A model generated the notes under the pieces. It saw only the letters and a list, made by a program, of their open reading frames with translations, was not told where the DNA came from and did no database searches. From Rhodococcus qingshengii JCM 15477 (GTDB lineage: Bacteria; Actinomycetota; Actinomycetes; Mycobacteriales; Mycobacteriaceae): a stretch of 64,000 nt of DNA. Position numbers and translations under genes: made by a program. This document shows positions 1 to 64,000 of this stretch, piece after piece (position 1 is the first letter of the stretch; every line of letters begins with the position of its first letter). Where the stretch lies: contig NZ_CP096563.1 of NCBI RefSeq assembly GCF_023221595.1, positions 2,834,501 to 2,898,500 of the forward strand. Reading direction: 5' to 3'.

Positions 1-189
1 CCACTGTTGGCGTGTGTTCTGGCCGGACTCGGAGTTTCCTCGCTGTCGTGCGCTGCGGCGTCGGTCGCGGGTGTGGGAGCGAAGGTCGGGTCAGTCACCA
101 TGGCGCAATGTGAGGCGGCTGCGGCGGCGGTGCTGGCAACCGGTGATCCGGTGGCAGCGCGCAAAGCGGCGGCCGACGCAATCAGCTGA
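1..189 (+). CDS. ptsI: PTS Enzyme I (phosphoenolpyruvate-protein phosphotransferase), C-terminal end only
   Basis: The reading frame is open to the left edge of the window and stops at 187-189, so only the last 62 residues are seen. They resemble the extreme C-terminus of Enzyme I: a strand of the form VLAGLGVSSLS followed by an alanine-rich helical tail, matching the family pattern 'GLGV..LS' that ends the PEP-binding TIM barrel. Enzyme I transfers phosphate from PEP to HPr in the cytoplasm. The catalytic histidine domain lies outside the window, so the call rests on a short C-terminal resemblance. A 7-bp stem-loop at 205-221 follows the stop. Confidence 0.6.
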   Translation, partial: PLLACVLAGLGVSSLSCAAASVAGVGAKVGSVTMAQCEAAAAAVLATGDPVAARKAAADAIS

Positions 190-204
190 ACTGGTTTCGT
201 TGGT

Positions 205-221
205 CTCGGTCGGAGACCGAG
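205..221 (+). terminator. weak stem-loop after the Enzyme I fragment
   Basis: CTCGGTC (205-211), loop GGA, GACCGAG (215-221): a 7-bp perfect stem 16 nt after the stop codon. There is no T-tract, so it is at best a weak terminator. Confidence 0.3.
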
Positions 222-232
222 CGCCTGACCTC

Positions 233-247
233 TAGTATTTCGACCTG
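233..247 (+). promoter_or_regulatory. -10 element of a predicted leaderless promoter for the nucleobase permease
   Basis: TAGTAT at 233-238 fits the actinobacterial TANNNT -10 hexamer and ends 8 nt before the GTG start at 247. No Shine-Dalgarno sequence precedes this GTG, which is consistent with transcription starting at or next to the start codon. Confidence 0.4.
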
Positions 248-1545
248 TGATCGAACGAGAAACAATGACCGGGGCCGGCGGAATCGGCTGGACTGTCCAC
301 GGAGACGGCAAGCGGATCGCCGACGGAGCCGTCGTGGCGCCGGACGAACGACTGAGTTGGCCGCGCACCATCGGAATCGGGATGCAACACGTCATCGCGA
401 TGTTCGGAGCGACACTGCTCGTTCCGACCATCACCGGCTTCCCCGTCACGACGACGCTGTTGTTCTCGGGTATCGGCACCGCGCTGTTCCTGCTCATCAC
501 CCGGGGCCGGATCCCGAGCTATCTCGGTTCGTCCTTCGCGTTCATCGCCCCGCTGACAGCGTCGGCAGGATCGGGCCCGGCCGCGCAGCTCGGTGCCGTC
601 ATGGCCGTCGGCATCGTGTTGATGTTGATCGGCGTCGCCGTACGTCTGATCGGCAGCCGGGTCATCGACGCCGTCATGCCGCCGGTAGTGACAGGCGCCG
701 TCGTCGCGCTGATCGGTCTCAACCTCGCTCCGACGGCGGTCGGTTCCTTCGAATCGCAGCCGCTGATCGCCACGGTCACGCTCGTTTCGATCCTGCTGGT
801 CACGGTCGTCGGTCCCGGGCTGCTCGGCCGGTTGGGCATTCTGGTCGGCGTCGTGATCGGCTGGGTCTTCGCCGCGGTCATCGGTGGTCTCGACAGTGAA
901 CGAGTGTCCGCTCTGCGCGAAGCCGACTGGTTCGGGCTGCCGAGTCTGCACGGACCGTCGTTCGACTGGTCGGTGATCGTGCTCGCGCTGCCCGTGGTGA
1001 TCGTTCTGGTCGCCGAGAACGTCGGACATGTCAAGGCGGTGTCCGCCATGACGGGTAAGTCCCTCGATGATCTGGCCGGCAATGCGCTGTTTGCAGACGG
1101 TCTCGCCACGACCTTGGCGGGCGCCGGCGGCGGATCCGGAACCACCACGTATGCCGAGAACATCGGGGTCATGGCAGCGACGCGTGTGTACTCGACCGCG
1201 GCGTACTGGGTAGCGGCCGCCACCGCCGTGATCCTGGCATTTTCGCCCAAATTCGGTGCACTGGTCTTCACGGTTCCGAACGGCGTCATCGGCGGTGCGA
1301 CGATGGTTCTCTACGGACTCATCGGCATTCTCGGTGTGCGCATCTGGATGGAAGCGAAGGTGGACTTCACCGATCCGGTCAACCTGACCGTCGCCGCTGC
1401 CGCACTGGTTGCCGGCATCGGGAACCTGACGCTGACCATTGGTTCGGTCGAGCTGGGCGGCATCGCTTGGGGGTCGATCGGCATCCTGGTCGCCTACCCG
1501 ATCATGCGATACCTCGCCAAATTCCGTACTTCGAGTAACAGATAA
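247..1545 (+). CDS. uracil/xanthine permease, NCS2 (nucleobase:cation symporter-2) family
   Basis: A 432-residue polytopic membrane protein close to the usual UraA length (about 430). After a short hydrophilic N-terminus it begins with the family-typical WPRTIGIGMQHVIAMFGATLLVP segment (a 20+ residue block, positions about 39-61) and has roughly 12-14 hydrophobic stretches. The signature region around residues 258-300 (VAENVGHVKAVSAMTG, then GGGSGTTTYAENIG) carries the conserved Glu and the TTYAEN loop that bind the base in NCS2 carriers. It probably imports uracil or a related nucleobase with protons; substrate cannot be fixed from sequence. The GTG at 247 is favoured by the -10 at 233-238; an in-frame ATG at 265 is an alternative start. 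Confidence 0.9.
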   Translation: MIERETMTGAGGIGWTVHGDGKRIADGAVVAPDERLSWPRTIGIGMQHVIAMFGATLLVPTITGFPVTTTLLFSGIGTALFLLITRGRIPSYLGSSFAFIAPLTASAGSGPAAQLGAVMAVGIVLMLIGVAVRLIGSRVIDAVMPPVVTGAVVALIGLNLAPTAVGSFESQPLIATVTLVSILLVTVVGPGLLGRLGILVGVVIGWVFAAVIGGLDSERVSALREADWFGLPSLHGPSFDWSVIVLALPVVIVLVAENVGHVKAVSAMTGKSLDDLAGNALFADGLATTLAGAGGGSGTTTYAENIGVMAATRVYSTAAYWVAAATAVILAFSPKFGALVFTVPNGVIGGATMVLYGLIGILGVRIWMEAKVDFTDPVNLTVAAAALVAGIGNLTLTIGSVELGGIAWGSIGILVAYPIMRYLAKFRTSSNR

Positions 1546-1554
1546 CCGCTACAG

Positions 1555-1567
1555 TCACGAATCGTGA
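1555..1567. promoter_or_regulatory. 13-bp palindrome, candidate operator upstream of the acyl-CoA dehydrogenase
   Basis: TCACGA-A-TCGTGA is a perfect inverted repeat 10 nt after the permease stop and about 170 nt before the acyl-CoA dehydrogenase start. Its size and symmetry fit a TetR/GntR-type operator. The cognate regulator is not identifiable here. Confidence 0.35.
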
Positions 1568-1668
1568 TCGTTCGGGTCATCGACGGGTATCGCAACAGGT
1601 TCTACCGTCGGAGGCAGTGACGTGGGCCCGCGAACTTCGGCGTGCCCAGTCTCAGCGAAAACATCCCG

Positions 1669-1698
1669 ACCGGGTACATCGTCCCCACCGGGTACATC
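1669..1698 (+). repeat. direct repeat ACCGGGTACATC, two copies 18 bp apart
   Basis: The 12-mer ACCGGGTACATC occurs at 1669-1680 and 1687-1698. The copies lie on the same DNA face at 18-bp spacing in the leader of the acyl-CoA dehydrogenase. They could be a regulator site, or the remnant of a duplicated 18-bp unit. If translated upstream of the chosen start they would give a repeated PTGYI peptide. Confidence 0.5.
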
Positions 1699-1734
1699 AC
1701 TGAAGTGCCGTATATCGAATTGCAAGGAGTCGGC

Positions 1735-2877
1735 GTGGAGCGCACCCTGTTCGAACCGGAACATGAACTCTTCCGGGAGTCGTACCAGAAGTTCTTGGCA
1801 CAGCACGTGGCACCGAACCACGAGAAGTGGGAAGAGCAGAACATCGTCGATCGTGACGTCTGGGTCGAGGCCGGAAAGCAGGGATTCCTGGGAACCGCGG
1901 TACCTGAGGAATTCGGCGGCGGCGGTGTCAAGGATTTCCGCTACAACGCGATCATCACCGAGGAAACCACCAAGGGTGGCTTCAGTGGTATCGGCTTCAC
2001 GCTGCACAACGACGTGGTGGCGCCGTACCTCCTGGAGTTGACCAACGAGGAGCAGAAGCAGCGTTGGCTACCCGGATTCGCGTCGGGTGAGCTGATCTCG
2101 GCGATCGCGATGACCGAACCGGGTACCGGTAGCGACCTGCAGGGCATCAAGACGAAAGCAGTTCGCGACGGGGACCACTGGGTACTCAACGGTTCGAAGA
2201 CCTTCATCACCAACGGAATCAACGCCGACATCATCATCGTTGTCGCGTGCACCGACCCGGACAAGGGTGCTCAGGGCTTCAGCCTCCTCGTGGTCGAGCG
2301 GGACATGCCCGGCTTCGAGCGAGGACGCAATCTCGACAAGATCGGCATGAAGGCTCAGGACACCGCCGAACTCAGCTTCACCGACGTACGCGTTCCCGCT
2401 GCCAACCTGCTGGGCGAAGAGGGAATGGGCTTCTTCTACTTGATGAAGAACCTTCCCCAGGAACGACTCTCGATCGCCGTCGTTGCTGCCGCCGCAATGG
2501 AATCGGTTCTCGAGAGCACGATCCAGTACTGCCGTGACCGCAAGGCATTCGGCAAGTCGATCGGCAGCTTCCAGAACACCCGATTCGTACTGGCCGAATT
2601 GGCAACAGAGACCACGGCAGTGCGCATCCTGGTGGACAAGTTCATCGAGCAGCTCAATGCCGAGAAGCTGACCGTGCAGGAAGCTGCGATGGCGAAGTGG
2701 TGGACCACCGAAGCTCAGGTCAAGCTCATCGACCGCTGCCTCCAGCTGCACGGAGGCTACGGCTACATGAAGGAATACCCGGTTGCCAAGGCGTACATGG
2801 ACTCTCGTGTGCAGACCATCTACGGTGGCACAACCGAGATCATGAAGGAGATCATCGGACGCTCGTTGAACCTCTGA
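1735..2877 (+). CDS. acyl-CoA dehydrogenase
   Basis: A 380-residue flavoenzyme of the acyl-CoA dehydrogenase family, which oxidises acyl-CoA to trans-2-enoyl-CoA in the cytoplasm and passes electrons to ETF. The family order is visible: an all-alpha N-terminal domain (FEPEHELFRESYQKFL), the middle beta-domain with the substrate/FAD signature IAMTEPGTGSDLQGI at about residues 122-136, and the C-terminal four-helix domain ending with LHGGYGYMKEYPV and the glutamate-containing QTIYGGTTEIMKEIIGR that supplies the catalytic base region. The GTG at 1735 is chosen because AAGGAG (1724-1729) lies 5 nt upstream and the protein then has family length; the frame is open upstream to 1642. A strong terminator follows. 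Confidence 0.93.
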   Translation: MERTLFEPEHELFRESYQKFLAQHVAPNHEKWEEQNIVDRDVWVEAGKQGFLGTAVPEEFGGGGVKDFRYNAIITEETTKGGFSGIGFTLHNDVVAPYLLELTNEEQKQRWLPGFASGELISAIAMTEPGTGSDLQGIKTKAVRDGDHWVLNGSKTFITNGINADIIIVVACTDPDKGAQGFSLLVVERDMPGFERGRNLDKIGMKAQDTAELSFTDVRVPAANLLGEEGMGFFYLMKNLPQERLSIAVVAAAAMESVLESTIQYCRDRKAFGKSIGSFQNTRFVLAELATETTAVRILVDKFIEQLNAEKLTVQEAAMAKWWTTEAQVKLIDRCLQLHGGYGYMKEYPVAKAYMDSRVQTIYGGTTEIMKEIIGRSLNL

Positions 2878-2907
2878 TTCGGGTGATGGACCGCTGATCG
2901 TCACGAA

Positions 2908-2947
2908 AAGACTCTGGGCCCCGGCTGATGCCGGGGCCCAGAGTCTT
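2908..2947. terminator. strong bidirectional intrinsic terminator between acyl-CoA dehydrogenase and lexA
   Basis: An 18-bp perfect stem: the arm 2908-2925 (AAGACTCTGGGCCCCGGC) pairs with 2930-2947 across the 4-nt loop TGAT. The flanks are A-rich on the left and T-rich on the right, so it can end both the dehydrogenase transcript and the convergent lexA transcript. Confidence 0.85.
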
Positions 2948-2969
2948 GTGATCGAGGGTGCGAGCGAAC

Positions 2970-3698
2970 TCAGATCTTCCGCATGACCGTGACAACCTTG
3001 CCCAAGATGACGGCGTTGTTGCCGGGAATCGGCTCGAAGAGGTCGTTGTGCGGCATCAACCACACCTCCTTCTTCGTACGCTTGAACGTCTTCACGGTGG
3101 CTTCGCCGTCGATCATGGCGGCCACGATGTCACCGTTCTCGGCGACGTTCTGCTGACGGACGACAACCCAGTCGCCATCGCAGATCGCTGCATCGATCAT
3201 CGACTCACCGACAACCTTGAGCATGAAGAGCGAACCTTGGCCGACGAGCTCGCGGGGGAGTGGAAACACATCCTCCACAGCTTCCTCGGCGAGGATCGGT
3301 CCGCCGGCAGCGATGCGGCCCAGGATGGGGACGAACGCCGGCTCTGGCAGCGGGTCGGCACTGTTGTACTCGCCGGAATGCTTCGACACCGACGCGATGG
3401 CGGTATCGGCCGCAACCTCGTCGAGACCCCGAACATCGACTGCACGAGGGCGATTGGGATCGCGTCGAAGGAAGCCCTTGCGCTCCAACGTTCGCAGTTG
3501 ATGCGCGACCGACGACGTGGAGGTAAGCCCCACCGCATCCCCGATTTCGCGAATGCTCGGCGGATACCCGCGCTCCGTCACCGAATCGCGGATCACTTCG
3601 AGAACGCGCCGCTGACGCTCGGTGAGCGTCTCGCTCGACGGAGACGGAACTGCAGAAGCTCCTGCCTCCGCGGCTGTGCTGGAGCGATCGTCCTTCAT
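2970..3698 (-). CDS. lexA: SOS response transcriptional repressor LexA
   Basis: A 242-residue LexA (actinobacterial LexA is about 220-240). The N-terminal winged helix (residues about 24-90) contains [21 protein letters not shown], the recognition region. The C-terminal S24 peptidase domain has the Ala131-Gly132 self-cleavage bond (GRIAAGGP), nucleophile Ser166 in VVGESM and general-base Lys203 in EATVKTF. It represses DNA-damage genes until RecA filaments trigger autocleavage. A promoter and an SOS box lie at 3897-3937, so it is very likely autoregulated. The leader carries unusual tandem repeats. It is divergent from the LysM gene, as in M. tuberculosis lexA/Rv2719c. A GGAGG lies about 10 nt before the ATG. 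Confidence 0.97.
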
Positions 3699-3712
3699 GG
3701 CCTGTTGCCTCC

Positions 3713-3770
3713 GTGTCTGAAGAAGTCGTGTCTGAAGAAGTCGTGTCTGAAAAAGTCGTGTCTGAAAACT
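3713..3770. repeat. 15-bp tandem repeat in the lexA leader, 3 full copies and a partial fourth
   Basis: On the plus strand the unit is GTGTCTGAAGAAGTC at 3713-3727 and 3728-3742, then GTGTCTGAAAAAGTC at 3743-3757, then a partial copy GTGTCTGAAAACT at 3758-3770. In the lexA mRNA it reads as repeated TTCAGACACGACTT units, the last of which runs directly into the GGAGG ribosome-binding sequence. It is adjacent to a second imperfect repeat (CTGCCTGCAAAA, GTGCCTGCAAA, GTGCCTGG) at 3769-3799. Confidence 0.9.
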
Positions 3771-3896
3771 GCCTGCAAAAGTGCCTGCAAAGTGCCTGGT
3801 GCAAGTCGCGCAGAAACCTGTCGGTGCCTCCTGCCAACATTCGAGCTGTCGACAAACACGGAGGCTTTCGCAATTCCCGCTGTGTGGTCTGACACG

Positions 3897-3925
3897 AATC
3901 TAGCCGGATTTGCTCGCGGTTTCAA
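3897..3925 (-). promoter_or_regulatory. lexA promoter
   Basis: Read on the minus strand: -35 TTGAAA (3920-3925), exactly 17 nt, then -10 TAGATT (3897-3902). This is a good housekeeping-sigma match. It predicts a transcription start near 3890 and a lexA leader of about 190 nt that contains the tandem repeats. The SOS box at 3922-3937 overlaps the -35. Confidence 0.7.
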
Positions 3926-3937
3926 ACATCTGTTCGA
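3922..3937. promoter_or_regulatory. LexA operator (SOS box) 1
   Basis: TCAAACATCTGTTCGA differs at one position from the actinobacterial SOS box TCGAAC-N4-GTTCGA. It overlaps the lexA -35 hexamer, the expected place for autorepression. Confidence 0.8.
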
Positions 3938-3985
3938 TTCGTGTCGCTCCAAGTAGAGACATTGTCGGCCAGGCGTGGTAGAAAT

Positions 3986-4001
3986 TCGAACATGCGTTCC
4001 A
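3986..4001. promoter_or_regulatory. LexA operator (SOS box) 2
   Basis: TCGAACATGCGTTCCA has one mismatch to TCGAAC-N4-GTTCGA. It lies 51 nt upstream of the LysM gene start, where it would control the divergent SOS cell-division gene. Confidence 0.75.
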
Positions 4002-4017
4002 TCGAACGCATGATCGA
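4002..4017. promoter_or_regulatory. LexA operator (SOS box) 3
   Basis: TCGAACGCATGATCGA has one mismatch to the SOS consensus and directly abuts box 2 with no gap, so two LexA dimers could sit side by side (center-to-center 16 bp). Confidence 0.65.
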
Positions 4018-4051
4018 ACACATCGATCGGTGTCGACCAGCGGAGGTCACG

Positions 4052-4705
4052 ATGGGTAACGCAGCACTGAAAAGCAACAGGGTTTTCGACGACGCGATTG
4101 GTTTCGACGCGTTTGGTTTCGACGGTACGTCGGCACTGAAGTACCACCCCTCGTTCTATGGGCCCGATGCAGACGCTGTGTCCTTCGAACGGCGCGGAGC
4201 GGCCGAAATGCATGGCGTGGCCAGGGATGTCGACAACGAACCGCAGGCGGCCGTCGTTCGCCGGGTTCCGGCGGTGGGCGCGGTTTCAGGTTCGCGTTCA
4301 TTGCGCGAATCTCCTCGCCGGTGGGACAGCGAGCACGATTCGTCACGCCCGTACGGAGGAAGTTTCGCGCACCGAAACAGGGTCGGTGTGTCACGGGTCG
4401 AACATGAAGTGGCCGCCGAGGATGTCAGTTGGAAGACGGTTTTCCTGGGCGCCGTATTCACCGCATTCGCAGTGTTGGCGTTGGTGGGGATCGGCGCATT
4501 GTCGAGTGGTGACGTAGCTGCGACAAACGGCGCGACCGAAGTGGTTCGCGTTGCCGCGGGTGAATCCCTCAGTGATATTGCTGCCAAGGTTGCACCTGGC
4601 CAGGCTGTCGGTTCGGTGATCGAGCAGATCATGGATCTCAATGCGATGTCGAGTTCCGGACTGTTAGTGGGACAAACGCTGATCGTGCCGGCCTCGGGGC
4701 GCTGA
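4052..4705 (+). CDS. LysM-domain membrane protein, SOS-linked cell-division regulator (Rv2719c/ChiZ type)
   Basis: A 217-residue protein with a hydrophilic, low-complexity N-terminal half, one transmembrane helix (about residues 131-154, [20 protein letters not shown]) and a C-terminal LysM peptidoglycan-binding domain starting [18 protein letters not shown] and ending VGQTLIVP. This is the layout of M. tuberculosis Rv2719c (ChiZ), and the position between lexA and nrdR is the same; C. glutamicum DivS plays the equivalent role. Inference: it delays septation or trims the wall during DNA damage. ATG 4052 is supported by GGAGGT at 4042-4047 and by the two SOS boxes upstream. Whether the N-terminus has hydrolase activity cannot be judged from sequence. 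Confidence 0.85.
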
Positions 4706-4785
4706 CCTGCCCCGTACCAGGCGGGGGCGTACCGAGCGTGAGAGCAGTCCGTTCACAGCGAGTAAGCTGTCCACTTGACAGTCCC

Positions 4786-4800
4786 ACCACCTCGGGTGGT
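4786..4800. promoter_or_regulatory. small inverted repeat in the nrdR leader
   Basis: ACCACC-TCG-GGTGGT, a 6-bp perfect stem with a 3-nt loop, about 100 nt before nrdR. A TTGACA hexamer lies just upstream (4775-4780), but no good -10 follows at standard spacing, so the promoter is not assigned. Confidence 0.3.
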
Positions 4801-4899
4801 CGCGTTGAGTACGTGGATCTGCTCTGTAAATCGTCGGAGGATTTGCAGTCGGTAGCGAATCTGAGTTGCGGCCATTTCGGCGACAACGAAGGAACCCCG

Positions 4900-5397
4900 A
4901 TGCATTGCCCGTTCTGCCGGCACCCTGATTCCCGAGTGGTCGATTCGCGCGAGGCCGACGAGGGCCAGGCGATCAGGCGGCGCCGTTCGTGCCCCGAGTG
5001 TGGCCGCCGATTCACCACGGTCGAGACGGCAGTTCTCTCGGTCGTGAAGCGCAGCGGCGTCACGGAGCCTTTCAGCCGAGAAAAGGTTGTCAAAGGTGTG
5101 CGTCGCGCATGCCAGGGCCGCCAAGTGGACAACGATTCGCTGAATTTGCTCGCCCAACAGGTCGAAGATGCCGTTCGAGCTTCGGGTTCTGCCGAAATTC
5201 CCAGTAACGAGGTAGGGCTCGCGATCCTCGATCCGCTTCGAAATCTCGACGAAGTCGCCTACCTGCGATTCGCATCGGTGTACAAGTCCTTCAGCTCGGC
5301 TGCGGATTTCGAACGTGAGATCACCGACATGCGCGAGCATGCAGAGACCCGTGCCGCCGAGAAGGCTCCCGGCGCCGAGACCGTTTCCGTCGACTGA
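4900..5397 (+). CDS. nrdR: transcriptional repressor NrdR of ribonucleotide reductase genes
   Basis: 165 residues, normal length for NrdR (about 150-165). The N-terminal zinc ribbon is complete: [17 protein letters not shown] followed by [15 protein letters not shown], giving the C-x2-C ... C-x2-C site. The following ATP-cone domain (about residues 46-136) begins [24 protein letters not shown]. NrdR binds ATP/dATP and represses nrd operons when dNTP pools are high. The ATG at 4900 places the first zinc cysteine at residue 3, as in the family. It lies downstream of the LysM gene on the same strand with a 194-nt gap; the order lexA / LysM / nrdR is conserved in mycobacteria. Confidence 0.96.
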
Positions 5398-5411
5398 GGC
5401 CTTCGCCTCAG
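5394..5411 (+). terminator. stem-loop overlapping the nrdR stop codon
   Basis: CTGAGGC (5394-5400), loop CTTC, GCCTCAG (5405-5411): a 7-bp perfect stem that includes the TGA stop. No U-tract follows, so termination would be weak. Confidence 0.4.
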
Positions 5412-5462
5412 ATAACGCTGAGAGCACAGAGCGGTCTTAGGTAACGCTGAGAACACAAAGCG
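5412..5462. repeat. imperfect direct repeat downstream of nrdR
   Basis: ATAACGCTGAGAGCACAGAG (5412-5431, continuing CG) and GTAACGCTGAGAACACAAAG (5441-5460, continuing CG) are two copies of a 22-bp element with 29-bp periodicity and three mismatches. They lie between nrdR and the 38-codon ORF, where a promoter for that ORF would be expected. Confidence 0.7.
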
Positions 5463-5545
5463 AACAATCGAACAAATCGGGCACGTTATTCGCTTAGTGT
5501 CTACCAGGTACGTTCGTCCGCATCTCGGATCTTCACGGAGGCGTT

Positions 5546-5662
5546 ATGAACTTAGTTGCAGTTCTCGGAGTCGTGAACAGCCTGGTAACCCTCGGGTTCG
5601 CCAACACTGTTGCCACCTTTGGCGGTTTCCTCACCAACGTCAACATTCAGACAATCTACTGA
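5546..5662 (+). CDS. predicted 38-residue hydrophobic peptide, function unknown
   Basis: ATG at 5546 is preceded by GGAGG (5537-5541) at 4-nt spacing, and the frame closes with TGA at 5660-5662. The peptide starts MNLVAVLGVVNSLVTLGFAN and continues with small, hydrophobic and Asn/Thr residues to a C-terminal IQTIY; there is no charged residue at all. It could be a single membrane-spanning or surface-active micro-protein, or a secreted peptide without a classical signal. It sits between the nrdR 3' repeats and the convergent hrpA end. No family is recognised; the evidence is the ribosome-binding site, the codon choice, and the coherent hydrophobic composition. Confidence 0.55.
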   Translation: MNLVAVLGVVNSLVTLGFANTVATFGGFLTNVNIQTIY

Positions 5663-5683
5663 TCGCGCAATTCTCGCCGAACA

Positions 5684-8600
5684 TCAACGCTTGATCGCTT
5701 CGATAGCTTTCAGGACTCGCTTTTCGGAAATCGGTGTGGGTGTACCGAGGGACTGCGCAAACAGGCTCACGCGCAGTTCCTCGATCATCCAACTGATCGC
5801 GTCGACATCTCGAGCAGTGCGACGCTCTTCGGGAAGCGAACTCAACAACCGGTCGTACGCTGCGTACACCCGGTCGAGGACATCCATAGCCTGCTGATCT
5901 CGTTGTGCACTTGCGGGCAGAGCTTCGAGACGGAATTTTGCTGCGGCAAGATACCGCGGTAAATCGCGTAGGCGGGCCGATCCCAGTTCGGCGACAAATC
6001 CCGGAAACAGCAGTGAGTTCAGCTGTTCTCGGACGTCGTCGGCTGCCTCGCCGCGCGAGCGGTCCAGCACGACGCTCAGTTGGTGTGCTTGTTCGAGGAT
6101 CGGAACAATCATGCGCAGGATCGCGGAAACGCGTCCGGCCAGTTCGGAGCGTGCGATCTTCACCAGGGCATCGAACGCTTCAGGCGTGCGTACCGGTCCA
6201 CCGTGGGCCGCAATCACTTCGTTGGCAGCTGCCACCCGGCAATCTTCGACGAGGGCCTCCAAGCCGCCGTCCGGATTCTGGCCGAGAGCCAGACGCTGAG
6301 TGTTCGACAAGCCGGCGGTCACTGCCTTGAGTTGGGTGGGAACGGCCGCGAGGAGAAGCGCCCGCGTACCTTCCCTCATCGCCTGCGCCTGCGCGGCCGG
6401 CGTACTCAGGACACGAACGGCAACTCCGCCGTTCTCCGGCACCAGAGCTGGGTAGCCGGTCACCTGCTGTCCGCCGATGGAGCGAGTGATGGTCTGTTCC
6501 AATGCGCCCAGCGTTTCGGATGTCCAGACGGTTGCCGCTGCCCGTTCGGTTCCGGTTGCCGCCTTGGCCACTTCCTTCTGCACGCGCGGGGCGAGTGTGC
6601 GTCGTAGCTGCGCCAGATCCTTACCCTTCGCGAGCACCTTGCCCGATTCGTCCTCGACGACAAATGTCATCCGAAGATGGTCGGGCAGCGCGGCGGGATC
6701 GAAGTCCTTGGCGTCGATCTGGATCCCGCCCAAATGCGAGAGTTCGCGGGCCATTGCGGTCATCAACGGCTCGGATCGAGGTTTGACTGCTGCCAATGCT
6801 GCGGCGGCATAATCCGGAGCCGGAACGACAGCGCGTCGAATGTTCTTGGGCAACGTCTTGATCAGAGCGGTAACGAGATCGACGCGCATACCGGGGACCA
6901 ACCAGTCGAAGCCGACCGGCTGAAGTTGCGCGAGCAGGCCGACCGGGATGTGCGCGCTGACGCCGTCGTCGTCCTTTCCCGGCTCGAATTGGTAAGTGAG
7001 TGGAAACTGCATGTCGCCTTGGCGCCAGGCGTCCGGGTACTCGCCGCCCAGTACTGCAGCTGCGTCGGAGTTGACCACCGTTTCCGGTGTGAAAGTCAGC
7101 AGACTCGGATTCTTGCGCCGCTCGGTCTTCCACCACTGGTCGAAATGCTTGGCGGATACGGCTTCCTGGCCGATACGTTCGTCGTAGAACTCGTAGAGAG
7201 TTTCGTCGTCGACGAGGATGTCGCGTCGGCGCGCGCGGTTCTCGAGTTCTTCGACGTTGTCGAGGAGTGCACGGTTTTCGTGGAAGAACTTGTGGTTCGT
7301 CTGCCATTCGCCCTGCACGAGCGCATGGCGGATGAAGAGATCGCGAGAGGCCTCGGGATCGATTCGTGAGTACGTCACTGCGCGGCCGGTTACCAGAGGA
7401 ACTCCGTAGAGAGTGACCCGCTCGTATGCCATCGCCGAGCCGCGCTTGGAGGACCAGTGCGGTTCGGAATAGGTCCGTTTCACCAGGTGCGGGGCGAGCT
7501 TTTCAGCCCACTCGGGTTCGATACGCGCGGACATGCGCGCCCACAGCCTCGACGTTTCCACGAGTTCGGCGGCCATGACCCAGCGTGGTGGCTTCTTGAA
7601 CAGTCCCGATCCGGGGAAGATCGCGAAGTGGCTGCCTCTGGCGCCGAGGTAGTCCCGCTTCTCGCCCTCGCGTAGCCCGATATGCGAGAGCAACCCGGCA
7701 AGGAGCGACTGATGGATCGCGTTCTCGCTTGCCGGTGTCTCTCCCACTGTCCAGCCGAGACCGCGGGTGATCTGCCGGAGTTGCCCGTGCAGATCCTGCC
7801 ATTCGCGGATGCGGAGCCAGTGCAGGAACTCGTTCCGGCACATCTTGCGAAACTGGTTGGAGGACAGATCGTTACGTTGTTCGCGTAAGTAGTCCCACAG
7901 TTTCAGGTAGGCCAGGAAGTCGGAGTTCTCGACGTTGAAGCGGGCGTGCTTTTCGTCGGCGGCTTGCTGGAACTCGGCGGGCCGCTCGCGAACGTCCTGG
8001 ATGGACAACGCCGCGACGATGACAAGGGTTTCGTGAAGGCAACCGTTGTTCTTGGCTTCCACCAGCATCCGTGCCATTCGCGGATCCACCGGAATCTGGG
8101 CCAGCTCGCGGCCGACCGGCGTCAGTTCGGGGTGGCTGGCCTCGGAACCTCGCGCGATGGCGCCGAGTTCCTCGAGGAGTCCGATTCCGTCCTTCACGGC
8201 ACGCTGGTCCGGCGGTTCGACGAAGGGGAATGCCGCGATGTCGCCCAGGCCGAGGGCCGTCATCTGCAAGATCACGGATGCGAGGTTGGTTCGCAGGATC
8301 TCCGGTTCGGTGAATGCCGGCCGTGACTCGAAGTCCTCCTCGGAATACAGGCGGATGCAGATTCCTTCGGCGACGCGGCCGCAACGCCCGGAACGCTGAC
8401 GAGCTGACGCCTGCGAAATGGGCTCGATCGGCAACCGCTGAACCTTGGTGCGCACCGAATATCGCGAAATGCGCGCGGTTCCCGGATCGACGACGTACCG
8501 AATGCCGGGAACGGTCAGCGAGGTCTCGGCCACGTTGGTGGCAAGGACGACGCGTCGGCCGGTGTGCGGCGAGAACACTTTGTGTTGCTCGGCGGCAGAC

Positions 8601-9589
8601 AGCCGCGCGTACAGCGGGACGATTTCGGTGTTGCGAAGACGCCGATCGCGTAAAGCATCTGCGGTGTCGCGAATTTCGCGTTCGCCGGAGAGGAAGACCA
8701 AGATGTCGCCTTCGCCCTCCGCGCTCAGCTCGTCGACCGCCTCGCAGACCGCGTCGACGGGATCGCGGTCGAAGGTGATGTCGCCGGATTCGACGGTCAG
8801 TGGCCGGTAACGCATTTCGACAGGGAATGTTCGCCCGGATACCTCGACGATCGGCGCGGGCTTACCGTCGACAGCGAAGTGCTTGGCGAAGCGCTCGGGA
8901 TCGATGGTCGCCGACGTGATGATGACCTTGAGATCGGGTCGGCGGGGGAGCAGCTGAGCCAGGTAACCGAGGATGAAGTCGATGTTGAGACTGCGTTCGT
9001 GCGCTTCGTCGATGATCAGCGTGTCGTAGCGTCGGAGCATACGGTCGCGCTGAATTTCGGCGAGGAGAATGCCGTCGGTCATGAGCTTGACGTAGGTGCG
9101 GTCCGAGACCTGGTCGGTGAACCGCACGGTGTATCCGACGGCGTCGCCGAGTTCGGTGTCGAGTTCTTCGGCGATACGTTCGGCAACGGTGCGTGCTGCC
9201 AACCGGCGCGGCTGTGTGTGTCCGATCAAACCGCGGACGCCACGTCCGAGTTCGAGACAGATCTTCGGGATCTGGGTTGTCTTACCCGAGCCAGTCTCGC
9301 CGGCGACGATGACTACCTGATTCTCCGAGATCGCGGTCGCGATGTCGTCCTTGCGCTGACTGACGGGCAGAGCTTCCGGATACGAGACTGCGGGAACATT
9401 GGCGGAGCGTGCGGCCAACCGCGTGCGCGCCGTTTCGATTTCCTCGGCCAGCGCCACCAAAGCGTCTGGTGTGCGGGCACGGTCGAGTTTGCGACGGAGT
9501 CGACTCTCGTCGCGGAGTGAGACCTGCGCCAGCGCGCTCTTCAGGTCACTCCGCTTGGGGGAGAGCGGGGCCGGTGGTGTTGTAGACAT
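5684..9589 (-). CDS. hrpA: ATP-dependent RNA helicase HrpA (DEAH box)
   Basis: 1301 residues, practically the same length as E. coli HrpA (1300). Walker A GETGSGKTTQ (about residues 95-104), the DEAHERSLNIDFILGYL box, SATID (motif III) and the QRSGRCGRV motif VI identify a DEAH SF2 helicase. The OB-fold region and the long HrpA-specific C-terminal domain (DUF3418-like) follow. It acts on mRNA or ribosomes in the cytoplasm; E. coli HrpA rescues stalled ribosomes. The ATG at 9589 gives MSTTPPAPL and full family length. It is transcribed alone, convergent with the small ORF at 5546. Confidence 0.95.
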   Translation of the reverse strand: MSTTPPAPLSPKRSDLKSALAQVSLRDESRLRRKLDRARTPDALVALAEEIETARTRLAARSANVPAVSYPEALPVSQRKDDIATAISENQVVIVAGETGSGKTTQIPKICLELGRGVRGLIGHTQPRRLAARTVAERIAEELDTELGDAVGYTVRFTDQVSDRTYVKLMTDGILLAEIQRDRMLRRYDTLIIDEAHERSLNIDFILGYLAQLLPRRPDLKVIITSATIDPERFAKHFAVDGKPAPIVEVSGRTFPVEMRYRPLTVESGDITFDRDPVDAVCEAVDELSAEGEGDILVFLSGEREIRDTADALRDRRLRNTEIVPLYARLSAAEQHKVFSPHTGRRVVLATNVAETSLTVPGIRYVVDPGTARISRYSVRTKVQRLPIEPISQASARQRSGRCGRVAEGICIRLYSEEDFESRPAFTEPEILRTNLASVILQMTALGLGDIAAFPFVEPPDQRAVKDGIGLLEELGAIARGSEASHPELTPVGRELAQIPVDPRMARMLVEAKNNGCLHETLVIVAALSIQDVRERPAEFQQAADEKHARFNVENSDFLAYLKLWDYLREQRNDLSSNQFRKMCRNEFLHWLRIREWQDLHGQLRQITRGLGWTVGETPASENAIHQSLLAGLLSHIGLREGEKRDYLGARGSHFAIFPGSGLFKKPPRWVMAAELVETSRLWARMSARIEPEWAEKLAPHLVKRTYSEPHWSSKRGSAMAYERVTLYGVPLVTGRAVTYSRIDPEASRDLFIRHALVQGEWQTNHKFFHENRALLDNVEELENRARRRDILVDDETLYEFYDERIGQEAVSAKHFDQWWKTERRKNPSLLTFTPETVVNSDAAAVLGGEYPDAWRQGDMQFPLTYQFEPGKDDDGVSAHIPVGLLAQLQPVGFDWLVPGMRVDLVTALIKTLPKNIRRAVVPAPDYAAAALAAVKPRSEPLMTAMARELSHLGGIQIDAKDFDPAALPDHLRMTFVVEDESGKVLAKGKDLAQLRRTLAPRVQKEVAKAATGTERAAATVWTSETLGALEQTITRSIGGQQVTGYPALVPENGGVAVRVLSTPAAQAQAMREGTRALLLAAVPTQLKAVTAGLSNTQRLALGQNPDGGLEALVEDCRVAAANEVIAAHGGPVRTPEAFDALVKIARSELAGRVSAILRMIVPILEQAHQLSVVLDRSRGEAADDVREQLNSLLFPGFVAELGSARLRDLPRYLAAAKFRLEALPASAQRDQQAMDVLDRVYAAYDRLLSSLPEERRTARDVDAISWMIEELRVSLFAQSLGTPTPISEKRVLKAIEAIKR

Positions 9590-9660
9590 GCTGATGACAG
9601 CCTATCGAACGCGTTCACAACTACCGCTCGCAGATCGTGCTGATGTGCAAATATCGACCA

Positions 9661-10320
9661 GTGACGACAAATACCGCAAATGAGTCATCGGTGCCTGTCT
9701 TGTCGACGCCGATCGCCGTGCGAGCCCTGAGACTGTTGTTTGCTGTGTTCGGACTTGCCGCTTTGCTGTGGATCCCGATCCGTGACGCGGCTGAGCTGTC
9801 TCTGTCGAACTATCTGAGCTACTTCACCATCGAGAGCAACATTCTTGCGGTGATCGTGTTGCTGGTCGGTGCAATTCGAGATCCACAATCGCAGGCGTGG
9901 CAGTCGATCCGAGGGGCGGTGACGCTGTACATGGTGATCACCGGCATCATCTATGCCGTCCTCCTGGCAGATATCGACGTCAATTTGAACGATGCCTGGA
10001 TCAACTCGGCACTGCATCGGATTCTTCCGTTGGTCATGCTGCTCGACTGGGTGTTCTTCGCCTCGAGGCACAGGATCTCCGAAGCACGTTCACTGCAGTG
10101 GTTGCTGTTCCCGGTCGTGTACGGCGTGTACACGTTGATCCGAGGTTCGATCGTCGACTGGTATCCCTACCCGTTCATGGATCCGCGCCACCAGGGCTAT
10201 CTGGCCCTGTTCATCGGATTCGTCGTACTGGGCATCGCGATGGCCCTGATGGCGTTGGCAGTCAATGCCGTCGGACGGTTGGGCGCCGGGCTACGCGGAC
10301 GGAACGCTGCGAAGTCCTAG
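9661..10320 (+). CDS. Pr6Pr family integral membrane protein
   Basis: About 219 residues with six predicted transmembrane helices (for example LRLLFAVFGLAALLWIPI, NILAVIVLLVGAI, LYMVITGIIYAVLL, ILPLVMLLDWVFFASRH, LLFPVVYGVYTLIRG and LALFIGFVVLGIAMALMAL). The pattern with conserved ...NYLSYFTIESN..., HRILPLVMLLDW and YPYPFMD is that of the Pr6Pr (FAR-17a/AIG1-like) family found in actinobacteria. Its function is not established; AIG1-like relatives hydrolyse fatty-acid esters of hydroxy fatty acids, but the catalytic residues were not verified here. The start is uncertain: GTG 9661 gives a short hydrophilic N-terminus, while the frame is open to 9637. The last 30 nt overlap the convergent DUF2322 gene. 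Confidence 0.75.
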   Translation: MTTNTANESSVPVLSTPIAVRALRLLFAVFGLAALLWIPIRDAAELSLSNYLSYFTIESNILAVIVLLVGAIRDPQSQAWQSIRGAVTLYMVITGIIYAVLLADIDVNLNDAWINSALHRILPLVMLLDWVFFASRHRISEARSLQWLLFPVVYGVYTLIRGSIVDWYPYPFMDPRHQGYLALFIGFVVLGIAMALMALAVNAVGRLGAGLRGRNAAKS

Positions 10321-10608
10321 GGGATTGCCGGAGGCGAGCACCTGATCGAGTCGGTCCACGTTCGGGTGCTTGCCCGGGTTCGCCCGCGCGTCCTCGGTGT
10401 GCTCGGCGAAGATCGTCAATCCTGCCGAGGCGGCTTCGGGTGTCAGCGCGCCGTAGACCTGAGCGAGATGGTTGTACACCTTGACCGAGCCGGACTTTCC
10501 GGGCTTGTTCTCCACGGTGTCGACGACGGTTCCGTCGGCGTCGAGTACCTCGATGGCGGCCAGATGATCGATGGTGGGCAGTGCGGCGAGATTGTCGGCA
10601 AAAGTCAT
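10291..10608 (-). CDS. DUF2322 family protein
   Basis: A 105-residue soluble protein beginning MTFADNLAALPTIDHLAAIEVLDADG, typical of the DUF2322 family, which has no assigned function. It ends inside the 3' end of the convergent Pr6Pr gene (30-bp overlap). No catalytic motif, signal peptide or membrane segment is seen. Confidence 0.7.
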   Translation of the reverse strand: MTFADNLAALPTIDHLAAIEVLDADGTVVDTVENKPGKSGSVKVYNHLAQVYGALTPEAASAGLTIFAEHTEDARANPGKHPNVDRLDQVLASGNPLGLRSVPSA

Positions 10609-10683
10609 GGTCGACAGATTACGGGTGCGCCCGGAAATGCCGGTGCCGGGCGAGCGCCGTCATGCGCGGATTCCTGGTGTCGA

Positions 10684-10722
10684 TATAGTCGCAGCACATC
10701 GTTTGCACACCAGCATCGTTTG
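10684..10722 (+). promoter_or_regulatory. -10 box and paired CATCGTTTG direct repeats upstream of the aminotransferase
   Basis: TATAGT at 10684-10689 is a good -10, predicting transcription start near 10696. CATCGTTTG occurs at 10697-10705 and again at 10714-10722 (17-bp spacing), so the pair would lie at the start of the transcript, a typical repressor position. No -35 consensus is clear. Confidence 0.45.
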
Positions 10723-10737
10723 TATTCGAAGGGGACA

Positions 10738-11964
10738 ATGATGGCTTCGGCATTGTGGCACGGGTTCGCGGACATGGGCGCTGTGGAGAAGAACGGCGCG
10801 TTTGTCGTCTCTCGCGGTGAGGGCGCGTACATCTGGGACCGCGAGGGCACTCGGTATCTGGATGCGACGGCGGGCCTGTGGTTCACCAATGTCGGGCACG
10901 GGCGCACGGAGATCGCGGACGCGGTGGCGGCTCAGTTGTCGAAGATCGCTCATTTCTCGAATTTCGGTGATTTTGTTCCCGAGACCACGCAGGTGTTGGC
11001 GGAGCGTCTGGCGGCCATCGCGCCGGTTGCCGGGAGCAAGATCTTCTTCACTTCGGGTGGTTCGGATTCGGTGGACACTGCGGCGAAGCTTGCTCGTCGG
11101 TACTGGCACGAGGTGGGGCAGCCGGAGAAGGCGATCATCGTCGGTCGTCAGAAGGCGTACCACGGAATGCATGTTGCGGGAACGGCTCTCGCTGGTATTC
11201 CGGTGAACCGTGAGGGGTACGGCGAGCTGATGGCGGATGCGGCCACGGTCGGCTGGGATGATGCGAAGAGTCTGCTCGAGTTGATCGAGCGGGTCGGTGC
11301 GAACAAGATCGCGGCGTTCTTCGCGGAGCCGATCATCGGTGCGGGTGGGGTGTATCTTCCGCCGGAGGGGTATCTGGCCGAGGTGCGTGACATCTGCCGT
11401 GAGCACGACATCCTCTTTGTCGTCGACGAGGTCGTGACCGGTTTCGGCCGGATCGGTGGTGAGTGGTTCGCGTCCACCCGTTTCGATTTGCAGCCGGACA
11501 TGATGACCACGGCAAAGGGTTTGACGTCGGGTTACGTTCCGATGGGTGCGGTGTTCATCGCGCCGCGGGTGGCGGAGCCGTTCTATGCCGGTTCGTGGTG
11601 GCGCCATGGGTACACCTACGGCGGGCATGCCGGTGCTGCTGCGGCGGCGATGGCGAACCTCGACATTCTCGAGCGTGAGAATCTGCTCGCGGAGTCGAAG
11701 CGTTTGGAGGCGTCGTTGCATACGCATCTGCAGCCGCTGGCGGAGCATCCGCGGGTGGCGGAGGTTCGTAGTGGGCTCGGTGCGGTCGCGGCAGTGCAGT
11801 TGGCTGATCCGGCGGAGGCGTTGCCGTTCGTGAAGACGCTTCGCGAGCACGGTATTTCGGGTCGCGCCGCGGGTCAGGGTGCGATGCAGATTTCGCCGAC
11901 GTTTGTGATGACCGACGATCAGGTCGCCGAGATGGCCGCGGGGATCCTCGCAGCCCTCGGCTGA
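10738..11964 (+). CDS. class III pyridoxal-phosphate aminotransferase (aspartate aminotransferase family, omega-transaminase type)
   Basis: 408 residues, usual length for the class. N-terminal MASALWHGFADMGAVEKNG and GTRYLDATAGLWFTNVGHG match the class III fold; FFTSGGSDSVDTAAKLAR binds the cofactor phosphate; VVDEVVTGFGRIG supplies the Asp that contacts the PLP ring nitrogen; and TTAKGLTSGYVPMGA carries the Schiff-base lysine. It transfers an amino group between an amine or omega-amino acid and a keto acid; the substrate is unknown. ATG 10738 follows AAGGGG (10729-10734). Codon choice leans to GCG/GTG/GGT more than in neighbouring genes, which could reflect acquisition. No dehydrogenase partner is adjacent. 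Confidence 0.88.
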   Translation: MMASALWHGFADMGAVEKNGAFVVSRGEGAYIWDREGTRYLDATAGLWFTNVGHGRTEIADAVAAQLSKIAHFSNFGDFVPETTQVLAERLAAIAPVAGSKIFFTSGGSDSVDTAAKLARRYWHEVGQPEKAIIVGRQKAYHGMHVAGTALAGIPVNREGYGELMADAATVGWDDAKSLLELIERVGANKIAAFFAEPIIGAGGVYLPPEGYLAEVRDICREHDILFVVDEVVTGFGRIGGEWFASTRFDLQPDMMTTAKGLTSGYVPMGAVFIAPRVAEPFYAGSWWRHGYTYGGHAGAAAAAMANLDILERENLLAESKRLEASLHTHLQPLAEHPRVAEVRSGLGAVAAVQLADPAEALPFVKTLREHGISGRAAGQGAMQISPTFVMTDDQVAEMAAGILAALG

Positions 11965-11966
11965 AG

Positions 11967-12233
11967 TCAGCTGCGGCGCCGAAAGAGTTTCTCGATTCGG
12001 CGCCGCACTGCGTTGGGCGCAGGTTCCAGTTCCAGAACCTCTTGCTCCGACTGCTTGGCGTACGCCTGGGTGTAGCGCTCGTGTAGCACCGAGCGAATCT
12101 CGTCCGGAGAGTAGGCCCGACGCTGGCGTTCGCCGCGCGCAACGAGAACCCCGGTGGCGGCAACGCCCATTGCACCGGCGAGGCCGACCAGTTTCCAAAC
12201 GTGCGAGGCGCGCAGAGGAGTCGTGAGTTTCAT
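11967..12233 (-). CDS. small single-pass membrane protein, unknown function
   Basis: 88 residues: a short N-terminus, one hydrophobic segment (WKLVGLAGAMGVAATGVLVA, about residues 13-32), then a basic/acidic cytoplasmic region and a C-terminal arginine-rich tail (RRRIEKLFRRRS). It ends 2 nt after the convergent aminotransferase stop and starts 17 nt from the divergent papain-fold gene, so the two divergent genes may share a promoter region. No domain recognised. Confidence 0.6.
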   Translation of the reverse strand: MKLTTPLRASHVWKLVGLAGAMGVAATGVLVARGERQRRAYSPDEIRSVLHERYTQAYAKQSEQEVLELEPAPNAVRRRIEKLFRRRS

Positions 12234-12238
12234 CCCTC

Positions 12239-12251
12239 TACGCTAGAGGCA
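12239..12251 (+). promoter_or_regulatory. -10 element of a predicted leaderless promoter
   Basis: TACGCT at 12239-12244 is followed by exactly 6 nt and the ATG at 12251. No ribosome-binding site is present. Confidence 0.5.
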
Positions 12252-12949
12252 TGGACCGACGATTGCTTTCGCAGGTGAGTCTCGACGAGGCCGCCGCGGC
12301 GACCCGCACGGGCGACATCTGGATCTTCCGCGGAGAGTCGACGGCGGACCGGGCCATCCAGACGCTGACCAACAGCCCGGTCAACCACGTCGGAATGTCG
12401 GTCGTGATCGACGACCTTCCGCCGCTGATGTGGCATGCGGAACTCGGTCACTCGCTGCAGGACATGTGGACCGGACGCTTCCAGCGTGGTGTCCAACTGC
12501 ACGATCTGCGATCGGCCGTTCAGGTTTGGGGCGCCAAGTACGGGCAGCGTGGATGGTTGCGCCAGCTCGACCACGAGATCACCCGGGAGCAGGAAGACGC
12601 TCTGCTCCAGACGATCGCGCGGCTGGACGGTACGCCTTTCCCGTCGACGGCCAAGCTTGCTTCGCGCTGGTTCGGCGGCCGAATCCCGAAGCTGCGCAAG
12701 AAGTCCGACGTATCGGCAGTAGCCGTCGAGAGCGCCTACTGCGCCGAAGTGGTTGCCAAGACCTATGAAGCGATGGGTCTGCTCGTCGGTAATCGTCGTG
12801 TCAACTGGTTCGACCCGGGCAAGTTCTGGAGTGGAGATCAGTTGCCCCTCGCTCCGGGAGTTGCGCTCGGTGACGAGATCTCGGTATCACTGAGTGCACG
12901 TGACCTCGAGGCCGGACGCAATCCCGCCGGGTACTCACAAGGTTCGTGA
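12251..12949 (+). CDS. permuted papain-fold (YiiX/NlpC-P60-like) cysteine hydrolase family protein
   Basis: 232 residues. The N-terminal GDIWIFRG...NSPVNHVGMSVVIDD and the later ESAYCAEVVAKTYEAMGL have the circularly permuted NlpC/P60 order, with His about 44 preceding Cys about 163, as in YiiX/YebB-type proteins. Such proteins hydrolyse amide or thioester bonds of peptides or lipids; the substrate is unknown. There is no signal peptide, so it is likely cytoplasmic. Translation probably begins on a leaderless mRNA. The gene overlaps the convergent phzF-like gene by 15 bp. The family call rests on the H...C order and local motifs only. Confidence 0.6.
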   Translation: MDRRLLSQVSLDEAAAATRTGDIWIFRGESTADRAIQTLTNSPVNHVGMSVVIDDLPPLMWHAELGHSLQDMWTGRFQRGVQLHDLRSAVQVWGAKYGQRGWLRQLDHEITREQEDALLQTIARLDGTPFPSTAKLASRWFGGRIPKLRKKSDVSAVAVESAYCAEVVAKTYEAMGLLVGNRRVNWFDPGKFWSGDQLPLAPGVALGDEISVSLSARDLEAGRNPAGYSQGS

Positions 12950-13615
12950 CGGCTCGGCGACGACGCGGCCGCCGACTTCGAGCCAACCTTCCGGAGAGAA
13001 GGTCGTGTGAAGGACCGATCCGCGTCCCTGGGTGATGAGCAATGATTTCCTCAATCGGTCCGTGATGCGCAGCGCTGCAGATCCGGTCGCCTCGTCCTCG
13101 GCGATTCCCATCACCGGTGCGAACATGCGTGCGCGGATGGCAGCTTCGAGCTTGTCCTGCCATGCCCACAGATACGAATGATCCGCCTCGTAGTCGGACG
13201 GATCTGCGTCGATGACGTCGTCCACCGTGTCCATCGGATAGATCGCGAATTCCGGTGCCCATTCGGCACGCGCGCGTACCCACGTCAAAGCGCCGGATTG
13301 GCGGACGTCGACACTGCCGGCAGGAACGTCGAGGGCGCTCACGCGACGGCCCTGTTCGCCCAGCCACCACGTGGCACCGACGGTCGGGTGTCCGGCGAAG
13401 GGGAGTTCTGCTGCCGGAGTGAAGATCTGGACCCGCGCACGCGAGGCGCCGTCATCCGGAACGTCGATGAAGATGGTCTCGCTGTAGTCGAGTTCCTTCG
13501 CGACGGCTTGTCGATCCGATTCTGCAACCGTGGACGCGTCGACGATTCCCAGCGGATTCCCGTGCTTGCCGTTCTCGTCCGTGAAGACCCGGACCACACT
13601 CACCTCGATACCCAT
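12935..13615 (-). CDS. PhzF family isomerase/epimerase-like protein
   Basis: 226 residues, a little shorter than most PhzF proteins (about 260-300). The signatures are present: VRVFTDENGKHGNPLGIVD, AKELDYSETIFI (catalytic Glu context), AELPFAGHPTVGATWWL, and near the C-terminus GIAEDEATGSAALRITDRL. PhzF-fold enzymes catalyse isomerisations by proton transfer; no phenazine genes are nearby, so the substrate is unknown. The M. tuberculosis counterpart may be Rv2716, which is near lexA in that genome. It is downstream of ahpC-ahpD on the same strand but separated by a strong terminator. Confidence 0.82.
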   Translation of the reverse strand: MGIEVSVVRVFTDENGKHGNPLGIVDASTVAESDRQAVAKELDYSETIFIDVPDDGASRARVQIFTPAAELPFAGHPTVGATWWLGEQGRRVSALDVPAGSVDVRQSGALTWVRARAEWAPEFAIYPMDTVDDVIDADPSDYEADHSYLWAWQDKLEAAIRARMFAPVMGIAEDEATGSAALRITDRLRKSLLITQGRGSVLHTTFSPEGWLEVGGRVVAEPSRTL

Positions 13616-13637
13616 CGGTCCACCCTAGCGCGCGAAA

Positions 13638-13668
13638 AGCCCTCCCCACCTTCACGGTGGGGAGGGCT
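13638..13668 (-). terminator. intrinsic terminator of the ahpC-ahpD operon
   Basis: A 13-bp perfect stem AGCCCTCCCCACC (13638-13650) / GGTGGGGAGGGCT (13656-13668) with loop TTCAC. Plus-strand AAAA at 13635-13638 gives a U run at the end of the minus-strand transcript, i.e. after ahpD. Confidence 0.8.
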
Positions 13669-13695
13669 CGTCGAACTGCACTCAGGTCCGAGTGA

Positions 13696-14235
13696 TCAGA
13701 CCTGTGCGGCAGAGAGGATCTCGTTGGCTTCGACAGCCTGTGCGACACCCGCGACGATGGAACCGGCGCGGATCGCTTCGAAGATGACCTCGCGGTCGAC
13801 ACCTTCCTGGCGGAGGGTGTTCTCGTGAGCTTCGAGGCAGTGGTTGCAGCCGTTGATCGCGGACACTGCAAGCGACCACAATTCGAAGTCGGCCTTGTCG
13901 ACGCCCGGGTTGCCGATGATGTTCATCCGCAGGCCGGCACGAAGGTCGTCGTACTTACCGTCGAGGTAGCCCTTGGTGCGGTAGAAGACGTTGTTCATGC
14001 CCATGATCGACGCTGCGCCGAGAGCGGCGTTGTATGCCTCTGCCGACAGGTTGTCGGCAGCCTCGGAAGCAATCTCCTTGAGCGTGGACGCAGACTTGGT
14101 GGCTGCGGCCGTTGCGAGGAGCGTTCCCCACAACTGCTGCTCGTTCAGGACCGTCGTGCGCGCAATGGAACTCAGGTTGAGCTTGAGGTCCTTCGCGTAC
14201 TCCGGAAGCGAGTTCTTGAGGTTCTCGACGCTCAT
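13696..14235 (-). CDS. ahpD: alkyl hydroperoxidase AhpD
   Basis: 179 residues. The active-site motif is Cys130-N-H-Cys133 with His137 in [12 protein letters not shown], the same numbering as M. tuberculosis AhpD. AhpD reduces AhpC (and peroxides directly) using lipoylated dihydrolipoamide succinyltransferase/dehydrogenase in mycobacteria. The start ATG at 14235 lies 2 nt after the ahpC stop, so the two are translated from one mRNA. The stop is followed by a terminator. Confidence 0.96.
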
Positions 14236-14237
14236 AC

Positions 14238-14825
14238 TCAGACGCTCGCAGTCAGGAGCTCGCCGGCGTTGATGGTCGGGTCGCCCTTCTTCCAGTTGCA
14301 TGCGCACAGCTCGTCGCTCTGGAGAGCGTCGAGGACGCGGAGAACCTCATCGACGTTACGGCCGACGGAACCGGCTGTGACGGAGACGAACTGGATCTCG
14401 TTGTTGGGGTCGACGATGAACGTCGCGCGGTCTGCAACGCCGTCGGCGTTGAGGACGCCGGTGGCCTCGGCAAGCTCGCGCTTGAGGTCCGAGAGCATCG
14501 GGAAGGGGAGGGTCTTGAGCTCTTCGTGCTGTGCACGCCACTGGAAGTGCACGAACTCGTTGTCGACGGAAGCGCCGAGAACCTGAGCATCACGGTCTGC
14601 GAACTCTTCGTTGAGCTTGCCGAATGCAGCAATCTCGGTGGGGCACACGAAGGTGAAGTCCTTGGGCCAGAAGAAGACGATGCGCCACTTGCCTGCGTAG
14701 TCGTCACTGGTGACGGTGGTGAAGTAGTCATCGGGCTGCTGGGCATCGACCTTGGACAGGTCGCCGCCGATGACAGCCGTGAGGTTGTAAGCGGGGAACT
14801 GGTCGCCGATTGTGAGCAGAGCCAT
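14238..14825 (-). CDS. ahpC: alkyl hydroperoxide reductase AhpC (peroxiredoxin)
   Basis: 195 residues. The peroxidatic cysteine is Cys61 in FTFVCPTEI, and the C-terminal pair Cys174/Cys176 occurs in [12 protein letters not shown], matching the three-cysteine M. tuberculosis AhpC. It detoxifies H2O2, organic peroxides and peroxynitrite in the cytoplasm. AGGAGA precedes the ATG by about 10 nt. It is divergent from oxyR across a 229-nt gap and leads the ahpCD operon, so peroxide control by OxyR is expected. Confidence 0.97.
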
Positions 14826-15041
14826 GTGTCTCATTCTCCTACGTGTCTCGTGAACAGGAATTTCTTGCGCACACGATCCGGCTGTTCGGACTGTGACGGC
14901 CGAACGTGCTGGATCGAGAGGGTTTGTCACCGTCAGCGGGTCGGACGGTTTCGACTGGAGCGTCGAGGTTGTGACCGGCGCTTTTTGGTATGAGTCCATT
15001 CTGCATCAAACCGTTCAAAAGGTAAAGGTGATGGGTGGCAC

Positions 15042-15055
15042 TACACTGATAGGCA
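15042..15055 (+). promoter_or_regulatory. -10 element of a predicted leaderless oxyR promoter
   Basis: TACACT at 15042-15047 followed by 7 nt and the oxyR ATG at 15055; no ribosome-binding site. The 14826-15054 region also has to hold the ahpC promoter and the OxyR operator; no exact ATAG-N7-CTAT operator was found. Confidence 0.5.
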
Positions 15056-15975
15056 TGTCTGATCAGACTTATCAACCTTCCTTGTCACAGCTGCGTGCCT
15101 TTGTGTCTGTGGCCGAGTACCGGCACTTCGGTACTGCCGCAGCGCGTTCCGGTGTGAGCCAACCCACACTGTCGCAGGCGCTGGCAGCTCTCGAGGCGGG
15201 ACTAGGGGTCAAACTGATCGAACGCAGTACCCGGCGTGTGCTCGTGACCGCGGACGGACAGCGCTTGCTCGGTCAGGCCAAGCAAATCCTCGAAGCTGCC
15301 GACGGTTTCGTCGCGAGCGCGGCCGGCTCCGGCGACTCTCTGACCGGACCGCTACGCATCGGGTTGATCCCGACCGTTGCGCCCTACATTCTTCCGGGGT
15401 TGTTGCCGGAGCTGCGCGAGAAGCTGCCGTCGTTGGCGCCGCAAATAGTCGAGGATCAAACGGCGCGCCTACTCGATGCACTGCGATCGGGAGCGCTCGA
15501 CGTCGCGGTGTTGGCGCTTCCTGCCGGAACACCTGGCCTGGTGGAAGTTCCTGTGTACGAAGAGGATTTTGTGATGGTCGTGCCGAACGATCATTCCTTG
15601 GCCGGACGTGTCGATCTCACGGCGGACGTGCTCGACGCGCTGCCGTTGCTCTTGCTCGACGACGGCCACTGCCTGCGTGACCAGACGTTGGATCTGTGCC
15701 GTTCGGTAGACGCCCATCCGCTTGCCGGCGACACGCGGGCTACCTCTCTCGCGACAGTCGTGCAATGTGTGGCCGGGGGACTCGGGGTGACTTTGGTCCC
15801 GGAATCGGCTGTTGCAGTGGAGGTTCGACGCGGGGACTTGTCGACGGCGCGTTTCGCTTCGCCAGCTCCCGGTCGCACGATCGGCGTCGTGTTCCGCTCG
15901 TCGAGTGGCCGAGCAGAAGGATTCCGTCAGCTGGCCGAGCTGGTCCGTTCGGTCAGCCCGACGGTTCCTCGATGA
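15055..15975 (+). CDS. oxyR: hydrogen-peroxide sensing regulator OxyR (LysR family)
   Basis: 306 residues with an N-terminal LysR helix-turn-helix (residues about 9-67, AAARSGVSQPTLSQALAALE) and a substrate-binding-like sensor domain. The redox cysteines are Cys206 (DDGHCLRDQ) and Cys215 (LDLC), nine residues apart exactly like Cys199/Cys208 of E. coli OxyR. It activates ahpC and probably other peroxide genes when the disulfide forms. It is divergent from ahpCD. ATG 15055 is chosen because the HTH then starts at family position. Unlike M. tuberculosis, where oxyR is broken, this copy is intact. Confidence 0.95.
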   Translation: MSDQTYQPSLSQLRAFVSVAEYRHFGTAAARSGVSQPTLSQALAALEAGLGVKLIERSTRRVLVTADGQRLLGQAKQILEAADGFVASAAGSGDSLTGPLRIGLIPTVAPYILPGLLPELREKLPSLAPQIVEDQTARLLDALRSGALDVAVLALPAGTPGLVEVPVYEEDFVMVVPNDHSLAGRVDLTADVLDALPLLLLDDGHCLRDQTLDLCRSVDAHPLAGDTRATSLATVVQCVAGGLGVTLVPESAVAVEVRRGDLSTARFASPAPGRTIGVVFRSSSGRAEGFRQLAELVRSVSPTVPR

Positions 15976-16003
15976 CGTAACTCGTTCGACATCGACGTGA
16001 AAG

Positions 16004-17404
16004 CTAGTCGAGAGAGCCTTCTTTCACGGCAATGACCGCTCCGGGATTGAGAATTCCCAGCGGGTCGAGCGCATCCTTGACCTTGCGATTGAGGGCCATG
16101 ACGTCTTCACCCAACTGTGACGGCAGCCAGTCGCGCTTGAGTCGACCCACCCCGTGTTCGCCGGTGATCGTGCCGCCGAGCGCGATGGCGAGATCCATCA
16201 CCCGTCCGAATGCGATCTGTGCGCGTTCGTACATGTCCGGGTCTGCGGGGTCGAAGACGATGAGCGGGTGGGTGTTTCCGTCTCCGGCGTGCGCCACCGT
16301 GCAGATCAGGACGTCGAGGTCGTCTGCGATGGCTTCGACCCCGGTTACCAGCTGGGGGAGTGCGCGCATGGGAACGCCCACGTCTTCGAGAAGCAGACTT
16401 CCCATCGCGAGCACGGCCGGGAACACCGCTCGCCGTGCCGCCGCAAAAGCGTCACCTTCGGCCTGGTCATCGGTGGCGAATACTTCGGTGGCTCCGTTGT
16501 TTTCGCACGCCTGAACAATCGTCTCGATTTCCAGCACGCCTGCCGCGCCGGGTGCGTCGGACTGCGCGAGCAGTAGTGCGTGAGCCTTGCGGTTCAGACC
16601 CATGCGTACCGAATCCTCGACAGCATTGATACTGGCGTGATCCATGAACTCGAGCATCGCCGGACGCATGTTGCTGGTGATCGCCAAGACCGCGTCGGCA
16701 GCTTCTTGTACCGAGTCGAACGACGCGACGACGGTTGATGCGGGCGGCTGCGCGGGAATCAAACGCAACGTGATTTCCGTGATGATGCCGAGAGTGCCCT
16801 CGCTGCCCACGAACAGTTTGGTGAGTGAGAGTCCGGCGACGTCCTTGAGCAGGGGACCTCCGAGGCTGACAGCTGTACCGTCCGCCAGCACGACCCGGAG
16901 TCCGAGAACGTAGTCGGTGGTAACTCCGTACTTGACGCAGCAGAGTCCGCCGGCGTTGGTGGCTGCATTGCCGCCGATGGAACAGATCTCGAAGGACGAC
17001 GGGTCAGGTGGGTACCAGAGTCCGTGCTCTGCGGCGGCTTTCTTGACCTCCGCATTCATCAAGCCGGGCTGAGTAACCGCCACACGGGCGACCGGGTCGA
17101 TCGTGATCTGTCGCATTCGCTCGGTGCTGACCACGATGCAACCGTCGACGGCGCTGGATCCACCGGAAAGGCCCGAGCCGGCACCTCTGGGAACCACCGG
17201 AACGCGGTGGGCGGTTGCCCATCGCATCACGGTTTGGATGTCTTCGGTGCACGTAGCGCGAACCACGGCAGCTGGACGGCCGGCGGTCGGGTCGGCGGCC
17301 CAGTCCTGGCGGTAGCCCGCGGTCACGTCCGGATCCAGCAGGACGGCTCCCTCGGGGAGTGCCGCTACCAATTCGTCGAGGGCTGAAGAACTCGCGGGAG
17401 TCAT
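16004..17404 (-). CDS. FAD-binding oxidase, GlcD / D-lactate dehydrogenase type
   Basis: 466 residues. The N-terminal PCMH-type FAD domain contains VVPRGAGSGLSGGSSAVDGCIVV (a pyrophosphate loop longer than 20 residues, about 64-86) and YPPDPSSFEICSIGGNAATNAGG; the C-terminal FAD-oxidase domain ends ITGEHGVGRLKRDWL, the histidine-bearing motif of the GlcD/Dld family. It oxidises a 2-hydroxy acid such as glycolate or D-lactate. No GlcE/GlcF partner gene is adjacent, suggesting a stand-alone D-2-hydroxyacid dehydrogenase. ATG 17404 gives MTPASSSALDEL; the frame is open to 17455. Convergent with oxyR. Confidence 0.87.
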   Translation of the reverse strand: MTPASSSALDELVAALPEGAVLLDPDVTAGYRQDWAADPTAGRPAAVVRATCTEDIQTVMRWATAHRVPVVPRGAGSGLSGGSSAVDGCIVVSTERMRQITIDPVARVAVTQPGLMNAEVKKAAAEHGLWYPPDPSSFEICSIGGNAATNAGGLCCVKYGVTTDYVLGLRVVLADGTAVSLGGPLLKDVAGLSLTKLFVGSEGTLGIITEITLRLIPAQPPASTVVASFDSVQEAADAVLAITSNMRPAMLEFMDHASINAVEDSVRMGLNRKAHALLLAQSDAPGAAGVLEIETIVQACENNGATEVFATDDQAEGDAFAAARRAVFPAVLAMGSLLLEDVGVPMRALPQLVTGVEAIADDLDVLICTVAHAGDGNTHPLIVFDPADPDMYERAQIAFGRVMDLAIALGGTITGEHGVGRLKRDWLPSQLGEDVMALNRKVKDALDPLGILNPGAVIAVKEGSLD

Positions 17405-17526
17405 ACTCTCATCATGCTCGACGGAGTTCGACGATGCGCCAATTCGCGAGACCACAGCCCGAGTCTGTCGCGCCTGATCAGTTCAGCGTTGTCCGGCAGC
17501 GATCCTCCGAGTTGCCAGTTGAAGCC

Positions 17527-18375
17527 CTAGCGGCCCTTCTGCTTTCCGGAGAACCGGCCACCCGAACTCTTGGTCCCACCGGACTTCCCGCTGCCTGATT
17601 TGCCGCCCGCCTTGGCCTTACCGGAACCGGCGTTGCGTCCGGATATGTTCTTCGCGGTGCCGGCGCCCTTAGCTTTCTGCCCGTTCTTGGCAGCTTCTGC
17701 GCGACGCTCGCGGGCCGCGATCTTGGCCTTGACGGAGCCCTTGATCTTCTCGGCCGGCTCGCCGTTCCGTCCGCGGGAACTCTGTGCCGTTCGGCCCCGC
17801 ACGATGCCGATCAGTTCCTCGACCAGATCTGTGGTCTTGGACTCCATCCATGCCAAAGCCACAGGAGCCTCGGGCGCACCGTCCACCGGACGGAAGGTCA
17901 GGTCCTTGCGATGGTGGAACCGCGCCAGCGAATGGGGAACCACGACAACTCCGACGCCGGCGGCCACCAACTCGATGGCGTCGGCGATGGTCGCTGGTCG
18001 CTCGGCGGCGGTCTTTCCGGGACGGGTCGGCCAGTCGAGTCTGTCGTCGAGAGGATCGAGCACTATCTCGTCGGCCAGATCGTCGACGGAAATCTGATCG
18101 ACAGTAGTGAATACGTGATCTTTCGGTACCACCACCACCGGGGTTTCCGCGTACAGCGAGATGGCGCTGATGCCGGTCCGGTCGATCGGCAGTCGAACCA
18201 AACCTGCATCTGCTTCACCGGCGCGAAGTGCAGCTTCGAGTTCGAGAACCGGGAACTGAACAAGTTCCAGACGCACCTCGGGGAGCCGCTCGTGCCACAC
18301 CCGGACCCACTTGGTGGGCGTCACCCCCGGGGCGTACGCGAGTCGAAAAATTGCCTGACTATCCGCGTCTGTCAC
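17527..18375 (-). CDS. LysR-type substrate-binding domain protein without HTH, with a Lys/Gly/Ser-rich C-terminal tail
   Basis: 282 residues. Residues about 7-195 form a LysR-type periplasmic-binding-like effector domain (FRLAYAPGVTPTKWVRVWHERLPEV ... LEAALRAGEADAGLVRLP ... VVVVPKDH ... ELVAAGVGVVVVPHSLA). The usual N-terminal DNA-binding HTH is missing: the GTG start at 18375 goes directly into the effector domain and no HTH-coding frame lies upstream. Residues about 210-282 are a highly basic low-complexity tail (repeats of AGSGKAKAGGKSGSGKSGG type) like those of nucleic-acid-binding proteins. It is divergent from DUF5997, 56 nt away. It may sense a small molecule and bind DNA/RNA through the tail; this is inference. 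Confidence 0.8.
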   Translation of the reverse strand: MTDADSQAIFRLAYAPGVTPTKWVRVWHERLPEVRLELVQFPVLELEAALRAGEADAGLVRLPIDRTGISAISLYAETPVVVVPKDHVFTTVDQISVDDLADEIVLDPLDDRLDWPTRPGKTAAERPATIADAIELVAAGVGVVVVPHSLARFHHRKDLTFRPVDGAPEAPVALAWMESKTTDLVEELIGIVRGRTAQSSRGRNGEPAEKIKGSVKAKIAARERRAEAAKNGQKAKGAGTAKNISGRNAGSGKAKAGGKSGSGKSGGTKSSGGRFSGKQKGR

Positions 18376-18419
18376 CAGGCAAGGCTACCGCCTTGGTAAA
18401 AGCACCCGTATCGGCTGGT

Positions 18420-18432
18420 TACTCTTGTTGCA
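18420..18432 (+). promoter_or_regulatory. -10 element of a predicted leaderless DUF5997 promoter
   Basis: TACTCT at 18420-18425, 6 nt, then ATG at 18432. There is no ribosome-binding site. Confidence 0.5.
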
Positions 18433-18839
18433 TGACGTCGAACAAAACTCCCCAGACGATGAAGCCGACGACGGCTGCCAAGAAGCTGGGTGTGTACCTG
18501 GAAGCAACACCTGCGCAGTTCCAGGAAGGCGACGTGACTCGTGACGAGCTGACCGCTCTGCAGACCGATCCGCCGGAGTGGCTGCTGGAGCTGCGACGCA
18601 CCGGACCGCACCCTCGCCCGGTCATCGCAGCCAAGCTGGGCGTATCGATCGCCGGCCTGGCCCGCGGCGGCGTCGAAGAAGCACTCACCACGGATCAGAT
18701 CGCCGCACTCCTCGAAGAGAAGCCCGAATGGCTCGAAAAGGAACGCGCTGTTCAGGCCGAGGTGCGGGCCGAGAACGTTCGCATCAAGGAAAAGCGCGCT
18801 GCTCGCCGCAACCAGCCGCGGAAGGCTCGTAGGGGCTGA
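18432..18839 (+). CDS. DUF5997 family protein
   Basis: 135 residues, hydrophilic. The core (about 11-112) reads AAKKLGVYLEATPAQFQEG...EWLLELRRTGPHPRPVIAAKLGVSIAGLARGG...EWLEKERAVQ, including a segment that resembles a helix-turn-helix (VIAAKLGVSIAGLARGGV). The C-terminus is strongly basic (KEKRAARRNQPRKARRG). DUF5997 has no established function. The divergent partner is the HTH-less LysR-type protein, so the pair may act together: one with a sensor domain, one with a possible HTH. Confidence 0.75.
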   Translation: MTSNKTPQTMKPTTAAKKLGVYLEATPAQFQEGDVTRDELTALQTDPPEWLLELRRTGPHPRPVIAAKLGVSIAGLARGGVEEALTTDQIAALLEEKPEWLEKERAVQAEVRAENVRIKEKRAARRNQPRKARRG

Positions 18840-18845
18840 CGCCCC

Positions 18846-18889
18846 CTGTGCGCCTTTTTGGTAGCGATGACTACCAAAAAGGCGCACAG
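18846..18889. terminator. long stem-loop between DUF5997 and the DUF3516 helicase
   Basis: A perfect 19-bp stem: 18846-18864 (CTGTGCGCCTTTTTGGTAG) pairs with 18871-18889 around a 6-nt loop. It sits between two convergent genes and can serve both strands. The U/A tracts are inside the stem rather than after it. Confidence 0.75.
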
Positions 18890-18892
18890 GCG

Positions 18893-21397
18893 CTAGCCTT
18901 CTACGACGCTCAGCTCGTCGAACACGATTTCACCCGCGGCATCCGATTCCGGGATGTCGACGACGGCAAGCAGTGCCCATCCGTGATCGCCCTCCGGATC
19001 CTCGAGCACCTGCCGCACCCGCCAGAACTCACCCTCTTCGGTGACCTGGAAGAGCGCCGGCCCGCGCGCCGATGGCCCGGTTCCGATTGTTGCGTACTCC
19101 TCGAAGTACGGGAGTAGTTGCTCTTCCCACTCGGCGGCGTCGATACCGTCCTCGAGGTTTTCCAGCTCATTCCACTGCCGACGCGACGCGAGGTCGATGC
19201 GTCGGAACATCGCATTGCGCACCATGACGCGGAATGCGCGCGGGTTCGCCGAGATGGGACGGGGAATGTCGGCGCCGAACGCAACCTCTTCCGTATCTGC
19301 CTCGGCTCCGGGGTCGGTGAGTGACTCCCATTCGTCGAGCAGGCTCGAGTCGACCTGACGGATCAGCTCGCCCAACCACTCGATGATGTCTTCGAGTTCC
19401 TCGGTGCGCGCTTCCGCCGGGACGGTCTGTCGCAGCGCGCGGTAGGCGTCGGCGAGGTAGCGCAGGACGAGGCCCTCGGACCGGGTGAGTCCGTAATGGC
19501 TGATCAACTCGGCAAACGTCATGGCGCGTTCGATCATGTCGCGCACCACGGACTTGGGGGAGAGGGCGAACTCGGTGATCCACGGGTGGCCACCCCGGTA
19601 CATTTCGAAAGCCGGGAACAGCAAGTCCGACAACGGTTTCGGCCACGTAACCTCTTCGAGGAGTTCCATGCGCTCCTCGTACTCGATGCCGTCGGCCTTC
19701 ATCTGCGCAACCGCTTCGCCACGAGCGAAGTGCTGCTGCGCCATCAGAACCTGACGCGGATCGTCGAGCGTCGACTCGATGATCGAGACGACATCGAGTG
19801 CGTAACTGTCGGATTCGACGTCGAGAAGTTCGAATGCCGCCAAGGCGAACGGTGAGAGTGGCTGGTTCAAGGCGAAGTCGCGTTGCAGGTCCATCGTCAA
19901 CCGAGCCATGCGGCCGTACTCGTCGGGTTCGTCGAGGCGTTCCACGATCCCGGCGCTGAGCAATCCGCGATACAGCGAGATCGCTTTGAGGATGTGCTTG
20001 CGCTGCGCCGGACGCGATTCGTGGTTGTCCTCCAACAGGTGCCGCATCGCGTCGAAGCAGTTACCCGGGCGGGCAATGACATTGAGCAGCATCGAGTTGC
20101 TGACCGAGAATCGCGACACCAACGGTTCGGGCGATGCGGCGACCAAGCGATCGAACGTCGCTTCGCTCCAGGATACAAACCCCTCGGGAGCCTTCTTGCG
20201 TTGAATCTTCTTGATCTTCTTCGGATCGTCGCCGGCCTTGGCGACTGCCCGCAGATTCTCTACTTCGTGTTCGGGTGCCTGGACGACGACGGTGCCCATC
20301 GTGTCGTAGCCTGCACGACCCGCGCGACCGGCGATCTGATGGAACTCGCGGGCTTTCAGATGCCGAGTGCGGACGCCGTCGTACTTGGCCAGACCCGTGA
20401 GCAGCACCGTGCGGATCGGGACGTTGATGCCGACGCCGAGGGTGTCGGTACCGCAAATCACCTTGAGAAGCCCGTCCTGTGCGAGAACTTCGATGAGCCG
20501 TCGGTACTTGGGCAGCATGCCCGCATGGTGAACGCCGATGCCGTGCCGGACCAGGCGGGAGAGTGTTTTTCCGAACCCGGTGGTGAAGCGGAAACCACCC
20601 AGCGCCTCGGCGATCGCTTCCTTCTCTTCTTTGGAACAGAAGTTGACGCTCGTCAGTGCCTGGGCGCGTTCGAGGGCGGCGGCCTGCGTGAAATGCACGA
20701 TGTAGACGGGGGACTGGTTGGTGGTCACCAGATCTTCGATGGTTTCGCCGACCGGCGTGGTCGCGTACGAGAACATCAAAGGCACGGGGCGTTCTGTGCC
20801 GGAGACGACGGTGGTGGGTTTCCCGGTACGGCGCGTCAGATCTTCGGAGAAGAAGTCGACTTCACCGAGAGTTGCCGACATCAACAGGAACTGGGCGTGC
20901 GGCAACTCGATGAGCGGAACCTGCCACGCCCAACCTCGATCGGGTTCGGAGTAGAAGTGGAACTCGTCCATCACGACCTGGCCGATATCGGAGTTCGGGC
21001 CCTCGCGCAGTGCAAGATTCGCGACGATTTCGGCCGTCGCACAAATGATCGGCGCCGACGAGTTCACGGCGGCGTCGCCGGTCATCATGCCGACGTTCTC
21101 GGCACCGAAGACTTCACACAGCGCAAAGAACTTCTCGCTCACCAAGGCCTTGATCGGCGCTGTGTAATAGGTGCGCTTGCCGAGCGACATCGCATAGAAA
21201 TGCGCGCCGATCGCCACCATCGATTTGCCTGACCCGGTCGGCGTCGCAAGGATCACGTTTGCACCCGAGACCAACTCCATGACGGCCTCTTCTTGGGCCG
21301 GGTAGAGCGTCAAACCTCGTTCGATGGTCCACGAAGAGAAGGCGTCGAAAACGGACTCAGGATCCGCGTTGTCGGGGAGAAGTTCCGTCAGCAGCAC
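18893..21397 (-). CDS. Ski2-like DExH RNA helicase with DUF3516 C-terminal domain
   Basis: 834 residues. Walker A is ATPTGSGKSMVAIGA (about 51-65), motif II is DEFHFY (an unusual variant of DExH), motif III MSATLG, and motif VI QIAGRAGRAGYDT. The region after the helicase core (about 400-830) corresponds to the actinobacterial DUF3516 domain. The protein probably unwinds structured RNA during turnover or ribosome assembly; no direct evidence of the substrate. It overlaps nothing and is followed upstream on the same strand by an alpha/beta hydrolase gene (26-nt gap), so it is probably the downstream gene of that transcript. Confidence 0.92.
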   Translation of the reverse strand: MLLTELLPDNADPESVFDAFSSWTIERGLTLYPAQEEAVMELVSGANVILATPTGSGKSMVAIGAHFYAMSLGKRTYYTAPIKALVSEKFFALCEVFGAENVGMMTGDAAVNSSAPIICATAEIVANLALREGPNSDIGQVVMDEFHFYSEPDRGWAWQVPLIELPHAQFLLMSATLGEVDFFSEDLTRRTGKPTTVVSGTERPVPLMFSYATTPVGETIEDLVTTNQSPVYIVHFTQAAALERAQALTSVNFCSKEEKEAIAEALGGFRFTTGFGKTLSRLVRHGIGVHHAGMLPKYRRLIEVLAQDGLLKVICGTDTLGVGINVPIRTVLLTGLAKYDGVRTRHLKAREFHQIAGRAGRAGYDTMGTVVVQAPEHEVENLRAVAKAGDDPKKIKKIQRKKAPEGFVSWSEATFDRLVAASPEPLVSRFSVSNSMLLNVIARPGNCFDAMRHLLEDNHESRPAQRKHILKAISLYRGLLSAGIVERLDEPDEYGRMARLTMDLQRDFALNQPLSPFALAAFELLDVESDSYALDVVSIIESTLDDPRQVLMAQQHFARGEAVAQMKADGIEYEERMELLEEVTWPKPLSDLLFPAFEMYRGGHPWITEFALSPKSVVRDMIERAMTFAELISHYGLTRSEGLVLRYLADAYRALRQTVPAEARTEELEDIIEWLGELIRQVDSSLLDEWESLTDPGAEADTEEVAFGADIPRPISANPRAFRVMVRNAMFRRIDLASRRQWNELENLEDGIDAAEWEEQLLPYFEEYATIGTGPSARGPALFQVTEEGEFWRVRQVLEDPEGDHGWALLAVVDIPESDAAGEIVFDELSVVEG

Positions 21398-21423
21398 TCG
21401 TACAGGCTAGCCGCAACCGTAGA

Positions 21424-22461
21424 TCAGGTTGCGCTTCGCTCGTCCGAGCCCATGGCGTCGAGCACCGCCATGCGGGTGGACGACGTTCCGGTGATGGTGT
21501 TCTCGCCGACCCCGGAGATCAGCATGTGGCGCCAGCGAGCCTCGTCGAAGACGAGTGGTGCGGTGCTGGAAAGAAAATCTTCGACGATCTGCAGGAAACG
21601 CATCGGATCGTCGCGGAACGGGAAGTGGCCCGAGCCGCGGAAGACTTCGAGGCGTGAGTTCGGCATCGCCGCGTGCGCGAGATGAGCGTGGGAGACGGGA
21701 ATGACGGAGTCGTCGTCGCCCCAGATCAGTTGAACCGGCAGATTCTCGGTCAGATAACAGCGGTCGAGCATCGTGACCACCTGTCCGCGCCAGTCCACGA
21801 CGGCCCGCAGCGTACGAAGGTAGGCCTCGTAGGCAGTGGGGTCGGGGAGATCAGCGAGCACGCGAATCAGGTCCGGTGTGTCGTGCAACATGGTGCCGGG
21901 ACGCAGATTTGAACCGTGAACTACTCCGGCAAGGTTCCCGGCCATCCGGACGAGCGGCATTGCACCAGGTATCCGGAGCAGCTTTACCACCTCGTTGACC
22001 ACCGGAACGGACATGAGGCGCAGCAGCGGATGGACGTCCTTGGTGACGCCACCGGCCGAGACCAGCACGAGGCGATCCACCATGTGTGGGAATTGGTAGG
22101 AGAACTGCATCGCTACGCCGCCGCCGAGCGAGTGCCCGATGACGGTGACGTGCTCGATGCCGAGCGTCGACAGAAGATCCCGCATGCCGTTGGCGTACGC
22201 GGCTACCGAGTAATCCGCGCGTGGCTTGTCGGAACGGCCGTGACCCAACAGGTCAGGTGCGATGACCGTGTACTTCTTGGCGAGGTGGGGAATGATCTCG
22301 GTCCACGTCGACGAGTTGTCGCCGATTCCGTGCAGGAGCAGTACTGCCGGACCCTCGCCGGCTATCCGAAATGCGCGTCGGTAGCCGTGAATCGTCCGGA
22401 ACATCATCCGCGGTTCCTCGTCGGGGACCGGTCGGAGCTGACGGTTCCGTGGTCTGCTCAT
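21424..22461 (-). CDS. alpha/beta-fold hydrolase (Rv2715-like)
   Basis: 345 residues. VLLLHGIGDNSSTWTEIIP forms the oxyanion HG motif, VIGHSLGGGVAMQ the nucleophile elbow (GHSLGG), IWGDDDSVIP the acid region and GSGHFPFRDDP the catalytic histidine. The substrate is unknown; lipase/esterase or epoxide-hydrolase-like. The length with an N-terminal SRPRNRQLRPVPDEE extension and the position beside the PAC2 gene match M. tuberculosis Rv2714-Rv2715. AGGAGG precedes the ATG at 22461 by 5 nt. Confidence 0.87.
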   Translation of the reverse strand: MSRPRNRQLRPVPDEEPRMMFRTIHGYRRAFRIAGEGPAVLLLHGIGDNSSTWTEIIPHLAKKYTVIAPDLLGHGRSDKPRADYSVAAYANGMRDLLSTLGIEHVTVIGHSLGGGVAMQFSYQFPHMVDRLVLVSAGGVTKDVHPLLRLMSVPVVNEVVKLLRIPGAMPLVRMAGNLAGVVHGSNLRPGTMLHDTPDLIRVLADLPDPTAYEAYLRTLRAVVDWRGQVVTMLDRCYLTENLPVQLIWGDDDSVIPVSHAHLAHAAMPNSRLEVFRGSGHFPFRDDPMRFLQIVEDFLSSTAPLVFDEARWRHMLISGVGENTITGTSSTRMAVLDAMGSDERSAT

Positions 22462-22642
22462 GTCGCCTCCTGGCTCGGCGTGTGACCACGTTGACTGTCT
22501 GCTCCAGTTGTTGAGCCGTCAACGAAAATCACACAGAGTTTGAGGCTATCCGACGGATGTGTCCTGAACAACAGCCCAGGTAACGGAGGGGTTGCGGAAT
22601 GCGCACAATGTCGAATTATGCGCCCCGCCCGTCACATTTTAG

Positions 22643-23602
22643 TCAGTTGTCGCCTCGATCGAGGTCTCCAGCTGAGCCGAAGTCGTCATTTCCTGCCTGT
22701 TCGGCCAGGAACTTTTCGAACTCTGCGCCGATCTCGTCACCGCTGGGAAGGTCGGCCTCGCCGGCCAGAAGGGACGACTGTTGTTCCTGAGCGGCGACAA
22801 AAGTGTCGTATTGACGCTCCAAAGCGTGGACTACAGTCTGAACTTCTTCGTTCCCGGCTATGTGCTCGTTAACCTGTTCCCGAACGCGCGCCGCGGCCTC
22901 ACCCAGTGCAACCAAGGGCAACTCCAGATCCGAAACCTCGGAAACGTTTTCGAGCAAAGTTTCTGCGGCGCCCGGGTAGTCCGTTTGCGCGAGGTAGTGG
23001 GGGACATGCACCGAAAAGCCCATCGCCTCGTGCCCGTGCTGAGACATACGAAGCTCGAGCAGTGATGATGCGCTGCCGGGAACCTGCAGTTCACCTGACC
23101 AACGCTGATGGTCCTGGATCAGGTCCTTGTTGGTCGAATGTGCTGTCACACCCAGCGGTCGGGTGTGCGGGATTGCCATCGGAATCGCGTTGAGCCCGAT
23201 GGTTCGACGCACTCCCAACTGTTCGGACAACAGACGAACGGCTGTAGTGAACCGCTCCCACTTGAGGTCCGGTTCCATCCCCGCGAGCAGCAGGAACGGC
23301 GTGCCGGCCGTATCGCGCAGTGCGTACAGATTGAGCGCCGGAGCGTCGTAATCGGAGAAATGATCGGCCTTGAACGTCATCGTCGGTCGACGTGAGCGGT
23401 AGTCGATCAGCTCGTCGACAGCAAACGACGCGACAAGCTCGGTCTCGAGGCTTTCGCGCAGATGCGTCGTCGCCAACTTCACGGCGTGACCGGCGTCGGA
23501 GTAACCCTCGAGTCCGTGAATCAGGATCGGTCCCTGGCCGTCGGCAGCCGCCAACTGGGGCGCCGGAAATTCCAGCTCGTACATCCTCGACTGTTCGTCC
23601 AT
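22643..23602 (-). CDS. PAC2 family protein (Rv2714-like)
   Basis: 319 residues. The PAC2 (proteasome assembly chaperone 2-like) fold is indicated by ILIHGLEGYSDAGHAVKLA near the N-terminus, ELVASFAVDELIDYRSRRP, and FLLLAGMEPDLKWERF. M. tuberculosis Rv2714 has the same fold; its biological role is unresolved. The C-terminal about 60 residues are acidic/Gln-rich. Actinobacteria of this group have proteasomes, but no proteasome gene is in the window. AAGGGGA lies just before ATG 23602. It reads toward the alpha/beta hydrolase with a 181-nt gap that holds no gene. Confidence 0.85.
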   Translation of the reverse strand: MDEQSRMYELEFPAPQLAAADGQGPILIHGLEGYSDAGHAVKLATTHLRESLETELVASFAVDELIDYRSRRPTMTFKADHFSDYDAPALNLYALRDTAGTPFLLLAGMEPDLKWERFTTAVRLLSEQLGVRRTIGLNAIPMAIPHTRPLGVTAHSTNKDLIQDHQRWSGELQVPGSASSLLELRMSQHGHEAMGFSVHVPHYLAQTDYPGAAETLLENVSEVSDLELPLVALGEAAARVREQVNEHIAGNEEVQTVVHALERQYDTFVAAQEQQSSLLAGEADLPSGDEIGAEFEKFLAEQAGNDDFGSAGDLDRGDN

Positions 23603-23927
23603 CGCAGTCCCCTTCGCTCTTCGGTCTTGATCTCAAGTGTCCACTATCGGCGCACGCGCGACAGCATCGGAGTCAGGTGCCCGACAGCACTGGATCAGAC
23701 GTTCATCGGTAAGAACACCGAGTCGGTGACCGATCATTCCCGATCCGACGAGACGGGCGTTCGCCGAGAGCGAAGCTGAGCGGTATCTTTCGACACTTGG
23801 CCTGGGCGTTCGCTAGATGTCGGGTGCGCGGCTTCGGACATGGCAGAGTGGAACACAAGGTCGGCACGGCCGATTTGTCCGAAATGGATTGGTCGATTGT
23901 CGGGATCGGTCGAGTGCGGAGGCTTAC
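23603..23927. other. 325-bp divergent promoter region between the PAC2 gene and the lipoprotein gene
   Basis: No coding sequence or clear stem-loop is supported here. The lipoprotein frame stays open back to an ATG at 23817, but the extra 37 residues are charged and would bury the signal peptide, so that start is not used. A Shine-Dalgarno GCGGAGG (23916-23922) precedes the chosen start. Confidence 0.6.
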
Positions 23928-24713
23928 ATGCGGGTGTGTCCACGATCGTCCAGGCGAGTGGCCGCATGCTCACTTGCTGCGGTGGCCGCCGTTGCACTAC
24001 TCGCGGGCTGCTCCGGGTCGGTCCAAGGAGCACCCGTTCCGGACTCCGCGCCGGCGACTGCCGGTGCGACCGACAGCGGCACGGCGGCGCCGAGTACGAC
24101 GGCTGCACCCAAATCCTCGACGCCGAAATCTACCTCTCCGAAAACGGCGGCACCGCTGTCCGAACTGCTGCTGACTCCCGAGGAATTCCCCGAGCCCTTC
24201 GGCGCTGTTGTGCTGCCCCCGCAGGCCGTTCCGATGGCAGCGCCGGATCTAGTCGGCGTCCCGCGCGGTGCCACCGTCGATCCGTCCGAATGTGAGCCAC
24301 CGGAACAGGATTACGGTCCGAACGGGACCGTGATGGCGGTCGGGACCGACAACGCGACGAGGGCAACGATTTCGGTTGAACTCACGAAGGTCGATGCACC
24401 ACTGGACGAGTTGGAAGCGCAAACTCGGCAGTGCCCGTCCATGACTGTCACTGCGAACGGCATCACTACGGCAGTGACGACGGAAATTCTTCCGCCGTCG
24501 CCGATCGATGCCGACAAGACGATGTCACTTCGCCGCACTGTCGTGTCCCCCAAGGCCACAGCCGGTGATCAGACGATGCTGACCTTGATCGCGCAGGTCG
24601 GCGACGTACGGGTGGCGACAACACTGATGACGTTCGGTTCTGCGACGCCCTCGACGGCACCGCTGGATCAAGCGTTCACTGCAGCCGTGCAGAAGGTCAA
24701 AGCAGGCAAGTGA
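23928..24713 (+). CDS. predicted exported lipoprotein, sensor-domain-like, unknown function
   Basis: 261 residues. The N-terminus MRVCPRSSRRVAACSLAAVAAVALLAGCSG is a typical lipoprotein signal (basic n-region, hydrophobic core, lipobox LLAGC with Cys28 as the lipidated residue; given here as positions 1-30). A Ser/Thr/Ala/Pro-rich linker (about 30-75) links to a globular domain of about 180 residues with two cysteines (ECEPPEQDYG and TRQCPSM) that may form a disulfide. The layout resembles actinobacterial 'sensor domain' lipoproteins related to PknH-type extracellular domains, but I do not assign a family firmly. GCGGAGG 5 nt upstream supports the start. Confidence 0.75.
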   Translation: MRVCPRSSRRVAACSLAAVAAVALLAGCSGSVQGAPVPDSAPATAGATDSGTAAPSTTAAPKSSTPKSTSPKTAAPLSELLLTPEEFPEPFGAVVLPPQAVPMAAPDLVGVPRGATVDPSECEPPEQDYGPNGTVMAVGTDNATRATISVELTKVDAPLDELEAQTRQCPSMTVTANGITTAVTTEILPPSPIDADKTMSLRRTVVSPKATAGDQTMLTLIAQVGDVRVATTLMTFGSATPSTAPLDQAFTAAVQKVKAGK

Positions 24714-24868
24714 TTTCGCAGCACACAGGTACGACAAGTAGCGGAGCTGCTCGGTGCGGCGCGGTACTTGGTCCCCAACAAATGCGGTAATCCACAGACG
24801 AGTTGGACGCAGCTGTTTTCCCTGGTCGAGCAGACGGCCGGGTCAGGGTGATCAGCGACGGTGTGTGC

Positions 24869-26002
24869 ATGACGACATCACCTCTTCCGGGAGAATTCGA
24901 ATTCTCCGACGACGACCTTGCCGCCCTTCTCGGATGCGTCGAACGCGTCTCCGATCCAGGCGAATTGATCGCGGCAATACCCGCACTCCTGGGCTTCCAC
25001 CCGTCCAACTCTGTGGTTGCGCTGTCTCTGATGGGCGCCTCCGCCTCGACGCTCGGACCAGTGATGCGGCACGACTACTTTCCCAGTGTCAGGGGAAAGC
25101 CCGCGAGGCAGATGAGCGCGGCGCTGCGCCAGTTCGCCGCCGTCTGTGACGGGGAAGGCGCGCGTGCGGTCGTTCTCGTGGTGATCACCGATTGCTCGGC
25201 AGCTGAAACTCTGATCGATGAAACCATCGAGCTGGCCGAGGTATTCGAAGACATGCTCGGCGGAACCTGCGTCGAGCTGGCCGACGTATTGTGCACGGCC
25301 GCAATAGAATCTGGCCAGCCGTGGACGAGCGTCATGCGTTCGATTCACCGCGGCACCCTGCCAGACCCGGCATCTTCGTCGGTTGCGGCAGCACAGGTGT
25401 TGGGCGGGAGGGTCATTCGCCGTTCGCGTGAGGAACTGGTCCGGTGGGTACACGGCGCCGCTCGCAATCACGACACGATTGCCCGACTGATCGCGAGCCG
25501 ACGAGAGTCGAGCGCGCACAGAGGGGGACCGAGCGGTGAAACCGCAGTTCAGCGCCGGATCGATCTGGTGTTGGAACATGTCCGCCGTGTCGAGGCAGGC
25601 GCTCACCGCCCTGACCCGCAGGAATGCGCCGATCTGGTGGTCGCATTGACGGACGTACGCGTGCGCGACGTGGTGCTGGGATTGGCGATCACGTCCGTTG
25701 CGGCACATGCTGAGCAATTGTGGCTCGTGCTCACCCATGAAGTCCCGTTGCCCGAACGAGCTTGGCCGGCAACACTTCTCGGCTTCTTTGCATACGTGCG
25801 TGGCGACGGACCTCTGGCAGGTGTTGCGCTGTCGGCCGCGCTGTCGGCCGATTCGGAACACACCTTGGCGGGATTGCTGGATCTATCGCTGCAATCCGGT
25901 ATGCGCCCCGACGGAATCCGTGACCTCGCGGCCGTCGGATTGTCCATCGGGGAATCGCTCGGAATCACCGGCTTGCCGCCGGCACTGCCGAATGGAAGCT
26001 AG
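24869..26002 (+). CDS. DUF4192 family protein
   Basis: 377 residues, soluble. The start [54 protein letters not shown] (region 1-54) fits the DUF4192 family, in which the N-terminal 'LIAAvP.LLGF.P..SlV.v.L' is conserved, and the later [22 protein letters not shown] also fits. Its function is not known. It ends 4 bp inside the convergent galE. The 155-nt gap upstream (24714-24868) shows no gene. ATG 24869 has no strong Shine-Dalgarno; the frame is open further upstream to 24803. Confidence 0.8.
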
Positions 26003-26988
26003 CGAGCAGCGTGTGAGCGGTCGCCCAGATCCTGGAGGAACTGCCATGCGTCGGCGACGATGACGTCGAGATCGGTACGCGTGGGCGTCCAACCCAGCTC
26101 GGCAATCGCCTTGTCGCTCGATGCGATCAGTACTGCCGGATCACCCAGCCGTCGTGACGCGTCCTCGACGTTGATCGGCAGGCCGGTGACCCGCGCACAG
26201 GCGGCGATCACCTCGCGCACGCTGAAGCCGGCACCGCTTCCGAGGTTGTAGATGCGGTGCTCGCCGGGAACCGAGGATTCGAGCGCCAGTAGATGTGCTT
26301 CGGCGAGGTCCAGCACGTGGATGTAGTCGCGTACCGCGGTTCCGTCCGGCGTGGGCCAGTCGGTTCCGAAGACCGAGATCTTGTCCCGCTGTTCGAGCGC
26401 GACCTGCAGGACGAGTGGAATCAGGTGGGTTTCGATCACCCGGTTCTCGCCGGCGGACTTGTACGCACCTGCGACGTTGAAGTAGCGCAAGCTCGTCGCA
26501 CCGAGGCCGTGGGCGATCGAGTACGAGGTGATCGCATGATCGATCGCGAGCTTGGTCGCGCCGTACGGATTGGTGGGGCGGGTCGGAGCGGTCTCCACGA
26601 TGGGTGACTGCTCCGGTTCGCCGTACGTAGCGGCGGTGGACGAGAACACGAGGCGGGGAGTACCGGAGACACGGATAGCCTCGAGCAACTCGATGGTCGT
26701 GACGACGTTTCCGCGCCAGTACTTTTCAGGGTGAAGCACCGATTCGCCCACCAGCGACTGCGCTGCGAAGTGAAGCACACCGTCGAAAACCGGTGAACCC
26801 GCACTGCCGAGGACGTCGGCAGCAAGCGCTCCCACGTCTCCTTCGATGAACTCGGCACCGGCAGGCACCGCGTCGGCATTTCCGGTGGAGAGGTCGTCGA
26901 TGACGACAACCTCGTGTCCACGCTCGAGCAACACAGTGCTGCACACACTGCCGACGTAACCGGCGCCGCCGGTGACCAGGAGTTTCAT
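25999..26988 (-). CDS. galE: UDP-glucose 4-epimerase
   Basis: 329 residues, an extended short-chain dehydrogenase. The NAD-binding motif GGAGYVGS is at residues 7-14, the catalytic Ser/Thr and Tyr-x3-Lys are in [14 protein letters not shown] and NPYGATK, and [14 protein letters not shown] is a GalE hallmark. It interconverts UDP-glucose and UDP-galactose, feeding arabinogalactan. It starts 8 nt after the dtxR stop, so dtxR-galE form an operon, an arrangement also seen in corynebacteria. Its stop overlaps the DUF4192 stop region. Confidence 0.94.
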
Positions 26989-26996
26989 CTACTTCC

Positions 26997-27683
26997 TCAG
27001 ACCTGCTTGACCTGAACGGCGTGAGCCATTTCCTCGGACAGGTCGAACCCGCTGTGACCCGGCACGATGATCGTCACCGAGCCCGGACGGGTTTCGACCG
27101 TCACCCTGGCGTCGGGAACGACGCCGGCGTCACGCAGCTGCGCGATCACCTCGGGATCGGACTGCACGTGCTCGGCCAGTCGCCGAACGACCACAGCTGT
27201 CTGTGCGCCGTGCGGAATATCGGTCAGGCGCACCAATGTTTCGGTGGTGGCAACCGGGCCGTCGAGTCCCAACTGGTCCAAGCCCGGAATCGGGTTGCCG
27301 TAGGGCGACGTCGTGGGGTTGTTCAGAACGACGACGAGCCGACGCTCGACCTCCTCGCTCATCACGTGCTCCCAACGGCATGCCTCGGCATGTACGTCTT
27401 CCCATTTGAGACCGATGACGTCCACCAGCAGGCGCTCTGCCAACCGGTGCTTACGCATGACAGAGATCGCGAGATCGCGACCCTTGTCGGTGAGTTCCAG
27501 ATGTCGATCGCCGGCGACCATCAGCAAGCCGTCACGCTCCATACGCGCAACAGTCTGGCTGACGGTGGGTCCGCTCTGTTCGAGCCGTTCGGCGATCCGC
27601 GCCCGGAGTGGGACTACGCCCTCTTCTTCCAAGTCGTAGATCGTCCGGAGATACATCTCCGTGGTGTCGACTAGATCCTTCAC
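26997..27683 (-). CDS. ideR: iron-dependent repressor IdeR/DtxR
   Basis: 228 residues, the normal DtxR/IdeR length. The N-terminal winged helix starts KDLVDTTEMYLRTIYDLEEEGV; the metal-binding and dimerisation domain includes MRKHRLAERLLVDVIGL and HAEACRWEHVMSEEVERRL (Cys/His/Glu ligands); the C-terminal SH3-like domain ends GSVTIIVPGHSGFDLSEEMAHAVQV. With Fe2+ it represses siderophore genes and controls iron storage. GTG 27683 is preferred to the TTG two codons earlier because AAGGGG lies 6 nt upstream of it and the N-terminus then matches M. tuberculosis IdeR. Upstream partner of galE. Confidence 0.95.
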   Translation of the reverse strand: MKDLVDTTEMYLRTIYDLEEEGVVPLRARIAERLEQSGPTVSQTVARMERDGLLMVAGDRHLELTDKGRDLAISVMRKHRLAERLLVDVIGLKWEDVHAEACRWEHVMSEEVERRLVVVLNNPTTSPYGNPIPGLDQLGLDGPVATTETLVRLTDIPHGAQTAVVVRRLAEHVQSDPEVIAQLRDAGVVPDARVTVETRPGSVTIIVPGHSGFDLSEEMAHAVQVKQV

Positions 27684-27847
27684 ACTCAACCCCTTCGTCA
27701 GTTGATCATTCTACCGTTCAGTTCGTGGTTCCGGTGCCGCCTCCACCGCGGCGAGTCCAGCGCGTGTCCGAATTGGATTCGTGTCACTCGATCTCGGTCT
27801 CCGAAGCGGGCCACGAGTGTGGTGTGCAGCACGAAACGAGAAGGAAG

Positions 27848-27860
27848 TAGCGTGATCCCA
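27848..27860 (+). promoter_or_regulatory. -10 element of a predicted leaderless acuC promoter
   Basis: TAGCGT at 27848-27853 followed by GATCCC and ATG at 27860 (6-nt spacing). An AAGGAAG sequence at 27841-27847 is too far from the ATG (12 nt) to be an ideal ribosome-binding site, so either mode is possible. Confidence 0.4.
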
Positions 27861-29131
27861 TGACCGCGTCGATCAGATCTGACGGGGACCCCGCGGCGTC
27901 TCGAGCGAATCGAGTCGTGGTGTGGAGTCCGGAGTACCTGAGCTATCGGTGGAGCGCCGATCACCCGATGAATCCCACTCGCCTCGATCTCACGATGGCA
28001 CTCTCGCGAAGCCTCGGACTTCTCGAGGGCATCGAATTTCTCGAACCGAGTGCCGCGTCCGATGCCGACCTCCTCAGAATCCACACACCGGCATATCTTG
28101 CAGCGGTCAAAGACGCGGGTAACTCTGCGAACAACGGTGTGAGCGGCCAGGATGTTCCCCACGGGCTCGGTACCGAGGACAACCCGGTCTTCCCGCACAT
28201 GCACGAAGCCAGTGCGATCCTCGCCGGCGGCTCGCTGGCCGCAGCGCAGGAAATCGCTTCGGGACGTACGAGGCGCGCGGTCAGCATCGGCGGCGGCATG
28301 CACCACGCGATGGCGGATTGGGCCTCTGGATTCTGCGTCTACAACGATGCGGCGGTTGCGATTTCGTGGCTGCTCGACAACGGCTACGACCGCATCGCCT
28401 ACATCGACGTCGACGCTCACCACGGCGACGGAGTGCAACATGCGTTCCTCGGGGACCCGCGGGTGCTCACGGTCTCGCTGCATCAGCACCCGGCAACCTT
28501 GTGGCCGAACACCGGATGGTCGAGCGAGGTCGGCGACGGGGCCGCCGAAGGTACGGCGGTGAACATCCCGGTGCTGCCCGGAACCGTCGACGCGTTGTGG
28601 CTGCGTGCATTTCACGCCGTCGTCCCGGGAGCCATTGCAGCCTTCCGCCCGCAGATCATCATCAGCCAGTGCGGAGTCGACTCGCACCGCGAGGACCCGC
28701 TCGCGGATCTCGCCCTCACCGTCGACGGTCAGCGCGCCGCGTTCCTGGCGATGCGTGACCTCGCCGACCGCTACTCCGAGGGGCGGTGGCTGGCAGTCGG
28801 AGGCGGGGGATACGGACTGGTGCGCGTCGTGCCGAGGGCATGGACTCACTTGATCGCTGCAGCCCTCGATCGCGAGATCGACGTCGACACCGCTGTCCCG
28901 GAAGACTGGAAGGAATCGACGAAGCTGCGAGCGCCGAGCGTCGACCTCCCGCCGACCATGGGGGACGGCGGCGATGTCGCCTACACGCCGTGGGACGGCC
29001 CGGGTGGTACACCGGAGACAGGTGTCGCCTCGGTGGACCGTGCACTCACCCGTATCGACTCGGCGATCATCGCGACACGTCGCGCTTCGTTCCCGCTACT
29101 CGGACTCGACCCGGAGGATCCCCGTGACTGA
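27860..29131 (+). CDS. acuC: AcuC-type protein lysine deacetylase (class I/II histone-deacetylase fold)
   Basis: 423 residues. The zinc site and catalytic dyad of the arginase/HDAC fold are visible: GGGMHHAMADWASGFCVYND (tandem His), DVDAHHGDGVQHAF (Asp/His ligands), QCGVDSHREDPL (second Asp) and GGGGYG (transition-state Tyr). AcuC deacetylates acetyl-CoA synthetase and other proteins in the cytoplasm. The stop overlaps the GTG of the downstream acetyltransferase by 8 bp, showing translational coupling. Together they form a candidate acetylation/deacetylation pair. Confidence 0.92.
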   Translation: MTASIRSDGDPAASRANRVVVWSPEYLSYRWSADHPMNPTRLDLTMALSRSLGLLEGIEFLEPSAASDADLLRIHTPAYLAAVKDAGNSANNGVSGQDVPHGLGTEDNPVFPHMHEASAILAGGSLAAAQEIASGRTRRAVSIGGGMHHAMADWASGFCVYNDAAVAISWLLDNGYDRIAYIDVDAHHGDGVQHAFLGDPRVLTVSLHQHPATLWPNTGWSSEVGDGAAEGTAVNIPVLPGTVDALWLRAFHAVVPGAIAAFRPQIIISQCGVDSHREDPLADLALTVDGQRAAFLAMRDLADRYSEGRWLAVGGGGYGLVRVVPRAWTHLIAAALDREIDVDTAVPEDWKESTKLRAPSVDLPPTMGDGGDVAYTPWDGPGGTPETGVASVDRALTRIDSAIIATRRASFPLLGLDPEDPRD

Positions 29132-31835
29132 ACAGTCCGATACCGAAGCTGTCGGCGGCGAGGCGAGCGGCCAGGCGCCGAAGACCGACCCCGCTCACAC
29201 CTATCCCCATTCCTGGGTAGTCGATGTTCTCGCCTCCGACGGCGGAGCGGTGGCGTTGCGACCCATCGTTCCCGAAGACGCGGACAAGCTCGTCGAATTC
29301 CACGGCAAACTCTCCGAGCGCACCCGGTATCTGCGCTACTTCGGCCCGTACCCCACGATGTCGGCGCGCGACGTCAAGAACTTCACGACGGTCGACCACC
29401 ACAACCGTGTGGCGTTCGTGATGATGCTCGGCGACGAGATCATCGCGGTGGGTCGATACGAGCGACTGCTCGACGTCGGTGACGGAAAGTCTGCCGAGGT
29501 CGCCTTCGTCGTCGCCGACGCACACCAGGGGCGCGGCCTCGGCCCGATCCTGCTCGAGTACCTGGCAGCGGCAGCGGCCGAGAACGGTCTGACGATGTTC
29601 GTCGCCGAGGTCCTCTCCGAGAACCGCAACATGGTGACGGTGTTCCGTGAGGCGGGGTATCAGGTGAGCCGCTCTTTCGACGGTGGCGTGCTGAGACTCG
29701 AATTCGCGATCGACCCGACGGAAGCGCTTGTTTCAGTACGCAATTCGCGTGAGCGGGCAGCTGAGGCCCGCAGCATGGGAAACGTGCTCAGCCCGCGATC
29801 GGTGGCGGTGATCGGCGCATCAGCGGACCCGGCCAAAGTGGGTAACGCGGTGTTGACCAACCTGCTGCGCGGCGGATTCACCGGACCGGTCTATCCCGTC
29901 AACGCGGAGCATCGTTCGGTACACGGCGTTCGGGCATATCCGACGGTTCGTGACATCCCCGACGACGTCGATCTCGCCGTCGTGGCTGTACCTGCAGAAT
30001 CGATCAATTCGGTACTCGACGACTGCCTCGACAAGGGCGTCAAAGCGCTGGTGGTCGTCTCGTCGGGCTTCAGTGAGAGTGGTCCGGACGGGCGCTCGTC
30101 CGAACGCAAACTGGTCCATGCAGCGCGCGCTCACGGTATGCGCCTCATCGGCCCGAATGCGCTGGGTGTCGCGAACAACGACCCGGCGATTTCGTTGAAT
30201 GCGACGCTCGCGCCGGTCTTGCCGGTGGCAGGCAACGTCGGCTTCTTCTGTCAGTCCGGCGCGCTCGGTATCGCCATTCTCGACGAAGCCGCGCGCAGCC
30301 GAATCGGATTGTCCGCCTTCGTTTCCGCCGGTAACCGTGCGGACGTCTCGGGTAACGACCTTCTGCAGTACTGGGATTCCGACCAGTCCACCGAAGTGGT
30401 CCTTCTCTATCTGGAGAGCTTCGGCAACCCACGGAAGTTCTCTCGCATCGCGCGTCGAGTTGCGCGGAAGAAGCCGATCGTCGCAGTGAAGAGCGGTCGG
30501 CACGCGGTTCCGCCGGTGCTCGCCGCCACCGGAGTCGAGATCGACGATTCGATCGTCCGCGCCCTCTTCGAACAGGCGGGCGTCATTCAGGTCGGGTCCA
30601 TTTCACAATTGTTCGACTGCGCCTTGCTCTTCGGATACCAACCGTTGCCCGCCGGCCCCCGGCTTGCGGTCATCGGCAACTCGACCGCGCTCGGTGTCCT
30701 TGCTGCGGACGCGGCCCGCAGTGAAGGTCTGCAGGTCAGCGACCCGGTCGACCTCGGCGCCCAGGCGAGTCCGGAACTGTTCGCCACTGCCGTGCGCGAC
30801 GCTTTGGCGTCGTTCGACGTCGATGCCGTCATTGCCGTCTTCGTTCCTCCGGTCGCCATTCCGGTCGAGCCGTTCGCGAAAGCACTCAAGGACGCCGTCG
30901 CAGGCTCGGACAAGCCGATTCTCACCACGTTCCTCGCAGCTGAGGGTGTGCCGGACGTCCTGGCGGTTCGTGACGAAGTCGGTAACCCGACCCGCGGTTC
31001 GGTGCCGTCCTACCCGGGGCCGGAGCGTGCCGCCCTGGCGTTGGCGAGGGCTTGGCGATATGCGGAGTGGCGCAGCAAGCCTGCGTCGAAGGTGGTTCGC
31101 CCCGTGGGTATCGACTCCGAGCGAGCCCAGAAGATGGTGGCAGATTGGCTTGAAAACTCTCCTGGCCGTTGGCTTTCAGATGTGGAAGCGGCGGCGCTGC
31201 TCGAGTGTTACGGGGTCGCCGTCGTCGAATTCCGTTCGGTCCTGAGCGAAGACGAAGCAGTAGAGGCAGCGGATGCTGTCGGCTACCCGGTCGCGGTCAA
31301 GGCAACCGGCGAAATGTGGCGACACCGACCGGATCTGGGCGGCGTCAGGCTGGATCTGAGTGGACCGGAATCGGTGCGCCTCGCTTACCGAGATCTTGCG
31401 GCCGCGTCGGGTGAACCGCTGCTGCACGTGCAGAAAATGGCAACCAAGGGCATCGGATGTGTGGTTGGTGTCCAAGACGACCCGTCGTTCGGTTCGCTGA
31501 TCTCGTTCGGGCTTGCCGGTGTGATCTCCGATCTCCTCGGTGACCGTGCCTATCGCGTACTGCCTCTCACCGAGGACGCTGCTACGGAATTGATCGACGC
31601 GCCCAAGGCCGCGCCGCTTCTCTCCGGATACCGCAACGCCGTTCCGGTCAACAAGGGTGCGTTGGTTGATCTGGTTCAGCGCATCTCGGCGCTGGCCGAC
31701 GACATTCCCGAAGTCCGCGAACTGGCCTGTGAGCCGGTACTCGCTTCGGCTACCGGCGCGGAGATCACCGATTCACGTGTCCGAATCGGACCTGAGCCGA
31801 GCGCAATCGACCTGGGGCCCAGGCGGCTGCGGTAG
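29124..31835 (+). CDS. GNAT protein acetyltransferase fused to an NDP-forming acyl-CoA synthetase-like region (Pat type)
   Basis: 903 residues. The N-terminal GNAT domain (about 31-196) has catalytic Glu125 (AEVAFVV) and the acetyl-CoA loop QGRGLGPILL (135-144). A CoA-binding/succinyl-CoA-synthetase-alpha-like part follows (about 221-480), then the ATP-grasp beta-like part (about 690-895). In active NDP-forming ligases the phospho-His lies in a SHTG motif; here the matching position reads LAATG, with Ala468 in place of His, so ligase activity is probably lost, as in Salmonella Pat. The GNAT-first order is the one of Streptomyces PatA-like enzymes. Likely role: acetyl-CoA-dependent acetylation of acyl-CoA synthetases, reversed by the co-encoded AcuC. 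GTG 29124 overlaps acuC. Confidence 0.9.
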   Translation: MTEQSDTEAVGGEASGQAPKTDPAHTYPHSWVVDVLASDGGAVALRPIVPEDADKLVEFHGKLSERTRYLRYFGPYPTMSARDVKNFTTVDHHNRVAFVMMLGDEIIAVGRYERLLDVGDGKSAEVAFVVADAHQGRGLGPILLEYLAAAAAENGLTMFVAEVLSENRNMVTVFREAGYQVSRSFDGGVLRLEFAIDPTEALVSVRNSRERAAEARSMGNVLSPRSVAVIGASADPAKVGNAVLTNLLRGGFTGPVYPVNAEHRSVHGVRAYPTVRDIPDDVDLAVVAVPAESINSVLDDCLDKGVKALVVVSSGFSESGPDGRSSERKLVHAARAHGMRLIGPNALGVANNDPAISLNATLAPVLPVAGNVGFFCQSGALGIAILDEAARSRIGLSAFVSAGNRADVSGNDLLQYWDSDQSTEVVLLYLESFGNPRKFSRIARRVARKKPIVAVKSGRHAVPPVLAATGVEIDDSIVRALFEQAGVIQVGSISQLFDCALLFGYQPLPAGPRLAVIGNSTALGVLAADAARSEGLQVSDPVDLGAQASPELFATAVRDALASFDVDAVIAVFVPPVAIPVEPFAKALKDAVAGSDKPILTTFLAAEGVPDVLAVRDEVGNPTRGSVPSYPGPERAALALARAWRYAEWRSKPASKVVRPVGIDSERAQKMVADWLENSPGRWLSDVEAAALLECYGVAVVEFRSVLSEDEAVEAADAVGYPVAVKATGEMWRHRPDLGGVRLDLSGPESVRLAYRDLAAASGEPLLHVQKMATKGIGCVVGVQDDPSFGSLISFGLAGVISDLLGDRAYRVLPLTEDAATELIDAPKAAPLLSGYRNAVPVNKGALVDLVQRISALADDIPEVRELACEPVLASATGAEITDSRVRIGPEPSAIDLGPRRLR

Positions 31836-31849
31836 ACACAGTGAACAAC

Positions 31850-31897
31850 ACCGGCCACCGCACATTCCCGAGGGGGAGGGAAGTAGCGGTGGCCGGT
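31850..31897 (+). terminator. stem-loop after the acetyltransferase gene
   Basis: A 12-bp perfect stem ACCGGCCACCGC (31850-31861) / GCGGTGGCCGGT (31886-31897) with a 24-nt loop, followed by GCTTTG. A tighter hairpin (31908-31943) comes directly after. Confidence 0.5.
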
Positions 31898-31907
31898 GCT
31901 TTGTGCG

Positions 31908-31943
31908 GTGCGTCAGCGCGAGTGGTGTGGCGCGCTGACGCAC
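31908..31943. terminator. hairpin between the acetyltransferase and sigB
   Basis: A 13-bp perfect stem GTGCGTCAGCGCG (31908-31920) / CGCGCTGACGCAC (31931-31943) with a 10-nt loop, between two convergent genes; it may act on both transcripts. Confidence 0.6.
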
Positions 31944-31959
31944 GTGCTGTGTTGTTTGA

Positions 31960-32931
31960 TCAGCTCGCGTAGGACCGCAATTTCTCGGCGCGATCGCCGA
32001 CGCGGAGCTTGCCCATGACCTCACGCTCGATCTGACGAACCCGCTCACGCGAGAGGCCGAAGAGCTTGCCGATCTGATCGAGGGTGCGGGGCTGGCCGTC
32101 GTCGAGACCGTAGCGAAGTCGGATGACCTGCTGCTCCCGCTCGTCGAGCGTCCCGAGCACGCTGCGCACATCGCTGTGAAGTAGACCGGCGATGACGGCG
32201 TTCTCGGCCGAGGTCGCCTCGGAATCTTCGATGAAATCGCCCAAGGGCGCTTCTTCGTCGTTGCCCACAGGCATGTCCAGGCTTACCGGGTCGCGGCTGT
32301 GGTCGAGCAGGTCGGCAATCTTGTGCGCCGGGATGCCCGACTCTTCGGCCAACTCGTCGTCCGTGGCTTCTCGCCCGAGCTGCTGGTGCAGTTCGCGCTT
32401 GATGCGGGCGAGCTTGTTGACCTGCTCCACGAGGTGGACTGGGAGCCGGATGGTGCGGCTCTGATCAGCCATTCCGCGGGTGATTGCCTGACGGATCCAC
32501 CAGGTGGCGTACGTCGAGAACTTGAAGCCCTTGGCGTAGTCGAACTTCTCCATCGCACGGATGAGTCCGAGGTTGCCTTCTTGAATCAGATCGAGGAGCG
32601 GCATGCCGCGGCCGGTGTAGCGCTTGGCCAGCGACACGACGAGTCGCAGGTTCGCTTCCAGGAGGTGGCTACGTGCCGACTGTCCCTCGCGAACGATCGT
32701 TGCGAGATCCCTCTTCTTGGCGACTGTCAGGCGCTTTCCCGTGGCAAGGACGTGGCTGGCGTACAGCCCCGCTTCGATTCGCTTCGCCAGTTCGACCTCG
32801 TCTGCTGCTGTCAGCAGTGCAGTACGACCGATCCCGTTCAGGTAGACGCGGACCAGGTCTGCGGCCGGGCTCTGGGCGTCCAGATCTGCGGCGCTCGGAC
32901 GAATGCGAGTAGTGGTGCTGGGGCTTGTCAT
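31960..32931 (-). CDS. sigB: RNA polymerase sigma factor SigB (group 2, primary-like)
   Basis: 323 residues. Regions 1.2 to 4.2 of sigma-70 are present: [16 protein letters not shown] (1.2), [62 protein letters not shown] (region 2, longer block at about 92-153), and [19 protein letters not shown] (4.2 HTH). It lacks the long N-terminal extension of SigA, as group 2 SigB does, and drives stress and stationary-phase transcription. ATG 32931 follows GGGAGG. In mycobacteria sigB is next to ideR; here acuC-pat separate them. A SigH/SigE-like promoter lies upstream. Confidence 0.94.
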
Positions 32932-32953
32932 GACTTGCCTCCCTATCGGCGGT

Positions 32954-32979
32954 CTCTCACACAGTTCAACGTGTGAGAG
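32954..32979. promoter_or_regulatory. 9-bp inverted repeat in the sigB leader
   Basis: CTCTCACAC (32954-32962), 8-nt spacer, GTGTGAGAG (32971-32979): a perfect inverted repeat placed 23-48 nt before the sigB ATG and overlapping the predicted -10. It can be either an operator or an mRNA hairpin near the ribosome-binding site. Confidence 0.5.
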
Positions 32980-32995
32980 TTCCGGGAAAGTTCCC
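32968..32995 (-). promoter_or_regulatory. SigH/SigE-type promoter of sigB
   Basis: On the minus strand GGGAAC(T) (32990-32995 region) is followed by about 18 nt and CGTT (32968-32971), matching the ECF-type GGAAY-N16/19-GTT pattern. In M. tuberculosis sigB is transcribed by SigE/SigH through the same type of promoter. Confidence 0.5.
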
Positions 32996-33090
32996 GTGCC
33001 GATTTCCGCTAAATCGCCGTGACCTGCAGTTATTTCCCAGTCGTCCTGAGAAGTTGCTGAGAACACAAAAATCTGCAACTCACCGGGAAC

Positions 33091-34590
33091 TCAGTTCGTG
33101 ACGGGAAGCACCAACCCGTGCCGAACCAGCGAGACCATCATTGTGACGACGGCCTCACGTAGCTGGTCCGGGTCTTCGCCGTTCGCCGCGGCAAGAAGTT
33201 CGATCAATTCGTCGACCACCAGTCCATCAGCTCGGAGTCCGGCCAACAGCGCAGCACCGAGCTCGTCGATCTCGTGCTGCCAGTGCGGTCCGTTGCCGCG
33301 GTGCACACGCGTGACCACTTGTTGCCATCCCTCGTCACCGGGGAGGTAGACGCGTTCGAGAGCCGTGTCCGGATCGAGGACGAAGCGTTCCTCGAGGACG
33401 TCGTGTTCACGCAACCAGGCAAGACGGTCGAAGTAAGCGAGCGCCTCGGCCCCGAGCGGGTCCGAGAAGCCGTGCATGAGGTCCTCGGCCATCAGGTCGG
33501 TGGGGGAGTCGGTGCGGCGAAGGAACACGAAACCGAAGCCGACGCCCTCGACGTCGGATTCTTCGAGGTGATCCAGCCAGGCGTTTGCTCTCGATGCCGT
33601 TTCCGGATCTCGCGGATCCTGCCCGCCGTCCTTGAGCCACGTACCGACGTACAGAGCCGGATCCGCGACATCGCGCTGGACCACCCAGGCATCGACGCCG
33701 TGGGCCGGCAGCCACGACGCGATCCGCGACCGCCAGTCCTGCCCTTCGACGTGCACCCAGGACGCCAACAGAGCTGCCGTGCCGCCGGGGTTCAGGTAGT
33801 CGATCGATTGCGAGATCATCAATTCGCTCGCACCGTCGAGATCGAGGCCGGAATCGCGGTACGTGTGATGGACGCGTGCCTCGCCGACGACAAACGGCGG
33901 ATTGGCGACCACCTGGTCGAAGGTTCGACCCTCGACGGGTTCGAACCAGGACCCTTGAAGGAGTTCGACGTCCAGTCCGTTGAGGGCCATGGTTGCTGCC
34001 GTGAGGTCGACAGCACGTTGATTGATGTCGGTTGCGGTGACCGAATCGGCGTACGTGTTCGCGTGCAGGGCTTGGATGCCGCATCCGGTACCGAGGTCGA
34101 GCACGCTGCCGACCCTCGCGGTGGGCGTGGCCTGCAGCAAGGACAGTGACGCATGCCCGACGCCCAGCACATGATCGGCCGTGGCCTTCTTGGGACGGAT
34201 TCCGCCGTCGAGATCCGAGATCACCCAACGATCGCCGTCGCCGACGTCGATGGGGCGAAGATCCACCGCGGCCCGCACGAGCGGATTCTCACTGTCGAAG
34301 TTCTCACCTTCGAGCAGACCGGCGTCGACGCACTGCGCGATTGTCAGCGGAGCCAGCGCCGCGGCGACGTCGCCCGCCGGGCAGTCATCGGCGAGAAGGA
34401 ACAGTCTGATGAGAACGCCCAGGTCCCCGAGTTCTCGGGTGGCGCGGCGCACGGGCACCGGCTCACTTCGACCGAGAGCAGCGTGAACTTCGGGACCCAA
34501 CGCCTCGAGCATGGTTCCGGTGTCGAATCGATTGCGAAGCAGAGCCTCACGCAGCGCAGGGGTGATGGACAGGAGCGTTTCGCTTCTCAC
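33091..34590 (-). CDS. SAM-dependent methyltransferase (PrmC/HemK-like, DUF7059/DUF7782-type)
   Basis: 499 residues. After an N-terminal helical region (about 1-130) a Rossmann methyltransferase core shows SAM motif I VGSVLDLGTGCGIQALHA (about 158-175), an acidic TATDINQRAVDL and the catalytic NPPF tetrapeptide (VVANPPFVVGEARVH), the same motif used by PrmC and other N5-glutamine or N6-adenine methyltransferases. A C-terminal domain of about 150 residues without a recognised motif follows. The target is unknown. GTG 34590 gives MRSETLLSITPAL; the frame is open for a further 159 codons upstream, but that stretch is arginine-rich and overlaps the DUF3099 gene, so it is not used. Confidence 0.85.
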   Translation of the reverse strand: MRSETLLSITPALREALLRNRFDTGTMLEALGPEVHAALGRSEPVPVRRATRELGDLGVLIRLFLLADDCPAGDVAAALAPLTIAQCVDAGLLEGENFDSENPLVRAAVDLRPIDVGDGDRWVISDLDGGIRPKKATADHVLGVGHASLSLLQATPTARVGSVLDLGTGCGIQALHANTYADSVTATDINQRAVDLTAATMALNGLDVELLQGSWFEPVEGRTFDQVVANPPFVVGEARVHHTYRDSGLDLDGASELMISQSIDYLNPGGTAALLASWVHVEGQDWRSRIASWLPAHGVDAWVVQRDVADPALYVGTWLKDGGQDPRDPETASRANAWLDHLEESDVEGVGFGFVFLRRTDSPTDLMAEDLMHGFSDPLGAEALAYFDRLAWLREHDVLEERFVLDPDTALERVYLPGDEGWQQVVTRVHRGNGPHWQHEIDELGAALLAGLRADGLVVDELIELLAAANGEDPDQLREAVVTMMVSLVRHGLVLPVTN

Positions 34591-34616
34591 CCTGTCATTC
34601 TCGCAGGCGGAACTTG

Positions 34617-34976
34617 TCAGCCTTCGATGGTGTGGTGCGTCGCGGATTCGATCTCGCCTGCGGTCTTCTTTCGTCCGTCGTATCGACTCGGTTCGTCCTT
34701 GGTGCGCGGTGGTCGGTCGTTGGCGATCAGGACGGCGATCCAGGGAAGCGGAATGGATGCACCGATGATGAGCATCGAGATCCAGGCGTTGGCCCAGATG
34801 CCGTACGCGATCGCCGCGAGGATCAACGCCGGGAACCGGAAGGACATGATGATCATGTACTTGCGCACTCGGGCTTTGTGCTGTTCTTCGACGGACTGCT
34901 GCGCTTCGGTGATCAGTACGGGATTGTCGGGAGTCCCGGCCTCGTCGGACCTGCCGAACGCGCCATTTCGTGCCAT
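34617..34976 (-). CDS. DUF3099 family membrane protein
   Basis: 119 residues with two closely spaced transmembrane helices (about 42-62, MIIMSFRFPALILAAIAYGI; and 65-85, WISMLIIGASIPLPWIAVLIA). The N-terminus DNPVLITEAQQSVEEQHKARVRKY is typical of DUF3099. The C-terminal tail is charged. It is cotranscribed ahead of the methyltransferase gene (26-nt gap). Corresponds by position to M. tuberculosis Rv2709. Function unknown. Confidence 0.8.
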   Translation of the reverse strand: MARNGAFGRSDEAGTPDNPVLITEAQQSVEEQHKARVRKYMIIMSFRFPALILAAIAYGIWANAWISMLIIGASIPLPWIAVLIANDRPPRTKDEPSRYDGRKKTAGEIESATHHTIEG

Positions 34977-35059
34977 GACTCCACTGTTCCACTCTCGGCC
35001 GACAATTGCACACGACCCGTGGGTCGCACCGCTGTGACGGAGACGGCATTATTGGAGGG

Positions 35060-35296
35060 GTGAGCACTCAAACCAAGGAACGTCCCGACGTCTCCACCGA
35101 CGAAACGACCGACGACGACACCCCGAAGTTCTTCCACTACGTGAAGAAGAACAAGATCGCCGAGAGCGCCGTCATGGGAACCCATGTCGTCGCGCTGTGC
35201 GGTGAGGTGTTTCCCGTGACGAAGTCCGCCAAGCCGGGATCACCGGTGTGCCCGGACTGCAAGAAGATTTACGAAGGACTCCGTAAGGGCGACTGA
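35060..35296 (+). CDS. DUF3039 family small zinc-ribbon-like protein
   Basis: 78 residues. The core HYVKKNKIAESAVMGTHVVALCGEVFPVTKSAKPGSPVCPDCKKIYEGL contains Cys-x~20-Cys-x2-Cys with His (HYV, GTHVVALCG), a likely metal site conserved in DUF3039 proteins (M. tuberculosis Rv2708c). Role unknown. GTG 35060 is assigned because it is the only start before the conserved core in frame with suitable length; the GGAGG immediately upstream is very close, and a CATTAT at 35047-35052 could be a -10 for a leaderless mRNA. The end overlaps yihY by 28 bp on the opposite strand. Confidence 0.8.
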   Translation: MSTQTKERPDVSTDETTDDDTPKFFHYVKKNKIAESAVMGTHVVALCGEVFPVTKSAKPGSPVCPDCKKIYEGLRKGD

Positions 35297-36531
35297 CCTC
35301 GGGTCAGGCGAGCGGGAGTACTTCCGGAGCTCGGCGGATCGACAGCCTCGACGCAGTCGGCCGCCGGGCTCTTCGCGTCTGCGTGCGGTTCATCGCAGGG
35401 ATCTTGGTCGACGCACGAGTTCTGGCGCGACTCCGATTGTCTGCTCTCGGTTTGTCTGCTGCGGGGCCGCCCGTACGAGGGGACCGTGGCCGGGTCCGCT
35501 TTGTCGCCCGAGATGCGGATAGGGCTGGTGGCCAGGTGCCAGGTCAGATTGGTGACCGGACCGGTCTTTTCGTCGGTGTTCTGAGCCGCAAGCCACTCTC
35601 GCATCTGCTCCATCCGAGTGGCACGAGCGGGCCAGAACTCCTGAACCGTCGCGTTGAACTCGGCGCCGAGCACGACGGCAAAACCGAGGAAGAACGTGAA
35701 GAGCAGAAACGCGATCGGCGTTGCCAACGCGCCGTACGTGTAGCCGGTGCTGGTGACGAATCCCAGGTACCAACGCAATCCGGTGCTGGCGGCCATGAAG
35801 AACACACCAGCGACCAGGGCGCCCGCGAGCAGCCGATGCCACGGCAGCGACTTCGGCAGAGCGACCTTGTAGAGCGTCGTGAGGCCGATGATCACCAGCA
35901 GACCGACAGCAGGGTAGTAGAACGTGTCGACCAGATTCGATCCGACCACGTACCAGGAGGCCGGCAGTGCTCGCCCGACGAGCGTCGGCCCCAGAGCTAC
36001 CAGTGGCAGGATGAACACCGCCATCACCAGGAACATCACGTAGAGAAGCAGGGCGAAGATGCGCTGCCAGATGGGATTGCGCGCATCCTGCTGACCGTGT
36101 GCTTCCACGATCGAGTCGACGAACGTACTGATCGCCGATGATCCCGCCCACAGGGAGAGCAGGAAGCCCACCGAGATGATCTCCGGTCGTCCGCGTTGAA
36201 GGACGTCCGTCACCGTCGGGCGGATGATCTGGTCGACGACGCTTTCGCTGAAGATCGTTCCGCTGAACGTGACGATCTTGGATTCGATGATCTCGACGGT
36301 GTTGGGTCCGAACCACCCACCGATGTAGCCGATCATTCCCAGAAGGCCGAGCAGCAGGGGAGCAAGCGACAGCGTTTGCCAGAACGCGGCCGTAGCCGCC
36401 TTTCCGAAGATGGAATCGTCCCAGGCCTTGCTCAGGGTTCGACCGATCAACTGCCCGGTGCGGCGTAGCGGATGCCATCTGCGGTGGTGCAGATCACTTC
36501 CGCTCGACTTCTCGCCTCGCGCTTCACTCAT
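35269..36531 (-). CDS. YihY/BrkB family integral membrane protein
   Basis: 420 residues. Six to seven transmembrane helices occupy about 45-320 (for example TLSLAPLLLGLLGMIGYIGG, LLLYVMFLVMAVFILPLVAL, LLVIIGLTTLYKVALP, FLLFTFFLGFAVVLGAEFNA), with the family motif GAEFNA near the end. The protein corresponds to M. tuberculosis Rv2707. The family was once called RNase BN but is now regarded as a membrane protein of uncertain function. A hydrophilic tail of about 100 residues follows (with a small RQTESRQSESRQ repeat), longer than usual; it may be a divergent extension. ATG 36531 follows GGAGAC. Confidence 0.85.
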   Translation of the reverse strand: MSEARGEKSSGSDLHHRRWHPLRRTGQLIGRTLSKAWDDSIFGKAATAAFWQTLSLAPLLLGLLGMIGYIGGWFGPNTVEIIESKIVTFSGTIFSESVVDQIIRPTVTDVLQRGRPEIISVGFLLSLWAGSSAISTFVDSIVEAHGQQDARNPIWQRIFALLLYVMFLVMAVFILPLVALGPTLVGRALPASWYVVGSNLVDTFYYPAVGLLVIIGLTTLYKVALPKSLPWHRLLAGALVAGVFFMAASTGLRWYLGFVTSTGYTYGALATPIAFLLFTFFLGFAVVLGAEFNATVQEFWPARATRMEQMREWLAAQNTDEKTGPVTNLTWHLATSPIRISGDKADPATVPSYGRPRSRQTESRQSESRQNSCVDQDPCDEPHADAKSPAADCVEAVDPPSSGSTPARLTRGQSPLRSPS

Positions 36532-36787
36532 GATGTCTCCAGCATCCCTGACGACACACCCGGTTGCCCAACCATGGCGCCGACGTGTCGCACATTTCTG
36601 AGACAATTCGCGTGCAGGTCGGCAGGACGCGAGAGAAGCGAAACCTCGCCGGCCGGAGTGAGAACGGCCATGAGTACGCGCTTCGAGTGCGGCTTTCGTC
36701 GGTGGCGGCGGCTAGGCTCGTCGCCGGACATTGATGAAAATTCGAGGAGCGCGAGACAACAGTGCGATTCCAGTGGAGGCGCGGCCT

Positions 36788-38566
36788 ATGACGTCTGAGA
36801 CCGTGGCAGCCGAGTTCGGCAATTCGCCCGAACCCGCCGGAGCTCAATCCGCGGGAACCCAACCTGGCGCCCCTACCGGTTCCCTTCGTGCATGGCAGCG
36901 CCGTGCACTGACCAAATACCTTTCCAGCAGTCCGCGTGACTTTCTGGCGGTCGCAACGCCGGGAGCAGGTAAGACCACCTTCGCTCTGCGGGTAGCTTCG
37001 GAATTGCTCCGTGACCGGACGGTCGACCAGATAACCGTCGTGGCGCCGACCGAGCACCTCAAACACCAGTGGGCGGAGTCCGCACAGCGCTCCGGCCTCG
37101 CATTGGACTCGCGGTTCTCCAACTCGACCGGCCAGACCTCGAGTGACTATCACGGCGTCGTGCTGACCTACGCCCAGGTTGCCTCGCACCCGTCGAAGCA
37201 TCGTGTGCGGACCGAGGGCCGCAAGACGCTGGTCATCCTCGACGAGATCCACCACGGCGGCGACGCCAAGAGCTGGGGCGACGCCATTCGTGAAGCTTTC
37301 GGCGACGCGACCAGGCGTCTCGCACTGACCGGAACCCCGTTCCGCAGTGACGACAGTGCCATTCCTTTTGTCGAGTACGAGCCGGACAAGGAAGGTCTGC
37401 TCCGCTCGAAAGCCGACCACTCCTACGGATATTCGGATGCCCTCAAGGACGGCGTGGTTCGCCCCGTCGTGTTTCTCGCCTACTCGGGCGAGGCACGGTG
37501 GCGAAACAACGCCGGCGAGGAATTCACCGCTCGACTCGGCGAGCCGCTGAGCGCCGAGCAGACGACTCGGGCCTGGCGAACTGCCTTGGACCCTGCCGGC
37601 GACTGGATTCCTGCCGTGCTGCAAGCAGCAGACACCCGTTTGGCGCAGCTGCGCAGTACCGGTATGCCCGATGCCGGCGGACTTGTCATCGCGACGGACC
37701 AGACAGTGGCCCGCGAGTACGCGAAGGCCCTGACAGCGATCACCGGCGAACAGCCGGCTGTCGTGCTGTCCGATGACCCCACCGCGTCCAAGCGAATCGC
37801 CGAATTCGGTGCGAGCGACCAGAAATGGATGGTCGCGGTCCGCATGGTGTCCGAGGGTGTCGACGTTCCCCGTCTGGCGGTCGGTGTGTACGCGACCAGC
37901 GCGTCGACTCCGCTGTACTTCGCTCAGGCGATCGGGCGCTTCGTGCGCTCGCGTCGTAAGGGCGAAACTGCCAGCGTCTTCCTGCCGTCGGTGCCGGTGC
38001 TTCTCGACCTTGCCGCACAGCTCGAGGCCCAGCGTGATCACGTACTCGGCAAGCCGCATCGTGAGAAGGACGGCCTCGAAGACGACCTGCTCGCCGATGC
38101 GAACAAGCAGAAGGACGAGCTGGGCGAGGAGGAGAAGGCGTTCACGTCCCTGGGCGCCGATGCCGAACTCGACCAGGTGATCTACGACGGATCGTCCTTC
38201 GGTACCGCGACATTCGCCGGAAGTGACGAGGAAGCCGACTACCTCGGTCTGCCAGGTCTACTCGACGCCGATCAGATGCGGGCGTTGCTGCGTCAACGCC
38301 AGCAGACACAGGTCGAGGCCAACTCGGCCAAGGCTGCCGCCCCGCAACCCACGGCGGCAGTGGTATCCGATCGAGCGGCCACGGCAGATCAGCTCGGTGC
38401 GCTCCGCAAGGAGCTGAACGGGTTGGTGGCGATGAACGTCCACCGCACCGGTAAGCCGCACGGCATCATTCACGCAGAACTGCGCCGGGTGTGCGGCGGT
38501 CCGCCGACGGCCATCGCTACTGTCGATCAGCTGACCGAACGCATCGCGATTCTCCGCAGCTGGTAG
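36788..38566 (+). CDS. DEAD/DEAH-box SF2 helicase (DEIH variant)
   Basis: 592 residues. Q-like SLRAWQRRALTKYL, Walker A ATPGAGKTTFALRV (about 58-71), motif II LDEIHHGGDAKSWG (DEIH), motif III ALTGTPFRSDD, and helicase C-terminal motifs MVSEGVDVPRL and QAIGRFVRSRRKGE give an SF2 helicase of the ERCC3/type III restriction helicase-like branch. Nucleic acid substrate (DNA or RNA) is unknown. ATG 36788 follows GGAGG (36775-36779). A further in-frame ATG lies at 36734. A terminator follows at 38616. Confidence 0.88.
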   Translation: MTSETVAAEFGNSPEPAGAQSAGTQPGAPTGSLRAWQRRALTKYLSSSPRDFLAVATPGAGKTTFALRVASELLRDRTVDQITVVAPTEHLKHQWAESAQRSGLALDSRFSNSTGQTSSDYHGVVLTYAQVASHPSKHRVRTEGRKTLVILDEIHHGGDAKSWGDAIREAFGDATRRLALTGTPFRSDDSAIPFVEYEPDKEGLLRSKADHSYGYSDALKDGVVRPVVFLAYSGEARWRNNAGEEFTARLGEPLSAEQTTRAWRTALDPAGDWIPAVLQAADTRLAQLRSTGMPDAGGLVIATDQTVAREYAKALTAITGEQPAVVLSDDPTASKRIAEFGASDQKWMVAVRMVSEGVDVPRLAVGVYATSASTPLYFAQAIGRFVRSRRKGETASVFLPSVPVLLDLAAQLEAQRDHVLGKPHREKDGLEDDLLADANKQKDELGEEEKAFTSLGADAELDQVIYDGSSFGTATFAGSDEEADYLGLPGLLDADQMRALLRQRQQTQVEANSAKAAAPQPTAAVVSDRAATADQLGALRKELNGLVAMNVHRTGKPHGIIHAELRRVCGGPPTAIATVDQLTERIAILRSW

Positions 38567-38615
38567 CAGCCGATACCGGTCCCGCACGCTTCGCGTGCTT
38601 GCGACCCCGGAACGG

Positions 38616-38654
38616 CAGAACGGGCGATCACAGTGACTGTGATCGCCCGTTCTG
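38616..38654. terminator. 18-bp intrinsic terminator after the helicase gene
   Basis: Perfect stem CAGAACGGGCGATCACAG (38616-38633) / CTGTGATCGCCCGTTCTG (38637-38654) with loop TGA, between convergent genes. Confidence 0.75.
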
Positions 38655-38699
38655 GCGTTCATGGCGCGCCTCGTGAAGAGGCCACCCCCGGCTGACAGG

Positions 38700-38891
38700 T
38701 CAGATTGCGGGTTCGCTTTCGGAGACGACGGCATTCATCTCGCGAAGTCGATCCGCGTGTTCGGTTGCGTGGTGTCCGCAGAAGAGAAGCTCGCCGCCGG
38801 TGGGAAGCACGGCGCGTACGCGTGCTCCGGCACCGCACCGGTCGCACCGGTCGGCAGCGGTCAACTGTGGGCTGGTCAGTGTTCCGGGCAT
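38700..38891 (-). CDS. DUF7455 family small zinc-ribbon-like protein
   Basis: 63 residues: MPGTLTSPQLTAADRCDRCGAGARVRAVLPTGGELLFCGHHATEHADRL. The Cys-x2-Cys (CDRC) and Cys-x2-His-type (FCGHHATEH) ligands suggest a single zinc ribbon. The family is widespread next to sigA in actinobacteria; function unknown. ATG 38891 follows GGAGGAG at 3-5 nt; an earlier in-frame ATG at 38918 lacks a ribosome-binding site. Confidence 0.75.
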   Translation of the reverse strand: MPGTLTSPQLTAADRCDRCGAGARVRAVLPTGGELLFCGHHATEHADRLREMNAVVSESEPAI

Positions 38892-39113
38892 GACTCCTCC
38901 GTACTGGCTTTGCGGCATTCGGGCCGCGTGCCTGGGGCCTGGTCCGCCGCGTCGGAATGGCGCGGTAGATCCACTCTTACAGACGTTTGGGGTTTACGGG
39001 TTGTTCCCGAAGGCGTTTCTTAGTGTTGTGTCTCACTGGAAATGCGCTGGGCAGGCATTCTCGGGTGAAGATTGTTCGCTGACAGCTGATTCGGATCGCC
39101 GACCTCAGCCCGA

Positions 39114-39126
39114 TATTCTGGGCGGA
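39114..39126 (+). promoter_or_regulatory. -10 element of a predicted leaderless promoter (DUF952 gene)
   Basis: TATTCT at 39114-39119, then 6 nt, then ATG at 39126. No ribosome-binding site. Confidence 0.55.
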
Positions 39127-39503
39127 TGAACCCGGGACGCGAACCACTTGTCGACGAGAGCGTCGAGTTGCTCCACATGTGCACGCGCGAGGAGTGGGCG
39201 CGGGCACAACAGCTCGGTGAACGTATCCCCGACGGATTCGAGGCGGAGGGATTTGTCCACATGTCGACTCCGGCGCAAGTTCATCTCCCGGCCAATCGGA
39301 TCTTTGCCGGCCGTGACGACATAGTCCTTCTGGCTATCGATCCGGCCTTGCTCGGCGGTCAGGTCAAGTACGAACCGGGTGTCCCCTCGGACCCGGAATC
39401 GATGCGATTCCCGCATCTGTACGCCCCGATTCCCGTCGCAGCCGTCACCGCTGTCGTCGAGTATTTTCCGGGCGAGAACGGCGTGTTTTCGCCGGTTCGG
39501 TAG
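39126..39503 (+). CDS. DUF952 family protein
   Basis: 125 residues. LLHMCTREEWARAQQLGE, EGFVHMSTPAQV and the hydrophobic DIVLLAIDPALLGGQVKYEPGVPSDPESMRFPHLYAPIPVAAV (about 61-103) match the DUF952 family (ADP-ribosyltransferase-like fold has been suggested for it). The FVH-S motif and Arg/Pro-His-Y are conserved. Role unknown. Starts on a leaderless mRNA by prediction and lies 207 nt after the divergent DUF7455 region, in which no other gene is seen. Confidence 0.8.
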   Translation: MNPGREPLVDESVELLHMCTREEWARAQQLGERIPDGFEAEGFVHMSTPAQVHLPANRIFAGRDDIVLLAIDPALLGGQVKYEPGVPSDPESMRFPHLYAPIPVAAVTAVVEYFPGENGVFSPVR

Positions 39504-39577
39504 GTCGCCGGTTGGCCGGTCGTGAACTGTGCCCTGCGGATTACGGCCCTCCCGCGATGCAGGTCACCGATCGGCGC

Positions 39578-39590
39578 TACCGTTGGTATA
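39578..39590 (+). promoter_or_regulatory. -10 element of a predicted leaderless promoter (antiporter regulatory subunit)
   Basis: TACCGT at 39578-39583, 6 nt, ATG at 39590. Confidence 0.5.
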
Positions 39591-40072
39591 TGAACGTAGA
39601 AGTCACCCCACTACCGGGGATCGGGACGCGCAAGGATTTTGTTCTGTCTTCCGGTCGTCGCGTGGGTGTCGTCACCCATCGGGACGGTCATACCGACCTC
39701 ATCGTTTCCAAGGCAGACGACCCTGACGCGTGTGCTGCCTCGCTGCCTCTGACCACCGAGGAAGCGGCAGCGCTCAGCAATCTCCTGGGTGCCCCCCAGC
39801 TCGTTGCTCAGCTCGAGGAAGAGCACCGTGATCTTCCGGGCATTCGAACCAAACAGCTCTACATCAAGGACGGTTCTCGCTACGACGGACAGACCCTCGG
39901 GGACACCGGCATGCGCACGCGTACCGGAGTGTCCATCGTCGCCGTCATGCGGGCAGGACAGGTGAGCCCGTCTCCGAACCCCGACTTCACGTTCACCGGG
40001 GGAGACCTTCTCGTGGCAGTCGGAACGCCGGACGGTTTGGCTGCAGCGGCAAAAATCTTGGCCAACGGCTGA
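39590..40072 (+). CDS. khtT: regulatory subunit of a cation/proton antiporter (TrkA-C / RCK_C domain, KhtT type)
   Basis: 160 residues with an N-terminal region (MNVEVTPLPGIGTRKDFVLSSGRRVGVVTHR) and a C-terminal RCK_C/TrkA-C domain (about 85-158) ending VSIVAVMRAGQVSPSPNPDFTFTGGDLLVAVGTPDGL, as in B. subtilis KhtT. It senses a nucleotide or ion and gates the membrane partner encoded 7 nt downstream. Likely cytoplasmic, membrane-associated. Symbol by analogy, not proven. Confidence 0.85.
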   Translation: MNVEVTPLPGIGTRKDFVLSSGRRVGVVTHRDGHTDLIVSKADDPDACAASLPLTTEEAAALSNLLGAPQLVAQLEEEHRDLPGIRTKQLYIKDGSRYDGQTLGDTGMRTRTGVSIVAVMRAGQVSPSPNPDFTFTGGDLLVAVGTPDGLAAAAKILANG

Positions 40073-40079
40073 CTGGCGC

Positions 40080-41252
40080 GTGGACACAACCACCCTCGCA
40101 CTGATCGAACTCGGCGCGGTCTTCTTCGCGCTCGGACTGCTCGGACGGCTCGCTGCTCGCGTCGGCATGTCGCCGATCCCGTTCTACCTGATCGGCGGCC
40201 TGTGCTTCGGACAGGGCGGTTTCATCCAGCTCGGCGACATCGGCGAGTTCTCCCATCTGGCAAGTGAGATCGGGATCGTCCTGCTCTTGCTGCTGTTGGG
40301 GCTCGAATACACTGCGGCCGAGCTCGTCACCGGTCTCAAACGCTCGCGGGTAGCCGGCATCGTCGACATCGTCCTCAACGCCACACCTGGCGCGGTTGTC
40401 GGCTTGATGCTCGGTTGGGGCGTCGTGGGGGCGACGGTCATGGCCGGCGTCACCTACATCTCGTCTTCGGGAATCATCGCCAAGGTGCTCAGCGACCTGG
40501 GGCGCCTCGGTAACCGCGAGACACCGGTCGTGCTGTCGATTCTGGTGTTCGAAGACCTGGCGATGGCGCTGTACCTGCCGATTCTGACCGCGATGCTCGC
40601 GGGCGTGAGCTTCATGGGCGGGCTCGAAGCGGTCGGGATCTCGTTGTTGGTCATCACCGTGGTTCTTGTCGTGGCCCTCCGATACGGACGGTACGTCTCC
40701 GCCCTCCTCGACAGTCCCGACAGTGAGACGCTCCTGCTCAAGCTGCTCGGTGCCGCACTGTTGGTCGCCGGCATCAGTTCGGCGATGCAGGTGTCGGCGG
40801 CTGTGGGCGCATTCCTCCTCGGAATCGCGATCTCGGGGTCGACGGCGCACAATGCCAGTCGCGTGCTCGAGCCCCTTCGAGATCTGTTCGCCGCAATGTT
40901 CTTCGTGGTCTTCGGTCTCAACACCGATCCCAGTTCCATTCCGCCAGTCCTCGGATGGGCCGCGATCCTGGCAGTGGTCACGGCGATCACGAAGCTGGTA
41001 ACCGGCGCTTGGGCGGCCAGACGTCAGGGTGTCGCGCGAATGGGTCAGGCGCGCGCCGGTGCCGCTCTGATCGCCCGCGGTGAGTTCTCCATCATCATCG
41101 CAGGCCTCGCGGTGTCCGCAGGCGCCGTCGACGCCGAACTTGCCGCATTGGCAACTGCTTACGTGCTCCTGATGGCGGTCATCGGCCCGGTGGCGGCAAG
41201 AGTTATCGAACCGGTCGCCTCGTTGTACATCAAGGTTCGTACGAAGTCCTGA
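40080..41252 (+). CDS. khtU: CPA2-type cation/proton antiporter (KhtU type)
   Basis: 390 residues with 12-13 transmembrane segments of the Na+/H+ exchanger fold. It starts MDTTTLALIELGAVFFALGLLGRLA and contains the typical discontinuous helix region GLEYTAAEL, the ISSSGIIAKVL stretch (equivalent to the ion-binding region) and a polar ARAGAALIARGEFSIIIAGL near the C-terminus. With KhtT it probably forms a K+(NH4+)/H+ antiporter for pH or K+ stress. GTG start at 40080, 7 nt after khtT, so the genes are an operon. CPA2 proteins often end with RCK domains; here that domain is the separate KhtT. Confidence 0.87.
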   Translation: MDTTTLALIELGAVFFALGLLGRLAARVGMSPIPFYLIGGLCFGQGGFIQLGDIGEFSHLASEIGIVLLLLLLGLEYTAAELVTGLKRSRVAGIVDIVLNATPGAVVGLMLGWGVVGATVMAGVTYISSSGIIAKVLSDLGRLGNRETPVVLSILVFEDLAMALYLPILTAMLAGVSFMGGLEAVGISLLVITVVLVVALRYGRYVSALLDSPDSETLLLKLLGAALLVAGISSAMQVSAAVGAFLLGIAISGSTAHNASRVLEPLRDLFAAMFFVVFGLNTDPSSIPPVLGWAAILAVVTAITKLVTGAWAARRQGVARMGQARAGAALIARGEFSIIIAGLAVSAGAVDAELAALATAYVLLMAVIGPVAARVIEPVASLYIKVRTKS

Positions 41253-41261
41253 TTGCGGTCC

Positions 41262-41274
41262 TATTCTGTCCGGA
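41262..41274 (+). promoter_or_regulatory. -10 element of a predicted leaderless promoter (tyrosine phosphatase)
   Basis: TATTCT at 41262-41267, 6 nt, ATG at 41274. It lies 10 nt after the antiporter stop, so the phosphatase has its own start point. Confidence 0.55.
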
Positions 41275-42083
41275 TGTCGAACAGAATCGCCCGTCCCGCC
41301 GCGACCGCTCTGTGTGCGCTGATCATCTCGTGTGCACCGGTCCCGGCGCTCGCCGGTGGAATTCCCGCTCTCGACCACGCCGGACCCACAGCTGCGCAGG
41401 TTGCCGCGGATCGATCGCTACACCTCGAGGGTGCGTCGAACGCGCGTGACATCGGTGGCTACGACGCCGCGGACGGGCAGACCGTTCGGTGGGGGAAGGT
41501 ATTTCGCTCGAATGCCCTCGACAAGCTGACACCGTCGGATCTCGCGTCGTTGAGCGAACGCGGAGTGGAATCGGTCGACGACTTCCGTACGGTCGTCGAA
41601 CGAACGCTCTCGCAGGATCGCCTTCCGAACGGGGCGCGAAGCAACTGGTTCGACGTCATCGGAACCAACCCCGCCAACCTCCCGGCGCTGGTGGACATGC
41701 CGACGATGTACGCGTTGATGGTGACCGATCCGGGGGCGAGCCGCGCATTCCACGACGCGCTGGTGAACGTCGCGAACACCGACAGTGCAGTCCTCTACCA
41801 CTGCTCGGCGGGCAAGGACCGTACCGGTTGGATGACCGCAGTTCTCCAGACCGTCCTCGGCGTGAGTCGCACCGACGTGAACGCCGATTACATGCTCAGC
41901 AATCAGTACCTCACCGGACCCCGCACGGGGAGCGCGTTCATCGACGGCGTCGAACAGTCTTGGCTGGACACGTCTTTCGCCACGGTGGATCGGGTGTACG
42001 GCAACTTCGACAACTACGTCCGGGACGGCCTTCAGTTGAGCGAGGACGATGTCGCACAACTCCGGGACACACTCTTGGTCTGA
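41274..42083 (+). CDS. secreted tyrosine-protein phosphatase (Y_phosphatase3/PtpB-like)
   Basis: 269 residues. A Sec signal peptide is visible (MSNRIARPAATALCALIISC, cleavage expected after PALA at about 28). The catalytic P-loop is HCSAGKDRTG (Cys-x5-Arg) near residue 183, preceded by the family region LHLEGASNARDIGGYDAADGQTVRWGKVFRSNALD (about 44-78). Tyrosine phosphatases of this family, such as M. tuberculosis PtpB, dephosphorylate phosphotyrosine or phosphoinositides; the substrate here is unknown. Convergent with sigA and followed by a strong terminator. Confidence 0.88.
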   Translation: MSNRIARPAATALCALIISCAPVPALAGGIPALDHAGPTAAQVAADRSLHLEGASNARDIGGYDAADGQTVRWGKVFRSNALDKLTPSDLASLSERGVESVDDFRTVVERTLSQDRLPNGARSNWFDVIGTNPANLPALVDMPTMYALMVTDPGASRAFHDALVNVANTDSAVLYHCSAGKDRTGWMTAVLQTVLGVSRTDVNADYMLSNQYLTGPRTGSAFIDGVEQSWLDTSFATVDRVYGNFDNYVRDGLQLSEDDVAQLRDTLLV

Positions 42084-42094
42084 GGCGGCAAACG

Positions 42095-42136
42095 CACAAG
42101 AGCCGCTCTCCGGCGATCCGGAGAGCGGCTCTTGTG
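42095..42136. terminator. 19-bp bidirectional terminator between the phosphatase gene and sigA
   Basis: Perfect stem CACAAGAGCCGCTCTCCGG (42095-42113) / CCGGAGAGCGGCTCTTGTG (42118-42136), 4-nt loop CGAT. The 5' flank of the stem contains A-rich sequence for the sigA side. Confidence 0.8.
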
Positions 42137-42152
42137 TGCATAGCTGGTGTGA

Positions 42153-43511
42153 CTAGTCGAGGTAGTCGCGCAGAACCTGCGAACGCGACGGGTGGCGCAG
42201 CTTCGACATCGTCTTCGATTCGATCTGGCGGATACGCTCACGCGTGACGCCGTAGACCTGTCCGATTTCGTCTAAAGTCCTCGGCTGACCGTCGGTGAGA
42301 CCGAAGCGGAGGCGAACCACGCCGGCTTCGCGCTCGGACAGCGTCTCGAGTACCGACTGCAGCTGATCCTGCAGCAAGGTGAACGAGACGGCATCGACTG
42401 CGACAACAGCTTCGGAGTCCTCGATGAAGTCACCGAGCTGGCTGTCGCCCTCGTCGCCGATGGTCTGGTCGAGAGAGATCGGCTCACGCGCGTACTGCTG
42501 GATTTCCAGCACCTTCTCCGGCGTGATGTCCATTTCCTTGGCGAGCTCTTCCGGCGTGGGCTCACGGCCCAGGTCCTGGAGCAGCTCACGCTGGATACGG
42601 CCGAGCTTGTTGATGACCTCGACCATGTGCACCGGGATACGGATGGTGCGAGCCTGGTCGGCCATTGCGCGGGTGATGGCCTGACGGATCCACCACGTGG
42701 CGTAGGTCGAGAACTTGTAACCCTTGGTGTAGTCGAACTTCTCGACTGCACGGATCAGACCGAGGTTGCCTTCCTGGATGAGGTCCAGGAACGCCATACC
42801 GCGGCCCGTGTAGCGCTTGGCCAGCGAGACGACCAGGCGGAGGTTGGCCTCGAGGAGGTGGTTCTTGGCGCGGTTGCCGTCGCGGCAGATCCAGCTCATG
42901 TCGCGTCGCTGAGCCGCAGGCAACTTCTCGCCCTTGTCAGCGAGGTCCTGCATGATCTGCACGGCGTAGAGGCCGGCCTCGATGCGCTTGGCCAGTTCGA
43001 CTTCCTCTTCGGCGTTGAGGAGTGCGACCTTGCCGATCTGCTTGAGGTAAGCGCGAACCGAGTCGGCGGACGCCGTCAGTTCGGCATCCTTGCGTGCCTG
43101 ACGGAGAGCCTCGGACTCTTCCTCGTCCCAGACGAAGTCGCCGGAAGCCTTGTCCTTCTCGGACGGCTCTGCAGCGGTCTCTTCGTCTTCGCCGACTGCT
43201 ACGACCTCGACGACATCGGACTCGACCTCGGCAAGGTCGCCGTCCGTGATGTCGATGTCTTCCAACTCGACATCGCCGTCTTCGGCGTCAGGATCGCCGG
43301 CCTTCTTGGGGCTGGCCTTCTTAGCTGCTGCCTTCTTGGCCGGAGCTTTCTTGGCCGGAGCCTTCTTTGCTGCTGCCTTCTTGGCGGGGGCCTTTTTCGC
43401 CGGAGCCTTCTTGGCTGCCGGAGCGGTGACGGTGGCCGCCTCCACGGCTGGAGATTGTGGCTCTGACTCTGATGGAGAATCAGCAGTCTGACGTGTATCG
43501 GTGGCTGCCAC
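42153..43511 (-). CDS. sigA: principal RNA polymerase sigma factor SigA (HrdB/RpoD type)
   Basis: 452 residues. After [21 protein letters not shown] comes a Lys/Ala/Pro repeat region (about 30-70, [19 protein letters not shown] units) and an acidic stretch, as in actinobacterial SigA. The conserved sigma core follows: [16 protein letters not shown] (1.2), [48 protein letters not shown] (2.1-2.4, longer block) and [20 protein letters not shown] (4.2). It directs housekeeping transcription. GTG 43511 follows AAAGGG by 6 nt. Downstream of ppgK on the same strand, as in mycobacteria (Rv2702-Rv2703). Confidence 0.96.
43320..43425. repeat. lysine/alanine codon repeats in the sigA N-terminal region
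   Basis: Within sigA, the sequence encodes about eight KKA(P/A)A units from GCC/GGC-AAG-rich, partly identical 12-15 bp segments. On the plus strand the visible repeated piece is CTTCTTGGCCGGAGC and its variants. Confidence 0.7.
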
Positions 43512-43609
43512 GTACGCCCTTTCGTGACGGTGTCGTGCGGCGTCACGCCAGAGTGGTGATCCGGCGGAGAGGTCAATGGTTGTTGGCCGGCGCGCAGCCG
43601 GACTTCACC

Positions 43610-43615
43610 ATTGTA
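43610..43615 (-). promoter_or_regulatory. candidate sigA -10 element
   Basis: On the minus strand TACAAT (43610-43615) is a perfect -10 hexamer in the 178-nt sigA leader. No good -35 is found at 16-18 nt, so the strength is uncertain; it predicts a leader of about 90 nt. Confidence 0.4.
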
Positions 43616-43689
43616 ACGACTCTCAGGAAACTCTTACGTCACGGCGGGCCGTAACAGGTAGATTTTCCGCTTTTCACGTGCAGGTTTTC

Positions 43690-44457
43690 TCATCCGGCGA
43701 CGGGGGCCGGCCTGGTCAGTCCGACCGATGCGAGCGCAGCTCCGGCGATTCCCGCGGTGTTGAGGAGGGTGGCGGGGACGACCTTCGTGCGGTTGGTCAG
43801 GTGCGGAATCCACTTCTCGTGCTTGCGGCTGATTCCGCCTCCGGCGATGAAGAGATCTGGCCAGAGCAGGTTCTCGAAGGTGGTCAGAACTCGCGAGACC
43901 TCGACCGCCCACTCCTTGTAGCTCCAGTCCTTCTTCTCCTTCACCGACGACGCCGCCCGGTGCTCGGCTTCCTTGCCGTCGACCTCGAGGTGGCCGAACT
44001 CGGTGTTGGGCAACAGAACTCCGTTGTGCAGCACGGCAGATCCGATTCCGGTGCCGAAGGTCAACAAGATCACGACGCCGGAGGTGTCTTTGCCCGCTCC
44101 GAACGAGTCCTCGGCGATTCCGGCAGCGTCGGCGTCGTTGAGGACGGTGACCTCGCGCCCGCCCAGCGCCTTGCCGAACAGGGCGGTGGCGTCGGTGTCG
44201 ATCCAGGACTTGTCGATGTTCGCGGCGCTTCGCGCGACGCCGCCGGTCACGACAGCGGGCAAGGTGATGCCGACCGGACCGGTCCACTTGGCCTGCTCGA
44301 CGATCTCGGCGACAGTGCCCGCGATCGCATCGGGTGTGGACGGCTGCGGGGTCAGGATCTTGATGCGGTCACCGATCATTTCCCCGGTGCTCAGGTCGAT
44401 CGTGCCGCCCTTGACGCCGCTGCCGCCGACGTCGATCCCGAAACCTGTGGTTGTCAT
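43690..44457 (-). CDS. ppgK: polyphosphate glucokinase
   Basis: 255 residues. The ROK-type N-terminal phosphate-binding loop GFGIDVGGSGVKGG (about 5-18), the second loop VVILLTFGTGIGSA and the C-terminal GGGISRKH are those of polyphosphate/ATP-dependent glucokinases such as M. tuberculosis Rv2702. It phosphorylates glucose to glucose-6-phosphate using polyphosphate or ATP. ATG 44457 follows AGGAG. Its gene precedes sigA and is divergent from suhB (130 nt). Confidence 0.93.
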   Translation of the reverse strand: MTTTGFGIDVGGSGVKGGTIDLSTGEMIGDRIKILTPQPSTPDAIAGTVAEIVEQAKWTGPVGITLPAVVTGGVARSAANIDKSWIDTDATALFGKALGGREVTVLNDADAAGIAEDSFGAGKDTSGVVILLTFGTGIGSAVLHNGVLLPNTEFGHLEVDGKEAEHRAASSVKEKKDWSYKEWAVEVSRVLTTFENLLWPDLFIAGGGISRKHEKWIPHLTNRTKVVPATLLNTAGIAGAALASVGLTRPAPVAG

Positions 44458-44587
44458 CGTCCTGCGCTCCTGAGTGTCGAATTCGAGGTCACGATCTACC
44501 GTTGCAAACACTAACCCGAACGAGGACCCGGGCGCGTCCTCTCGAACCGCCCGCCTCGAGACGTTCGAGTGGTGCCCCTCGGTAGAG

Positions 44588-45505
44588 ATGTGTTGCGATG
44601 GTCCGGTGCGCCCTTCAGAAAGAACGTTGCCCGACTTTTCCGCCGATTCTCTGGACCCCGCACAGTTGCGGGAAGTAGCCGTAGCCGTCGCCGAACGCGC
44701 AGCCGAACACGTCCGCTTGCGTCGGCCCGAGGTATTCGGCCTGGTGGGTTCCGGTGCCGCCGAGGGTGGTTCGGTTGCGGCGAAGAGCACGCCCACCGAT
44801 CCCGTCACGGTTGTCGATACCGAAACCGAACAGGTGATTCGCGACCTTCTGGCGCAATGGCGGCCTGCAGATTCGATCCTGGGTGAGGAAGGTGGCGGAG
44901 ACACCGACGATTCCGCGGGAGTTCGGTGGGTTGTCGATCCCATCGACGGCACGGTGAATTTTCTCTACGGAATCCCCGCGTTCGCCATCTCGGTGGCCGT
45001 ACAGATCGACGGGGTCTCGGTAGCCGGGGCTGTCGTCGACGTGTCGTTGGAAACCACGTACGCCGCGCATCGGGGCGGCGGTGCAACCATGACCACGGCC
45101 GACGGCGTCGTCAGCGACCTGCAAGCCAATGAGGTGACCGAGCTGTCAATGGCGCTGTTGGCCACCGGCTTCGGTTACGGAGCGGATCGCCGGAAGGTGC
45201 AGGGCACGTTGATCGGGCAGATCCTGCCGCAGGTTCGCGACATCCGACGCATCGGTTCGGCGGCTTTGGATCTGTGCATGGTTGCCACCGGCCGGGTCGA
45301 CGCTCACTTCGAACACGGACTGAGTCCATGGGACTGGGCAGCCGGCTCCTTGATCGCTTCCGAAGCGGGCGCCGTCATCAACGTCCCGGCGCCCAATTCC
45401 ACGTCGGCCGACGGCGATGTCGTTTACGCAGTCGCTCCGGCGATCGCCGAGCAGTTCGCGCACATGCTCAGTTCGATCGGCGCAGATCAGCCGATTCCGA
45501 GCTGA
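44588..45505 (+). CDS. suhB: inositol monophosphatase family protein SuhB
   Basis: About 305 residues. The Mg2+/Li+ site is intact: SILGEEGGG, VDPIDGTVNFLYGIP (DPxDGT) and LSPWDWAAGSLI (WDxAAG). It hydrolyses inositol 1-phosphate and may supply inositol for mycothiol and phosphatidylinositol lipids (M. tuberculosis Rv2701c). The start is uncertain: ATG 44588 is used, but GTG 44606 and TTG 44627 are also in frame, without a decisive ribosome-binding site. It ends 6 nt before the convergent cei gene. Confidence 0.9.
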   Translation: MCCDGPVRPSERTLPDFSADSLDPAQLREVAVAVAERAAEHVRLRRPEVFGLVGSGAAEGGSVAAKSTPTDPVTVVDTETEQVIRDLLAQWRPADSILGEEGGGDTDDSAGVRWVVDPIDGTVNFLYGIPAFAISVAVQIDGVSVAGAVVDVSLETTYAAHRGGGATMTTADGVVSDLQANEVTELSMALLATGFGYGADRRKVQGTLIGQILPQVRDIRRIGSAALDLCMVATGRVDAHFEHGLSPWDWAAGSLIASEAGAVINVPAPNSTSADGDVVYAVAPAIAEQFAHMLSSIGADQPIPS

Positions 45506-45511
45506 GGCCTG

Positions 45512-46195
45512 TCAGCATCGCGCCGTGCGCGCTGCTTTGAGCAGTGCGATGTCCATCGGAGCGACTTCGGCGTTTGCGGGCTGCTCGGCCAGAGCATGCA
45601 GGATCGCGGTAGCGTCGGTGTTGGGGGTCAGGGCGCCCTTGTTGTAGGTGCCGAGAGCCAGGTCGACGGTGTCGTCGCCGCGGCCGTCCTGGACCAGTTC
45701 GGCGCAGGGGGCGACCAGCCAGACGGAACTGGCGGCGGCGAGGCCGTTCGCTCCGAATCGGATCTGACCCTGGCACTCCATGTTCTGGTCGACGTAGACG
45801 GGGTCGTTTCCGACCTGGACGTCCGGCGCGCTGGAGAAGCCGAACTCGCTCAGTTGCGCTGCCACCTGGGCCGCCTGACCGTGTTCACCGTTGGCGTTGA
45901 ACACACGAACCTTGGTGGCGGCGAGGGGAGCGGGATCCACGTCGAGCAGCTTCGAGCGGTCGACGACGGTTCCCAGCGGTAGTGGCGCCGCTGCCGAAGG
46001 ATCGGACGAAGGTTGCGGCAGGTTGCAGGCGACGGTGTCACTGACTTCCGCCTCGGCGCTCAGGATGCGGACCCACAAGACACTGCCGATCAATGCGAGT
46101 ACCGCGAACACGGCGATCACCGGCCACGCGCGCCGACGGCGGAACGGACGTCCCTGGTCATCGGTAGAGCTGCCTTCGGTGATCAGAGAAACCAC
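45512..46195 (-). CDS. cei: envelope integrity protein Cei (Rv2700-like, LytR C-terminal domain)
   Basis: 227 residues. A basic N-terminus is followed by one transmembrane helix (WPVIAVFAVLALIGSVLWV, about 24-42) and an extracytoplasmic region with paired cysteines (TVACNLPQ, NMECQGQ, VAPCAEL, ARC at the C-terminus). The core TKVRVFNANGEHGQAAQVAAQLSEFGF matches the LytR_C domain. M. tuberculosis Cei (Rv2700) is needed for envelope integrity and virulence. GTG 46195 has GAGGGA upstream. It lies between suhB and the DUF4193 gene exactly as in mycobacteria. Confidence 0.88.
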   Translation of the reverse strand: MVSLITEGSSTDDQGRPFRRRRAWPVIAVFAVLALIGSVLWVRILSAEAEVSDTVACNLPQPSSDPSAAAPLPLGTVVDRSKLLDVDPAPLAATKVRVFNANGEHGQAAQVAAQLSEFGFSSAPDVQVGNDPVYVDQNMECQGQIRFGANGLAAASSVWLVAPCAELVQDGRGDDTVDLALGTYNKGALTPNTDATAILHALAEQPANAEVAPMDIALLKAARTARC

Positions 46196-46728
46196 GGTAT
46201 CCCTCGACTTTCTTGACGAAACTTCTACTTCGCCATCGGGCCGAGCGGCGCCGGCATGACGTTCGGTGCCTACCTTAGAGGGCCTGTGTGACGAGACAGC
46301 CGAAGCGAGGCTCGACGCGTCGAGTCCTTGTCGATTGCGAAACGGCAGTTGGCCGATTACCGGCCTGTTTCTACCCGGATTCGGCCCGAAAACATCGTGG
46401 AAAGGTCACAGCTTGCTCTTGCCTTGGTGACAATTCGCAGTCATTTTTCGGAAATTTCCGATTCGGTTACTACTTTCGTGCTCACGTCGGCTACTGTCTG
46501 GCGGCCCAGGTCGTTCAACTGGGCATCGGCCGGACGCCGAAATGACAACCAAATGAGGCGCAGATCACGTTCTCGGAAGGAACTTCCGGGCACTAATTCC
46601 AGTCCTGCAGCGTTATGCAGCGACAGGGAATGATCTGGATGCCACGGCGGTTTCCATGCGCATCAAGGATCTACCGGATTCTCGGCGCACACGGGACCGG
46701 GATACACGAAGAGGATGGGGTAGACGAG
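46196..46728. other. 533-bp gap upstream of the DUF4193 gene, no gene seen
   Basis: This is the longest non-coding stretch of the window. It must contain the cei promoter (a TACCTT hexamer lies near 46272) and the DUF4193 promoter. A plus-strand frame at 46288-46545 (85 codons) exists but has no ribosome-binding site, is rich in Arg/Gly and lacks any recognisable pattern, so I do not call it. No long stem-loop or repeat was found by eye. A riboregulator or small RNA cannot be excluded. Confidence 0.5.
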
Positions 46729-47031
46729 ATGGCAACTGACTACGACGCACCGAGGCGTACAGAGTCCGACGAGGTTTCGGAGGACTCGCTCGAGGAGCTG
46801 AAGGCGCGACGCAACGAAGCGCAGTCAGCCGTCGTCGACATCGACGAGACGGACACCGCGGAGTCCTTCGAGCTGCCGGGTGCCGACCTTTCCGGCGAGG
46901 AACTCTCGGTTCGAGTTGTTCCGAAGCAGGCAGACGAGTTCACGTGTTCGAGCTGCTTCCTGGTTCATCACCGCAGCCGCCTGGCCAGTGATGCCAACGG
47001 ACAGCTCGTATGCATGGACTGCGCTGCCTGA
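46729..47031 (+). CDS. DUF4193 family zinc-ribbon protein (Rv2699c-like)
   Basis: 100 residues. The N-terminal two-thirds is acidic and unstructured (MATDYDAPRRTESDEVSEDSLEELKARRNE), and the C-terminus contains FTCSSCFLVHHRSRLASD...LVCMDCAA, a four-cysteine zinc ribbon. Its role is unknown; depletion studies in mycobacteria suggest importance, but function is unassigned. It is the first gene after the large gap, and GAGGA lies upstream of ATG 46729. Confidence 0.88.
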   Translation: MATDYDAPRRTESDEVSEDSLEELKARRNEAQSAVVDIDETDTAESFELPGADLSGEELSVRVVPKQADEFTCSSCFLVHHRSRLASDANGQLVCMDCAA

Positions 47032-47111
47032 TCTCCCTTCCCGGTGGTCGACCCGTCAGCGCGAGGGTCGACCAAGGGTCGGGAAGTACTGCTTTGCTGT
47101 GACCGCGCTGG

Positions 47112-47609
47112 TCAGAGATCCAGCGCAGCCAGCAGATCAGCGGGACGACGTGTGCTCACCAACCAGTACGGCGTGGGATCCTCCGGGTCGTCGAGCACGA
47201 TCAACACCATTGTCTTGACCCATGGGCGATGCTGGACGAACGCCGACGGATCGAGTTGGCGCCCCATTGCAGCACTCTTCGCGGAAGCCGGCACTGCTGC
47301 CGCCCGTGAAATCAATTCGACCGGCAGGTGGGCTCTACCCACGTGCAGTTCCTTCACCCCTGCTGTCTCCACCACCTCGACGCGCATCCGGCTGAGCCAG
47401 AATGCCGCCCAGATCGGGATCGGGAGTAGTACGACGTACGCCAGGTACGAGAGAAGCCCCGGGCGGCCCATGTGGACCTCGGCCGCGAGGAGTCCGGCTA
47501 CGGCCAACCCGGCGATCCACCACCAGATCGGCACCCACAGGCGCTCGGAGTACAGCGTCGTGGACGGGGGCGTTGTGGTGGCGACGTCAGGTCGAGATGT
47601 TTCGGGCAC
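47112..47609 (-). CDS. DUF3093 family membrane protein (Rv2698-like)
   Basis: 165 residues with two transmembrane helices (about 27-44, [19 protein letters not shown]; about 53-71, [19 protein letters not shown]), then a soluble domain [24 protein letters not shown] and a C-terminal [15 protein letters not shown]. It corresponds to Rv2698 of M. tuberculosis. GTG 47609 is divergent from dut with a gap of 41 nt. Function unknown. Confidence 0.85.
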
Positions 47610-47636
47610 CTGTCAAGGATAGTCCGTCGCTACGAG

Positions 47637-47651
47637 TAGTCTTGGCCCACG
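47637..47651 (+). promoter_or_regulatory. -10 element near the dut start
   Basis: TAGTCT at 47637-47642 followed by 8 nt and the GTG at 47651; a slightly long but possible leaderless arrangement. Confidence 0.35.
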
Positions 47652-48145
47652 TGAGCGACCATCTCTCCATCGCCTTGAAGCGACTGGATCCAGACCTGCC
47701 CGTTCCACAGCGTGCGCATCCCGGAGATGCGGGTGTGGATCTGTGCTCCACCAGCGACGTCACCATCGAACCCGGACACCGAACACTGGTCGGAACGGGG
47801 ATCGCGATCGCTTTGCCGGTGGGCACCGTCGGGTTGATCCATCCGCGTTCCGGACTCGCCGCCAAATCGGGACTGTCGATCGTGAATGCGCCCGGAACCG
47901 TGGACGCGGGATACCGGGGCGAACTCAAGGTCTGCTTGATCAATCTCGATCCGGCCACAGCCATCGACATCCGCCGCGGTGACCGAATCGCTCAGCTCGT
48001 GGTTCAACGAGTCGAACTTCCGGTTTTCGAGGAAGTCGAATCGCTGGACGACACGACCAGAGGAACCGGAGGCTACGGTTCCAGCGGCGGGCACGCGATA
48101 CTCGATACCGATGCGCCTGGCGCGGTAGTCGGAGAGGGAGTCTGA
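47651..48145 (+). CDS. dut: deoxyuridine 5'-triphosphate nucleotidohydrolase (dUTPase)
   Basis: 164 residues. Motifs 1-5 of trimeric dUTPases are visible: AGVDLCS (motif 1), [11 protein letters not shown] (2), [16 protein letters not shown] (3), [11 protein letters not shown] (4), and a C-terminal [11 protein letters not shown] (5). It hydrolyses dUTP to dUMP, protecting DNA from uracil and feeding dTMP synthesis. GTG 47651. The DUF3710 gene follows 3 nt after the stop and is probably cotranscribed; the order dut-DUF3710 is conserved (Rv2697c-Rv2696c). Confidence 0.95.
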
Positions 48146-48148
48146 ATC

Positions 48149-48988
48149 ATGTTCGGACGCAAGAAGAAGACAGATGTCGACGAGGAAACCACCAGCTTCT
48201 TCGGTGACGAGAACGACGAGTCGGTGGAGATCGACGAGGTCGAAGACGATCTCGAAGTCACCGGCGACGAGTTCGGTGACGAATCGGAAGGCCCTTACGA
48301 CATCTCGGAGATCGATTCCGACGATCCGACGGCAGGCCGTGACGGTCAGCGTCTTGATCTCGGTTCCGTTCTGGTGCCGATGCCGACCGGCGGGCAGTTG
48401 CAGGTCGAGATGGCGCCCAACGGTTCGCCGCAGGCCGTGCACCTGGTCACCGAGCACGGCCGCATCACGGTTGCTGCCTACGCCGCCCCGAAATCGCCCG
48501 GTCAGTGGCGTGAGGTCGTTGCCGAGCTCGCGCAGTCGCTTCGCGACGACAATTCCGCGGTGAGCGTCGAGAACGGCCCGTGGGGCCGTGAACTGGCTGC
48601 TGTGACGGCCAACATGGACCTGCGGTTCATCGGCGTCGACGGTCCCCGGTGGATGGTGCGCTGCGTGGTCGCGGGTCCGAGTGGATCCACCGCCGCGAAC
48701 GCTCCTCTGGTGGCAATCGCACGGGACATCTTGCGTGACACCGTCGTCAACCGAGGATCAGAGCCGCATCCGGTGCGGACACCGCTGCCCGTGGTGCTCC
48801 CGCAGGTGCTCGCCGAGCAGTTGGCGGCCGCACACGAGCAGCAGTTGGCGGCAGCGCAGCAGCAACAGGTCGCCGCCCAGCAGCAACAGCAGTCAGCACC
48901 GCCCGCTCCGCCGGCACCTCCAGCACGGCCGACCCCGCCGCCTCGTAGCGGCGAATCCGGTTCTGCCATGCAGCAATTGGGTCAGTAA
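48149..48988 (+). CDS. DUF3710 family protein (Rv2696c-like)
   Basis: 279 residues. An acidic N-terminus (about 1-67, MFGRKKKTDVDEETTSFFGDEN...) precedes a globular core (about 68-215) that includes LVPMPTGGQLQVEMAPNGSP and GPWGRELAAVTANMDLRFIGVDGPRWMVRCVVAG. The C-terminal 60 residues are a poly-Gln/Ala and Pro-rich tail (HEQQLAAAQQQQVAAQQQQQ, then APPAPPAPPARPTPPP). Function unknown. It ends 12 nt before the convergent hydrolase. Confidence 0.88.
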   Translation: MFGRKKKTDVDEETTSFFGDENDESVEIDEVEDDLEVTGDEFGDESEGPYDISEIDSDDPTAGRDGQRLDLGSVLVPMPTGGQLQVEMAPNGSPQAVHLVTEHGRITVAAYAAPKSPGQWREVVAELAQSLRDDNSAVSVENGPWGRELAAVTANMDLRFIGVDGPRWMVRCVVAGPSGSTAANAPLVAIARDILRDTVVNRGSEPHPVRTPLPVVLPQVLAEQLAAAHEQQLAAAQQQQVAAQQQQQSAPPAPPAPPARPTPPPRSGESGSAMQQLGQ

Positions 48989-48999
48989 CAGAATTTTCT

Positions 49000-49725
49000 T
49001 CAGGCGCTCGCGGTGGTATCGGATTCGATCGCCGCGAGCGCTTTGATGCAGGTGGACCCGAGAACCGCGGGGTCGCGCCCGATCATGTCGAGCGTCGTCG
49101 TGGCGACTGCGCCGCGGGGGAGTGAAGCCGCCCAGGCCTGCGCCACTGACGCGGGATGAACCGGATCGTCCACCGCCGACGCAATGCCGACCGGAACGCC
49201 CACCGCCCGTAGCGCGCTCTCGCCGAGTGAGTGGTACGACGCCGCCTCGTCGAGCGCAGCCGGGAGATCGGGCCACTGAGAGCGCCAGGAGCGCTCGAGT
49301 TCGGCTCCGAGCCACGCCGGACTCGACGCGAGCATCGCAGCGATCACCGACTCCAAGCCTTCGGAGCGCAGTTGCCCGGCGGTGAACCGCGCGCTCGCTG
49401 CTGCGGGGGCGTCGTCGGCCGAGCCCGTCCAGGCCGGAAGCGCTGCCAACACACTCACGGTTCGATCGGGATTGTCGGCGGCCCACTGGAGTGCAACGGC
49501 CGCTCCGATCGAGACCCCTCCGACGATGATTCGGCCGTGCGTGTCCGCGGCTCTGTCCATCGCGTCCAGATAGCCGTCCACGACACGCCGAGGGTCCGGT
49601 TCAATTGCGACGATGCGCACACCCAGAGCCTCCAGCGGCGCCCGGAATGCGCGGTCCGCGAAGTGGGCGTCAGAGCCTGTACCTGGGAGAACGACGGCAA
49701 CGGTCGCCAATTCCGAGTTCTGCAT
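49000..49725 (-). CDS. alpha/beta hydrolase-fold protein (Rv2695-like)
   Basis: 241 residues. VAVVLPGTGSDAHFADRAF is a variant oxyanion loop, and IIVGGVSIGAAVALQWAA contains the nucleophile elbow GVSIGA. The histidine end is not obvious (DDPVHPASVAQAW may carry it). It corresponds to M. tuberculosis Rv2695. Substrate unknown. It is divergent from the OB-fold gene with a 138-nt gap. Confidence 0.78.
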   Translation of the reverse strand: MQNSELATVAVVLPGTGSDAHFADRAFRAPLEALGVRIVAIEPDPRRVVDGYLDAMDRAADTHGRIIVGGVSIGAAVALQWAADNPDRTVSVLAALPAWTGSADDAPAAASARFTAGQLRSEGLESVIAAMLASSPAWLGAELERSWRSQWPDLPAALDEAASYHSLGESALRAVGVPVGIASAVDDPVHPASVAQAWAASLPRGAVATTTLDMIGRDPAVLGSTCIKALAAIESDTTASA

Positions 49726-49863
49726 CTCTTGATCTTGCCCGGTGCCCCCGAGACGCGGACTGACCGGTGTGGTTACACGCTCGTAATGGGTCTACAGTGG
49801 CGATCACACAGCCCTTCACGTGACGCGAAACCCTTGCGTCACACATGTTCGCAGGAGCGCGCA

Positions 49864-50238
49864 ATGGCACCCGCCGCCGCAGGATATTTTCGTCGACTGA
49901 CCCAGCGTCTGACCGAGGACGTCGACCAGTTGGACGCCCAGGAGATGGCCGAGTCCAACAAGGCTTCCGGAGGTCAGAAGGCATGCGATTGTCGTCGCGG
50001 TGAAGAAGTCACGATGGTGGGCCGACTCCGCAGCGTCGACGCGTGTCCCAAGTCGGGAAATGCCAGTATCGAGGCCGAGTTCTTCGATGGCACCGAGGTG
50101 ATCAATCTCGTCTGGATCGGGCGTCGCCGGATCCCGGGAATCGAGACCGGTAAGACCCTGCTGATCCGCGGTCGTGTGGGCGAGCGTGACGGTCGCAAGG
50201 CGATCTTCAACCCTTACTACGAACTGCGCGGCGAATAG
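49864..50238 (+). CDS. OB-fold nucleic-acid-binding-like protein (Rv2694c-like)
   Basis: 124 residues. The C-terminal half reads CDCRRGEEVTMVGRLRSVDACPKSGNASIEAEFFDGTEVINLVWIGRRRIPGIETGKTLLIRGRVGERDG (about 41-110), a beta-barrel of the OB-fold type like the tRNA-anticodon/RecG wedge family. The N-terminal segment GYFRRLTQRLTEDVDQLDAQEM is helical. Two cysteines precede the fold. ATG 49864 with AGGAG upstream. It is followed by the DUF3159 gene 52 nt on. Confidence 0.85.
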   Translation: MAPAAAGYFRRLTQRLTEDVDQLDAQEMAESNKASGGQKACDCRRGEEVTMVGRLRSVDACPKSGNASIEAEFFDGTEVINLVWIGRRRIPGIETGKTLLIRGRVGERDGRKAIFNPYYELRGE

Positions 50239-50290
50239 GCGCGTTTCCCGCATTTACCGTGCAACTCGGTGACTGTGGCACCCTCGACAG

Positions 50291-51004
50291 GTGACTGAAA
50301 CACAACAGCGATCGGTAATCGACCAACTCGGCGGGCTGAGTGGTCTGATCTATTCGTCTTTGCCGATTCTGATTTTTGTCCCGGTCAACAGCATCTGGAA
50401 TCTCACCGCGGCAATCTGGGCCGCATTGGGCGTCGCTGTCGCTATCGCGGCCTGGCGCCTCTTCCGCAAGGATTCCCTCCAACCCGCTATTTCCGGTTTT
50501 CTCGGAGTCGGAGTTTCCGCATTCATCGCCTACCGCACCGGCGACGCCAAAGGATATTTCCTCTTCGGTATCTACACGAGCCTCGCCTACGGTGCGGTCT
50601 TCCTGATTTCGATCCTCGTACGCTGGCCCCTCGTCGGAATCATCTGGGGCTATCTCAACGGGCACGGCAATCTCTGGCGCAAGCACAGCTCCGCCGTCCG
50701 GCTCTACGACGTCGCGACGGCAGCGTGGGCGTTGGTCTTCGGTGCGCGGTATCTCGTTCAGTCACAGCTCTACGACACCGACCACACCGGATGGCTCGCA
50801 GTCGCGCGTATCGGCATGGGTTGGCCGTTGACCGGTTTGGTGCTGCTCGTGACGGTCTGGGCTGTGCGTAAGGCCGATCGCATCGTCGAGCCTGAACCGG
50901 TTGTGGAGCCCGAAAGCAGCGAGCCCACCGCCACGGACGCAGGGTCCGAAGAGGTGGGCTCGGTGAATCTGACGAAGCCGCGCGAAGACCGAGATCTCAG
51001 CTGA
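50291..51004 (+). CDS. DUF3159 family integral membrane protein (Rv2693c-like)
   Basis: 237 residues with six transmembrane segments (GLIYSSLPILIFVPV, LTAAIWAALGVAVAIAAWRLF, LQPAISGFLGVGVSAFIAYR, LFGIYTSLAYGAVFLISIL, ATAAWALVFGARYLVQ, and GWPLTGLVLLVTVWAV) and a hydrophilic Glu/Pro-rich tail. The N-terminal QQRSVIDQLGGLSGLIYSSLP matches DUF3159. GTG start. It overlaps the convergent GNAT gene by 8 bp. Function unknown. Confidence 0.87.
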   Translation: MTETQQRSVIDQLGGLSGLIYSSLPILIFVPVNSIWNLTAAIWAALGVAVAIAAWRLFRKDSLQPAISGFLGVGVSAFIAYRTGDAKGYFLFGIYTSLAYGAVFLISILVRWPLVGIIWGYLNGHGNLWRKHSSAVRLYDVATAAWALVFGARYLVQSQLYDTDHTGWLAVARIGMGWPLTGLVLLVTVWAVRKADRIVEPEPVVEPESSEPTATDAGSEEVGSVNLTKPREDRDLS

Positions 51005-51290
51005 TCAGGTCCTGGTACTCGGGGTGCTTGTCGAGGAACTTCACGACGTACGGGCACACCGGGTGAACCTTGAGGCCGCGTGCTCGTAGGTCGTCCAGAG
51101 CCTGGCGGACGAGAACCCCGGCCAATCCGAAACCTTCGAAGGCGGGGTAGATCTCGGTGTGGTTGAACGAGACGACGTCACCGGAGGTGGTGTAGTCCTC
51201 GATCCCAGCGAGGTCGCCGTCGGCATGGATCTCGTACCGGCTCTGGGCCGGATTGTCGGTGACTACGGTGTTTTCGGGCGCTTGTGCCAT
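50997..51290 (-). CDS. GNAT-fold N-acetyltransferase-like protein (YjdJ/At1g77540 type)
   Basis: 97 residues, the usual size of this minimal GNAT family (about 90-110). The pattern YEIHADGDLAGIEDYTTSGDVVSFNHTEIYPAFEGFGLAGVLVRQALDDLRARGLKVHPVCPYVVKFLDKHPEYQDL (about 19-94) contains the acetyl-CoA loop (FEGFGLAGVLV) and the conserved C-P-Y with His. Substrate unknown. It is inserted between the DUF3159 gene and the TrkA pair relative to M. tuberculosis. AAGGGA lies upstream of ATG 51290. Confidence 0.85.
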   Translation of the reverse strand: MAQAPENTVVTDNPAQSRYEIHADGDLAGIEDYTTSGDVVSFNHTEIYPAFEGFGLAGVLVRQALDDLRARGLKVHPVCPYVVKFLDKHPEYQDLIS

Positions 51291-51323
51291 GTGATTCCCT
51301 TTCGTCGTCAGTGTGTTCGTCGG

Positions 51324-51986
51324 TCAATTCTCCAGGCGGAGTGCAACGCGCAACTGATCCTCGGCGTCGACGGCCGCAACGAAGAGCAGTTCGTCCCCGC
51401 CTTCGATGGGATCGTCCATCTGCGGGACGATCACGCGTCCGCCACGCAGGATGGTGACCAGTGCGCAGTCTCGCGGAAGTTCGAGTTTCTTGACGGCTTT
51501 TCCGGCAAGAGGTGTGTTGTCGGGCAACGTGATCTCGACGAGGTTGGCCTGTCCCTGCCGCAGTGTCATCAGTTTGACCAGGTCACCGACCGAGACGGCC
51601 TCTTCGACGAGCGAAGCGAGCATCCGCGGTGTCGAGACGGCGACGTCCACGCCCCAGGACTCGTCGAAGAGCCACTCGTTGCGGGGATCGTTGACGCGGG
51701 CGACAACTCGGCGAACACCGAACTCGGTTTTCGCGAGCAGACTGAGGACCAGGTTTGCCTTGTCGTCTCCGGTCGCGGCAATCACGACCTCGTACGACTC
51801 CATCGACGCGTCCTCGAGTCTGCTGAGTTCGCAGGCGTCCGCGTGCACCCACTTCGCCTCGGGCACCGACTCCGGTTCGATGTGATCGAGTTTGCGTTCG
51901 ATCAGCATGACGTCATGTGAGCTTCGAATCAGCTCTCGCGCAATGGAACGGCCTACGGCGCCGGCTCCGGCGATGGCGACCTTCAT
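51324..51986 (-). CDS. TrkA family potassium uptake protein (CeoC/TrkB, Rv2692-like)
   Basis: 220 residues: an N-terminal RCK_N domain with the Rossmann glycine motif GAGAVGRSIA (about 6-15) and the acidic residue in LIERK, and a C-terminal RCK_C/TrkA-C domain (PLAGKAVKKLELPRDCALVTILRGGRVIVPQMDDPIEGGDELLF, about 155-198). It is a cytoplasmic regulatory subunit of K+ uptake. It is downstream of the second TrkA gene with an 86-nt gap; the same pair occurs as ceoB/ceoC in mycobacteria. Confidence 0.92.
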   Translation of the reverse strand: MKVAIAGAGAVGRSIARELIRSSHDVMLIERKLDHIEPESVPEAKWVHADACELSRLEDASMESYEVVIAATGDDKANLVLSLLAKTEFGVRRVVARVNDPRNEWLFDESWGVDVAVSTPRMLASLVEEAVSVGDLVKLMTLRQGQANLVEITLPDNTPLAGKAVKKLELPRDCALVTILRGGRVIVPQMDDPIEGGDELLFVAAVDAEDQLRVALRLEN

Positions 51987-52072
51987 CGAGAACTTCCAAT
52001 CACGTTGTAGTGCAACACAGTCGCAGTCTTGTTGTGGGGGGCGGCGTACGGATCAGTCATCTGCGGCCTCCC

Positions 52073-52738
52073 TCAGTCGTCGCTCGGCGGCGGGTTGCCG
52101 GCCAGTGCGACAGCTTCGGCGACGGTTCCCGACACGGCGGCGATGTAGACCTGATCGTCGGCCTGGATGACAGTCTTGCGGTCGGGGAGAATGCCGGTCC
52201 CGAAGCGGATGATGAAGGCGACTCTCGAACTGGTCGCGCCTTCGAGGAGCGCGATCGGCTTGCCCGCCCAATCCTCGTGCAGGGCAAGTTCGGTGATGGC
52301 GACAGTGCCCGAAGGATCGCGCCACTTCGCAGTCTGACTTTCCTTGGTCAACGTGTGCAGGAAACGATCCGTCGACCACGGCACGGTGGCGACCGTGGGA
52401 ATGCCGAGTCGCTCGTAAACGGCGGCACGCTTGGCGTCGTAAATACGTGCGACGACGCGTTCGACGCCGAAAGTCTCGCGTGCGACTCGCGCTGCGATGA
52501 TGTTGGAATTGTCTCCCGAGGACACCGCGGCAAAGGCGTCGGCCCGCTCGATTCCCGCCCGGACCAGCACGTCACGGTCGAACCCCATTCCCAGAACCTT
52601 GGTTCCCGGGAAGTCGAGATCGAGACGCAGAAACGCACTCTGATCGCGGTCGATGACGGCGACCTCATGTCCGATCCTGGTCAGAGACGCGGCGAGGGAA
52701 GAACCCACTCGACCGCACCCCATGATGACGACATACAC
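52073..52738 (-). CDS. TrkA family potassium uptake protein (CeoB/TrkA, Rv2691-like)
   Basis: 221 residues. The NAD(H)-binding motif GCGRVGSSLA with the following acidic VIDRD (about 7-34) and the RCK_C domain at the C-terminus (about 140-215; GKPIALLEGATSSRVAFIIRFGTGILPDRKTVIQADDQVYIAAV) define a TrkA subunit. It probably hetero-oligomerises with the neighbouring TrkA and regulates a Trk/Ktr-type channel encoded elsewhere, or the APC permease divergently encoded next to it. ATG 52738. Confidence 0.92.
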   Translation of the reverse strand: MYVVIMGCGRVGSSLAASLTRIGHEVAVIDRDQSAFLRLDLDFPGTKVLGMGFDRDVLVRAGIERADAFAAVSSGDNSNIIAARVARETFGVERVVARIYDAKRAAVYERLGIPTVATVPWSTDRFLHTLTKESQTAKWRDPSGTVAITELALHEDWAGKPIALLEGATSSRVAFIIRFGTGILPDRKTVIQADDQVYIAAVSGTVAEAVALAGNPPPSDD

Positions 52739-52897
52739 GCCCTACTCCGTTCATGGACCCTCATGGCGCGATTGCACGCCGAATCGAACGGTACAGCCCC
52801 TCACGGGAAGAGCAAGTACAACGGTCGCTCGCGTGCCGGTTGTCACGACAAAAGGTGAAGTTGGGGCTCTGATGACTCCGAATCGGGCGAGACGGCT

Positions 52898-52910
52898 TAC
52901 GCTTTGCACG
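52898..52910 (+). promoter_or_regulatory. -10 element of a predicted leaderless promoter (APC permease)
   Basis: TACGCT at 52898-52903 followed by 6 nt and the GTG at 52910. The 171-nt divergent region between trkA and the permease gene holds no gene. Confidence 0.5.
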
Positions 52911-54904
52911 TGTCTAAGCTCTCGACCGCTACCAAGCGGCTCCTGCTCGGTCGGCCGTTCCGAAGCGACAAACTCGGGCACACGCTGCTACCCAAGCGAA
53001 TTGCACTACCGGTCTTCGCGTCCGACGCGATGTCGTCCGTCGCGTATGCCCCCGAAGAAATCTTCCTGGTTCTCTCCGTCGCGGGTATTTCCGCGTATGC
53101 GTACACACCCTGGATCGGATTGTCCGTCGCCATCGTCATGGCTGTGGTGGTGGCGAGCTACCGCCAGAACGTCCACGCATACCCCTCCGGTGGCGGCGAC
53201 TACGAGGTCGCGACGGTCAACCTCGGCCCGACCGCCGGTCTGACCGTCGGTAGTGCGCTGATGGTCGACTACGTGCTGACGGTCGCCGTGTCGATCTCGT
53301 CGGCGGCGTCGAACATCGGCTCGGCTCTGCCGTTCGTCGCGCAGCACAAGGTGTTGTTCGCGGTTGCGGCGATCGTGTTGCTGACCGCGGTCAACCTTCG
53401 CGGTATCCGTGAATCGGGGACCGCGTTCGCAATTCCGACCTACGCATTCATCGTCGGCATGTTCCTGATGCTCGGGTGGGGATTCTTCCGGATCTACGTC
53501 CTCGGTGAGGATGTGCACGCGGAATCGTCGTCGTTCACGCTCAACGCCGAGGATTCGCATCTGTACGGAATTGCCTTCGCGTTCCTGATCGCCCGCGCAT
53601 TCTCCTCGGGCTGTGCCGCACTGACCGGCGTCGAGGCCATCAGCAACGGCGTACCGGCGTTCCAGAAGCCGAAGTCGCGCAACGCTGCCACGACCTTGCT
53701 GCTGCTCGGGTCGATCGCCATCGTCCTGCTGATGGGCATCATCATCCTGGCTCAGAAGATCGGCATCGTCTACGCACACAATCCGCAGGAACAGCTGGTC
53801 GGAGCGCCGGAGGGCTACCATCAGAAGACCTTGATCGCGCAGATCGCCGAAGCCGTGTTCAGTGGTTTCCCGATCGGTTTCTTCTTCATGGCGATCGTCA
53901 CGGCACTGATCCTGGTTCTGGCCGCGAACACCGCGTTCAACGGATTTCCGGTACTCGGATCGATCCTGGCGCAGGATCGGTACCTACCGCGTCAGCTGCA
54001 CACGCGCGGCGACCGACTGGCATTCAGCAACGGAATCCTCTTCCTCTCCGGTGCTGCCATCGCATTCGTCGTGGTGTTCGGCGCCGAGGTCACCAAGCTC
54101 ATCCAGTTGTACATCGTCGGCGTCTTCGTCTCGTTCGTGCTCAGCCAGACGGGCATGATCAAGCACTGGACTCGGCATCTGAAGTCCGAGACCGACAAGG
54201 CGCAACGGGCCCGTATGCAGCGCTCGCGAGTGATCAATTCGATCGGTCTGGCAATGACCGCCACCGTCTTGATCATCGTTCTGATCACCAAGTTCGCTGC
54301 CGGCGCATGGATCGCCATCGTCGCGATGGTCGCGATCTTCATCGTGATGAAGATGATCCGCAAGCACTACGACAGCGTCGCAGCCGAGCTCGAGGAGCAG
54401 GAGTGGGACGGCGTACTGCCCAGCCGCACGCACTCGATCGTGCTCGTCTCGAAGTTGCACATGCCGACGATGCGAGCTCTCGCCTACGCGCGAGCCACGC
54501 GACCGGACACCCTCGAAGCCATCACGGTCAACGTCGACGAGCCGGACACCCGTGCACTCGTGCGTGAGTGGGAGAAGAGCGACGTGACGGTTCCGCTCAA
54601 GGTGATCGAGTCGCCGTACCGCGAAATCACCAAGCCGATTCTCGATTACGTCAAGCGTGTACGACGCGATGCTCCGCGTGACGTCGTCACCGTCTTCATT
54701 CCCGAGTACGTCGTCGGACACTGGTGGGAGCAGATCCTGCACAATCAGAGCGCGCTTCGTCTGAAGAGTCGTCTGCTTTTCCAGCCCGGGGTGATGGTGA
54801 CCAGCGTTCCGTGGCAGCTGAGTTCGTCGGCAAAGGCGAAGCCGCTCGACATCGAGAAGACCGCAGGTGCCACGCGTCGCGGTTACGACACCGGCGAGAA
54901 ATGA
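52910..54904 (+). CDS. APC superfamily permease (Rv2690c-like, KUP/KimA-type candidate)
   Basis: 664 residues with about 12 transmembrane helices in the first 460 residues (beginning LPVFASDAMSSVAYAPEEIFLVLSVAG, a signature of the amino-acid/polyamine APC family and of KimA-like K+ importers) and a cytoplasmic C-terminal domain of about 190 residues (VLVSKLHMPTMRALAYARATRPDTLEAITV onward), which resembles a USP-like regulatory module. M. tuberculosis Rv2690c is the counterpart. Given its place beside two TrkA subunits, K+ transport is a reasonable inference; amino-acid transport is the alternative. GTG 52910 with its own leaderless promoter. Confidence 0.86.
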   Translation: MSKLSTATKRLLLGRPFRSDKLGHTLLPKRIALPVFASDAMSSVAYAPEEIFLVLSVAGISAYAYTPWIGLSVAIVMAVVVASYRQNVHAYPSGGGDYEVATVNLGPTAGLTVGSALMVDYVLTVAVSISSAASNIGSALPFVAQHKVLFAVAAIVLLTAVNLRGIRESGTAFAIPTYAFIVGMFLMLGWGFFRIYVLGEDVHAESSSFTLNAEDSHLYGIAFAFLIARAFSSGCAALTGVEAISNGVPAFQKPKSRNAATTLLLLGSIAIVLLMGIIILAQKIGIVYAHNPQEQLVGAPEGYHQKTLIAQIAEAVFSGFPIGFFFMAIVTALILVLAANTAFNGFPVLGSILAQDRYLPRQLHTRGDRLAFSNGILFLSGAAIAFVVVFGAEVTKLIQLYIVGVFVSFVLSQTGMIKHWTRHLKSETDKAQRARMQRSRVINSIGLAMTATVLIIVLITKFAAGAWIAIVAMVAIFIVMKMIRKHYDSVAAELEEQEWDGVLPSRTHSIVLVSKLHMPTMRALAYARATRPDTLEAITVNVDEPDTRALVREWEKSDVTVPLKVIESPYREITKPILDYVKRVRRDAPRDVVTVFIPEYVVGHWWEQILHNQSALRLKSRLLFQPGVMVTSVPWQLSSSAKAKPLDIEKTAGATRRGYDTGEK

Positions 54905-54952
54905 TCACCGGCGAAAAATGATCGGCAACATCGAAATGGCAGGCGTAGTTCG

Positions 54953-56221
54953 TTGAGTGAGAATTGGACCGGACAGACCTTCGAGGTCGATCTGGGCAAC
55001 CCCGGTCACGGCGGGTTCGTCGTCGCCCGGCACGAGGGGCGGGTCGTGTTCGTCCGTCACGGTTTGCCGGGGGAGCGTGCGCTGGTCCGGGTGACCGAGG
55101 ACAAGGGCGGATCGTTTTGCCGCGCCGACGCGATCACCGTTCTCGACGCTTCTCCGCATCGGATCGATCCGACATGCCCGATCTCCGGCCCGGGCGGGGC
55201 GGGCTGCTGCGACTACTCGCATGCGGATCTGAGCGTCCAACGTGAGATGAAGACCTCGGTCGTGCGGGAGCAGCTTCTGCGACTGGCTCGTGTCGAATCG
55301 GACGTCGAGGTAGAGGAACTGCCCGGAACCGGAGGCGGAACGGGTTGGCGCACGCGAGTCCGGTTGGCGGTGGACGGGCACGGTGTCGCCGGATACCACG
55401 CGTACCGCAGCAACCGGATCGTCACAGACCTGCGGTGCACCCAGATCGATCAGAGCGCGTACGACGGTCTCGGCGGTGCGCAGTGGGCGCCAGGTAGCGA
55501 GCTGCAGGTCGTTCTCGACGCTGCGGGCGAGCGGCACGTCGTGGAAATCGCGGCACCCGCGGTGTCCAAGACGGGACGGCGGACGCCCGGGCGACGCGGC
55601 GCGATGGCACGCCGAGCGGCAAGCGGCGGCCCGCGAAAGACCCGAGTTGCCATCGGATCGGACACAGTGACCGAGCGCGTCGGCAGTCGAGAATGGGCGC
55701 TGGCCGCGACCGGTTTCTGGCAGGCCCATCGCGGCGCTGCGGCCGCGTACTCACAGGTGGTCGGGGAGTGGGCCGGAGCCGCTACCGCGGACACGGCCTG
55801 GGATCTCTACGGCGGTGTCGGCGTGTTCGCAGCTGTGCTCGCCGAGCTTGTCGGGCCGTCCGGCGTGGTGGAGTCCGTCGAATCTTCGGCGCGTGCAGTC
55901 GCGGACGGGCAGGCAGCGCTGTCCGATCTCGGTCAGGTGCGCTTCCACAGCGCCCGCGTCGAGAACATCATCGCGGATCTGGAGCGTTCGCCTGCTGTCG
56001 TCGTGCTCGACCCGCCACGTGCGGGGGCCGGCCGTCCGGTCGTGGAAGCTCTCGCCTCAACGGGCGCTGAGCGGATAGTCCACATCGGGTGCGACCCGGC
56101 GTCGTTCGGTCGCGATATCGGCCTCTACCTGGAGCAGGGCTTCAGAATCGGTGGCCTCCGGGCGTTCGACGCGTTCCCCCAGACTCACCACATGGAGTGC
56201 ATCGCGCTCCTCGAACGCTGA
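54953..56221 (+). CDS. TRAM-domain class I SAM-dependent RNA methyltransferase (TrmA/RumA-like, Rv2689c-like)
   Basis: 422 residues. The N-terminal TRAM domain (about 6-60: FEVDLGNPGHGGFVVARHEGRVVFVRHGLPGE) is followed by a cysteine cluster (PTCPISGPGGAGCCDYSHAD) that may bind an iron-sulfur cluster, then the methyltransferase domain with SAM motif WDLYGGVGVFAAVLAE, LDPPRAGAG, and the nucleophile Cys in HIGCDPASFGRDIG, equivalent to the catalytic Cys of RumA/TrmA. It makes 5-methyluridine in tRNA or rRNA by inference. TTG 54953 is the only start giving the complete TRAM domain; it lies 48 nt after the permease stop. Confidence 0.93.
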   Translation: MSENWTGQTFEVDLGNPGHGGFVVARHEGRVVFVRHGLPGERALVRVTEDKGGSFCRADAITVLDASPHRIDPTCPISGPGGAGCCDYSHADLSVQREMKTSVVREQLLRLARVESDVEVEELPGTGGGTGWRTRVRLAVDGHGVAGYHAYRSNRIVTDLRCTQIDQSAYDGLGGAQWAPGSELQVVLDAAGERHVVEIAAPAVSKTGRRTPGRRGAMARRAASGGPRKTRVAIGSDTVTERVGSREWALAATGFWQAHRGAAAAYSQVVGEWAGAATADTAWDLYGGVGVFAAVLAELVGPSGVVESVESSARAVADGQAALSDLGQVRFHSARVENIIADLERSPAVVVLDPPRAGAGRPVVEALASTGAERIVHIGCDPASFGRDIGLYLEQGFRIGGLRAFDAFPQTHHMECIALLER

Positions 56222-56275
56222 GACGTCCCGAAATCTTTCCCTGAAACGGTGTGACGCTTCTCGCGTTCACAACAG

Positions 56276-56306
56276 TTGCTTGCATTACGCAACTAATCGT
56301 ATAGTT
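56276..56306 (+). promoter_or_regulatory. promoter and inverted repeats upstream of the MarR gene
   Basis: TTGCTT (56276-56281), 18-nt spacer, TATAGT (56300-56305) forms a promoter. Two inverted repeats overlap it: GTTGC (56275-56279) with GCAAC (56289-56293), and AACTA (56291-56295) with TAGTT (56302-56306). Both are candidate MarR operators, implying autorepression of the marR-MFS operon. Confidence 0.6.
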
Positions 56307-56375
56307 TCGTTCTGCAAGTAGTTTTCCGTTTTCAAGTCACGGCTCGTTCGGGCCACTCGAATTCAGGGGTAGGCA

Positions 56376-56864
56376 ATGTCGGTACAGCCGGAGACGGCCC
56401 AAGCGCTCGTCGACACGATCTTCATGTTCGGCAGATCGCTGCGAGCCGCGGTCACCACCGGTGCAGACAGCCTGCTGCCGCCTGCGCTGGTCAGTGTGTT
56501 GTTCATGCTGGCGGCGCGTGGGGAGTGCCGACAGAACGAATTGGCCGTCGATCTGTGTGTCAGTCAGTCGTCGCTCAGCCGACAAATGTCGGATCTGGTC
56601 GACGCTGGGTATGTCGAGAGAAATCCCGATCCGGCTGACAAGCGGGCGTTCCGCATCCGAGTATCGGAAGAGGGACACGACGTTTTACGGAGAACCACGC
56701 AGCGGCGTGCGGCGCGTTTGCGCAACATGCTCGAAGACTGGAGCCAGGAAGAGGCCATGGCCGCAGTGACATCGCTGCAACGTCTCAACGAGACGTTCGG
56801 CGCATCGAATCGGCAGGCCTCACCGGCAGTTCCGCACACGGGCGTAGAAAGTATTGGGAGATAA
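56376..56864 (+). CDS. MarR family transcriptional regulator
   Basis: 162 residues. The winged HTH spans about 40-110: ALVSVLFMLAARGECRQNELAVDLCVSQSSLSRQMSDLVDAGYVERNPDPADKRAFRIRVSEEG, including the wing DPADKRAFRIRVS, the hallmark of the family. It probably represses its operon and releases DNA on binding a small aromatic or a drug. AGGGG precedes ATG 56376. The MFS gene starts 5 nt after its stop. Confidence 0.9.
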   Translation: MSVQPETAQALVDTIFMFGRSLRAAVTTGADSLLPPALVSVLFMLAARGECRQNELAVDLCVSQSSLSRQMSDLVDAGYVERNPDPADKRAFRIRVSEEGHDVLRRTTQRRAARLRNMLEDWSQEEAMAAVTSLQRLNETFGASNRQASPAVPHTGVESIGR

Positions 56865-56869
56865 GGCAC

Positions 56870-58516
56870 ATGGCAGCAACAGTAGGAGAAACCCGGGCAA
56901 GTACCGGAGGTGACGGATCGGCTCGCGAAGCGGGCGCGATGACTCACCGCGAAATTCTCGAAGCACTCACCGGACTCATCGCAGCGCTGTTCACCGCGCT
57001 GCTCAGTAGCACCATCGTTTCCACAGCGCTTCCCACGATCATCGGTGAACTGCACGGAACTCAGACGCAGTACGCCTGGATCATCACGACAGCGTTGCTC
57101 GCCACCGCGGCGTCGACGCCGATCTGGGGCAAGCTTGCCGACCTCTACAACAAGAAGGTCCTGGTCCAGACCGCGATCGTCATCTTCGTGATCGGCTCGG
57201 TCATCGCCGGCGCGGCGCACAACGTTCCGTTGCTGCTCGGTGCGCGTGTCATCCAGGGCATCGGTATGGGCGGTCTGACCGCTCTCGTCGTAGCCATCAT
57301 CGGCACGATCATCCCGCCGCGAGATCGCGGTCGCTACTCCGGATACATGGGTGCGGCCATGGCCGTCTCGATGTCCGGTGGACCGATCCTCGGCGGCGTC
57401 CTCGTGGACACTGCCGGCTGGCGCTGGTGCTTCTACGTATGTGTTCCGCTGGCAGTCATCGCATTGTTCCTGCTTCAGCGCACACTGCACGTCGAGACCG
57501 TGAAGAAGGACAACGTCTCCATCGACTGGATGGGCGCCACCTTGCTCACCGCCGGTGTCAGCGTCCTGCTGATCTGGGTTTCGTTTGCCGGTCAGGACGA
57601 CTACTACGCCTGGTTCTCGAAGGAGTCGGCCTTCTTCGTCATCGGTGGTCTGGCCCTGCTCGGCCTGACGATGTTCGTCGAATCCAAGGTCAAGGATCCG
57701 ATCCTGCCGATCAAGATCATCACCGAGCGCACAACGGCTCTCGCGATCATCGCCTCGATCGCAGTTGGTGTCGGCCTCTTCGGCGCGACGACGTTCCTGA
57801 CGCAGTACTTCCAGACCGCACGCGGATTCGATCCCACCGAAGCCGGATTGCTCACCATTCCGATGGTCGCAGGCATGCTCGTCGCCTCGGTCGGCTCGGG
57901 CCAGCTGATCACCAAGTTCGGTCAGTGGAAGCCCTTCATCGTCGCCGGCGCAGTTCTGCTGCTGGTCGGTTTCGGGCTGCTGTCGACGATCGACCACGCA
58001 ACCAGCCTGTGGACAATCGGAATCTTCATCGCCATCGTGGGTCTCGGTACCGGCATGCTGATGCAGAACATCGTTCTCGCCGTGCAGAACACGGTCAGCG
58101 TCGAGAACATCGGCGCGGCCAGCAGTATCGTGGCGTTCTTCCGCACCTTCGGCGGCGCGATCGGCGTGTCGGTGCTCGGTTCGATTCTTGCGACCCGCGT
58201 CAAGACACTGACAGTCGATTCGGTCTCCACCTTGCCGCCCGAGCAGCAGGCAGTAGCTGGAAAGAGCCTCCAGGACGGCCTCGACCTGAGCAATATGCCT
58301 GACTTCGTCTCGCAGATCGTTCGGTTCGCCTACGGCGACGCAACAGGACGGATCTTCCTGGTCGCAGCCGTCGTCGCCGTGGTCACGCTCGTGTCGGTCA
58401 TCTTCATCCCGAACCGTCCGTTGCGCACCACCATCGACATGGCAACCCCCGACGCCGAGCAGAAGTTCGAAGAAGAACGCGAAGAGAAGAACGAGGAGAA
58501 GAACCTCACTCGCTGA
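56870..58516 (+). CDS. DHA2-type MFS drug efflux transporter (14-TMS family)
   Basis: 548 residues, the usual DHA2 length. Fourteen hydrophobic helices are visible; motif A appears as GKLADLYNKKVLV and motif C-like GAAMAVSMSGGPILGGVLV. The N-terminal 30 residues are hydrophilic, and the C-terminus is highly charged (KFEEEREEKNEEKNL). It likely exports hydrophobic drugs or metabolites with protons under MarR control. GGAGATAAGG precedes ATG 56870. Confidence 0.92.
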   Translation: MAATVGETRASTGGDGSAREAGAMTHREILEALTGLIAALFTALLSSTIVSTALPTIIGELHGTQTQYAWIITTALLATAASTPIWGKLADLYNKKVLVQTAIVIFVIGSVIAGAAHNVPLLLGARVIQGIGMGGLTALVVAIIGTIIPPRDRGRYSGYMGAAMAVSMSGGPILGGVLVDTAGWRWCFYVCVPLAVIALFLLQRTLHVETVKKDNVSIDWMGATLLTAGVSVLLIWVSFAGQDDYYAWFSKESAFFVIGGLALLGLTMFVESKVKDPILPIKIITERTTALAIIASIAVGVGLFGATTFLTQYFQTARGFDPTEAGLLTIPMVAGMLVASVGSGQLITKFGQWKPFIVAGAVLLLVGFGLLSTIDHATSLWTIGIFIAIVGLGTGMLMQNIVLAVQNTVSVENIGAASSIVAFFRTFGGAIGVSVLGSILATRVKTLTVDSVSTLPPEQQAVAGKSLQDGLDLSNMPDFVSQIVRFAYGDATGRIFLVAAVVAVVTLVSVIFIPNRPLRTTIDMATPDAEQKFEEEREEKNEEKNLTR

Positions 58517-58567
58517 TCCGCAAGCCCGGCTGGTCTACTGCCGGCCGCGTCTTCTGAATTACTGTTG

Positions 58568-59233
58568 TCACGCCATAGCCCATCGAACGCGGACCGAGAT
58601 CGATTCTTCGATCTCTCCGCGTTCGACGGCTATCGGGGCCGAATCCGCTTTCATCGCCGCGACACGTCCGCGCATCGGCACGATCTGGTCGAAGTCCTCG
58701 AGCACCTCGAGGACTTCGACCAGATCTTTGTCTGCCAGGTCTGCGAACTGTCTGGCCTTCGATTCGGCTGCCGTCCAGGCCAATTCGCGTGCTCTTGTCG
58801 CCAGATCGCTGCGGTCGTCGAGATCGAACTCCAGTCCGTCGAGCCGAATCGCGTCGCCACCCACCGATACACATGCCGCGATGACGGCAGCGGGGGAGTT
58901 CGCCGCTTCCGGCTCCAGCTCTCGCAGTACGACTCGGAAAGTTGTCGATGCCGTGAATCCTGTTGTCTCCTGGCGGCCTCCGTCGCTCCAGTGAGTCTGC
59001 GGATGGACGCTCAGCCCGGCGGTGGTGAGGTCCGCTCCGCGCACACCGCGCGCGTGCAGGGTCTCGGTCAGGGCAGTGGACAGACGCGCGACGGCGTCGA
59101 ACGCGTCGGAAACGGCCGTCTGTGTCACCGATACTCCGATCGTCAATCGCACGATGTCGGGAACAGCTGTTGCAGTGGCGGTTCCGGTCACCGTGACAGT
59201 GGACGGCTCCGAGGTGAAGGCGGTGGTGGGCAC
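58568..59233 (-). CDS. SIMPL (DUF541) domain protein
   Basis: 221 residues. The N-terminus STVTVTGTATATAVPDIVRLTIGVSVTQTAVSDAFDAVARLSTALTETL is the typical SIMPL/DUF541 beginning (GxGxVxxxPDxxxLxxGV), and the C-terminus IEESISVRVRWAM ends the domain. No signal peptide precedes the domain, so it is probably cytoplasmic, unlike exported family members such as BP26. Function unknown. GTG 59233 lies 9 nt after the end of the glutaminase gene on the same strand. It contains a perfect inverted repeat. Confidence 0.85.
   Translation of the reverse strand: MPTTAFTSEPSTVTVTGTATATAVPDIVRLTIGVSVTQTAVSDAFDAVARLSTALTETLHARGVRGADLTTAGLSVHPQTHWSDGGRQETTGFTASTTFRVVLRELEPEAANSPAAVIAACVSVGGDAIRLDGLEFDLDDRSDLATRARELAWTAAESKARQFADLADKDLVEVLEVLEDFDQIVPMRGRVAAMKADSAPIAVERGEIEESISVRVRWAMA
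58682..58726. repeat. perfect 21-bp inverted repeat inside the SIMPL gene
   Basis: 58682-58702 (GATCTGGTCGAAGTCCTCGA, then G) is the exact reverse complement of 58706-58726, with a 3-nt spacer CAC. The 45-nt unit encodes DLVEVLEVLEDFDQI in the minus-strand gene. No mismatch is present. It lacks a U-tract. Confidence 0.9.
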
Positions 59234-59242
59234 GTGTGGTTC

Positions 59243-61069
59243 CTATCCGATTCGTCCGGCGGATATGACACTCCGCAACATCAGGTCCAATTGCTCGTAG
59301 GCGCCCGCCGCCAGTCGTTCGAGAAGCGCAAGTTTCAACTCGGGTGCCTGCGCGGTCAGTTCTGCATATCGCTCCGGAGTCAGGACGGCCACGGTGACCG
59401 TGGAATCGGCGCGGATGTCGTTGAGGAACGGAGTGTCGAGGAACATCGTCATCTCGCCGAACGTCATTCCGGCGGAGAGCGTCGTGATGCGGTGCTCGAC
59501 CCCGTGCGCGTCGGTGAACATGGTGCTGACCTGGCCGCTGAGAATCAGATAGAACCCCGAGGCCGCTTCGCCTCGGCGGGCGATCTTCTCGCCGCGGGCA
59601 TAGGTTCGCGTCTCCAGTTCTGCGGAGAATCCCTCGATCTGCGCCGCGGACAGAGCATCGAGAACTGGGTGGTCCTCGATCGAGATCGTCGACGCCTGCC
59701 GATCGGCCTCACAATGCACCGCAAGCAGCGTGTCTTCGCACCACTGCATGGCGGAATCGAGATCGGCAAAAACCCGACCACTTCGTCTGGCGGGGTCGAT
59801 GCTCGAACTTCGTTGTCCCAGCAGTCCTTGCGGATCGACGACGGCCACAGCACAAGCCTGCTCGGCCAGTTGAACCTGCAGCGCGGTGATCATGCGTACT
59901 GCGACGTCGCTGGCGTCGTCGACGCGGCGGACGTCGATGACGACAACTTCGAGGCCCTCGTCCACCGAGCCGATTTCGCGGACCGCCGATTCGGCACCGG
60001 TGAAGAGGAGATCGCCGTGCAGTTCGTAGACCCGGCTGCGCTTGCCGACGTCGTCGAGCACGGCTTGTTCGGTCGGGGTGCGTCGTACTCGCGACGGTGC
60101 TTCGATGACGCTGTATCTGGCCCGGATCGACGAGCGTGACGCCCGCGTCACGTGGAGGAAGTGCAGTTCGAGTTCCTTCGACAGTGCCCGGGCAGACGCA
60201 ACTCCGCGAACACTGTTGCCGTGAACGTCGAGCCTGGGGGAGTACACGGCGATCCCGATCTGGCCCGGCAGAACCGCCAGCACTCCGCCGCCGACACCGC
60301 TCTTGGCCGGCAATCCGACCTCTACCAGCCACTTGCCGGCGCCGTCGTACATCCCGCAGGTTGCCATGACACTGAGGACCTGTTCGACGCCTGCGGGTGC
60401 CAGCGCACGCTCGTGGGTGAGCGGATTGACGCCGTTGTTCGCCATCGTCGCAGCCATCAGACTCAGGTCGCGGCAGGTCACGTCGATCGAACACTGACGG
60501 AAGTACAGGTCGACGGCCTCGTCGGGATTGCCGGTGATGACGTCGAAGGATCGCAGCATGTGGCCGATCGCACGGTTGCGGTGACCGGTGCGGGCCTCGG
60601 AGGTGTAGACGGCTTCGTTGAAGGTCAGCTCGCGGCCTGCGTATCGCGAGTACGCCGAGCGGATGCGCTCGAAGCGGGCCTCGGGATTCGGTCCGGCAAC
60701 CAGTGATGCAGCGGTGATCGCCCCGGCATTGATCATGGGGTTTCGTGGCCGTTCGGTGAGCGGGTCGAGGCTGATTTCGTTGAACGGCTCGCCGGATGGT
60801 TCGACGTCGATTTTCGCGGCAACCGCCTCGCTTCCTCGATCGGCGAGAGCCAAGGCGTAGGTGAAGGGCTTCGAGATCGACTGAATGGTGAACGGGATTC
60901 GCGAGTCACCGATCTCGTAGACGTAACCGTCTACGGTGGCGATGCAGATTCCGAACGAATCGGGGGCGACCGCCGCGAGTTCGGGGATGTAGTCGGCCAA
61001 CTCGCCTTCGTCGAGTGATCGGACTTCGTCGAACACTCGCGTTATCAGGTCGTCGACCACAGTTCCCAT
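59243..61069 (-). CDS. glsA: glutaminase fused to STAS and cyclic-nucleotide-binding-like domains
   Basis: 608 residues. The N-terminal glutaminase (about 1-305) keeps the serine-beta-lactamase-like fold residues SISK (Ser64, Lys67; IPFTIQSISKPFTY), ...NPMINAGAI, and GLPAKSGVGGGVLAVLPGQIGIAVYSPRLD. A STAS domain follows (about 345-455; VYELHGDLLFTGAESAVREIG...VVVIDVRRVDDASDVAVRMI) and a cNMP-binding-fold domain (about 480-595; GEKIARRGEAASGFYLILSGQVSTMF ... FGEMTMFLDTPFLNDIRADST). The phosphate-binding cassette keeps FGE but lacks the canonical Arg. It hydrolyses glutamine to glutamate; the extra domains suggest regulation. ATG 61069. Confidence 0.92.
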   Translation of the reverse strand: MGTVVDDLITRVFDEVRSLDEGELADYIPELAAVAPDSFGICIATVDGYVYEIGDSRIPFTIQSISKPFTYALALADRGSEAVAAKIDVEPSGEPFNEISLDPLTERPRNPMINAGAITAASLVAGPNPEARFERIRSAYSRYAGRELTFNEAVYTSEARTGHRNRAIGHMLRSFDVITGNPDEAVDLYFRQCSIDVTCRDLSLMAATMANNGVNPLTHERALAPAGVEQVLSVMATCGMYDGAGKWLVEVGLPAKSGVGGGVLAVLPGQIGIAVYSPRLDVHGNSVRGVASARALSKELELHFLHVTRASRSSIRARYSVIEAPSRVRRTPTEQAVLDDVGKRSRVYELHGDLLFTGAESAVREIGSVDEGLEVVVIDVRRVDDASDVAVRMITALQVQLAEQACAVAVVDPQGLLGQRSSSIDPARRSGRVFADLDSAMQWCEDTLLAVHCEADRQASTISIEDHPVLDALSAAQIEGFSAELETRTYARGEKIARRGEAASGFYLILSGQVSTMFTDAHGVEHRITTLSAGMTFGEMTMFLDTPFLNDIRADSTVTVAVLTPERYAELTAQAPELKLALLERLAAGAYEQLDLMLRSVISAGRIG

Positions 61070-61321
61070 ACGTCGACCTTAAGCTGACATGGCGGTCGTT
61101 TTGTGGAAGAAGAGTTGCCGAGTCGATCGCGACGGATCCCATTTGTCTGTGATTGCGATCACGAGCGATCCGCGGGATTTCGCTGTTACGCGAAGTCACA
61201 CCGGAATCGGGCCGAGTCCGCGTGTCGGTTCGCCGGAACGCTCCGTAGACTGGCAGCACTGTCGCGAAGACAGCCGCGGCGCGCACCGGTGCAGCTGTGA
61301 AGCACGGAGGGAGCGATCTCG

Positions 61322-63268
61322 TTGGGTGTTCTTGCCCGCATTCAGGGTCCTGACGATCTACGTCAGTTGAGCCACGCCGAGATGACGGAGTTGGCCGACG
61401 AGATTCGTGAGTTCCTCGTGCTGAAGGTCGCTGCGACCGGTGGTCACCTCGGGCCCAACTTGGGCGTCGTGGAGTTGACCCTCGCACTGCACCGAATTTT
61501 CGACTCGCCGCAGGACGCGATCATCTTCGACACGGGCCATCAGGCCTACGTACACAAGATCCTCACCGGTCGTCAGGATCAGTTCGACACTCTGCGTAAG
61601 CAGGGCGGACTGTCCGGGTATCCGTGCCGCGCCGAGAGCGAACACGACTGGGTCGAGTCCTCTCACGCTTCCGCCGCGCTGTCCTATGCCGACGGCCTCG
61701 CGAAGGCCTTCGCGCTGACGGGTCAGAATCGCCACGTAGTTGCCGTCGTCGGTGACGGTGCGCTGACCGGCGGAATGTGTTGGGAAGCTCTCAACAACAT
61801 CGCGGCAGGCAAGGACCGTTCGGTGGTGATCGTCGTCAACGACAACGGCCGCTCCTACGCACCGACCATCGGCGGACTCGCCGACCATCTTTCGGCACTG
61901 CGAACCGCACCGAGTTACGAGCGCGCCCTCGACAGTGGCCGACGCATGGTCAAGAGACTGCCCTGGGTGGGGCGCACCGCGTACTCCGTCCTGCACGGAA
62001 TGAAGGCGGGTCTCAAAGACGCGGTCAGCCCTCAGGTCATGTTCACCGATCTCGGTATCAAATACCTCGGACCGGTGGACGGACACGACGAAGCCGCCAT
62101 GGAATCGGCATTGCGCCGGGCGAAGGCCTACGGCGGACCGGTCATCGTGCATGCCGTCACTCGAAAGGGCAACGGTTACGCACACGCCGAGAACGACGTG
62201 GCCGACCAGATGCATGCCACCGGTGTCATCGATCCCGTCACCGGTCGCGGCACCAAGTCGTCCGCGCCGGACTGGACGTCGGTCTTCTCGGCCGCGTTGA
62301 TCGAGCAGGCTTCGCGTCGTGAGGACATCGTCGCCATCACCGCGGCGATGGCCGGGCCCACCGGCCTCGCGGCCTTCGGTGAGAAGTTCCCCGATCGGAT
62401 CTTCGACGTCGGTATCGCCGAGCAGCATGCGATGACCTCGGCCGCCGGTCTTGCACTTGGCGGACTTCACCCCGTCGTTGCTATCTACTCGACCTTCCTC
62501 AATCGGGCTTTCGACCAGTTGTTGATGGACGTCGCTCTGCTCAAGCAACCGGTGACAGTCGTGCTCGACCGCGCCGGGGTCACCGGAGTCGACGGCGCCA
62601 GCCACAACGGCGTCTGGGATCTTTCGCTGCTCGGAATCATCCCGGGGATCCGCGTCGCGGCACCGCGTGACGCCGACACGCTGCGGGAAGAACTGGACGA
62701 GGCGCTTCTCGTCGACGACGGCCCAACCGTCGTTCGTTTCCCGAAGGGCGCTGTACCCGAAGCGATTCCGGCCGTGAAGCGACTCGACGGAATGGTCGAC
62801 GTTCTCAAGTCCAGCGAGGGTGAGCGCGGCGACGTGCTCCTCGTCGCGGTGGGCCCGTTTGCATCCCTGGCACTCGAGATTGCCGAGCGGCTCGACAAGC
62901 AGGGCATCTCGGTTGCCGTCGTCGATCCGCGGTGGGTTCTGCCGGTCGCGGATTCCCTGGTGAAGATGGCGGACAAGTACGCCCTCGTGGTCACCATCGA
63001 AGACGGTGGTCTGCACGGCGGCATCGGTTCGACGGTCTCGGCCGCGATGCGGGCAGCCGGAGTGCACACGTCGTGCCGCGACATGGGCGTTCCCCAGCAG
63101 TTCCTCGATCACGCCAGCCGCGAGGCCATCCACAAGGAACTCGGACTCACGGCTCAGGACCTCTCCCGCAAGATCACCGGCTGGGTGGCGGGGATGGGTA
63201 GCGTCGGCGTCCACGTCCAGGAAGACGCGTCCTCGGCGTCGGCTCAAGGTGAAGTCGCGCAAGGCTGA
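61322..63268 (+). CDS. dxs: 1-deoxy-D-xylulose-5-phosphate synthase
   Basis: 648 residues, normal length. The thiamine-diphosphate motif [20 protein letters not shown] (about 144-163) and ...NDNGRS, the [10 protein letters not shown] and [12 protein letters not shown] stretches, and the transketolase pyrimidine-binding region ([19 protein letters not shown]) are all present. It condenses pyruvate and glyceraldehyde-3-phosphate in the MEP pathway for isoprenoids, including cell-wall decaprenyl phosphate. TTG 61322 starts [16 protein letters not shown], after a GGAGG about 12 nt upstream (61305-61309). The 252-nt gap before it contains no gene. Confidence 0.96.
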
Positions 63269-63304
63269 CAGCTCGTCTCACGATAATCTTCACTACGATC
63301 TCGA

Positions 63305-63344
63305 AAAGCGGTGGCCCACGGATCAATCCGAGGGCCACCGCTTT
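63305..63344. terminator. terminator between dxs and the sugar porter
   Basis: A 13-bp outer stem AAAGCGGTGGCCC (63305-63317) / GGGCCACCGCTTT (63332-63344) and, separated by one unpaired base on each side, an inner CGGAT/ATCCG stem. It starts in A's and ends in T's, so it can terminate both convergent genes. Confidence 0.8.
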
Positions 63345-63365
63345 CGGTGAAATCGTGAGAGCTCG

Positions 63366-64000
63366 CTACTGGACGGATTCGAGTGTGCTGCCTCGCGTTT
63401 CCTTCACGAACCTCAGGACGACGAACAGCGACAACACTGCCATGACGGCGTAGCCGGCGTAGGTGTACGACAGATTCCAATCGGCCAGTGCCGGGAACGT
63501 CCAGGAGACCAGGAAGTTCGCGACCCAGTTGGTGGCGGTCGCAATTCCTACTGCTGCAGCACGCACGCGGTTGGGGAACATCTCGGAGATCAAAACCCAG
63601 ACCACCGGGCCCCAGGACAGAGCGAAGAAGAATACGAATGCGTTCGCACCGATAAGTGCGATAGTCGCGTTCGCTCCGGTCAGTGTGGCCACAGATTCGC
63701 CGATCTCGTTCTTGGTCACTGTTGCCGAATGGAAACAGAACGCCGCGGTGCCCAGTGAGATGGCCATACCGGCGGAACCGACCAACAACAGCGGCTTTCG
63801 ACCGACCCGGTCGATGACGGCGATGGCGACAAATGTACCGACGATGTTGACCAAGGCGCTCACGACGCTGATCAGCAGGGATCGGTCGGCGCCGAATCCG
63901 ACCGCCTGCCAGAGGGTGCTCGAGTAGTAGAAGATCACGTTGATACCGACGAACTGCTGCAATGCGGCGAGTGCAATACCGACCCACACCAGATGGGAGA
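63366..64000 (-). CDS. MFS sugar porter, C-terminal part (cut by the window edge)
   Basis: The reading frame is open to the right edge; only about the last 210 residues are seen. They contain QQFVGINVIFYYSS, IDRVGRKPLLLVGS (the loop 8-9 sugar porter motif with D-R-x-GR), an LSWGPVVWVLISEMFPNRVRA segment (the family motif PxxWxxxSEIFPxRxR, at about 125-145 of the visible part) and a C-terminal FVKETRGSTLESVQ. This is the sugar porter (SP) branch of MFS; substrate and start are outside the window. Confidence 0.92.
   Translation of the reverse strand, partial: SHLVWVGIALAALQQFVGINVIFYYSSTLWQAVGFGADRSLLISVVSALVNIVGTFVAIAVIDRVGRKPLLLVGSAGMAISLGTAAFCFHSATVTKNEIGESVATLTGANATIALIGANAFVFFFALSWGPVVWVLISEMFPNRVRAAAVGIATATNWVANFLVSWTFPALADWNLSYTYAGYAVMAVLSLFVVLRFVKETRGSTLESVQ

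Follow-up and report, generated by a model that had tools for sequence, protein, structure and literature searches.

The lexA leader of Rhodococcus qingshengii JCM 15477 carries a tandem array of 15-bp units, one of 41 arrays that sequence comparison across the genus places around the divergent lexA-divS promoter, a place that stays constant while the repeat unit is replaced between lineages. lexA sets how readily cells begin their damage and mutagenesis programme, and the pattern across the genus holds more interest than this one array. We favour, at about even confidence, a recent and lineage-specific origin: the array would be a minisatellite, one outcome of a hotspot at which tandem duplications recur over ~300 bp on either side of the SOS promoter. 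We observed enrichment of arrays at this locus, many unrelated units, filtering by reading frame, and copy-number differences between close species; that the birth rate of duplications is itself raised at lexA-divS is what we infer. Positions below are those of the window, the whole 64,000-nt stretch of DNA analysed.

The lexA leader of R. qingshengii JCM 15477

lexA (2970..3698, minus strand) was identified by its TIGR00498 profile match (264 bits against a cut-off of 111) and Pfam LexA domains. Divergent from it lies a LysM-domain gene (4052..4705, plus strand; PF01476, 35 bits), considered divS-like by position and domain; its match to the YneA-family profile NF010723 (29.8 bits) is under the cut-off of 60. 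The motif TCGAACAGATGTTTGA (3922..3937, minus strand), which we take to be the SOS (LexA) box, overlaps a predicted lexA promoter, TTGAAA-17-TAGATT (3897..3925, minus strand), from which transcription is expected to start near 3890. The resulting predicted leader of 192 nt agrees with the 190 nt predicted in an earlier sequence-only reading of the locus. The spacing from SOS box to -10 is 19 nt in 26/26 Rhodococcus genomes, and the lexA -10 hexamer is TAGATT in 24 and TACATT in 2 of them. Given this upstream promoter and its constant spacing, the array is predicted to lie inside the lexA mRNA, as the earlier reading had supposed.

The 15-bp array (3712..3766, minus strand) was called by Tandem Repeats Finder (TRF) with period 15, 3.7 copies, 97% matches and a score of 103. 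On the lexA strand, three 15-mers are followed by a fourth, partial copy that merges with the Shine-Dalgarno sequence, running into GGAGG 9 nt 5' of the ATG at 3698; both TRF and the splitting into units thereby bear out the original description of three full copies and one partial copy up to the ribosome-binding sequence. The second, shorter repeat family described next to it was likewise recovered (3765..3798, minus strand), as ~three copies of 11–12 bp: TRF gave 2.9 copies of period 12, with an alternative call at 3758–3798 of period 11 and 3.6 copies. In an alignment of five leaders, only R. qingshengii JCM 15477 among the five close relatives has this shorter family. On the other side of the promoter, a 15-bp in-frame array (4084..4124, plus strand) lies where the divS-like gene encodes its N-terminal part.

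None of 60 mononucleotide shuffles of the lexA leader matched the score of the 15-bp array. Of the 231 intergenic regions predicted in 464 kb of this genome, seven score at least 80, the lexA leader region among them in third place, so arrays of such strength are uncommon yet not unique. A 23-nt array pattern with up to 3 mismatches had three matches in the 7.5-Mb genome, all overlapping within the lexA leader array, and by this criterion the 15-bp unit has no occurrence elsewhere in the genome. Rfam returned no family at cut-off within 2900–4200, its two weak matches both lying downstream of lexA, and a search of open-access papers by title and abstract opening found no lexA leader array.

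Copy number among close relatives

We compared five close genomes, one per species, in which lexA DNA is 94.4–97.8% identical: R. qingshengii JCM 15477, G010, G017, G025 and G016. The first 85–90 nt of the leader are nearly identical in all five; the array differs. Units were split by expression and by eye. The 15-bp unit occurs four times in R. qingshengii JCM 15477, four times in G010 and twice in G017, three genomes with 100% identical LexA proteins; G025 and G016, with LexA proteins 99% identical, have a related unit of 17 bp in 4 and 3 copies, respectively. A stricter count of a 9-nt core with one mismatch gave 4, 4, 2, 3 and 2 copies. The variation in copy number anticipated from the single sequence therefore exists between close species and, as unit number differs in an otherwise nearly identical leader, these close genomes exclude a fixed block conserved in all relatives. 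Elsewhere in the genus, three genomes (G003, G004 and G021) have an unrelated 17-bp unit in 3.8 to 5.8 copies, and further Rhodococcus lexA leaders have units of 13, 14, 16 or 19 bp.

Arrays around the lexA-divS SOS box across the genus

Our genus set comprised 28 Rhodococcus genomes, 26 with lexA, the two without it being 74% and 75% complete. Across these 26 the lexA promoter is conserved and the leader ranges from 58 to 207 nt, measuring exactly 66 nt in seven genomes. Half of the leaders (13/26) contain an array (TRF score 46 to 163) and the other 13 score <30; in each array-bearing leader, 0/60 shuffles reached the array score. For comparison we used windows of the same size as the test windows, taken from 464 kb of the R. 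qingshengii JCM 15477 genome and from 20-kb lexA neighbourhoods. Counting both sides of the SOS box (lexA leader, divS leader and divS N-terminus), 21/26 genomes had an array scoring at least 60 no more than 300 bp from the box, compared to 9/163 neighbourhood windows and 7/200 own-genome windows (Fisher p 2e-16, kinship ignored). The corresponding counts were 22/26, 14/163 and 16/200 at a score of at least 50, and 11/26, 3/163 and 3/200 at a score of at least 80. Taken apart at score 60, the lexA side had arrays in 13/26 genomes and the divS side in 14/26.

Intergenic regions gave a similar comparison in 25 of the 26 genomes (G013 left out; the window, coverage and family counts use all 26): lexA-divS regions had such arrays in 14/25, compared to 6/257 other regions, with kinship ignored and with control gene calls from a codon-usage script and no published gene finder, so that some control regions are perhaps mis-called. 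Other divergent regions had them in 1/74 and other regions of at least 200 bp in 2/57. A coverage profile anchored on the SOS box (arrays of score at least 50 and period 8–45, in 250-bp bins) showed 14.7% and 13.4% array coverage in the two bins at the box, 1.5% in the following bin on the divS side, and no more than 6.6% in the remaining bins out to 9 kb. From +250 to +2000, a stretch that includes most of lexA, no bin had any coverage. The 41 arrays counted around the box in the 26 genomes fall into ~27 unit families under our own clustering rule, applied without a tree, a number that would be too high if old arrays decay fast. Array units are unrelated between Rhodococcus clades.

Period and reading frame of the arrays

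Within divS coding DNA, the array period is a multiple of 3 in 15/15 cases. Eight of these belong to one 18-bp family and three to another, so the independent support for the frame rule is 6/6 families. Periods that are multiples of 3 occur in 3/15 lexA leader arrays and 1/8 divS leader arrays (4/23 for the leaders together). Of the three arrays left from the 41, a 15-bp one falls within the lexA coding sequence, a 21-bp one (G022) covers the lexA start, and the third is a divS-side array whose start could not be placed. Judged by period and position, duplications seem to arise regardless of frame and to be removed afterwards where a protein would break; such a filter fits a mutational source combined with selection and argues against a function for the sequence of the unit as such. 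In G022 (L134), the 21-bp duplication spans the ribosome-binding region and the lexA start codon, giving two possible lexA starts in tandem.

Other SOS genes and other lineages

We scored 600-bp windows at three other SOS genes of the genus. Loci that were incomplete, were second copies or came from incomplete genomes were left out, which gave 26 loci of 28 for each gene. Arrays reaching score 60 occurred at dnaE2 in 1/26, at ruvC in 0/26 and at recA in 6/26 (p 0.008 vs 9/163, kinship ignored); at recA, three arrays separate the SOS box from the gene and the other three are upstream of the box. recA is thus a weaker version of the lexA-divS pattern, and dnaE2 and ruvC are without it. Of 15 other exact SOS-box sites in the R. 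qingshengii JCM 15477 genome, 0/15 had an array reaching score 50 at a distance of up to 250 bp, and one site had an array of score 46. Since arrays are few at dnaE2, ruvC and these other boxes, they are not a property of SOS promoters generally, and we rejected a general SOS-promoter effect.

The recA upstream regions of five erythropolis-group genomes (L194–L197 and L200) have a 16-bp array between the SOS box and a putative RecA-NDp-like element. Counted by eye, this array has 5 copies in G017, 3 in G016, 3 in G010, 2 in G025 and 2 in G000. These numbers run roughly inverse to those of the lexA array, perhaps by chance as only five related genomes are involved.

For wider lineages we took the best 80 of 567 confirmed loci and removed three that duplicate genomes of the genus set, leaving 77: 44 mycobacterium-like, 22 Nocardia, 8 other Rhodococcus, 2 Prescottella and 1 Speluncibacter. 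The distance from -10 to lexA start was measured in 76 of these best-ranked loci (Speluncibacter left out) and was at most 12 nt, with a median of 7, in 44/44 mycobacterium-like loci; with the start codon so near the -10, their lexA is predicted to be leaderless. Mycobacterial lexA likewise has the same type of SOS box and -10 ahead of the gene; what sets Rhodococcus apart is the predicted leader. Still among the best 80 of 567, array coverage at the box is ~1% in the 44 mycobacterium-like loci, 1.7–1.9% in the two bins at the box in Nocardia, 3.3–5.3% in those bins in the eight other Rhodococcus loci, and zero in the two Prescottella and one Speluncibacter loci. In the mycobacterium-like loci of this sample, arrays cover 9–12% at +1000 to +1500 from the SOS box, downstream of lexA.

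Origin of the arrays

Under the hotspot explanation, stretches of 12–19 bp, sometimes 30, would duplicate head to tail near the divergent, strongly inducible lexA-divS promoter, and new duplications would then grow and contract through slippage. Arrays would survive where harm is small, in both leaders and, when in frame, in the divS N-terminus. A raised birth rate might come from divergent damage-induced transcription through negative supercoiling, topoisomerase I or stalled forks; the near-absence of arrays at dnaE2, ruvC and the 15 other exact SOS boxes of the R. qingshengii JCM 15477 genome argues against such transcription as the sole cause. A precedent comes from E. coli with altered topoisomerase I: head-to-tail duplications of 2–19 bp are reported in topA mutants, independent of pre-existing repeats, and the authors mention supercoiling and R-loops (PMC6954433). 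That case is a mutator strain affected genome-wide; in Rhodococcus one natural locus would be involved, through a proposed mechanism. The 13/26 lexA leaders without an array at a score of at least 30 speak against the hotspot, as does the kinship among the genomes counted.

The strongest competitor, doubtful though still to be taken seriously, is a merely permissive region in which duplications arise at an ordinary rate and survive because the long leaders and the divS N-terminus are little constrained. It would explain why arrays are missing where constraint is high, as in most of the lexA coding DNA, why they are frame-filtered in divS, and why the predicted leaderless lexA of mycobacterium-like loci (44/44, among the best 80 of 567) has ~1% coverage. 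However, other intergenic regions of these neighbourhoods, which should be just as free, carry such arrays in 6/257 cases, and in 2/57 of those measuring at least 200 bp. If constraint were relaxed and births no more frequent, the picture would resemble that of the hotspot.

A more far-reaching version of the hotspot, which we think improbable, makes the lexA-divS SOS promoter a self-targeted hypermutable site, where damage-fired divergent transcription would provoke short tandem duplications in the leaders of the master repressor lexA, the division inhibitor divS and, less so, recA; in the erythropolis group these leaders would feed a two-state RNA switch over the lexA start site. If true, the damage response would keep rewriting its own control leaders.

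Bacterial minisatellites (VNTRs) and simple-sequence contingency loci likewise have, upstream of a gene, head-to-tail units whose number differs between close relatives. In Rhodococcus, by contrast, the unit itself is swapped between lineages at a constant place, and the comparison is between species. With recurrent repeats beside lexA and the unit replaced per lineage, the genus offers a natural leader series for asking if repeat number affects SOS, and the lexA-divS locus is a place for studying the birth of short tandem duplications outside mutator strains. If the arrays are neutral, they caution against reading function into arrays of this kind.

Predicted structure of the leader RNA

In the erythropolis group, the leader is predicted to contain a 5' arm, GCCTCCGTGTTTG (3853..3865, minus strand), complementary to the Shine-Dalgarno region, where the final repeat copy and the ribosome-binding site together form the matching arm CAGACACGGAGGC (3707..3719, minus strand). 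The duplex is predicted at -25.5 kcal/mol in R. qingshengii JCM 15477, the strongest among 127 sampled leaders of that genome (next -23.1), and the 13-bp pairing recurs in 5/5 erythropolis-group genomes at -24.0 to -25.5 kcal/mol, with 0/500 dinucleotide shuffles as strong in each. A comparable arm is absent from the other 21 genus leaders (0/21; lowest count 63/500 shuffles). The predicted unpaired probability of the Shine-Dalgarno is 0.00–0.04 in the five clade leaders vs 0.20–0.83 in the other 21.

The 5' arm can alternatively pair with an internal GGAGGC (3826–3831) in a predicted local hairpin (3810..3880, minus strand; z -1.4), as well as which 20/200 shuffles fold. In growing-transcript folds the arm sits in this local hairpin until the Shine-Dalgarno is made and then shifts there in 4/5 genomes, so that two mutually exclusive folds are predicted in silico; in the full-length fold of G017 the arm is back in the local hairpin and the Shine-Dalgarno is not closed. 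The whole leader is no stabler than shuffles (z -0.38), and the five-sequence consensus fold is the local hairpin: among five similar sequences, two-sided changes occur in 0/46 pairs, while 4 local-hairpin pairs vary one-sidedly, with one cell broken. These folds lend modest support to an RNA switch by which the erythropolis-group lexA leader may hide or expose its ribosome-binding site, and in this clade the array is the spacer of the predicted arm/Shine-Dalgarno structure. Translational leaders with an anti-Shine-Dalgarno arm and an alternative hairpin are similar in that an arm either covers the ribosome-binding site or sits in another hairpin, as the 13-bp arm is predicted to do; they differ in that the Rhodococcus arm occurs in one clade only and no covariation was seen in the five sequences.

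We consider it unlikely that leader copy number is selected as an adaptive dial setting LexA output and with it the SOS threshold, the tuning idea of the sequence-only reading. Such a dial would be in keeping with the variation in copy number between close species and with the variable leader array, in the erythropolis-group clade, of recA, the other SOS hub. Predicted access to the Shine-Dalgarno, however, is nearly flat, with an opening cost of 10.7 kcal/mol at one unit and 7.8–8.8 kcal/mol from 2 to 9 units; tuning by unit number through start-site access is therefore not supported. Units are also unrelated between clades, and half of the leaders have no array.

Still less probable is an RNA switch with repeat decoys, in which the repeat copies would rival the Shine-Dalgarno as partners of the 5' arm and so delay its closure. 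The 13-bp arm, with its consistency across the clade and its rank among the sampled leaders, fits such a switch, and every repeat contains CAGACACG, which matches part of the 5' arm. Yet the earlier copies capture at most 0.03 of the arm in growing-transcript folds, the arm staying in its local hairpin, and we rejected decoy pairing as negligible. The consensus fold with its lack of two-sided change, the unremarkable z of the leader, the unclosed Shine-Dalgarno in the full-length model of G017 and the absence of the arm in other clades also count against it.

The earlier reading had offered protein or sRNA binding to the repeated RNA, to which we give a slighter chance again: identical, spaced copies could serve as multiple sites, and the unit is unique to the lexA leader, but units change in both sequence and length from clade to clade, so that a conserved site is not supported, and Rfam gave no family at cut-off in 2900–4200. 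Finally, a coding role, whether in a leader peptide or in an extension of LexA at its N-terminus, was rejected as highly improbable: an ATG is present at leader nt 50–51 in 5/5 clade genomes and reads in frame into lexA in two, but its frame relative to lexA varies (1, 0, 0, 2, 0), a stop precedes lexA in one frame-0 case, and the 17-bp units do not preserve frame.

Additional observations in the R. qingshengii genome

Two exact SOS boxes outside the lexA region, L189 on contig C5 and L188 on contig C3, lie beside ORFs. The L189 ORF matches ImuA' (NF058630, 176 bits against a cut-off of 65), a plasmid-borne mutagenesis factor, and the L188 ORF is similar by eye. Over 3,016 bases the L189 contig shows 100% identity with two plasmids, NC_007491.1 of R. 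erythropolis PR4 and one from Rhodococcus sp. 008. Among the 15 other exact SOS boxes, eight (L174, L175, L177, L180 and L184–L187) directly precede ORFs of ~434–451 aa with a common N-terminus of the MSVLLSDVVSGSAVGLRGRLWQL type, by eye a multicopy family, perhaps 13E12/HNH-like. Lastly, the top-scoring tandem repeat of the window, at 43315–43418, has a 45-bp unit and a score of 159 and looks like lysine/alanine-rich coding sequence.
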